Assembly: GCA_945883775.1 (NCBI GenBank)
Contig: CAMCYG010000007.1
Location: forward strand, 1 to 39,579
Reading direction: 5' to 3'
DNA: 39,579 nt
Origin: Victivallis vadensis
Lineage (GTDB): Bacteria; Verrucomicrobiota; Kiritimatiellia; UBA8416; CAMCYG01
The notes beneath the pieces are model-generated. The model was not told where the DNA came from, searched no databases, and worked only from the letters and a program-made list of their open reading frames with translations. Positions 1-39,579 of this stretch are shown in pieces; position 1 is the stretch's first letter; each line of letters begins with the position of its first letter. The position numbers were made by a program, and so were the translations under genes.

Positions 1-414
1 AACTTACGAAACAAAGGATACAAAGTGGTTGAAAGACATCTAGCCGACAAAGAAGGCACGATCGTACTGATTGTCAACCCTCTGGAAAGCAAGTCAGATG
101 ATTACAAAGACGGCATCTCGGAGCTGTGGATTCGCACCTCGACCGGCGAGTACAGAAAAATCGCAGCAACCTGGCATTATCAGGCAGCCGAAGCGGGTGA
201 GATTATATACTGGATGCTGGATACGCGGCAATTCATGGCTTACAGCCTAGTCAGCGGACAAACCAGAAACTTGCCGGATTATAGAGCACAGTCGTTGCCG
301 GATATCGACAAAGGCGTCACCTTGTCAAGCAACCGCAGCACACTGGAATATGGAAAAAAAGTCAACGACAAGTGGGAATACACACCCTTAAACATACCCA
401 TCTCCGGTTTGTAA
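1..414 (+). CDS. Hypothetical protein, 3' fragment (frame open at the window's left edge)
   Basis: The frame is open from base 1 (NLRNKGYKVVERHLADKEG...) to TAA at 412-414; no family recognised. Confidence 0.5.
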   Translation, partial: NLRNKGYKVVERHLADKEGTIVLIVNPLESKSDDYKDGISELWIRTSTGEYRKIAATWHYQAAEAGEIIYWMLDTRQFMAYSLVSGQTRNLPDYRAQSLPDIDKGVTLSSNRSTLEYGKKVNDKWEYTPLNIPISGL

Positions 415-483
415 ACTAGCTTAAGCATAGCTCATCCGTCACATAAGCACAAAGAGACTACGGCATGGGGACGAGACGGATTC

Positions 484-1977
484 TTATTTGCCAGCACTTG
501 GCCCGTTTTTACCCTGAGGAAGACGCCCAGCCCATAACCCTGTCCCAATATAGGCCCACTCAAGAATGGGAAGATCTGGCTGACCTTCTAAGAAAATGAC
601 CAGCCGGTCATTAACCTGCATTCGCTCTACCCACGGCCGCACTGTAGTCACATTATAGCCTTCACGTAGAATACGGACAAACACAGGAAAATCCTCGTCC
701 CTCATTATAGCCGGCTCACGCCCCACTGCGTATCTCCACGATTCATTAGGATAACGGTAAAACAGGAGATTGAAAGCATACACGCTCCCAGAATAGATAA
801 TCCCATCCTTACCCGGCAATCCTTTCGCCAACGATGAATCCGTCTCTACTGTCCCGACTGAAGCCAGAAGCCGTATTCTTTCCGTCCAGCGATGACGTGA
901 GTCAACCGCACAGGCAAGCACAAGAACAACGCCCAATCCGGCCACAAGCGGAAGCCTTAACCACCCCGCAGGAATTCTTTTAGCAAACTCCCCATCAAAC
1001 AGGCGAGCGAGCCAAAACAGCATTGCAGGCATGCCCCAATCCAGCCACAATCTGGACACGGAGAGCCCCATTAAGAGACCAGCTATCATCAATACAGCCG
1101 CCGGATCGAGAAATACACGCCAGGTCCGATTCCGCATACCAAGCCAACCAAGACCAGCGACCATAATTATCGGGATTTCCGGGCTTAGACTATAAGCCTT
1201 GAATTCACCAACCATAAAGTCTCTGGGCAACATGCCAAAAGACAAACCAAAATGTCGAATATGATGTAAGATGAAAACCACGGGATGTCCTGTTAATGTA
1301 CCACCCAGAAACGTGCCGGCCATACAACAAATGCCCAGCTCTATCCCATCACGTAAACGACCTGATAAAAGAAAAGCCAAAACAGGCAGTGCAAACAAAT
1401 ACCAGCTCCCATGAATCCATGATGAAAGCGCAACGCACAAAATTGTCACAGCATAGCGCACTCTTCTGCTGATTATGACAGGCCCTGTTGTCCAAAGAGC
1501 CAGTACCAAGACAAGCACCGCGCTGGTCAGAATGAATGGTCTCCCCAACGTGATCCGTATAAGAAAGTCAGGCTCGGCAATGAATCCGACTAGTAGAGCC
1601 GACAACCAGGCTTCAGGACGCCTTACAGATGACAGGCCGGACAAAAGAAAGACTGCCATCATTCCAGCTACGGCAAACCCCACCAGCACACATGGCCCCG
1701 AACCTGTCACCGCGAACATACCCCGCAATAAGATGTCCCAACCGGGATTATGCATGTTCAGCGAAACTCCCTGCCTGAGAAGCATAATATCATCCCAGGC
1801 TTTCCCGCTAACGGCCAGTGCCGCGTTCGCCATCACATCATCCAGAGGTGTATACCCAGTAGCCATTATCAGTAAAGGAATAAGCAGCAAAGCCGCGAGA
1901 ACGATCAACAGAATGAGAAGATCGATTCGACTGCTTGCCTTAGGAGGCAAGCCGCCAGGTTGTGCAACATCATTCAT
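484..1977 (-). CDS. Polytopic membrane protein, possibly GT-C-like
   Basis: 497 aa ORF with many hydrophobic segments; N-terminal acidic GYTPLDDVMAN stretch after the first TM, GT-C-like layout; family assignment is weak. Confidence 0.7.
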   Translation of the reverse strand: MNDVAQPGGLPPKASSRIDLLILLIVLAALLLIPLLIMATGYTPLDDVMANAALAVSGKAWDDIMLLRQGVSLNMHNPGWDILLRGMFAVTGSGPCVLVGFAVAGMMAVFLLSGLSSVRRPEAWLSALLVGFIAEPDFLIRITLGRPFILTSAVLVLVLALWTTGPVIISRRVRYAVTILCVALSSWIHGSWYLFALPVLAFLLSGRLRDGIELGICCMAGTFLGGTLTGHPVVFILHHIRHFGLSFGMLPRDFMVGEFKAYSLSPEIPIIMVAGLGWLGMRNRTWRVFLDPAAVLMIAGLLMGLSVSRLWLDWGMPAMLFWLARLFDGEFAKRIPAGWLRLPLVAGLGVVLVLACAVDSRHRWTERIRLLASVGTVETDSSLAKGLPGKDGIIYSGSVYAFNLLFYRYPNESWRYAVGREPAIMRDEDFPVFVRILREGYNVTTVRPWVERMQVNDRLVIFLEGQPDLPILEWAYIGTGLWAGRLPQGKNGPSAGK

Positions 1978-2047
1978 TTCGGTTATTCCTTACGGCCTGT
2001 AACTTCGTTCTGCATCTTTAACCCATAATACCGCGTAGGCTTCTTCC

Positions 2048-2974
2048 TCATCCTAGCTCCCTGCGCAGGACAAGTAATACAACACCTGCTATCGCCACAA
2101 TGGCCCCGATTATCCCGCGCAATGAAGTCTTCTCGCCATGACTAAAATACACAATCGGAATCATAAACAGCGGCCCAGTGGTAATCAGGGCTGTTGCAAC
2201 TCCGGCGTCAGAATGCGTGAACGCTATCAGTGACATCCATATCCCTAAAACCGGTCCGACTATCGTTCCGGCAGTTATTATCTTGAGAGTCGTCCAGTCA
2301 GAAAAAACCCTCCTAACTCCCGTAAGATTTCCGGAAAAGGTAACGATAAAAAGTGTTACAGCCAAGGCGGCAACCACCCGGACCAGGACTGCCGGAAACG
2401 GGTCCCACCCCATCCCAGCTTTAGGATCGAGAGCCTGCCTAGTAAAAAGATAACCGACACTGAACAGCGTTGCGCCAAGCAAGCCCATCATGACGCCACG
2501 CCGGAACATTCCAGGCGGGACTTTCCATGCATCCTCCGCCGGCTTCTCAAGAATGACCCATATGACGCCTGCCATGGTCATTATCATGCCAAGTATTGCC
2601 ACACCTGATAATGCCTCGTGCGGCGGAAGAAAATATGCAAGAACTGCGGTGAACGCAGGAGAAATCGTCGCCAGCATCATCCCGATCCTCGGCCCTACAA
2701 GCTTGAGCGCATTAAAAAAACATAAATCACCCAAGCCCAGCCCTACTACGCCGCTCAAGGCAAGGAGAATGAAACCATGCCGGCTTCCGCCCAAAGGGAA
2801 TGGTGACTTATAGATCGCCCAGTGGATTGCAATAAGCATCAGCATAGCCAGTATCAGCCGAACTGCACTGGACACCTGCGAACCCACACGCCGGCCAGCA
2901 TTACTCCACGCAATAGCGCTCAAGCTCCACAATAAAGAGCAGCAAAGCGCACTGATCTCTCCCAAATAGGGCAT
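2048..2974 (-). CDS. EamA/DMT superfamily transporter
   Basis: Start at MPYLGEISALCCSLLWSLSAIAW; repeated EamA-type TM pattern, GLGDLCFFNALKLVGPRIGMMLATISPAFTAVLAYF. Confidence 0.88.
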   Translation of the reverse strand: MPYLGEISALCCSLLWSLSAIAWSNAGRRVGSQVSSAVRLILAMLMLIAIHWAIYKSPFPLGGSRHGFILLALSGVVGLGLGDLCFFNALKLVGPRIGMMLATISPAFTAVLAYFLPPHEALSGVAILGMIMTMAGVIWVILEKPAEDAWKVPPGMFRRGVMMGLLGATLFSVGYLFTRQALDPKAGMGWDPFPAVLVRVVAALAVTLFIVTFSGNLTGVRRVFSDWTTLKIITAGTIVGPVLGIWMSLIAFTHSDAGVATALITTGPLFMIPIVYFSHGEKTSLRGIIGAIVAIAGVVLLVLRRELG

Positions 2975-3092
2975 CGATATATTCCTCAAATTGACTGTTG
3001 CACGGCAAAGCAACTGTACTATAATCCGCAGCCGAGTGTGCTCTTTTATTCGCAAGCGAGTCAAGAAGCGAGTCGATAAAGATGCCGAAGAA

Positions 3093-3121
3093 CGTAGGGC
3101 GTCGCAAACAACGCCCCTACG
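3093..3121. repeat. GTAG-ended hairpin CGTAGGGCGTCgcaaacaACGCCCCTACG
   Basis: Imperfect inverted repeat between the EamA start and the methyltransferase 3' end. Confidence 0.6.
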
Positions 3122-3142
3122 GTAAATCTACATTGTGCATTG

Positions 3143-4102
3143 TCAGCCGCACCTTATCCAGGTCAGTTCATTTTTGTTCGCCGTCAAGTGTACGATACGA
3201 CTTCCAGGAATTGCGGCAAAAGCGCGAGTCGTCACGTGGTCAGGAACCCCCTGCATCTTTATAGTGCAGACGAAATTCTTGCAAAGCCCTGATTCAAGCC
3301 ACTCCTGTACCCATTCAAGCAGTCTGGCCGGATAACATATGACATCCGAGAAAACCCAGTCCTGCTGCCCGAGATCCGCCGGTTTCAGTGTAAATGCGTC
3401 ATGCTTTACAAAAGTAATACCTGGTTTGTTCATAAGGCGTGGATCAAGCTCTGAGCGATCAATCGCCGTAATCTGCGCACCAAGAAAGTTCAGCACCCAA
3501 GTCCAACCTCCAGGACACGCTCCAGCGTCAACACAGCGCGAAGTAGGTCCCGGAAAACTGGCAGACAAAGAGGCATTGGTGCTTTTGAGCCAGGACACCC
3601 AAGTAAGCGCCTCATACAACTTCTGGTACGCTCTGCTAGGCGGATTCACATGATCTTCCTCAAAACGAATCTCACCGCATGGGAACGGGCTGGAGGTTAC
3701 AGCGGAAGCAAAAATGGTGTTCTCATCGATCAAACTCCATATTCCCATAGGAGAAAGCGGGACAGTATATGGGAAACGCCTGGGTTTTTCGTTGATGAAA
3801 GGTAGCTTTTCCTTTAGGAGCTCCGCTCTCCTGAACGCAGCCACCGGATAATGAGCCCAGTTTCTCTGGATCCCTCGCAGTATATCTGATGCCTCGCGGA
3901 TGGTCTGGAATTCAGCAATGAATGGCTTTTCAAGGACAGTCCTGCACCAGAACACCTGACCCAAGTTTTCTTTAGAATAGACAATGTCGCCGTAATTCGA
4001 AAGCTTACTTCCGCATAAGGCAGGATCCACAGCAATCTCATCAAATAAGTTTTTTTGGTAATCTTGAACTGGTAGCCAAGCAATACCGGGGAGCGTTTTC
4101 AT
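3143..4102 (-). CDS. FtsJ-like SAM-dependent methyltransferase (RlmM-type 2'-O-methyltransferase)
   Basis: CVDAGACPGGWTWVLNFLGAQITAIDRSELDP SAM motif and C-terminal FVCTIKMQG; preferred start MKTLPGIAWLP (ORF open to 4246). Confidence 0.75.
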   Translation of the reverse strand: MKTLPGIAWLPVQDYQKNLFDEIAVDPALCGSKLSNYGDIVYSKENLGQVFWCRTVLEKPFIAEFQTIREASDILRGIQRNWAHYPVAAFRRAELLKEKLPFINEKPRRFPYTVPLSPMGIWSLIDENTIFASAVTSSPFPCGEIRFEEDHVNPPSRAYQKLYEALTWVSWLKSTNASLSASFPGPTSRCVDAGACPGGWTWVLNFLGAQITAIDRSELDPRLMNKPGITFVKHDAFTLKPADLGQQDWVFSDVICYPARLLEWVQEWLESGLCKNFVCTIKMQGVPDHVTTRAFAAIPGSRIVHLTANKNELTWIRCG

Positions 4103-4317
4103 GCGCAAAAGGTGACAGAACAGTGCAAAAGAAACAAGCACACTTTTTCCTGGAGTCCTCACCAATGCCGGGCGTGATCTGGTAATGTCGACTGATATGA
4201 TTGCACCGGCTACTTTCGATTCCCAGGAAAAAGAGGGCCGGTTCAAAACCGGATTTACCTATCAAGCTACGGATAAACTGGTTAGCTGCTTCTTCGACTA
4301 GCGCGACCAATGTCCGC

Positions 4318-4398
4318 AACCAAATGAAGACGGCTCGGCCAGAGGCCTCGCCCTACCTCAATTCCTGAAAGGTAGGGCGAACCCTCAGGGTGAGCCGC
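4318..4398. repeat. 81-bp dispersed repeat, copy A
   Basis: aaccaaatgaagacggct...ggtagggcgaaccctcagggtgagccgc; near-identical reverse complement at 21252-21332. Confidence 0.85.
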
Positions 4399-4399
4399 A

Positions 4400-5143
4400 T
4401 CAATGCGGATGTGAATGCCGGAGAATGTGCGGTCTCTCAAGTCCATGCTCGAGCATCAGAACCTCGTCATCCAGAACATCCAGAGTGGATCCATCTGCCA
4501 CGACCTTCCCTCCATCCATTACGATAACACGTGAGCACACCTCAACAACCAGCTCGAGATCATGCGTGGCAATTATTCTTGTGTGCTCAAATGATTTGAG
4601 AAGATTAATCAGCCGCCTACGAGCGCGGGGATCCAGATTGGAAGAAGGCTCATCCATCACAAGAATATCCGGCTCAAGCGACAGCACTGTGGCTATTGCC
4701 ACCGCACGCTTCTCTCCCGCCGAAAGACGGTACGGTGGCCTTTCAGACACGTGTGCCATACCAACGCGCGCAAGAGATGACGCAACCCTGAGCTCGACCT
4801 CAGCCTGCGGCAAGCCTGCATTAAGCGGACCGAACGCCACATCCTCCGCAACCGTTGGCATAAAAAGCTGGTCATCAGGATCCTGAAAGACAATCCCGAC
4901 CGAACGCCTGATTGCTGCGGCAGTTTCAGCTGACAGTGGAACGTCCCCAACGCGCACCTCTCCGTGTGACGCAGACAGATAACCATTCAAATGCGTAAGA
5001 AGCGTGGATTTACCGGCGCCATTACATCCAATTATGCCGACGGACTCCCCATGAGTGATACGAAATGATATACCCTTGATGGCCTCTGTGCCATCTGGAT
5101 ATATGAATCCAAGATCGCGCACTTCCACAATATGATGACTCAT
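4400..5143 (-). CDS. nikO: ECF-type nickel/cobalt transporter ATPase (NikO/CbiO)
   Basis: Walker A GCNGAGKST, signature LSAGEKRAVAIA, Walker B ILVMDEPSSNLDP; next to T and S components. Confidence 0.92.
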   Translation of the reverse strand: MSHHIVEVRDLGFIYPDGTEAIKGISFRITHGESVGIIGCNGAGKSTLLTHLNGYLSASHGEVRVGDVPLSAETAAAIRRSVGIVFQDPDDQLFMPTVAEDVAFGPLNAGLPQAEVELRVASSLARVGMAHVSERPPYRLSAGEKRAVAIATVLSLEPDILVMDEPSSNLDPRARRRLINLLKSFEHTRIIATHDLELVVEVCSRVIVMDGGKVVADGSTLDVLDDEVLMLEHGLERPHILRHSHPH

Positions 5144-5203
5144 AAAATTTCCTTCGTAAATTTTATTACATGAATATGTCACGCAAAGCGTGCCATATTC
5201 ATA

Positions 5204-6028
5204 CTAACTACCCGGTAAAACCAGGAGGGTGTATTTTGAACAAAGCTCACCAAGCAATTCAGAAAGATTCCAATAACGGGCGACGGCAAAGAACAAGATC
5301 CATCCGAATAAAAACGCCAGATCCTGAAACCGCATGCTAGTTGGCCTCAGAATCCTGACTTGTCCGTCAAATCCCCGCGAAACCATTGCCTGGTATACAC
5401 GCTGGGCCCGATCCATTGCCCTGACAAGAAGATGACCTATAAGCGACACATATGTTCTTATTCTCATTGCGCGCTTACCAACTGACCTCAGCTCGACACT
5501 ATGCATCATCCTAAGCCCCTCATCAGCTATCACGAACAGGTAGCGATAAAGAAGCTGCAACTGCACTGAAAAAACCTTAGGCAGACCCAGTCGCTCCATG
5601 CCGGCGCACAACCTGTTGATTCCTGTACAAGCAACAAGCAGTAACGCCACGCTCACGGTGAGAGCAAAGCGAATGACAATAGAGACAAAAGACAGCCAGC
5701 CGCCTGATATGCCAATATCCCCGATATATAGCACAACCTGCCGATCCAGAAAGGGATTGAACAGCCCAACAGCCAGCGCAAAAGGCGAGGCAATCAGCAG
5801 TTTGCGCAGAAGATAACCTAGCGGCATCCCACCTGCCGCCAGCAGAACAACAGGATAAAGAAAGAACGGGATTAGTGCTGATATTTCGTACCTGGAAAAT
5901 GACATGACAGCTATAATAAAAGCTAGAGTCGTAACCGCCTTAACCCGCGCATCAAGACGATGGACTGGAGTATTCAACCGCCCCAGATCATCCATCCGCC
6001 CCACTTCAATGTATTTGTCAAAACTCAT
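5204..6028 (-). CDS. nikQ: ECF-type nickel/cobalt transporter transmembrane T component (NikQ/CbiQ)
   Basis: CbiQ-like protein with SRGFDGQVR coupling motif; operon context. Confidence 0.88.
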   Translation of the reverse strand: MSFDKYIEVGRMDDLGRLNTPVHRLDARVKAVTTLAFIIAVMSFSRYEISALIPFFLYPVVLLAAGGMPLGYLLRKLLIASPFALAVGLFNPFLDRQVVLYIGDIGISGGWLSFVSIVIRFALTVSVALLLVACTGINRLCAGMERLGLPKVFSVQLQLLYRYLFVIADEGLRMMHSVELRSVGKRAMRIRTYVSLIGHLLVRAMDRAQRVYQAMVSRGFDGQVRILRPTSMRFQDLAFLFGWILFFAVARYWNLSELLGELCSKYTLLVLPGS

Positions 6029-6111
6029 AAACTTCAGACTACTGCTCCAAATGCGGCACGAATATCTTTTTTATACTGCGTAGTTAGTTTGGCGAAGCAA
6101 CAACCTGCGTT

Positions 6112-6540
6112 TTATTTACTGAAATCCTTACCCGTAGAAGTCACCGTCAGCTTGCCGTGTTTCACTCCCTTGGCGGAGACTATCTGATCTGCCATCGCCT
6201 GCACCTGCCCCGACTTGCCCCTGACTGCCAGTACTTCCATACAGTTATGGTGGTCGAGATGCACATGCATGGACGAAATAATCAAATCTCCGTGATCATG
6301 TTGGATGTCGGTGAGAAGAGCCTGAATCAAAGGCCTATGGTGATCGTATACCAGCGTTATCGTGCCAGCTATTTCCTGGTCTACTTTCTCCGCGTTATGA
6401 CTCACCAGCCGATCACGCACCAATTCAGAAACCGCCTGCGACCTGTTTGCATAACCCTTTTCCCTAACCATACGATCAAGCTGAACGACAAGGTCATTCG
6501 CCATAGACATACTGAACCTGCTCAATAATTGCTTTTGCAT
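6112..6540 (-). CDS. nikR: Nickel-responsive transcriptional regulator NikR
   Basis: RHH N-terminus (LSRFSMSMANDLVVQLDRMV) and Ni site H-x13-HxH-x5-C (HDHGDLIISSMHVHLDHHNC). Confidence 0.95.
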   Translation of the reverse strand: MQKQLLSRFSMSMANDLVVQLDRMVREKGYANRSQAVSELVRDRLVSHNAEKVDQEIAGTITLVYDHHRPLIQALLTDIQHDHGDLIISSMHVHLDHHNCMEVLAVRGKSGQVQAMADQIVSAKGVKHGKLTVTSTGKDFSK

Positions 6541-6541
6541 A

Positions 6542-6569
6542 GTATTACCTTTCTTGCAATCTGTAATAC
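6542..6569. promoter_or_regulatory. Candidate NikR operator upstream of nikR
   Basis: Perfect inverted repeat GTATTAC-N14-GTAATAC directly upstream of the nikR start. Confidence 0.75.
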
Positions 6570-6601
6570 CTTATTTACAGGAGCAGTCAATATACAAATG
6601 G

Positions 6602-7639
6602 TCAGACACCAGAACACCGTCTGAGTCCATACCCGATCAAGCCCGCCAGCACCATTGTAGCTAAACCGCCCACGAGTCCAGCGATGGAAGTGCCCGCATT
6701 GACAGCAGGCCATTTGGCTTGCTGTTGAACACCTGTCGTTTCTACAGCTTCGACCATGGACGATTCCGCAGATTTGAAGTCGTAGTCAGGCATAACAGCA
6801 GTCTTTTCCTGTATTGTCGAAAGATGCTTGTAGATACCAACATTGGGTTTTTCCAGCTCCTCTTTACCGCTAACCTTTCCCATGGCCCATTCTAAACCAT
6901 CGGGATGTGAAGATGCAAACCAGCTCAGGCCACCGCCCACAAAGGCCGCTATAATCAACAGCCTAATTACCACGCGACCCAAGCCAATAGATCCGCCATC
7001 ACCGGAAGCAGGCCATGGAATCGAGGCAGGCCGAGCCTTAGAAACAAAGGCAATCACAGCTGAAGTCACCAATCCTTCAACAATACCAATTGCCAGGTGT
7101 ATCGGCTGCATCATTAATACAAAAGTTTTAAATGGCAGATCGGATATGCCTGACATTGTTGTTTCCATTACAACGCCAAAAGCACCCATCTGCAGGCCTA
7201 GTATAGCCGCAAGCATAGCCCCGCGCCAGCCAACCCTGGCACCTCCCGCAAGCGGCTTATATATCAAAGGATATGCGATGAATGCCGGAAAAAACCCGAG
7301 GTTGAAGATATTGCACCCCAGCGCCAGTAGACCGCCGTCAGCGAAGAAGAAAGCCTGTACGGTCAAAACCGAAGCAATTACCAGGAACGATGCATATGGA
7401 CCCAAAAGAATCGCGAGAATCAGGCCTCCGCCCAAATGCCCGCTCGAGCCAGTAGCCGGAATCGCGAAGTTTATCATCTGTGCCGCAAAGATGAATGCAC
7501 CCAGAACGCCCATCAACGGGATCATTTTATCATCCAGAGTCTGCCGCACCTTGCGGGCACAGAACGCAAGCAAACCCGCGCTAGCCGCCCACATCGTCCC
7601 GCCCACCGCCGGTGAAATCAAAGCATCTGCCATGTGCAT
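6602..7639 (-). CDS. nikM: Nickel/cobalt ECF transporter S component NikM/CbiM with C-terminal PDGL-type domain
   Basis: N-terminus MHMADALISPAVGG, CbiM-like core, C-terminal SSHPDGLEWAMGKV; RBS aGGAG. Confidence 0.92.
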   Translation of the reverse strand: MHMADALISPAVGGTMWAASAGLLAFCARKVRQTLDDKMIPLMGVLGAFIFAAQMINFAIPATGSSGHLGGGLILAILLGPYASFLVIASVLTVQAFFFADGGLLALGCNIFNLGFFPAFIAYPLIYKPLAGGARVGWRGAMLAAILGLQMGAFGVVMETTMSGISDLPFKTFVLMMQPIHLAIGIVEGLVTSAVIAFVSKARPASIPWPASGDGGSIGLGRVVIRLLIIAAFVGGGLSWFASSHPDGLEWAMGKVSGKEELEKPNVGIYKHLSTIQEKTAVMPDYDFKSAESSMVEAVETTGVQQQAKWPAVNAGTSIAGLVGGLATMVLAGLIGYGLRRCSGV

Positions 7640-7643
7640 AATA

Positions 7644-7781
7644 TTACTCCTGCTTCTCGCCCGCTTCGAATTCAAACTGGCCCGGCTCAACCGGATCAGC
7701 GTCATCAATTGTCAAAGGCCGACCAGCAAACGCTAAGGCTGAGATGAACACACCCACAAATATTACACAAGCATACCTCAT
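7644..7781 (-). pseudogene. 45-aa signal-peptide-bearing remnant, N-terminus of an outer-membrane transporter-like protein
   Basis: MRYACVIFVGVFISALAFAGRPLTIDDADPVEPGQFEFEAGEKQE then stop; the RPLTIDDADPVEPGQFEFEAG opening resembles larger beta-barrel proteins. Confidence 0.5.
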
Positions 7782-7797
7782 TCCGCAAACTCCTTCC

Positions 7798-7825
7798 GTG
7801 TTACTATTTATGCGGAACGTAACAA
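7798..7825. promoter_or_regulatory. Candidate NikR operator upstream of the remnant ORF and nikM
   Basis: GTGTTAC-N14-GTAACAA, one mismatch from a perfect inverted repeat. Confidence 0.72.
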
Positions 7826-7913
7826 TTTCATAAATAATGTCAATACGTATATTATGAGTCATTTCTTGAATAAGATCCGCATTATGGTATAAGGAAACCC
7901 GCTTAATGGTCAT

Positions 7914-7990
7914 CGGGGTGTAGTTCAGACTGGTAGAACGCTTGGTTTGGGACCAAGAGGCCGTGGGTTCAAATCCCACCGCCCCGACCA
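7914..7990 (+). tRNA. tRNA-Pro (anticodon TGG), CCA encoded
   Basis: Acceptor CGGGGTG/CGCCCCG, anticodon arm CTTGG-TTTGGGA-CCAAG, T arm GTGGGTTCAAATCCCAC, 3' ACCA. Confidence 0.97.
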
Positions 7991-8025
7991 GTCTTCGTTC
8001 GGAGCGCAGCGTAGAACGAAGACTG
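7989..8025. repeat. 12-bp perfect hairpin overlapping the tRNA 3' end
   Basis: CAGTCTTCGTTC-13nt-GAACGAAGACTG. Confidence 0.8.
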
Positions 8026-8201
8026 CCGCGCCGTAACTTCAGTTTCTGAAGTGAAGGCGGGCTACACTAACGCTCCGAACTACGACTCGGCACGCCAGTA
8101 TGAAGAAATATTTCAAGCCAATTCTCGACCTTGCGTTTCCGGCGTTGATTTGACATATTTTCGCATTGCGATAGGTTTAACTGAAAAAGAAGGAGGAGAA
8201 T

Positions 8202-9008
8202 ATGCCACAATCATTAATGCTGACGCCGAAAGAAATGAATAACTCATTGGTTGATATAGGTAAGAAAAAAGCAGCGATGACTGTTTATGAACTATTCATG
8301 TACGCCATTCTCGCGGGACTTTACATCGCTCTTGGCGCTACCGGCGCATCATATATGTTTGCCTATAATTCAGACCCGGGTATCGGAAAGCTTGTGGGAG
8401 GCCTGGTCTTTTCTACAGGACTTATACTTGTGCTTCTGGCAGGCGCAGAACTTTTCACAGGAAACATGCTGATGACAGCAGGGTTTATTGAAAAGAAATT
8501 CTTCTTGGCTCATATAATGAAAAACTGGCTGGTCGTGTGGATAGGTAATTTTTTCGGAGCACTTCTGCTTGTTTTCCTGCTTTACGGCTCAGGTTATTTC
8601 ACTGCCGACGGCGAGATCTCCAAACTGGGAGAGACTCTTGCAAAGATATCCACTGCCAAGTTATCACTCCTCTTCTGGCCAGCCTTTCTAAGAGGGATTA
8701 TTTGTAACATTCTCGTATGCCTGGCGGTAATTATCAGTTTGTCTTCAATTACCACAGAAGGGAAGATACTTGCCGTTATTTTCCCAATAACAACATTTAT
8801 CATAGGCGGCTCTGAACATTGTGTGGCAAATATGTTCTTTATCCCAGCCGGACTTCTTGCAAAGGGCGATTTATTTAGTATGGCGAGTATGATTGCAATG
8901 ATTTCCAATCTGGTCCCTGTGACACTAGGCAATATTGTCGGCGGAGTCATATTAGTCCTATTGCATCCGAAATCCTTCAAAAAACTCAAAAACATCCTAG
9001 TCCGATGA
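8202..9008 (+). CDS. Formate/nitrite transporter (FNT) family channel
   Basis: AGAELFTGNMLM, NWLVVWIGNFFGALLL, GSEHCVANMFFIPAGLL motifs; RBS aaggaggag. Confidence 0.93.
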   Translation: MPQSLMLTPKEMNNSLVDIGKKKAAMTVYELFMYAILAGLYIALGATGASYMFAYNSDPGIGKLVGGLVFSTGLILVLLAGAELFTGNMLMTAGFIEKKFFLAHIMKNWLVVWIGNFFGALLLVFLLYGSGYFTADGEISKLGETLAKISTAKLSLLFWPAFLRGIICNILVCLAVIISLSSITTEGKILAVIFPITTFIIGGSEHCVANMFFIPAGLLAKGDLFSMASMIAMISNLVPVTLGNIVGGVILVLLHPKSFKKLKNILVR

Positions 9009-9091
9009 CGCAGTATTAATGATCTCTGTTTCTGATTGAATCCGTATGCGACCTGACCTATTGTGGTTCATTTATCGGAGGGAGATCAAGT

Positions 9092-9889
9092 ATGCTGGCT
9101 GATTATCACATGCACACCACACTGTGCAAACATGCAGAAGGCACAGTGCAGGAATATGCCGAAATGGCAGCCCTGAAAAAGCTGACGGAGATATGCTTTA
9201 CCGACCACTGCCCGGCTCCCGGCGGTTATGATCCTGTCAACAGGATGCTGCTGTCCCAGTTCTCCGAATATACACAGATGATAAGATCTGTGCAGGCTTC
9301 AGTAAAGTTGCCAGTACTCTTCGGGATTGAGGCCGACTTCTATCCCGACTGCGAGCGATTCCTGAGCGACTGGCTTCCTGCCCAAAATTTTGATTTTGTA
9401 CTCGGCTCCGTGCATTACATCAAAGACTGGGCATTTGACGATCCGCGCATGATATCCATTTGGCGATCTGCAAATGTAGAGCAGGCATGGCGGGAATATT
9501 TCAAATTAGTAGCTGAACTTGCCGAGACCGGCATGTACGACAGCCTATCCCACCCTGACCTTCCAAAGAAATTCGGATACCGTCCCTCCGATACAGTGAT
9601 AAGCGAAATAGTCCAGCCCGCTTTGGATGCTATCGCCAAAGCCGGCATGTGCATCGAGATAAATTCATCAGGCCTACGGAGGACTGTGAAAGAAATATAT
9701 CCGTCGCCTGGAATTTTATCACTGGCACGGGAACGTAATATCCCCATTACATTCGGATCAGATGCCCACTCACCCAATGAAGTCGCACACGCTTTCGACC
9801 TGTCGATCACACTGGCAAAAGAAGCCGGCTACACACAGTTTGCAAGGTACAAGAACAGAAAACGGACTCTTCATCCTCTGCCGGCATAG
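9092..9889 (+). CDS. hisJ: PHP-domain histidinol-phosphatase
   Basis: DYHMHTTLCKHAEGTVQEY, CFTDHCP, FGSDAHSPNEV; next to a his gene cluster. Confidence 0.88.
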   Translation: MLADYHMHTTLCKHAEGTVQEYAEMAALKKLTEICFTDHCPAPGGYDPVNRMLLSQFSEYTQMIRSVQASVKLPVLFGIEADFYPDCERFLSDWLPAQNFDFVLGSVHYIKDWAFDDPRMISIWRSANVEQAWREYFKLVAELAETGMYDSLSHPDLPKKFGYRPSDTVISEIVQPALDAIAKAGMCIEINSSGLRRTVKEIYPSPGILSLARERNIPITFGSDAHSPNEVAHAFDLSITLAKEAGYTQFARYKNRKRTLHPLPA

Positions 9890-9981
9890 ACACAAACAGA
9901 CTTTTGATTCGCAGAAGCCCTCAGCAGCAGAGAGACAGAGCAATATCTGCGCGACCTTACCGAAACTCGGAAGCAATCTTC

Positions 9982-11265
9982 CTATTTCGATAATCTTTCC
10001 AGTATAGCTGAAAGAGCCGGCGCATCTTTCTCTGTGACCGTCGGAGATATAACCGAAACACTGCAGGTTGACGGATTAAATATATAGTTAGCCAGCTTCA
10101 ATATGTCTTCAACTGACACCTTCTCGATCTCCAATACTACCTCTTCCGGCGATATATAACGCCCCTGCGACATAACGCATTCACCCACCCACATCATCTG
10201 ATTGGTCGTACTCTCAAGCCCAAGCTTGATCTGCCCTATGACATAATCCTTTGCACGCCGCAGTTCCTGAGCCCCTACGCTCTTTGCCGATATTTTCCGC
10301 AGCTCCTCAACGATCAACTCCAATGCCTTTACGGTTCTGGTCTTGTCCAAACCTGCGCTTATTATGACAATGCCAGTATCATCAAACATCTGAACATTGC
10401 TCGAAATCGCATACGCCAGGCCATGCTTCTCTCTTATCATCTGAAACAGCCTGGAACTCATGTTCTCGCCAAGCATTACATTCAGCACTTTAAGAGCATA
10501 GCGCCTCTTGTCCTTCCGACCGAATATACGAAATCCCATGGCCATATGCGACTGCTCTATATCGCTCTGCTTGATAACCATCGCCGTCTGACCGGTCGCT
10601 TTTGTCACAGCTTTAAACTTGGGCCGAACCGTTTTCTTTGCCGAACCCAGCAAGCCCTTGACCATCTTCACACACTCATCATGATCGACCTTGCCCGCAA
10701 ACGACAGCAATGTATTTGCCGGCACATAGAAGGAACTCTTGTACGCCAATATCATCTCCCGTCCCATCACAGAGAGCGATTCCGGCGTTCCGCTCACCGG
10801 CATGCCGGCTGGATGGCCTTTCCATAAGGCCGACATAAGATTCTCCATTACCATGTGCTGGGGCTGATCCCGATACATCATAATCTCCTCGACAATAACG
10901 CCGCACTCCTTCTTTATCTCCACAGGATCAAGCTTGGGATCGTTATACATGTCCGTCAGCACATCCAGCCCCTTCCAAATGTTGTCACTCGTCACCCTGG
11001 CATAGTAACAAGTCAACTCTTCCGATGTGAAGGCATTCAGATAACCGCCGCCGCCCTCCACAGCCATGGCGATCTCACGCGCAGATCTTTTTCCGGTCCC
11101 CTTGAACAGGAGGTGCTCTATAAAATGGCTGATACCAGCATGCCTGCTTGATTCATACCGTGAGCCAACACCAACCCATATTCCCTGTGTCACACTCTCA
11201 ATCCCTGGCATTGCGGCAGTGACAACCCTGACGCCGTTATCTATCGTACTGATCTTTACATTCAT
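9982..11265 (-). CDS. M16 family zinc peptidase (processing peptidase-like)
   Basis: Inverted zinc motif HFIEHLLFKGT, AMAVEGGGGYLNAFTSEELTCYYA. Confidence 0.95.
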   Translation of the reverse strand: MNVKISTIDNGVRVVTAAMPGIESVTQGIWVGVGSRYESSRHAGISHFIEHLLFKGTGKRSAREIAMAVEGGGGYLNAFTSEELTCYYARVTSDNIWKGLDVLTDMYNDPKLDPVEIKKECGVIVEEIMMYRDQPQHMVMENLMSALWKGHPAGMPVSGTPESLSVMGREMILAYKSSFYVPANTLLSFAGKVDHDECVKMVKGLLGSAKKTVRPKFKAVTKATGQTAMVIKQSDIEQSHMAMGFRIFGRKDKRRYALKVLNVMLGENMSSRLFQMIREKHGLAYAISSNVQMFDDTGIVIISAGLDKTRTVKALELIVEELRKISAKSVGAQELRRAKDYVIGQIKLGLESTTNQMMWVGECVMSQGRYISPEEVVLEIEKVSVEDILKLANYIFNPSTCSVSVISPTVTEKDAPALSAILERLSK

Positions 11266-11398
11266 AAGAACTGCCTTCCATGTAGTGCGGCACTAGACAA
11301 ATATTATCGTAATGTTCTAAACATTCGCTGCGTCAACATCGGGCGCGGCCTCATCAGTCTTGATCGGACCTCATCGGTGGCTATTTCCTTCTTCTTTC

Positions 11399-12121
11399 TC
11401 ATTCAGCTGCATCGACCAATTCGCGCATCGACACCTTACCGTCATAAAGAGCCTTACCTACAATTGCTCCATAAATATTACCATGCTTTAAAAAGTTGAT
11501 ATTTCTAATATCCGCGGCGCTGGATATGCCGCCGGAGGCGATAACATCGCATTTGACCACCCGGCAGACTTCACTTAATGCGGCTGTATTAGTCCCCTCA
11601 AGCATCCCATCCTTACTGATATCAGTATATATGATTGCACCAACGCCCATACAATCAGCCTTTACCGCAAGATCAATTGCCTTAAGCCCCGTGGATTCAA
11701 CCCATCCCTTTACCTGGACCATACCGTTCCGTGCGTCGATACCAACAGCGATCTTCCGGCCATGTCGCGCTGTCATTACGGCTATTCCGTCAGGATCCTG
11801 AAAAGCACGCGTGCCGAGAATGACCCTGGCAACCCCGATAGAAAGAAGCTTGTCGGCGTCAGCATCAGTCCTGATCCCGCCGCCGACCTCAACCGGTATC
11901 TTCACGGCTTTAACGATCTTCGCAATGACATCCGTGTGTGCCGGTTTTCCGGTGAAAGCGCCGTCAAGATCAACGATGTGCAGACAGCCACCGCCTTCAG
12001 CTTCCCACTTCAAAGCGAAACCGACCGGATCATCTGAATAAACAACCTTATCATCCGCCTTGCCCTGACGCAGGCGGACGCATTTGCCGTCCATAAGATC
12101 TATTGCAGGAATTATCAACAT
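11399..12121 (-). CDS. hisA: ProFAR isomerase HisA
   Basis: MLIIPAIDLMDGKCVRLRQG, VEVGGGIR, VIASGGISS. Confidence 0.97.
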   Translation of the reverse strand: MLIIPAIDLMDGKCVRLRQGKADDKVVYSDDPVGFALKWEAEGGGCLHIVDLDGAFTGKPAHTDVIAKIVKAVKIPVEVGGGIRTDADADKLLSIGVARVILGTRAFQDPDGIAVMTARHGRKIAVGIDARNGMVQVKGWVESTGLKAIDLAVKADCMGVGAIIYTDISKDGMLEGTNTAALSEVCRVVKCDVIASGGISSAADIRNINFLKHGNIYGAIVGKALYDGKVSMRELVDAAE

Positions 12122-12172
12122 TGCGCACATTTCCCTTCAGTAAATGTGATTACAAATCACAGACTACAGATT

Positions 12173-12763
12173 TCAAATCACGCCTTTGCTTGACGGGACA
12201 CCAGACGATCTCTGATCCCTCGCCACAGCCTGCCTCAGCGAGCGTGCCAGTGACTTGAATATCGCCTCGATTATGTGATGAGATTCTTTTCCATATATAT
12301 TACAGACATGCAGATTCATCCTCGCCTGCACGGCAAACGCCCTGAAAAACTCCTCGATCAGCTGCAAATCAAAGTCCCTGATCATCCTAGTAGGAGTTTT
12401 TACAGCATACTTCACATAAGGCCGTCCACCAAGATCGACTGCCGTAAAAGCAGACGCGTCATCCATGGGAATAATGCTCCAGCCATACCGCAGGATGCCT
12501 TTTCTATTTCCCAGCGCCTTGTTCACGGCATCGCCAAGCACTAACCCTACATCCTCGACAGTGTGGTGATAATCAACTTTCAGGTCACCCTTGGCTATGA
12601 TATCAATATCGATAAGCGAGTGCTTCGAAAAAAGCTCAAGCATATGATCAAAGAAAGCGATTCCTGTCTTGATCTTATAACGGCCTTTGCCGTCAAGATT
12701 GATACCGGCCTTGATATCCGTCTCTTTTGTCGATCGAGCCACCTTTGCTATCCTATTTTTCAT
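12173..12763 (-). CDS. hisB: Imidazoleglycerol-phosphate dehydratase HisB (monofunctional)
   Basis: FFDHMLELFSKHS, DYHHTVEDVGLVLG, GKESHHIIEAIFKSLARSLRQA. Confidence 0.97.
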   Translation of the reverse strand: MKNRIAKVARSTKETDIKAGINLDGKGRYKIKTGIAFFDHMLELFSKHSLIDIDIIAKGDLKVDYHHTVEDVGLVLGDAVNKALGNRKGILRYGWSIIPMDDASAFTAVDLGGRPYVKYAVKTPTRMIRDFDLQLIEEFFRAFAVQARMNLHVCNIYGKESHHIIEAIFKSLARSLRQAVARDQRSSGVPSSKGVI

Positions 12764-12830
12764 ACCAATAATCCTTCCTGAAGAGATTCATACTGCAACA
12801 CAAATATTTAAAATAATGCCATTCATAAAT

Positions 12831-12878
12831 GTAGCACGGTGTCTTCGATTCCCTTACCCGGTGAGACACCGGGACTAC
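12831..12878. repeat. GTAG...CTAC-ended element with overlapping alternative hairpins
   Basis: GTAGcacGGTGTCT...CCCGGTGagaCACCGGGaCTAC. Confidence 0.6.
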
Positions 12879-12914
12879 ATCTAAAAACCTCGCTCATAGT
12901 AAAACATGCTTTTC

Positions 12915-13970
12915 TTACCGCAATGCCAGACTGAAAGTCTTCAGCACCGAAATCAGCTTGTTCACTTCTGCATCCGTGCCCACTGTAATCCTCAAAAAGT
13001 CTCCGGTTCTTCTGCCGGGAAAATATCGCACCAGTATCTTCTCCTCGCGCAATTTTCCAAAAACCTCAGCCGCTTTCATTCCTACCGGTTTTACAAACAG
13101 GAAATTCGACTGCGAGTCACAGACTGTATAGCTCAGTTTCTCCAGCGCTGTCGCCAAACGCCGTCTACTCGCAATAATCCTGGCACAGTTCTTTTTCATC
13201 ACAGAAACATCGTTGACTGCCGCGAGCGCCAGTGTCTGCGCCAGAAAGTCCACATTATAAGAATCCTTGATGGTAAAGAGCGCCGCAATCAAAGCCTTGT
13301 GTCCGATCACATAACCCACCCTCAGGCCTGCCAGCGAGAAGGATTTTGACAGCGTGCGCATCACCAGTACATTTTTGCGAGTACGCGCAAGTGCCATGCA
13401 GTTATCTGAAGCGAAATCCGCATACGCTTCATCGATCATGACCACCCCCTTGAATCCCGCACAGAACGACGAAACTGTTTTCAACGGATAGTTCATGCCC
13501 GTCGGAGCGTTAGGTCGCGCCATGAGGAAAAGTGAGGCATTGTATTTCGCAGGCATTGCCCACTCAAATCCTGCGGCCAATTCGACAGGCTTTTTAGCCA
13601 CGTCCCGTATATCAGCCAAAATAGGATAAAGCGAATACGAAGGATTGAAATAACCTATGGAACCATTGTCCTCAACAAAGGCACGCGTACACAACGCCAA
13701 TATCTCGTCAGACCCGTTGCCCACAAAAACCATATCCTCAGAACACTTATTAAGCCTGGCTATGGCCTTGCGCAGTGCAGAACTGACAGGGTCAGGATAC
13801 AACCTCAGCCGGACAGGATCTATGGCGCGCAGGGCTTTGATGACGCCCGGTGAAGGCGGATAAGGATTCTCATTTGTATTAAGCTTAATGAGGCCTGATA
13901 CCTTCGGCTGTTCGCCTGGAGTATAGCCCGTCATACATCTTACATTCTCTTTTATTAAGCTATTGCTCAT
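12915..13970 (-). CDS. hisC: Histidinol-phosphate aminotransferase HisC
   Basis: LNTNENPYPPSP, FVGNGSDEIL, MIDEAYADF, TLSKSFSLAGLRVGY. Confidence 0.96.
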   Translation of the reverse strand: MSNSLIKENVRCMTGYTPGEQPKVSGLIKLNTNENPYPPSPGVIKALRAIDPVRLRLYPDPVSSALRKAIARLNKCSEDMVFVGNGSDEILALCTRAFVEDNGSIGYFNPSYSLYPILADIRDVAKKPVELAAGFEWAMPAKYNASLFLMARPNAPTGMNYPLKTVSSFCAGFKGVVMIDEAYADFASDNCMALARTRKNVLVMRTLSKSFSLAGLRVGYVIGHKALIAALFTIKDSYNVDFLAQTLALAAVNDVSVMKKNCARIIASRRRLATALEKLSYTVCDSQSNFLFVKPVGMKAAEVFGKLREEKILVRYFPGRRTGDFLRITVGTDAEVNKLISVLKTFSLALR

Positions 13971-14041
13971 AATTCACACCAGTCTTGCAGGAAACTTACC
14001 CTACGCATTCACTAATCGATTGCATTAGCATCGTCTCTTCT

Positions 14042-14105
14042 GTAGGAGTCGATCCCCTGATCGACGATCTGTTTTAGCATCGCAGCAACGGGGTGCTGCT
14101 CCTAC
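14042..14105. repeat. REP-doublet (BIME-like) element 1
   Basis: Two convergent 27-nt GTAGGAG...CGAT hairpins separated by 10 nt. Confidence 0.82.
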
Positions 14106-14154
14106 AAGCAATAAGCCCACATGCATATCTTTACACGGCACACACAACCAGTTG

Positions 14155-15450
14155 TCACTTCCTGAATCTTATCTTGGCAGATTCAGCGTGCGCATCCAGC
14201 CCTTCGACCCTGCCGAACACCTCTATTACCGGCAAAGCTTTCTTAAGATCTTCCTTTGAGAACATGATCACACTGCTCCTGCGCATAAAGTCATCGACAG
14301 TCAAACCCGAGAACATCGTTGCCGCCCCGCCTGTTGGCAGCACATGACTGGGTCCGGCGACAAAATCTCCGGCAGGCTCCGGCGTCCACTGTCCCAGAAA
14401 TATCGCGCCAGCGCATTTTATCAGCGGCAGAACTTTCAGCGGACTCTTTGTAATTATCTCCAGGTGCTCAGGCGCGAATTTATTACATAGCGCAGCAGCT
14501 TCGGCAATGTTCTTAACCAGAACCACAAGCATCCCTTTGGCCATCACCTTCTTAATAGCCTCATATCTGCTTCTTTGCTTTGCCAAACTCTCTACTGCCG
14601 CTATCGCCAATCGGGCAGTTCTCGACGAATCAGTTACCAGAAGCGCTTTCTCCCAACCGGTCCCGTGCTCGGCCTGCGACAGAAGATCGGCCGCAATAAA
14701 ATCAGGATCTGCGCTGGAATCGGCCAGCACCGCTATCTCGCTGGGGCCGGCCACCAGATCGAGGGCGACATCGCCATACACAAGCCGCTTGGCAGCAGTC
14801 ACAAAAGTTCCGCCAGGCCCGACAATCTTCTGCACCTTCCTAACCTTTCCGGCGCCATAAGCCATGAGGCCTATTGCCTGAACCCCGCCGACCTTGTAGA
14901 TTTCCGTTGCGCCAGAGGCTTTCAAAGCATACAGCAAATATGGGTTTACTGTACCGTCTTTGCGACACGGCGTGCAGGCAACGATTTCTTTGACACCAGC
15001 GACAACGGCTATGGGAACGGTCATAAGGACAGTCGACGCCAACGGGGCAGCTCCCCCTGGAATATAGACACCCACCCTGTCCAGCGCAGTAAATCGCTCA
15101 CCGACAAGGCCTCTGCCCTTCTTCTTAAGGCTCCAATTCTTCTTTTTACCGGCCAGCGCAAAATCCGAGACCCGTTTTTTTGTTTCAGCAACTGCTTTTC
15201 GGAAAGCAACGTCAACAGCTAAATCCGCTTTGGCTATCTCCGCTTCCGTAACACGAACCGAACCGGACGGCAAATCAGAACCATCAAACGCTTTTGCATA
15301 CTTCAGAACTGCGGAAAGGCCTTTCTTGCGGATATCGGCCAGAATCTTCCCGGCCACCGCCTCGGCCTTGTCGCTGAATGCCGGACGCAGAAAGAACTTC
15401 TCCGCGCTCTTTATTCCGCTGCCTTTGTATGCGATTACCGTCAAACTCAT
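14155..15450 (-). CDS. hisD: Histidinol dehydrogenase HisD
   Basis: YIPGGAAPLASTVLMTVPIAVVAGV, VDLVAGPSEI-like ALDLVAGPSEIAVLAD, AEHGTGWEKALLVT, NKFAPEHLEI, GPSHVLPTGGAA. Confidence 0.97.
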   Translation of the reverse strand: MSLTVIAYKGSGIKSAEKFFLRPAFSDKAEAVAGKILADIRKKGLSAVLKYAKAFDGSDLPSGSVRVTEAEIAKADLAVDVAFRKAVAETKKRVSDFALAGKKKNWSLKKKGRGLVGERFTALDRVGVYIPGGAAPLASTVLMTVPIAVVAGVKEIVACTPCRKDGTVNPYLLYALKASGATEIYKVGGVQAIGLMAYGAGKVRKVQKIVGPGGTFVTAAKRLVYGDVALDLVAGPSEIAVLADSSADPDFIAADLLSQAEHGTGWEKALLVTDSSRTARLAIAAVESLAKQRSRYEAIKKVMAKGMLVVLVKNIAEAAALCNKFAPEHLEIITKSPLKVLPLIKCAGAIFLGQWTPEPAGDFVAGPSHVLPTGGAATMFSGLTVDDFMRRSSVIMFSKEDLKKALPVIEVFGRVEGLDAHAESAKIRFRK

Positions 15451-15655
15451 ATAAATCTCCAAAAATAGTATTCAGAATTCAGGATCCAGAATTCAGCATG
15501 AAATCCTGCAGCTCCACTGGACGTCAACAGCAATGTAAATATTTAAACCCCTGTTGGCAATTCTTTAATGGCAATTTTGCAGGTTGATTCCGAGCATAGG
15601 CTGTACTATATTTACCGCCCGTTACAGACAAGCCAGCAGAAAGGAATATTACAAC

Positions 15656-16978
15656 ATGAATATTACAGTAGTGGGAACAGGATACGTTGGGTTGGTTTCA
15701 GGCGCCACTTTTTCAGAGATCGGGCACAATGTCATGTGCATCGACAATGACGACAAGAAAGTTGCCATGCTCAAGCGCCTGGAAATGCCGATCTACGAGG
15801 AAGGGCTTGACGAGATAGTCAGAAAGAACGTTAAGGCTGGCAGGCTCCATTTCTCAAATTGCATCAAGGAAGGGACCGAGTTTGCAGAGGTCATTTTCAT
15901 CGCAGTTGGCACACCTCCCATGTCGACCGGTGAAGCGAACATGTCCTACGTAGAGCGCGTCGGCCGCGAGGTCGCGGAAAATATGACATCTTACAGGCTT
16001 TTGGTCGAGAAAAGCACGGTAATCGTAAACACGAACGAACAGCTTAAGCGAACGATGACAAAGTACCTCAAGAACGACATTCCATTCGATATAGCGTCAA
16101 ATCCAGAGTTCTTAAGGGAAGGCACCGCCATCAAAGACGCATTTAATCCGGACAGAATCGTTGTCGGAATAGAATCAAATCGTGCCGCACGCCTGCTTAA
16201 AGAGATATACGAACCGATAGTAAAGAAAAGCGGCTGTCCATACCTCGAGATGAACATAGCAAGCGCCGAGCTGACCAAACACGCGTCCAACTCTTTCCTG
16301 GCGATGAAGATCAGCTTCATCAATGCCGTAAGCAGAATATGCGAGATAACCGGCGCCGACATCGGCCAGGTGGCGCATGGAGTCGGCCTTGATAAAAGAA
16401 TCGGCCCTCAGTTCCTGAGCGCAGGCGTAGGATACGGCGGATCATGTTTCCCAAAAGACGTCGATGCATTCATAAGAATGGGCGACGAATGCGGCTACAG
16501 CCTGAACATCCTAAAGGAAGTCCAGCGCATTAACGCCAGCCAGCGGGAACACCTCATGAGAAAACTTCAGCAGGAACTCTGGGTGCTGGAAGACAAGACC
16601 ATTGCCATATTCGGACTTGCCTTCAAGGCAGGGACTGACGATGTACGGGAATCGCCTTCCCTCTATTTCGTACCAAAGCTACTTGAAAAGAAGGCCAAAC
16701 TGCGGCTTTGGGACCCAATCGCCAAGGGTAAATTCGATCAAGATCATCCAGGACTGCATTATTTCGACAACCTGATGGAATGCGCAGACGGAGCTGATGC
16801 AGTGCTAATATTGACAGATTGGCCTGAAATCAAGCAACTTGACCTCGACCAGCTCAAGAAAAATATGAAATGCCCCATCATAATGGATGGACGCAACCTG
16901 TTTGACCCCAAGACTATGGCAGGGAAAGGCTTCACGTACCATTGCATAGGCAAGAAGCAAGCTGTAGCAATGAAATAA
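15656..16978 (+). CDS. ugd: UDP-glucose 6-dehydrogenase
   Basis: MNITVVGTGYVGLVSGATFSEIGHNV, SNPEFLREGTAIKD, GVGYGGSCFPKDVDAF. Confidence 0.96.
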   Translation: MNITVVGTGYVGLVSGATFSEIGHNVMCIDNDDKKVAMLKRLEMPIYEEGLDEIVRKNVKAGRLHFSNCIKEGTEFAEVIFIAVGTPPMSTGEANMSYVERVGREVAENMTSYRLLVEKSTVIVNTNEQLKRTMTKYLKNDIPFDIASNPEFLREGTAIKDAFNPDRIVVGIESNRAARLLKEIYEPIVKKSGCPYLEMNIASAELTKHASNSFLAMKISFINAVSRICEITGADIGQVAHGVGLDKRIGPQFLSAGVGYGGSCFPKDVDAFIRMGDECGYSLNILKEVQRINASQREHLMRKLQQELWVLEDKTIAIFGLAFKAGTDDVRESPSLYFVPKLLEKKAKLRLWDPIAKGKFDQDHPGLHYFDNLMECADGADAVLILTDWPEIKQLDLDQLKKNMKCPIIMDGRNLFDPKTMAGKGFTYHCIGKKQAVAMK

Positions 16979-17042
16979 TGATCCCAGCGCAGATGGGTGC
17001 TACATCCAGAAATTCGGCCAGCATGCCTAATTAAGCCTTATA

Positions 17043-17071
17043 TTGACTTATCTCATGGGTTCATTTAGATT
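17043..17071 (+). promoter_or_regulatory. Candidate sigma70-type promoter for rpsU
   Basis: TTGACT-N17-TAGATT, about 30 nt upstream of the start. Confidence 0.4.
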
Positions 17072-17097
17072 AAGCACCTTTAAATTATGAAGGGAGA

Positions 17098-17295
17098 GTG
17101 ATTGAAGTGGCTATCCAGGTAAGACTAAAGAAGGGTGAAGGCGTAGAGAAGGCATTAAGACGTTTCAAGAAAATCCTTGATAAGGAGGGTTTGATGAAAC
17201 ATCTTCGCGCTACTCGTTATTACGAGAAACCAAGCGAGAAGAGAAGAAAGAAGTCCGCTCGCGCAAGACTGCGCGCTCTCAGCAACAACACATAG
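17098..17295 (+). CDS. rpsU: 30S ribosomal protein bS21
   Basis: VRLKKGEGVEKALRRFKKILDKEG...YYEKPSEKRRKKSARARLRAL. Confidence 0.95.
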   Translation: MIEVAIQVRLKKGEGVEKALRRFKKILDKEGLMKHLRATRYYEKPSEKRRKKSARARLRALSNNT

Positions 17296-17304
17296 ATTTA
17301 GAAT

Positions 17305-17351
17305 ACCCATATCCATATTGCCCCTGCAAATGGATATGGGTCTTTCTTTTT
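17305..17351 (+). terminator. Intrinsic terminator downstream of rpsU
   Basis: 12-bp perfect stem ACCCATATCCAT/ATGGATATGGGT followed by ctttcttttt. Confidence 0.9.
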
Positions 17352-17363
17352 CCGGTAATCGCG

Positions 17364-19266
<1,903 letters not shown>

Positions 19267-19267
<1 letters not shown>

Positions 19268-20175
19268 TGAAAGTCTTTGTAACAGGCGCCAGCGGTTTTG
19301 TCGGCAGGTACCTTATCCAGGAGCTTGTCAGCCATAATCATGCTGTAATAGCGACGGACCTGGAAACACCCTCAACACCGATATCTGGAGCCGTATTCGC
19401 CCCGTCGGATGTCAGAGATGTCGAATCGTTGGCCCGCATCATCAGGGAACACAATCCTGATGCCTGTGCGCACCTCGCCGCCATGACGTTTGTCCCGGCC
19501 GGCATGAAAAGTCCGGAGCTGATGCTTAATGTCAATATCACCGGCACTTACAACCTGCTGGAGGCTTTCAGGAAGGAAGCGCCGCAGGCCAGGATACTGA
19601 CGACGTCCAGCTCACACATCTACGGGACCAGCGCCGACAAAATCATAAACGAAGAATCACCACTGGCCCCTGTTACTATATATGCGATCTCCAAAGCGGC
19701 AGCTGATCTCGCTACTCTGGCTTACTCGCGCCATTTCGGCATGCACACCATGACGGCCCGAGCCAATAACCACGTCGGCCCAGGACAGGCGAAACATTTT
19801 ATTCTTTCATCAATAGCAACCCAGATATTGGAAATCAAAAAAAACAAGTCCGAACCGGTTATAAAAGCCGGCAATACCGAATCAACACGCGACTTTGCCG
19901 ATGTAAGGGATGTGGTGAGAGCATATCGCTTGATCATTGAGAAGGGCAGCAAAGGCCTTGCATACAACATCACATCAGGAACATCTTACACGATTCGCCA
20001 GATAATAGAGATGATGAGCCGTACAGCAGGCGTAGAGACCAGAATTACAACGGATCCATCACTCGTCCGCCCGACAGACCATTCGCCCCGCCTGGATATC
20101 TCCAGAATCAAGAAACATTGCGAATGGACTCCAGCCATACCACTGGAACAAACACTGAAGGACATGTTAGAATGA
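19267..20175 (+). CDS. NAD-dependent epimerase/dehydratase, GDP-4-keto-6-deoxymannose reductase-like
   Basis: TGASGFVGRYLIQEL, HLAAMTFVPAGMKSP, YAISKAAADL, RANNHVGPGQ; overlaps the gmd stop codon. Confidence 0.88.
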
Positions 20176-21182
20176 AGAAACTGATCATCACAATGATTCA
20201 GGTAATATTAGGCGTAAGCCTGATAACATACCTGTTCTATCGGATGCACAATACCGGCGAGCTGGACAAATTCATGGAGGCAGTCAAGCTTGCGATGACC
20301 AACTGGAATTTCCTCACAATCGGCGCAGGTGGCTTTTTCTTCTGCATCCTGATCTGCACTTTCCGCTGGAACATACTGCTTAAAGCACAGGGAATCCACC
20401 TGCCGTTTCGGCTCGTGTTCATGCTCTATTTCGTTGGTCAGTTCTTCAGCGTCTTTATGCCCGGCGCCACTAGCGGAGACATCTTCAAGGCTTACTTCGT
20501 TGCGTCAGAATCTAAACACAACCGCACGGAAGCAGTGGCTTCTGTATTCATAGACAGGATAATCGGCCTGATCGCCCTGATCTTGCTGACTTGCGTCATA
20601 ATGCTGATCCGCTTCGACTTCTTCATGCAGTTCAAAGAGACACGCCTGGCGATGGTCTTCATCGGCGGAGCTTTCGCGGCAACCGCGCTGGGAATTTCGA
20701 TGGTATTCGGAAAGGACTTCGTCTTCCGCCTTATAAGCGGCAAGGGCGCCAACAAGGAATCGAAGATCCGGGCAACTATTGAGCGGTTGTATTTATCATT
20801 CAAGACCTGCATAACCGGAATACCGGTCCTCAGTAAGACGATTGCCTTATCGCTGGCCAATCATGTCACACTAGTGCTGTGCATTTTCTTTCTGGGCAAA
20901 GCACTCGAGCTGGATCTGTCATTTATCGCCTGCCTGACCGTATTCCCTATTATCAATGCTATCGCGGCTCTGCCATTGACTCCGGGCGGTATCGGCACCA
21001 GGGAAACTGCCTGTGTATTCCTGCTGGGCGTTTACGGAATAAGCCAATCTTCGGCAATTGCGCTATCTCTGTTGCTCTACGCATCCACACTGGCATGGGG
21101 CCTGGTTGGCGGGATTGTGTATTTTTATTACATCCTCGCTGGCAAAGGGATCAGCAGCATAAGCGGCACGACCCAGGCATAG
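20172..21182 (+). CDS. Lysylphosphatidylglycerol synthase TM / flippase-like family membrane protein
   Basis: MPGATSGDIFKAYFVA, EAVASVFIDRIIGLIAL, PLTPGGIGTRETACVFLL; ATGA overlap with the preceding gene. Confidence 0.9.
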   Translation: MKKLIITMIQVILGVSLITYLFYRMHNTGELDKFMEAVKLAMTNWNFLTIGAGGFFFCILICTFRWNILLKAQGIHLPFRLVFMLYFVGQFFSVFMPGATSGDIFKAYFVASESKHNRTEAVASVFIDRIIGLIALILLTCVIMLIRFDFFMQFKETRLAMVFIGGAFAATALGISMVFGKDFVFRLISGKGANKESKIRATIERLYLSFKTCITGIPVLSKTIALSLANHVTLVLCIFFLGKALELDLSFIACLTVFPIINAIAALPLTPGGIGTRETACVFLLGVYGISQSSAIALSLLLYASTLAWGLVGGIVYFYYILAGKGISSISGTTQA

Positions 21183-21251
21183 TTTAATTTTTACTGCCTT
21201 TAAAAAGTTTTTCGATTATCCGTCACATGCTTGTATTTCCGCACATCAGTT

Positions 21252-21332
21252 GCGGCTCACCCTGAGGGTTCGCCCTACCTTTCCGGATTGAGGGCAGGGA
21301 GAGGCCTCCGGCCAAGCCGTCTTCATTTGGTT
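21252..21332. repeat. 81-bp dispersed repeat, copy B (inverted relative to copy A)
   Basis: Reverse complement closely matches 4318-4398 over the same 81-nt length. Confidence 0.85.
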
Positions 21333-21406
21333 ATGCATGGGTAAACATGCCGAGGCTTCGACTCGACCCTCGTGCTCGCGCTAAGAGAACATTAGGACTA
21401 ACTCAG

Positions 21407-22549
21407 CTATTTACTGTCAACACGACGTGCCCTGATCCGAATGGCGTTATCTATCTCTTTATCGGAAATAAGCACAAGGTAACCGCCACCACCGGCACCA
21501 GATACTTTCCACCCTACAGCTTGCGACTTATACTCATTTATCATGTCGGCAAGAGTATCCACCATCATACCGGGAAACATGGCAACCTGCGCCTCAAAAC
21601 CTTCCCTGCAATGACGCCCGAAGCCGGCGACATCTTTAGCCAATATCGACTTCCAACATTCCTCGGCTGCGACAGAAAGTCTTGTTGCGCCAGCGACATC
21701 GACACAGATTTTATTCAGAACATCATACGACGAATGACGCTGACCCAGAGGAACAAGTGATATATTCTGCTCCAGAAACCGCAACGTCGATTCGTCATGA
21801 ACGTTATCGATGCTTTTCGGCCAGTATTCACCTGCATAGTTTGATTTGTTCAATGCAGGAAATACTATTCCGATAGAATCCTGCGAACCGGAAACATGCG
21901 TGACGCCCGGAGGATTGTCATAACAGAACAGCATCTTCCCTGTCTTTTCAAGATCACCAGACGGCAGGTGAGTACCCCACAGCTCTACAGCTTTGCGTCT
22001 GGTACTGCTGGCCATACCGCTACGCTCATTAAATTCTATAGTCGGCTCTATTGACAATGTAATCACCGGCCCGGGATAGAACTTAGATACAAATGGCTGA
22101 TCCAACCATCCTCCAGCAAGGTCTATCCGATAAGGTATATGGTTTACCGGATATGATTCATCATGTGATGCCTGCTGAAACCTTCCGACAAAATCCCTTT
22201 TTAAAATGATATACTTGACACCCAGCTTACCGCATAACGCCCTCTTTTGAGGAATGTTGCCGTCTTCATTGACAACCAGAATGTCCGGCTTGAGCGTCTG
22301 AATGTCATTCTCAAAATCAAGCAGGCCGATTCCGGACGGCACAAAAGCATCCTTCACACAGGAAAGGCTCTTAATCATATACAGTCGATCCTTCTCTCCC
22401 ACATAAGGAGCATGCCCGCGCAGTTCCTCCACGGTCTTATCAGAGCCAACAGACACATACAGATCGCCGTATTTTGCAGCTTCCATCAAAAAACTGATAT
22501 GCCCAGAATGGATCTGGTCAAAACAACCGCTCACCATTACCTTTGACAT
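21407..22549 (-). CDS. Fusion: N-terminal cytidylyltransferase-like nucleotidyltransferase + C-terminal GHMP sugar kinase
   Basis: N-term GCFDQIHSGHISFL (HxGH); C-term IPYRIDLAGGWLD, RSGMASSTRRKAVELWG, GSQDSIGIVFPALN, KVSGAGGGGYLVLI. Confidence 0.9.
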   Translation of the reverse strand: MSKVMVSGCFDQIHSGHISFLMEAAKYGDLYVSVGSDKTVEELRGHAPYVGEKDRLYMIKSLSCVKDAFVPSGIGLLDFENDIQTLKPDILVVNEDGNIPQKRALCGKLGVKYIILKRDFVGRFQQASHDESYPVNHIPYRIDLAGGWLDQPFVSKFYPGPVITLSIEPTIEFNERSGMASSTRRKAVELWGTHLPSGDLEKTGKMLFCYDNPPGVTHVSGSQDSIGIVFPALNKSNYAGEYWPKSIDNVHDESTLRFLEQNISLVPLGQRHSSYDVLNKICVDVAGATRLSVAAEECWKSILAKDVAGFGRHCREGFEAQVAMFPGMMVDTLADMINEYKSQAVGWKVSGAGGGGYLVLISDKEIDNAIRIRARRVDSK

Positions 22550-22552
22550 ACA

Positions 22553-23089
22553 TTACCCCTTCTTTGCAGACTTATGTGCATTTTCAAAATGTTCCAGAAG
22601 CCCCCTATTGATACTATGCACCGCTTTATCAGACAAGCTTTTCTCGTGCTGGTCGAATGCAGTAGATCCCGCCGCCTTACCAGATGCTGACCTGCAGCTT
22701 GCAAGAAAACCATCAGTCGTCATTATTGCCGCGCCATTCCTACGGCAGGCACGGATGACTTCGTTGTCGTCGCTGACAACTGTATAATGGTAATGCGAAG
22801 TTGCTTCTGATGATATCGCTATGACCCGCGAGTCGGCCTTCTTCTCCTTGCCATAGAAGACTAATTCAACCCCGCTGATACCGCTGGATGCTCCCCCATG
22901 AACATCACCTGCACCGTCAAACACGATTTTGAATTTCCAGACATCCTTCCGTGCCGACATCCAGACGCCGCAAAGCCGAGCCAGCCACATCCTGGACTGC
23001 TCCATGTTTTTATTAAAAACAGACCGCATCGCAGGATCACGGTTAATGACGTTATATCCGTCTATGACCACTATATGCTTCTTGACCAT
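22553..23089 (-). CDS. NYN domain protein, YacP-type
   Basis: VVIDGYNVINRDP, KIVFDGAGDVHGG, TVVSDDNEVIRACRRNGA; 3 nt upstream of the fusion gene. Confidence 0.82.
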   Translation of the reverse strand: MVKKHIVVIDGYNVINRDPAMRSVFNKNMEQSRMWLARLCGVWMSARKDVWKFKIVFDGAGDVHGGASSGISGVELVFYGKEKKADSRVIAISSEATSHYHYTVVSDDNEVIRACRRNGAAIMTTDGFLASCRSASGKAAGSTAFDQHEKSLSDKAVHSINRGLLEHFENAHKSAKKG

Positions 23090-23250
23090 GACTGGAGATA
23101 CTCTTATTCGGGCTGGGATTCAACAGTTGAGTTTCTTGGATTATGATAATCCTGTGTTCATAATCAATTTCTAGACCTATATGGAGCGCTGTGGCTCCTG
23201 CCATATCGACAAATGTTGCGACATTCACCTTACATGCATTTATTCCGACT

Positions 23251-23312
23251 GTAGGAGCCGCAACCCTTTGCGGCGATCGAAAAGAATCGTCGATCAGGGG
23301 ATCGACTCCTAC
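23251..23312. repeat. REP-doublet (BIME-like) element 2
   Basis: Two convergent 27-nt GTAGGAG...CGAT hairpins with an 8-nt spacer; one half identical to a half of element 1. Confidence 0.82.
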
Positions 23313-23393
23313 ACAGAAAACAAGCCGAAGCCTGTCCATTTTTCTTTTTTAAACGGCCCACGAGCCCCACCCCCACCCCCCCCCAAAGACTAA

Positions 23394-24122
23394 TTATCCC
23401 GTAACTTCAATATCGCATACCAGCGGGAGGTGGTCGGAGAACGAAACGTAGGGCACCCAAAACCTCTTGACCTTAAGTCCGGGACTGTAAAGTATGAAAT
23501 CCAGATGACGCTTCGGCGCCCAGCTGGGATATGTAGGGGTCTGATACTTATCGGCATTCTGCAAGCCCGTCGCAGCCAGAAACAGCTTTATTTCGTGTTC
23601 GCCCCATCTTGTATTGAGGTCACCGGCTATGATATGCGGCTTGTCAGAAGACTTGACCAGCGCATACAGGTCTGCCAGTTGACTCTGTCTTATCCTATAT
23701 CCAAGCGCTAGGTGAACCAGGTATATATTGAGATCGCGCAGCTCTAACTCTATCACCAGCTTCTTCACCCCCTCCTTGAAATAATGAAAGCCAACGTTCT
23801 TGAAAGTGTCCTTCGTGAGAAAAGCATTGCCTTGCTTATTCATCAGGGGAAGCTTCCTCAGCATCCCAGTCTTCCCGTATTTCGATCTGTATGAATGGAA
23901 ATGCCCGATCCGCTCGGCTATCATCTCGGCCTGATTACGCCGGCCTGATCGGAATGAGCCGGCATCGACTTCCACCAACCCCACGACATCCGGCTCCATG
24001 GATTTGATGAAATCTGCCAAATCAAGCGTGTTCTGAATAGTATCCCTAAAATAACCGCTCCAAGGGAAAAGCAAACGCTTGCTACCGGTACCGTACCGTA
24101 TGTTGTAAAGCATGAATCTCAT
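23394..24122 (-). CDS. Endonuclease/exonuclease/phosphatase (EEP) family protein
   Basis: LYNIRYGTG, VVGLVEVDAGS, HIIAGDLNTRWGEHEI, FSDHLPLVCDIEV. Confidence 0.92.
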   Translation of the reverse strand: MRFMLYNIRYGTGSKRLLFPWSGYFRDTIQNTLDLADFIKSMEPDVVGLVEVDAGSFRSGRRNQAEMIAERIGHFHSYRSKYGKTGMLRKLPLMNKQGNAFLTKDTFKNVGFHYFKEGVKKLVIELELRDLNIYLVHLALGYRIRQSQLADLYALVKSSDKPHIIAGDLNTRWGEHEIKLFLAATGLQNADKYQTPTYPSWAPKRHLDFILYSPGLKVKRFWVPYVSFSDHLPLVCDIEVTG

Positions 24123-24201
24123 TTGGCGTATAATATTAGACTGCTACCATTCTTGCGACATTTTTCTATGAATCCAAGGAATATGGAATATAATCCAGTT
24201 T

Positions 24202-25716
24202 ATGTTTAATCATTTAATTGAATACTTTACATACATGACGAATCTGCCCGTGTTCCTCTGGACCATGGACATAATTGAGATTTCCGTTCATGCCGCTATT
24301 GTTATCCTAGTATTCATCAACTGCCTGAACTCAAAGAAAGAACCTGCATCAACCATTCTCTGGACATTCCTCACACTGTCTTTTCCTTTCTTCGGTGCGC
24401 TGATATATGTGGTTTTCGCCATCAACAGGATGCCGGCAAAGGCCTTCAAAAAACACTTCAAGGATCAAAAGCTCGTCGAGGAACGAAAATCAAGGGAAGA
24501 TGAAGCCCTGCCACTGGCATACTGGAAAAGCGTGCACGAGACGGCATCCTCTGAAGCTGACTCGCCAGAAGGAAAAGAAACAACACGTATGATTGATGCG
24601 GTCCTACCCGACCATTTTCTTCTTGGCGGGAACCTGCTGGACCCGCTGGTAGATGGAACCGATACCTATCCAGCCATGTTGAGTGCAATTTCTCAGGCGA
24701 AAGACCACATCCACCTGCAGTCCTTCATAATTAAAAACGACAAAATCGGCAATGAATTCATGGCGTTACTCTCGGCCAAGGCACGCGAAGGCGTAAAGGT
24801 CCGGATACTCGTCGACCGGTTCGGCTCCACTCACGCATATCTGACCGGCATGTTCTCCAAGTATAAAGGGAACAGCAACCTGAGCATCGCTTGGTGGACA
24901 CAGGCCAACATCCTCAAACGCCAGTTGCAGATGAATCTGAGAAACCATAGAAAGATCCTGGTAATTGACGGAAAGACGGCATTCTTCGGCGGCATTAATA
25001 TTCATGATGATCATAACGGCTTTATCCGCGATTACCATTTCAGAGTGTCCGGCCCTTTCGTACAGGAGCTCCAATTCACATTCATCAAAGACTGGTATTA
25101 CATGACCGAAGAAAATCCTGAAGAACTGCTGACCGAACGGTATTTCCCCCATCAGAATTTTACCGGCAGCACGAAGATGCGGCTGATCAACAGCGGACCC
25201 ACTTCCCACATGCAGGCAATATCAGACGTAATTTTCATGTCAATAGTATCAGCCAAACGCCAGATAATAATGATGACCCCCTACTTCGTCCCGCCAAATG
25301 ACATATTAAGCGCAATCCGTATATCTGCGATGAAAGGTCTCGATGTGCGCCTCATCGTACCGGAGAAAAGCAATCACTTCTATGTCGGACATGCCGGCCA
25401 GTCATACTATGAGGACCTTCTTTCCTGCGGAGTAAGAGTATACCAGAGAAAAGATCCTTTCCTGCACGCGAAGGCCATGGTCATTGACGACAGGGTATGC
25501 ATCATCGGCACAGCAAACATGGATAATCGCAGTTTAAAGCTGAACTATGAAACCGATGTGTGGGTCAATGACAGCAAGTTTGCCGGCAGATTGAAGGAAA
25601 TCATATTTGAAGATGAATCAATGAGCACCGAGATAAACCTATTTGAATGGAGAAAAAGGCCTTACAGAATTAAGCTGATGGAAAACATATCCGCACTCAT
25701 GAGCCCGATGCTTTGA
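24202..25716 (+). CDS. cls: Cardiolipin synthase-like phospholipase D protein
   Basis: Two HKD motifs: NHRKILVIDGKTAFFGGINI and HAKAMVIDDRVCIIGTANMDNRSL. Confidence 0.94.
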   Translation: MFNHLIEYFTYMTNLPVFLWTMDIIEISVHAAIVILVFINCLNSKKEPASTILWTFLTLSFPFFGALIYVVFAINRMPAKAFKKHFKDQKLVEERKSREDEALPLAYWKSVHETASSEADSPEGKETTRMIDAVLPDHFLLGGNLLDPLVDGTDTYPAMLSAISQAKDHIHLQSFIIKNDKIGNEFMALLSAKAREGVKVRILVDRFGSTHAYLTGMFSKYKGNSNLSIAWWTQANILKRQLQMNLRNHRKILVIDGKTAFFGGINIHDDHNGFIRDYHFRVSGPFVQELQFTFIKDWYYMTEENPEELLTERYFPHQNFTGSTKMRLINSGPTSHMQAISDVIFMSIVSAKRQIIMMTPYFVPPNDILSAIRISAMKGLDVRLIVPEKSNHFYVGHAGQSYYEDLLSCGVRVYQRKDPFLHAKAMVIDDRVCIIGTANMDNRSLKLNYETDVWVNDSKFAGRLKEIIFEDESMSTEINLFEWRKRPYRIKLMENISALMSPML

Positions 25717-25732
25717 AGAGAGAAGCCAGGAT

Positions 25733-26140
25733 TCAGAATCCAGAATTCAGAAGTTGGGGCAGAAATACTGCATCCGCGGGGGCAAGATCGTAACAAGCAA
25801 TTTGCACAGGGCGTACCCACGCAATTCTGTCATGGTCAGTCATGACCATACGTCCACCGATATAGTTCGCCAGATAGAACAGGAGCCGGATGCTTATATG
25901 CGGATAATGATGATCTGTCCGCCCGATATATCGCAGGTCTTTAATATCAACGCCAAGTTCCTCTTTAATCTCACGGACAAGACAGTCAGATGCCTTCTCG
26001 CCTTTCTCAATCTTACCACCTGGGAACTCCCATTTCCCGCCAAGAGGCCCCGAACCAGGTCGCCGACGGCATAGCAGGACTTTACCGTTCTTTGTAATCA
26101 CCCCGGCAGTCACCCTGACAATCTGCTTTGTTGTTTTCAT
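25733..26140 (-). CDS. NUDIX hydrolase, MutT-like
   Basis: Nudix box GGKIEKGEKASDCLVREIKEELGVDI. Confidence 0.93.
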   Translation of the reverse strand: MKTTKQIVRVTAGVITKNGKVLLCRRRPGSGPLGGKWEFPGGKIEKGEKASDCLVREIKEELGVDIKDLRYIGRTDHHYPHISIRLLFYLANYIGGRMVMTDHDRIAWVRPVQIACYDLAPADAVFLPQLLNSGF

Positions 26141-26190
26141 TGAAGAATCCCAAAATATGCTGTTTTCTTAATCTTGGAAAGATCATTTAA

Positions 26191-26252
26191 ACTACGAAAT
26201 ACGCTAAAGGCGCGAATGAAAGACATTTCGTATATTTCGCCCATTTCGTAGT
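26191..26252. repeat. Intergenic element with 10-bp terminal inverted repeats
   Basis: ACTACGAAAT ... ATTTCGTAGT. Confidence 0.6.
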
Positions 26253-26342
26253 TATCTGAACTGCCGCATCTAGGTTGCAACCACCCGATCGGCACATGAC
26301 ACCAGCCTTCGTCCAAGCACTTCGGCCCGGCAAGCATGCGCC

Positions 26343-26381
26343 GCTACATCCAAACTGTAGCTGAGCTTGTGTCAAGCTCAG
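26343..26381. repeat. Tandem hairpins incl. GTAG-CTGAGCTTGtgtCAAGCTCAG
   Basis: 9-bp perfect stem with 3-nt loop preceded by GTAG, plus GCTACA/TGTAGC. Confidence 0.65.
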
Positions 26382-26388
26382 TGCATTC

Positions 26389-27045
26389 TCATTCTCCACG
26401 CAAAGGTCGGCATTTCTCAAACACCGCCACCTTATCCGTACAACTTATCAGCTTAAGCCCGAAAGCCCGAGCTATCCATTCAAATGTCTGCCTGCAAAAG
26501 AAATTCACATGCGTCACATCTCTGACATAATGCCACTTGCTGAATTCATTTACGCCGTCATACATCTGCGTCATAATGCCAATGACTCCGCCGGGGCCGA
26601 CAGCATCAAACATCATCTCAAGGTCTTGCCTTAAATCGGTAATATGCTCAATTGTTTCCGAGCTCACCAAATAATCGTAATTATTTTTCAGCAACGAAAC
26701 GTCAGAATGATAGAATTTGTCATAATCGTCCATGTCGAAGCCTTGCCGGCGCATAAGCGCCGAAAGGACAGGCACTCGTCCGCAACCAAAATCAAGACCC
26801 TTCCAGCCTGTCTGCAAATGGGGCACCATTTCCCCCACAAGATTTCCGAGAAAGGCAACATAACCTGCATCCGACGCTGAGTTCACATGCAGATCATACC
26901 GCGCCTTCTGTTTGGCATCATCAGGCACTTGTTCCCGCGGAACGAATATCAGACCGCAATTCGCGCACTTCAGATATGATCGACCATATCCAGTCCGGAA
27001 ATCTGAAACAGCCGCCGAAGCACACAGTATACAAGGTGCATTCAT
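26389..27045 (-). CDS. Class I SAM methyltransferase with N-terminal zinc-ribbon-like CxxC pairs
   Basis: CILCASAAVSDF...LKCANCGLIFV; GLDFGCGRVPVLSALM; SSETIEHITDLRQDLEMMFDAVGPGG. Confidence 0.88.
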   Translation of the reverse strand: MNAPCILCASAAVSDFRTGYGRSYLKCANCGLIFVPREQVPDDAKQKARYDLHVNSASDAGYVAFLGNLVGEMVPHLQTGWKGLDFGCGRVPVLSALMRRQGFDMDDYDKFYHSDVSLLKNNYDYLVSSETIEHITDLRQDLEMMFDAVGPGGVIGIMTQMYDGVNEFSKWHYVRDVTHVNFFCRQTFEWIARAFGLKLISCTDKVAVFEKCRPLRGE

Positions 27046-27073
27046 TATAGGCCTTGAATCCGGATATGATTCA

Positions 27074-27868
27074 TCAATCCGCCAGTTTCCTGATCTCCAC
27101 TTTGCGAAACTCACAGGGATGACTTTCGGACTGGAGCGAAATAATGCCGCCGGTCAGCATTTTCGGCGCACCTGACGACATAAGCTTTTTCGCATCCCCA
27201 TCGCCCTCGTCCAATTGAGGATCCGTATAAGACAGGATTTCCTCCCCATCCATGCGATGTATAATCTTGTTTCCGCGGGCCTCGACCTCAATCGTCACCC
27301 ATTCGTCGCCATGATAAGTTTTGGACTTGGAGTTCATGCCGTGCGGAGTGTAAAGCTTGCCGTCCACAACAACATGTGTCCCCGGCGAACACAGGTTCCC
27401 GGTACTCCGGGTCCCGGTACCTTTCCCTCCAAGAAGCTGGACTTCTATCGAAACAGGAAAATTCTGATCCTTGCCCATGCTTTCCGGTGACTGTCCATGG
27501 ATCATGATCCCGCTGTTGCGGAAAGCCCAGCCAGGCCCATCCGGCAGCTGCTCGCCAACAAACCTGTACTCCACGCGAATGACATAATTCGAGAAGGGCA
27601 CATTGTAAAACAGATGCCCGAAACGCGAACTGAACTTCCCTCCATATTGATCGTAACGGACTTTTATTACGCCATCTTCCACCCGAAACGTATTACCATA
27701 ATTCTCGCCAAGCGGATAACCCTTGATCTTCGGAGTCCAGCCGGCGAGATCTTTTCCGTTGAAAAGCCGAATCCATCCCCCCTCCTCTTTCGCTATATCA
27801 CCGGCTGATCCATGAACAGTAAGTACAGCAAACACCAACCCGACAAACATCATTCTAATACTCTGCAT
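27074..27868 (-). CDS. DUF1080 (3-keto-disaccharide hydrolase) family protein
   Basis: WIRLFNGKDLAGWTPK, FSNYVIRVEYRF, PDGPGWAFRNSGIMIHGQ, GGIISLQSESHPCEFRKVEIRKL. Confidence 0.93.
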   Translation of the reverse strand: MQSIRMMFVGLVFAVLTVHGSAGDIAKEEGGWIRLFNGKDLAGWTPKIKGYPLGENYGNTFRVEDGVIKVRYDQYGGKFSSRFGHLFYNVPFSNYVIRVEYRFVGEQLPDGPGWAFRNSGIMIHGQSPESMGKDQNFPVSIEVQLLGGKGTGTRSTGNLCSPGTHVVVDGKLYTPHGMNSKSKTYHGDEWVTIEVEARGNKIIHRMDGEEILSYTDPQLDEGDGDAKKLMSSGAPKMLTGGIISLQSESHPCEFRKVEIRKLAD

Positions 27869-27918
27869 GCATGCTCCTATATATCAATTTCCTTCCGTCT
27901 CGATCCTCCATCCCTTCA

Positions 27919-28065
27919 TCACTCTCTTACGCTTTTCCGTGCCGGACTCCTCTTCCCGGCGTCCGGCACGCCGAGCTGAAGGTTGTCCGAGGCTAGATCA
28001 ACGCCGCTGGCTTCGAAATGTCCTGCCATCCGGTCGAAAGCTTCTGACAGGCTCTTGCTATCCAT
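27919..28065 (-). CDS. Possible small ORF (48 aa) downstream of the ferritin-like gene
   Basis: MDSKSLSEAFDRMAGHFEASGVDLASDNLQLGVPDAGKRSPARKSVRE; no homology known to me. Confidence 0.25.
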   Translation of the reverse strand: MDSKSLSEAFDRMAGHFEASGVDLASDNLQLGVPDAGKRSPARKSVRE

Positions 28066-28096
28066 CTTAACAACTCACGCCTGTTGACATTCATGA

Positions 28097-28573
28097 TCAT
28101 TTGTTTCGGCTCAGGTACTCGTTAATCGCCTTGATATGTTTCTTAGTATCGGCGGTCAGCCTGTCAGCGATGATCTTAAACTCCGGCGCATCTGAAGTGA
28201 CGATATCATAGAAATGCGCATCGATGATGGATGTCTCTATCTTCAATGCCGCGTTCACAGCGTCCTGCATCGTGAATCCCGGCTTATCTGCGGATTTTAT
28301 GGCTTCATTGATGAAATCCAGAAGCTGGCTTGTCGCCTCTTTCCCGAACTTACCGAGATTGAAGAACAGGCTCTTCTTGTCAAGTATCCTGTGCATGGAT
28401 TTAAGCATATCAGCATGCGTCTTTTCAGCTGTCGCCAGGCCGCTCCACTCCGTCTTCATCGCCGGGAAGATTGCCGCATATTTATCATACAACATCCCGA
28501 CATGTACCTCGCACTCTGCAAGATCGTCTATAATCTTCCTCTGTGACTCTATGACTTTTTCTTTTATATCCAT
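28097..28573 (-). CDS. Ferritin-like/rubrerythrin-like helical protein (hypothetical)
   Basis: All-helical 158 aa with spaced E/EKTH residues (ATAEKTHADML, ALKIETSIIDAHFYDIV). Confidence 0.6.
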   Translation of the reverse strand: MDIKEKVIESQRKIIDDLAECEVHVGMLYDKYAAIFPAMKTEWSGLATAEKTHADMLKSMHRILDKKSLFFNLGKFGKEATSQLLDFINEAIKSADKPGFTMQDAVNAALKIETSIIDAHFYDIVTSDAPEFKIIADRLTADTKKHIKAINEYLSRNK

Positions 28574-28750
28574 GGCAACTCCTCCTTATTTGTTGACTCT
28601 CCGATTTTTGATCTGATAAATAATCAATTCAGTTTGGCACAAGAATAACGCGGTCGATCATCAGGTTTTCCTGATGCAATGACATCCGAACTGCCGTCAT
28701 TCGGCAAATTCCGCTAACAATATCGGATGCTTCATAACAATCCGACCCGC

Positions 28751-30172
28751 TCATGGGGCGTGATTGACATTCTTAACATCAATTGCCTGAGCCGGCAGAT
28801 TGCCCCCCACTTCCTTGCGCCATTTCTCCCACGTGACTTTCATCTCCTTGACCCGCTCCGGCTGGGCTGCCGAAAGATCATTGCTCTCTCCAATATCCCT
28901 GCCCAGATCAAACAGGCCCTGCACCGGCGCCTTCGCCACCTTTGTCGGAAATGCATACGTCAGCTTCCACGGCCCCTGCCGGATGGCCCACTGTTTGCCA
29001 TACTCCCAACAAAGAGTTTCATGCGGATTCTTCTTATCGCCTTTCAGGTAGGGCATCAGGTTCACCCCATTGATCGGCCATTTGCCATCCATCTCAGCAC
29101 CGGCAAGAGCAAGAACAGTCGCAGTGATATCCATCTGGATAACCGGCTCGTCAAATGTCGAACCCGCCTTCAGGTGACCAGTCCATTTCAGAAAGAACGG
29201 GACACGCACCCCGCCTTCCCATGTTTCACCTTTGCCCCCGCGAAGCGGCGTATTCCGCGAAGCATTCGGCGCATTCCTCACGATCGGCCCGCCATTGTCA
29301 CTAATGAAACAGATGAATGTATTCTCCTCGAGCCCCGCCTCACGCAATGCCTTGAGAACACGACCTATCGCGTCATCCATAGCCGACAGCATTCCCGCAT
29401 ACGTGCGCCGCTTCTTGTCCTTAATGGATGCGAACTTCTGCAGGTAATCCTCCGGCGCCTCCATCGGCGTATGCACCGCGTTAAAAGCCAGGTACAGGAA
29501 AAACGGCTGATCTTGCCCCTTCTGCCGCTCAATAAAATTCGCCCCTTCCTTCCCAAACGCATGAGTCGTATACTCAGGCTGCTCCACCGGCTCGCGCCCT
29601 CGTACAAGCTGGGTGTAATGATTGACCTTGGCCTGTCCGGCCTTGGACTTTTCAGGGAAATAACTCCGCCCGCCACCCAGGAAACCATAAAACTCGTCAA
29701 ACCCGCGGTTCAGCGGATTACACCCCTCCTGCTCACCAAGATGCCACTTACCCACCAGTGCCGTCCGGTACCCGGCTTTTTTTAAATATGACGCCACTGT
29801 CGGCACACCTGCACCCAGTCCGGGCTTGCCATATGGAATCCAGTCCGGCACCCCGTCCCTCAACTGGTGCCGTCCCGTCATCAGCGCAGCGCGGGACGGA
29901 CTGCATACCGCCCCGGTAACATACCCGTCAGTGAACCGGATACCGCCTGCAGCAAGCGCATCAAGATTAGGCGTCGGAATATCTTTGCACCCCTGCACAC
30001 CACAGTCCGCATAGCCCATATCATCAGCCACAATGTACAAAACATTAGGCCTCGAAGGCTTCTGCATATCGGCAGCATAAAGGCCGCCATTCATCACGAG
30101 GAACAGTAAACAATTGATAAGAAATTGCTTTTCAGAATTGCGTCCATTTTTTATACAATCAAGACTTTCCAT
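28751..30172 (-). CDS. Type I (Cys-type) sulfatase
   Basis: VLYIVADDMGYADCG, VCSPSRAALMTGR (C-x-P-x-R), GKWHLG, FISDNGGP. Confidence 0.96.
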   Translation of the reverse strand: MESLDCIKNGRNSEKQFLINCLLFLVMNGGLYAADMQKPSRPNVLYIVADDMGYADCGVQGCKDIPTPNLDALAAGGIRFTDGYVTGAVCSPSRAALMTGRHQLRDGVPDWIPYGKPGLGAGVPTVASYLKKAGYRTALVGKWHLGEQEGCNPLNRGFDEFYGFLGGGRSYFPEKSKAGQAKVNHYTQLVRGREPVEQPEYTTHAFGKEGANFIERQKGQDQPFFLYLAFNAVHTPMEAPEDYLQKFASIKDKKRRTYAGMLSAMDDAIGRVLKALREAGLEENTFICFISDNGGPIVRNAPNASRNTPLRGGKGETWEGGVRVPFFLKWTGHLKAGSTFDEPVIQMDITATVLALAGAEMDGKWPINGVNLMPYLKGDKKNPHETLCWEYGKQWAIRQGPWKLTYAFPTKVAKAPVQGLFDLGRDIGESNDLSAAQPERVKEMKVTWEKWRKEVGGNLPAQAIDVKNVNHAP

Positions 30173-30246
30173 GCTTAAGACACTTACAAATCACCTGTTT
30201 CATAGCAATCTTTATCTACCCGACATCCTTATCTACCCAAAACGCT

Positions 30247-30282
30247 AAAAGTCGGCGGCCTCGCAAAAGACCGTCGACTTTT
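30247..30282 (-). terminator. Hairpin, possible terminator downstream of the MFS gene
   Basis: AAAAGTCGGCGG-12nt-CCGTCGACTTTT stem; T-rich on the minus-strand 3' side. Confidence 0.5.
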
Positions 30283-30400
30283 ACTACATCGCCGCGGCTG
30301 GTATTCAGAGACCTTAATCACCGCAGCGGCCATGCTCTTGCCGGCATGATCCGCTTCTATCCCGTCCCTATTACGCTGACCGCGCATCTAGCTGAGCAAT

Positions 30401-31807
30401 TTATCCCTTCCAGCTCTTCTCTATCTCCTCCAGAGACTTTCCCTTAGTCTCAGGGACCTTCAGCCAGACAATGAGCACCAGGACAACACAGAACGCCGCA
30501 TATACATAGAACGGGAAAGCATGATTGAACTTCGCGACAAACCATGAACCCTTCGCATCCATCATGGGGAAAGTCTGCGTCACCAGATAATCCGCTATCC
30601 AGAGACAGAACGTCGCCAGCCCAAGCGCCCGGCCCCGCACCGCCGTCGGAAATATTTCCGACAGAATCACCCACACAACCGGCCCGACCGAAAGCCCGAA
30701 ACACGCAATATAAAGAATGATGAAAATCAACATCAGGTTGCTAGCCGCGGTAGGATCATGCAAAAGCTGGGCCATCAAGCCCATCGCAATCAGGCTCACC
30801 CCCATACCCAGCGCACCTATGATCATCAGCGGCTTCCGTCCCCATTTATCCACAGTTGCAATGGCAATTATAGTGAACAGGGTACAAGACCCGTTGATTA
30901 CAATCTGCTGAAGAAGACCTGCATTCACCCCCGTAGACTGACTCATCGTTTTGAAAATAGTCGCCCCGAAGTACATGAACACATTGATGCCGGTAACCTG
31001 CTGCAGAATCGCCAGCGATATTCCCAGCAACAGCGGCAGCCTCAGCCGCTTCGAAAACACCTCGCCCCATGACCCCTTCTCACCCGAAAGCGACTCGCGT
31101 ATCCCGCTTATCTCAATATTGGCAAAACTGCTCCCGCCAACCTTCGTCAGGATGTCATGCGCCTCATCACCCCTGCCTGCCTCAACCAGCCAGCGAGGAC
31201 TCTCAGGAATCCTTATCAGCAGGAGCAGAAACGCAACCGCCGGAACTATCCCTATTGCAAACATCCAGCGCCAGCCAATCGCCACATTCCACGCCTGATC
31301 CCCGCACCCTGCGATAAAGTAGTTTATGAAAGAAGTCGCCGCAATACCGCCCATGATCGCAATCTGGTTAACCGCCACCATCCGTCCCCGCATATGTCCG
31401 GGCGTAATTTCTGCGATGTACATCGGTGTGGACATCGAGGCAATGCCTATGCCAACCCCGCCAAGAAAACGAAACAGAATGAAGGTTAATATATCCTTTG
31501 GCAGCGCTGTCCCTATTGCCGAAAGCAGAAACAACACAGCCGCAAGCACCAGCGCCTTCTTGCGCCCGAACCTGTCCGAAATCGGACCAACAAGCAACAC
31601 CCCGGCCGCACACCCGATAAGCACACAGCCCGACGCCCAGCCCTTCATGAAATCATCCAGCCCGAATCGCACAGTCAGCGACTCAATCGCCCCGGAAATA
31701 ACGCCTGTATCATAACCAAACAGCAACCCACCCAGCGTCGCCACTAGGCAGATCGGAATCAGGTATGACAAGTTAACTCCTGTGTCGACATTTGAATTAT
31801 ACTTCAT
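30401..31807 (-). CDS. Sugar porter family MFS transporter
   Basis: GGLLFGYDTGVISGA, DRFGRKKAL, PESPRWL, QQVTGINVFMYF, PETKGKSLEEIE. Confidence 0.97.
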   Translation of the reverse strand: MKYNSNVDTGVNLSYLIPICLVATLGGLLFGYDTGVISGAIESLTVRFGLDDFMKGWASGCVLIGCAAGVLLVGPISDRFGRKKALVLAAVLFLLSAIGTALPKDILTFILFRFLGGVGIGIASMSTPMYIAEITPGHMRGRMVAVNQIAIMGGIAATSFINYFIAGCGDQAWNVAIGWRWMFAIGIVPAVAFLLLLIRIPESPRWLVEAGRGDEAHDILTKVGGSSFANIEISGIRESLSGEKGSWGEVFSKRLRLPLLLGISLAILQQVTGINVFMYFGATIFKTMSQSTGVNAGLLQQIVINGSCTLFTIIAIATVDKWGRKPLMIIGALGMGVSLIAMGLMAQLLHDPTAASNLMLIFIILYIACFGLSVGPVVWVILSEIFPTAVRGRALGLATFCLWIADYLVTQTFPMMDAKGSWFVAKFNHAFPFYVYAAFCVVLVLIVWLKVPETKGKSLEEIEKSWKG

Positions 31808-31816
31808 TGCTTTTCA

Positions 31817-33073
31817 TCACTTTCCGCAGTCGCTAATCGCCTTGAACATCGCAAGCATGTTTTTCAGCGGCGTTTTAGCCTGAATATTATGGATGGTATT
31901 AAACACAAAGCCGCCGCCTTCATTGAACAGCTCAATTCGCTCCCTCACCTGCTTGTAAACATCATCCGGCGTTCCAAATGGGAGCGTTTTCTGCGTATCA
32001 ACTCCACCACCCCAGAAGACCAGATCTTTCCCGAAAGTCTTCTTCAGATTCTTTTCATCCATCCCATTCGCCGAACACTGCACCGGGTTGAGTATGTCAA
32101 AACCGGCCTCGATGAGGTCGGGCAGCAGCTCAACCACACTCCCGCAACTGTGAATGAACACCTTCCAGTTTGAATTCTTGTGAATGAAATCATTAACCTT
32201 CTTATGAAAAGGCTTGTAGAGATCCCTGTAGGCATCCGGCGAGATAAACAACCCGTTTTGCGTGCCGAAATCGGTGCCGGTTGTGAACGCCGCCTGGACA
32301 TTGTCACCTAATTCCTTTGTCAGCCGCGCCAGATTCGCCAGCGCGATCTCGCACTGCTTCTCAAAAATCGCGTACACATAATCACGCCGGATTGCCGTTG
32401 AAACATACCACTCCTCAATCTCTCTGATTCCCTTTGTATGCTTCCTCCACATCGCCGGTACTAGCGCGATGTCTCCGAACGCTGTCCCCGGAACGCTGAG
32501 AATTGCACCCTTGCCTGCCGCCGCGGCCCTGCCCGCCTCGCTTACGAGGTGGTTCACAGTGTCATCATCCAGCGGCCCGAATTCTTCAAGATTGTCATTC
32601 ACGTCCAGCTTGTCATCATCAATCGGACCCTGCCGAGGTATCGCGTCGAAATAAAACCCCCCTTTGGGCATATGGCCGCTGGGCGGCACGGAAACATCGC
32701 CTTCCGGATGAATAAACCAGCCGCCCTTCCCGTCCGGCGTAAGATTGAAGTTGCCAGGCACCAACACCTCTGTGCCGTCAAACATTGTGAATGGTTTCCA
32801 GTCCTTGTTCTCGAACCCGAACATATTCTTCGGAGGCAGAACGCCAACCACATCTATCCCCAGCGCCGCGGCCAGCTTGTCGTCGATCTCGCCGAGCATC
32901 TGGTAAGGCTCGTGAACCCTGACACGGTAATCTTTCTCGCCGAGCACGGCCAGCCGCAACTGTGTAAGCGCGCTGGCAGAAATGCCGGTAACATGCGTCC
33001 CGCCGAAATCAACCGGCACGCGATCAGGTTGTACATGACTCAAAGCCGCCTGCAATCTTCCGCAACTGTTCAT
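31817..33073 (-). CDS. Uroporphyrinogen decarboxylase (URO-D) superfamily protein, probably a methyltransferase-like member
   Basis: LSHVQPDRVPVDFGG, FIHSCGSVVELLPDLIEAGFDILNPVQCSANGMD, VFWGGGVDTQ. Confidence 0.88.
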   Translation of the reverse strand: MNSCGRLQAALSHVQPDRVPVDFGGTHVTGISASALTQLRLAVLGEKDYRVRVHEPYQMLGEIDDKLAAALGIDVVGVLPPKNMFGFENKDWKPFTMFDGTEVLVPGNFNLTPDGKGGWFIHPEGDVSVPPSGHMPKGGFYFDAIPRQGPIDDDKLDVNDNLEEFGPLDDDTVNHLVSEAGRAAAAGKGAILSVPGTAFGDIALVPAMWRKHTKGIREIEEWYVSTAIRRDYVYAIFEKQCEIALANLARLTKELGDNVQAAFTTGTDFGTQNGLFISPDAYRDLYKPFHKKVNDFIHKNSNWKVFIHSCGSVVELLPDLIEAGFDILNPVQCSANGMDEKNLKKTFGKDLVFWGGGVDTQKTLPFGTPDDVYKQVRERIELFNEGGGFVFNTIHNIQAKTPLKNMLAMFKAISDCGK

Positions 33074-33235
33074 AAAACATCCTCCTTCTTTATACCACAA
33101 CCAAAACCATGAAAAGTCTTTCCCGGGAAACCGGGCGCAAAATACGCATCAGTGACTTTACGAAACATAGCACAGCAACCCTGTTAAGAGAATGGCTGAA
33201 ATCACAAAAACATATCCGCCATCACAATATTCCCG

Positions 33236-33264
33236 TTGACATATCCCAGCCCAGCCCATTAAAT
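33236..33264 (+). promoter_or_regulatory. Candidate promoter for the AraC gene
   Basis: TTGACA-N17-TTAAAT ending within the ORF's first ATG. Confidence 0.4.
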
Positions 33265-34105
33265 GCCAACCATGTTCTTCGACCCAGCAACCTATGACGG
33301 CGTCAATATACTCTGGGACAGCCGGCGAATAAAAACCTCAAGTACCAAATTCGGCGAAGTCCGTTATAAACCCGGAGGGTTCGTCGGCCCGCGCATCCAG
33401 CACTATTATGAACTGGTGGTACTTCACTCCGGCTCTTGCCGGGTGAGCATCGACGACGTTTCACACGACCTCACCCCCGGCTGGGCTGCCATTTTTATCC
33501 CAAAACACCGCGAATATTTCGAATTCTCCGCCATAGCCGAAACCCACCACTCCTGGTGCCATCTAGACCCCAGATTCATGCCAGCCGCCCTTAAACACCA
33601 AATATCCAAAGCGCCATTCACCACACCCTGCTCCGAAACCTTCAAGCACATCCACGCCGCCGCCTTCAAACTGCGCCCTCCCATAAAAAAACAGGCCGAC
33701 GGCCTGATCAACCTTATAGGGTTATCTCTCTTCTCCGAATACCTGAACATGGCACAGGAATTTATGGCCCAGTCCCATCATGACGCGGCAATCAATCTGG
33801 CAATACGGTACATGGAAGAACACTTCGGCGACGAGGACTGCCTTCCCGCGGCCCGGAATGTTTCAGGAGTATCCCAGAACGCGATGATTTACAAATTCAG
33901 GGAAGCACTCAAAACAACACCCGCCCGCTACCTCTGGAAACTGCGGACGGAACATGGCGTCGCCATGCTCAGCGACACAGGTTTAAGCGTGGCTGAAATA
34001 GGCTATCGCTGCGGATTCAAAAACCCCTACCACTTCTCAAAACTTGTCACAAAACTTCAAGGTGTCTCACCCAGACAAATCCGCCGCCGCGCCTGGCAGG
34101 ACTAA
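33263..34105 (+). CDS. AraC family transcriptional regulator
   Basis: N-terminal cupin-like region; C-terminal HTH: NVSGVSQNAMIYKFREALKTTPARYLWKLRTEHGVAML...VAEIGYRCGFKNPYHFSKLVTKLQGVSPRQIRR. Confidence 0.95.
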   Translation: MPTMFFDPATYDGVNILWDSRRIKTSSTKFGEVRYKPGGFVGPRIQHYYELVVLHSGSCRVSIDDVSHDLTPGWAAIFIPKHREYFEFSAIAETHHSWCHLDPRFMPAALKHQISKAPFTTPCSETFKHIHAAAFKLRPPIKKQADGLINLIGLSLFSEYLNMAQEFMAQSHHDAAINLAIRYMEEHFGDEDCLPAARNVSGVSQNAMIYKFREALKTTPARYLWKLRTEHGVAMLSDTGLSVAEIGYRCGFKNPYHFSKLVTKLQGVSPRQIRRRAWQD

Positions 34106-34169
34106 CCCAGGCCGTGGTGTCATAAAATGAAGAATTGAATATTGGTCAGTGTTGGTTTATATTAGTGAC

Positions 34170-34361
34170 ATGAAAGCAACGAAATATGTTTACTGGCAGG
34201 ATGGAGATATGTGGTTGGGGTACTTGGAAGATTTTCCGGACTATATGACACAGGGTGAATCCATTAAAGAATTGCAGGAAAACCTCAAGGACATCTTTCA
34301 AGAACTGAACAGCGGAAACATCCCCGGTGTTCGCAAGGTAGCGGAGTTGCAATTCGCATAA
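34170..34361 (+). CDS. hicB: HicB-family antitoxin
   Basis: WQDGDMWLGYLEDFPDYMTQGESIKELQENLKDIF, HicB-type fold sequence. Confidence 0.88.
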   Translation: MKATKYVYWQDGDMWLGYLEDFPDYMTQGESIKELQENLKDIFQELNSGNIPGVRKVAELQFA

Positions 34362-34534
34362 AGCGCATCGATCTCATTCGCCAGATCGAGACAGACGGCG
34401 CAGTTTTTATCCGACATGGCGGAAATCATGATTGGTATCAAAACCCGAAAACAGGTGCCTGTCAACCACCTCCTCGACACCGCGAGATCAAAGACCATCT
34501 TGCCCGCCACATCATCAGAAAATTAAAGAACTGA
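34358..34534 (+). pseudogene. hicA: HicA-family toxin ORF with ATA in place of the expected ATG start
   Basis: Manual translation (ATA)KRIDLIRQIETDGAVFIRHGGNHDWYQNPKTGACQPPPRHREIKDHLARHIIRKLKN*; absent from the ORF track because no ATG/GTG/TTG start exists. Confidence 0.82.
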
Positions 34535-34705
34535 CACAACAAAGCCATTCCACGCTACCTCGTGTCCTGCGGACACTCGGATGTTGATGGCTGACGTTTG
34601 CCTCCCCACAGAGCTTAACGGCGGATTATATTTTCTGAATTTTGGCTTTGTGAGGATGCATAAAATGTATACCATCAAGACACTTTTTAAGAGAGGTGAA
34701 TAAGC

Positions 34706-35521
34706 ATGCATATGAAATGGTTACTTGCAGGATTGCTGATGACATCGGTGTGTGTCGGTAATACGACAATTGAAGAAGACTGGACAAATCCACCGGTGGA
34801 TGCATTGAAATTTGCAGATCACTTGTTCGGCCCAACTCTTTGTGCCGTAATGTCAGCATTAAACCCTAAGTCACGGAACAATCCTTCTGGAGCATTGATC
34901 ACCCTCCGCGAGCCCAAAAGAATACTAGTTGTTCGTCCCGGCGGCATTGGCGATATGGTGCTCCTGCTACCATGCATCAAGGCGCTATCTAATCAATATC
35001 CCACAGCTCGCATTGATGTCGTGTGCGAGAAAAGAAACTTCGAAGTCCTAAAACTTGCTGGTGTCGATTGCACTCTTCTCCCTTACGACGGCAATCCCGC
35101 CAATTTCCTCTCCGCCACCGTGCTCCGCGGGCCGCTGGTCTATTCCCTCAGAATCGGCGAAAACTGGCAGAAGTTCCGCGGCGACGACGCCCACCCGGAC
35201 TACGAAGTGCTGCCGACCACGCCGTGGAACTACGGCCTGATCCTCGATGAGAAGAACCCGGAAAAGTCATTCAAAATCGTCACCAAGCCGATGACCGACC
35301 CGGTTTATTCTAGCAACAACGCGCCCGTCGAACTGCATGCCAGGGGACGGATCGTCCCGTCCTGGAAGGAAGCCCGCAACAGCGCCGACCTGCCGCCCGT
35401 CAGCCCGGTGAAATCCACCGAGCCCATCCAGGACATCGTCCTCATCCCATACGGCTGCGCCAAACTAAGGATCACCGAGTTTCCGGTCATCGATGAATCC
35501 GATAACTCCTCCGCCAACTGA
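34706..35521 (+). pseudogene. Chimeric ORF: GT9 (heptosyltransferase-like) N-terminal piece fused in frame to the C-terminus of a GH127-like beta-L-arabinofuranosidase
   Basis: PKRILVVRPGGIGDMVLLLPCIKALSNQYP (GT9) followed by VLRGPLVYSLRIGENWQKF...IVLIPYGCAKLRITEFPV (GH127 C-term). Confidence 0.8.
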
Positions 35522-35529
35522 CCAAAATC

Positions 35530-38500
35530 ATGCTGACAATGAAGAAATTCCTTAACATCATGGCGGCCTGCGCGACAGGAGCGGCAATGTCCGGATTGTT
35601 AGGAGCGGAGCCGGCCCTGCCACCCAAGTTCAAGATTGATCCGGCCAGCAAGGGCTTGGCCATGGGGGAGGGAGACCGGTGGACTGCGCTGCGCCGCGAA
35701 TTTGCCGCAATCCAGGTGGAGGCCATGGCACGCGCGATCGACAACCTGGCCACGACTTTTCCCCAGCAATACGATGCGACCACGCACCGCGCGGCACTCG
35801 AAGCGTTCAAGGCCAGGCAGACCGAACTGAAAACCATGCTGGATGGCGGGGATCCGGCCAGTCTGGCTGAGGCCGAGGCGCTGATGCAGGGCGTTCGCAG
35901 GGCGCTGCTGGCCAACCCGCTGCTAGATGATGCACAGATCATGATGGTGCGCCGTCCGTGTGGCAACGGGTTCATCTCCATGAACAGCCACTGCCATGTA
36001 ACCATCGCCCGCAACGGCTTCGACGATTCCATCATCGTGCTCTCCGACCTGCGCGGCAAACCGCGCTTCGACCTACTATACAAGCCTACCAGCGATGTGA
36101 TAGTGCGAGATATCGAGCCCGATTTCTCGGCCGGCCGGCTACTGTTCTCGAGCATGGACGTGAATCGTAAGTGGGCGGTCTTCGATATCAAGGTAGACGG
36201 AACCGGGCTCAGGCAGGTGTCGCCCAAGGAGCACCCAGACATCGACTGGTTCGACGGCTGTTACCTGCCGGACGGCCGGATCATTTTACTGTCAACGGCC
36301 TCATACCAGGCCCTGCCCTGCGAAAACGGGAGCCGCCTCATGGCGCAGACATATCTGCTCGACCCGGCCACGGGCAAGGTCCGCCAGCTCACTTTCGAGC
36401 AGGATTCGGATTACACCCCGTCCATCAACAATGACGGGCGGGTGCTCTATACCCGCTGGGAGTATTCGGACTTGATGCATTATTACTCCCGCATCCTGAT
36501 GACCATGAACCCTGACGGCACCTCGCAGCTCGCCGAGTACGGGAGCGGCTCGTATTACCCGACCGCGCTACTGCAGGCGCGTTCGATCCCCAGCGGCAAG
36601 ATGGTGGCGATCGTAGGCGGGCACCATGACGTGGCGGAACAAGGGCGCCTCGTGATTTTCAATCCTGCCCTAGGACGCAAATACCCGTTCAAGCACAACC
36701 CGCCCAGCAAGGAGTGGGGCCCAGCCGGTTCATTCCTCAGAATCAACGCCGAGGTCCTGCCACCCGAGGAGACCGGGTGTGTCGCCGAAATCCCTGGATG
36801 GGGCAAGCGAGTCGTGGGAGACGTGTGCGACCGGCAAACAGGCAACCAGTATGAACTAGGCAAGCCGATGTTCGCACACCCTTGGCCGCTGAACGAGAAC
36901 TACTTTCTGGTGAGCGCGAAAACCAAAGATGCGGGGCGTTGGAGCGTTTATCTCGTTGACACGTTCGACAACATGACCCTGCTGGCTGAAGACACGGGCG
37001 CGGGATTATTCGAGCCCGTCCTTCTGAAGACCAGGCCGCGCCCACCGGTCATCCCAGACCGCATCAAGCCCGGCGTGAAGACCGCCTCGGTGCATATCGC
37101 AGATATTTATACGGGACCGGGGTTGAAGGGCGTCCCGCCCGGCAAGGTCAAGGCGCTCCGCCTGTTCGCCTATCATTTCAACTACGTGGGCACGGGCGGG
37201 CACGAGTCGCTCGGCGTCGAGGCTGGCTGGGACATCAAACGCATCCTCGGAACTGTGCCGGTAGAGTCCGACGGGTCGGTATGCTTCGAGATACCAGCCA
37301 ACACGGCGATCTCGATTCAGCCGCTGGACGCCGACGGGGCATCGCTGCAGCTAATGCGCTCGTGGATCGTCGGCATGCCCGGCGAGCGTGTTTCCTGCGT
37401 TGGATGCCACGAGGATAACCGCAGTTCCGTGCCGACTGCCCGTACAAAGGCCGACAAAAAGGATATGTGCAAGATCACGCCGTGGTATGGTGAGCCAAGG
37501 CCCTTCGGGTTTACACATGAGGTCAGCCCAGTGCTCCAGAAATACTGCATCGGATGTCACGACGGCCCGCAACGGCCAGAGGGCCTCAAGCCGCCGAACA
37601 TGGGCAACGGCTATAATCTGCTCCATCCGTATGTACGCCGGCCGGGGCCTGAGAGCGAGACGGAGGTTTTGCCACCGCTGGAATACCACGTGTCGACTAG
37701 CCCGCTGATCCAGATGTTGAAAAAGGGTCACCACGGGGTGAAGCTCGACCGCGAGGCGTGGGACCGCCTATATGCATGGATTGACCTGAACGCGCCCTTC
37801 AAAGGTAAGTGGAGCCCTGGCGGTTTTGAAGGCCACCAGCAGAAGGAACGCCGGCTGGAGCTGGCCAAGCTATTTGCAAACAACGACGTCTCGCCCGAAG
37901 ACGAGTATGACCGCCGCGAAAAGGAGCTTAATGAAAGCCCCAAGCCCGACTACGTGAAGCCAGAGCCGGAGACGCCGGTGGTCAGGGACACCCTCAGCGC
38001 GCCAGGATTCCCGATGACGGCTGAGCAAGCGAAGGCGCTGCAGGCTGGGGCAGGCGAGACGCGCAAACTGGTGAAGCTGCCAGACGGAACCGCCATCGCG
38101 TTCGTGAAGATTCCCGCAGGCGCCTTTGTCATGGGCAGCCTCGACGGCGCCGCGGACGAGCGGCCACGCTCTGTGGTGAAAATCGCGAAACCATTCTGGA
38201 TGAGCGAGTGTGAACTGAAGAACGGGGAGTATGCACGATTCGATCCGCGGCACGACACGCGATACATCGATCAGCACGGCAAGGACCACAACTTCCCAGG
38301 GTATATCGCCAACCACACGAACCAGCCCGTTGCCCGTGTGACTTGGAGCCGTGCCATGGACTTCTGCGCATGGATGTCCAAGGCAACACACCTCAAAGTA
38401 ACCCTGCCAACCGAGGCGCAATGGGAATGGGCGGCCCGAGCTGGCACGGACAGCGACCTGTTCTACGGCAGCCGCAACGACGACTATTCGAAGTGGGCGA

Positions 38501-38901
38501 ACCTGGCCGGCCGAGAGATCCGCTGGAACAAGGTCGGATTCCAGGGCGGGCCAATCATCATGGAGCGCAAACCCTATCCGCCGGAAATGAACTTCCCGCT
38601 GCATGACGAGCGCTTCGAGGACAAATGGTTCGTGGTGGATTTCGTGGCGCAGTATGAGGCCAACCCGTGGGGCTTGAAGGACATCATCGGCAATGTCAGC
38701 GAATGGACCCGGTCCAGCTACCAACCCTATCCCTATCAGGAAGATGACGGCCGCAACAACGGTGACGCCGGGGAACGCAAAGTCGCCCGCGGCGGATCCT
38801 GGGCCAGCAGACCGGCGGATGCCAGGTCGGCGATGCGTCTGCCGTATGAGGCGTTCCAACCGGTGCATGACGTGGGCATCCGGCTGGTCATTGAGCAATA
38901 A
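35530..38901 (+). CDS. Large secreted HzsA-like protein with CxxCH motifs and C-terminal SUMF1/FGE-sulfatase-like domain
   Basis: Signal peptide; TolB/HzsA-like repeats; CVGCH and CIGCH; C-term FVKIPAGAFVMGS...LPTEAQWEWAARAGT...GNVSEWT...ARGGSW. Confidence 0.88.
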   Translation: MLTMKKFLNIMAACATGAAMSGLLGAEPALPPKFKIDPASKGLAMGEGDRWTALRREFAAIQVEAMARAIDNLATTFPQQYDATTHRAALEAFKARQTELKTMLDGGDPASLAEAEALMQGVRRALLANPLLDDAQIMMVRRPCGNGFISMNSHCHVTIARNGFDDSIIVLSDLRGKPRFDLLYKPTSDVIVRDIEPDFSAGRLLFSSMDVNRKWAVFDIKVDGTGLRQVSPKEHPDIDWFDGCYLPDGRIILLSTASYQALPCENGSRLMAQTYLLDPATGKVRQLTFEQDSDYTPSINNDGRVLYTRWEYSDLMHYYSRILMTMNPDGTSQLAEYGSGSYYPTALLQARSIPSGKMVAIVGGHHDVAEQGRLVIFNPALGRKYPFKHNPPSKEWGPAGSFLRINAEVLPPEETGCVAEIPGWGKRVVGDVCDRQTGNQYELGKPMFAHPWPLNENYFLVSAKTKDAGRWSVYLVDTFDNMTLLAEDTGAGLFEPVLLKTRPRPPVIPDRIKPGVKTASVHIADIYTGPGLKGVPPGKVKALRLFAYHFNYVGTGGHESLGVEAGWDIKRILGTVPVESDGSVCFEIPANTAISIQPLDADGASLQLMRSWIVGMPGERVSCVGCHEDNRSSVPTARTKADKKDMCKITPWYGEPRPFGFTHEVSPVLQKYCIGCHDGPQRPEGLKPPNMGNGYNLLHPYVRRPGPESETEVLPPLEYHVSTSPLIQMLKKGHHGVKLDREAWDRLYAWIDLNAPFKGKWSPGGFEGHQQKERRLELAKLFANNDVSPEDEYDRREKELNESPKPDYVKPEPETPVVRDTLSAPGFPMTAEQAKALQAGAGETRKLVKLPDGTAIAFVKIPAGAFVMGSLDGAADERPRSVVKIAKPFWMSECELKNGEYARFDPRHDTRYIDQHGKDHNFPGYIANHTNQPVARVTWSRAMDFCAWMSKATHLKVTLPTEAQWEWAARAGTDSDLFYGSRNDDYSKWANLAGREIRWNKVGFQGGPIIMERKPYPPEMNFPLHDERFEDKWFVVDFVAQYEANPWGLKDIIGNVSEWTRSSYQPYPYQEDDGRNNGDAGERKVARGGSWASRPADARSAMRLPYEAFQPVHDVGIRLVIEQ

Positions 38902-38960
38902 GCGCGGTCCTGCGGACAATCTAACATAACATCCCGTGCAACCACTTCAATCCAAGCACC

Positions 38961-39197
38961 ATGAAAATACCTAACATCCCAAAGCCATTGCGCCTTGGAC
39001 TCGCATCCGGCATCATTATCAGCATCATGACCGCCATGACCCACGCGGCGGTGCGCCTGCCGAAAATTTTCAGCGACCACATGGTGCTCCAACGGGATCA
39101 GCCGGTCGCGGTGTGGAGTTGGGCCGATCCTGGCAAAAAAATTAATAAGAAATCGCTTTTCTGGTGGTACAGGCACGCCAGAAATTACCAGCCATAA
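38961..39197 (+). pseudogene. Truncated sialate O-acetylesterase N-terminus
   Basis: Signal peptide then [30 protein letters not shown], which breaks into [18 protein letters not shown]-stop (junction near 39135). Confidence 0.8.
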
Positions 39198-39480
39198 AGA
39201 GTGTTCTCATGCTTGAAATGTGGCAGAACTGGGTCAAAAACGCAAGTGTGAGAGAAAACACAGCCTGCTATTCCAGAAAATGCTGCCTCTCGCGACCTTT
39301 CAGAAAAGCACGACACCTCTCGCTCCCACGTGGCCGTATCCTCACCTTCGGACGTGCAGAAGCCCGTCCCTCCGAAGGGTCAGATTTTTGCGGAGGGTTG
39401 ATGGCCAGTATTCTTGATTCGATCTCTGCTCATGCTAACTCATCCATAATCCCTCCCTTCTGGCTTGATCAATGTTAATA

Positions 39481-39500
39481 TTGCACTGAACTTGGTGCAA
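39481..39500. promoter_or_regulatory. Candidate operator-like inverted repeat
   Basis: TTGCAC-N8-GTGCAA in AT-rich flanks. Confidence 0.35.
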
Positions 39501-39579
39501 AATTAACAAGATAGGTATCAGAGTTTTTAAAACCTGTCTGTCAGGCTTTACTTACATTTATATTAACGGGCATCGAGGC

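Follow-up and report, generated by a model that had tools for sequence, protein, structure and literature searches.

Short GTAG-type REP doublets in a Victivallis vadensis genome and related RAYTs beside the same REP foot in other genomes

The 184-bp gap between a hisC-like gene (12915-13970) and a hisD-like gene (14155-15462) on the same strand contains a small palindromic doublet at 14042-14105 of the window, by which we mean the whole 39,579-nt stretch of Victivallis vadensis contig CAMCYG010000007.1 that was analyzed. The locus raises the question of what kind of element this is and which enzyme could have placed it there. The names of the two genes were assigned by inspection of the open reading frames and follow the initial annotation. 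That annotation described two convergent 27-nt units with a 10-nt spacer, which on re-inspection was exact to the base. The six-base stem it gave is likewise present in the sequence, yet pairing at 14042-14068 is longer, reaching 7 bp when the flanking G...C pair is included, and the unit reads GTAG, unpaired GA, stem and GAT. In the partner unit a 6-bp stem encloses a 6-nt loop. DNA folding returned these hairpins with z-scores of -3.3 and -2.3 for the two units and -3.4 for the whole doublet. A second doublet at 23251-23312 has a minus-strand unit with the same TCGATC stem as the unit at 14042-14068 (Table 1). These units, here termed class A, are palindromes within the 20-40 nt range with an unpaired GTAG at one end, as REPs of the GTAG super-family are defined. 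No Rfam family matched the class-A element, and no T run adjoins either class-A doublet of the window.

Table 1. Positions of REP units of both classes within the window
Feature	Position	Strand	Details and evidence
Second REP class, doublet arm	4332..4358	-	pattern GTAGGGCGA-stem-GAGCC
Second REP class, other doublet arm	4370..4396	+	pattern GTAGGGCGA-stem-GAGCC
Class-A REP unit GTAGGAGTCGATCCCCTGATCGACGAT	14042..14068	+	stem GTCGATC/GATCGAC, loop CCCT; sequence, genome pattern search, DNA folding
10-nt spacer in convergent doublet, GTAG ends outside	14069..14078	.	sequence, spacer survey
Class-A REP unit GTAGGAGCAGCACCCCGTTGCTGCGAT	14079..14105	-	stem GCAGCA/TGCTGC, loop CCCCGT; sequence, genome pattern search, DNA folding
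Second REP class, intact unit	21254..21280	-	decayed partner at about 21290-21319
Class-A REP unit GTAGGAGCCGCAACCCTTTGCGGCGAT	23251..23277	+	stem GCCGCAA/TTGCGGC, loop CCCT; sequence, genome pattern search
Class-A REP unit, 8 nt from the unit at 23251..23277	23286..23312	-	stem GTCGATC/GATCGAC, loop CCCT

Class-A units are abundant in the genome that carries the window (G000; 2.66 Mb in 182 contigs, 89% complete). The pattern GTAGGAGN{12,20}CGAT gave 86 matches (41 + 45) as compared with 5 (2 + 3) for the reversed pattern, and when CCC was required in the loop 81 copies (40 + 41) were retained, with none in the reversed control. These 81 units group into about 51 elements, and only 10 of them lie in ORFs of at least 150 aa, whereas 75% of positions drawn at random from the same loci do. 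Both convergent and divergent inverted pairs are found, with 8 nt the commonest spacer in each, an arrangement of two REPs inverted at short distance that is characteristic of BIMEs and REPINs. The base preceding GTAG is T in 72 of the 81 units and is preceded by C (CT) in 40, which is in line with the CT cleavage of known RAYTs (PMC8266576). Flanking genes ran in the same direction at 20 elements, converged at 9 and diverged at 5, which did not differ from the other gaps of this genome (47, 17 and 15).

Fixed flanks with compensatory stem changes had been proposed from the units of the window alone, and this pattern was borne out across the 20 distinct 27-nt units of the genome. Two-sided changes were seen at six of the seven stem pairs; 92.1% of stem cells were paired versus 68.8% after shuffling, and the covariation score was 0.551 versus 0.152, with neither value reached in any of 500 shuffles. 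All slid-alignment controls collapsed, and an arm-swap test agreed (pairing of 0.92 versus 0.69, the best of 2000 swaps giving 0.82). GA after GTAG and GAT after the stem, both features of the GTAG-1 type, occur in all distinct units, an invariance that is partly by construction as these letters were set by the search pattern and variants outside it went uncounted; the stem was left unconstrained. Together with the 81 mostly intergenic copies, the covariation provides the genome-wide support that the initial annotation had looked for besides a RAYT.

This layout is that of the GTAG-1 family (Di Nocera 2013, PMC3733652), in which GTAG is followed by an unpaired dinucleotide, a short stem and a conserved 3-nt motif, with dimers arranged head-to-head or tail-to-tail. 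Class A differs from it in residing in a Verrucomicrobia-type genome, in its C-rich loop (CCCT/CCCG) and in its many stem types. GTAG repeats were noted in Opitutus terrae (Verrucomicrobia) in the same publication and named GTAG-20. Short REPs in which 1-2 nt separate GTAG from the stem are tied to subclass 2.5, which nearly coincides with RAYT group 3 (PMC6006769), and class A resembles the REPtrons of that group in its short perfect palindrome, in the distance of GTAG from the stem and in having a REP-flanked RAYT (PMC6006769, PMC8266576). However, subclass 2.5 was described as largely confined to Xanthomonads and Pseudomonads, and the RAYT partner of class A is found in a relative rather than in the assembly of the window. 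Cutting by a group 3 enzyme requires GTAG and a loop base, while many paired stem changes have a mild effect and a stem mismatch is harmful; cleavage by these enzymes occurs at CT or CA (PMC8266576). Such tolerance would account for the foot and loop having been kept while the stems covary.

Among 347 genomes of the same taxonomic class, raised class-A counts were found in G000 (81), G031 (69), G080 (28), G112 (21), G077 (12), G113 (10) and G078 (6), the remainder giving 0 to 3 matches that were mostly non-palindromic. The six genomes with multi-copy sets besides our own fall in several families, and their stems mostly differ from one genome to another. Within G031 (loci L104-L129) the class-A doublets form part of a longer repeat, roughly 140 bp in length, whose outer ends GCCAAAAGCGGCAACTGTATTTGAT and TGCCGCAAAAGAGCGCAAAATCG are conserved. 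The arrangement looks as though the REPs had been taken up by a larger miniature element.

A RAYT bracketed by class-A units was identified in G077, Verrucomicrobia bacterium DP16D_bin.41, where contig SCQF01000006.1 encodes a 152-aa protein between two convergent GTAGGAG doublets; being flanked by the same REP class on both sides, it constitutes a REPtron. The identity of this contig also puts the taxonomic class of the window within Verrucomicrobia as NCBI uses the name. Its score of 76.5 bits falls below the NCBIfam cut-off of 80. The top match of its predicted fold is the E. coli RAYT-REP structure 4er8, which was also recovered from the PDB at 2.9e-15 with a profile, whereas the single G077 protein sequence gave no PDB match. 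The HxH and YxxxNP motifs are invariant. In class-A RAYTs of Verrucomicrobiota, including the one at L183 1453-1908, the HUH motif reads HWH, and W is not among the middle residues given in PMC6006769. With HUH and YxxxNP motifs, a RAYT fold and short GTAG-1-type flanking REPs, the G077 protein is assigned to RAYT group 3, an assignment that rests on the flanking REP type.

Relatives of the G077 RAYT were collected from named genomes of Verrucomicrobiota and Proteobacteria, among them Thauera, Limnohabitans, Methylomonas and Andreprevotia. GTRGGAG hairpins flank 19 of these 26 genes (14 on both sides, 5 on one side), a count whose sample was not unbiased, as the relatives were picked by similarity. 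Shuffled flanks yielded 0.002 units and other RAYT loci 1 of 44. Mapped onto the RAYT tree, GTRGGAG flanks needed 3 changes of label versus 16.4 in shuffles; judged from these sequences, REP type follows the RAYT tree. Beside the Andreprevotia relative we found GTAGGAGCGAGCTTGCTCGCGAT, which is a Pseudomonas REP as well. Relatives from two phyla are thus accompanied by one REP foot.

In the assembly of the window itself the situation differs. A single RAYT exceeds the NCBIfam cut-off, a 164-aa protein on contig 69 (L036 283-1091), located beside dnaK- and groEL-like genes and flanked by four GTAGGGC units per side, which makes it a complete REPtron of its own. GTAGGAG units are absent from these flanks, and the protein belongs to a separate, supported clade with GTAGGG-type REPs; as the class-A cognate it was rejected on both counts. 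Of the RAYTs looked for in the genome or close relatives, one exists in this genome and a class-A-flanked one in G077 of the same class, but the resident enzyme is of a different clade with a different REP. Its REPs belong to a second class, GTAGGGCGA-stem-GAGCC, with 75 matches in the genome versus 12 for the reversed pattern. In most dispersed GTAGGGC copies the stem is bulged, and they depart in detail from the units that flank the contig 69 RAYT. Two sites of this class are present in the window, 4331-4397 and 21253-21320, the former folding with a z-score of -7.9. The E. coli REP/BIME system with TnpA-REP (4er8) shares enzyme fold and GTAG foot with class A, although E. coli REPs are longer and bulged, nearer to the second class than to class A.

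No class-A RAYT was found in the 89% complete assembly, and a profile search for a remnant at E up to 10 yielded nothing beyond the three Y1 genes already found and one match at chance level. Similarly, G031, with 69 class-A copies, has no RAYT of the class-A clade above the cut-off at 96% completeness. As no RAYT flanked by class A is present in its own assembly, the window element is filed as a REP/BIME and not as part of a REPtron. REPtrons may be missing through deletion (PMC3733652), and true loss by this lineage is possible. Assembly breaks also tend to fall at class-A elements, 6 of the 51 lying less than 200 nt from a contig end versus about 1.4 expected, so a bracketed RAYT could have dropped out. 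A cognate RAYT of this genome would have been lost, left unassembled or replaced.

We consider it very probable (roughly 0.87) that the doublet belongs to the GTAG-1 / RAYT group 3 REPs, subclass 2.5 of the 2018 classification, its two units forming a BIME- or REPIN-like non-autonomous element. The REP/RAYT architecture first suggested by the initial annotation gains support from the copies, the covariation, the bracketed RAYT of G077 and the REP foot of its relatives. A TnpA-REP enzyme (RAYT), which is a HUH-Y1 nuclease with a single domain, would recognize the hairpin in single-stranded form by foot (GTAGGA), loop and tail (GAT). Guided by GTAG, it would cut beside the hairpin and insert it at another single-stranded site, in most cases an intergenic one. 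Such an enzyme would accept base changes in the stem provided that pairing is kept, leaving stems that covary. We infer that class A has been mobile in this genome, spread by a RAYT that is missing from the present assembly. Following insertion between hisD and hisC, the doublet may have an effect on the mRNA.

Alternative sources of mobility have to be weighed against this reading. The contig 69 RAYT, whose own REPs are GTAGGGC, might have mobilized class A in trans, being the sole RAYT above the cut-off and its REPs beginning with GTAG like those of class A. With eight GTAGGGC and zero GTAGGAG units around the gene, its different clade and the reported specificity of one RAYT per REP family (PMC6006769), this is very improbable. 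Another transposase could be responsible, such as the Y1 proteins of about 350 aa with long C-terminal parts encoded on contigs 67 and 21, which are present in both copy-rich genomes that have no class-A RAYT. Class-A units are absent near these genes in G000, for which the proteins were rejected as cognates, and proteins of this type were reported without REPs (PMC6006769); the chance that they spread class A is minimal.

It could also be argued that the units are host-function hairpins acting at transcript ends, in mRNA stabilization or as gyrase sites, with covariation arising from selection on RNA or DNA structure. Conservation of stems through pairing and an intergenic position, here in a likely his operon, would agree with this. 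Patchy high-copy presence in about seven of 347 genomes and near-identical dispersed copies fit spread better than host function, while neither an Rfam match nor a T run at the two window doublets nor an unusual gene orientation was found, and we regard such an origin as scarcely credible. A host function may be an added effect and not an alternative origin. That a set of some 80 REPs has persisted with good pairing after true RAYT loss, kept by host selection or an unrelated enzyme, we consider unlikely.

As REPs of the GTAG-1 / group 3 kind, these elements add further lineages of Verrucomicrobia type to the known range of the short GTAG-1 type and its RAYT clade, which have been described mostly in Pseudomonads and Xanthomonads. 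Related RAYTs of two phyla are accompanied by one GTRGGA...GA foot, with stems and loops diverging, which amounts to a natural mutational scan of enzyme recognition. Elsewhere in the window, inspection pointed to a cobalt/nickel uptake-like cluster at 4400-7708 (ABC ATPase, permease, NikR-like regulator and CbiM-like protein), and a tRNA gene is located at 7914-7987 (Rfam RF00005, 70.6 bits).
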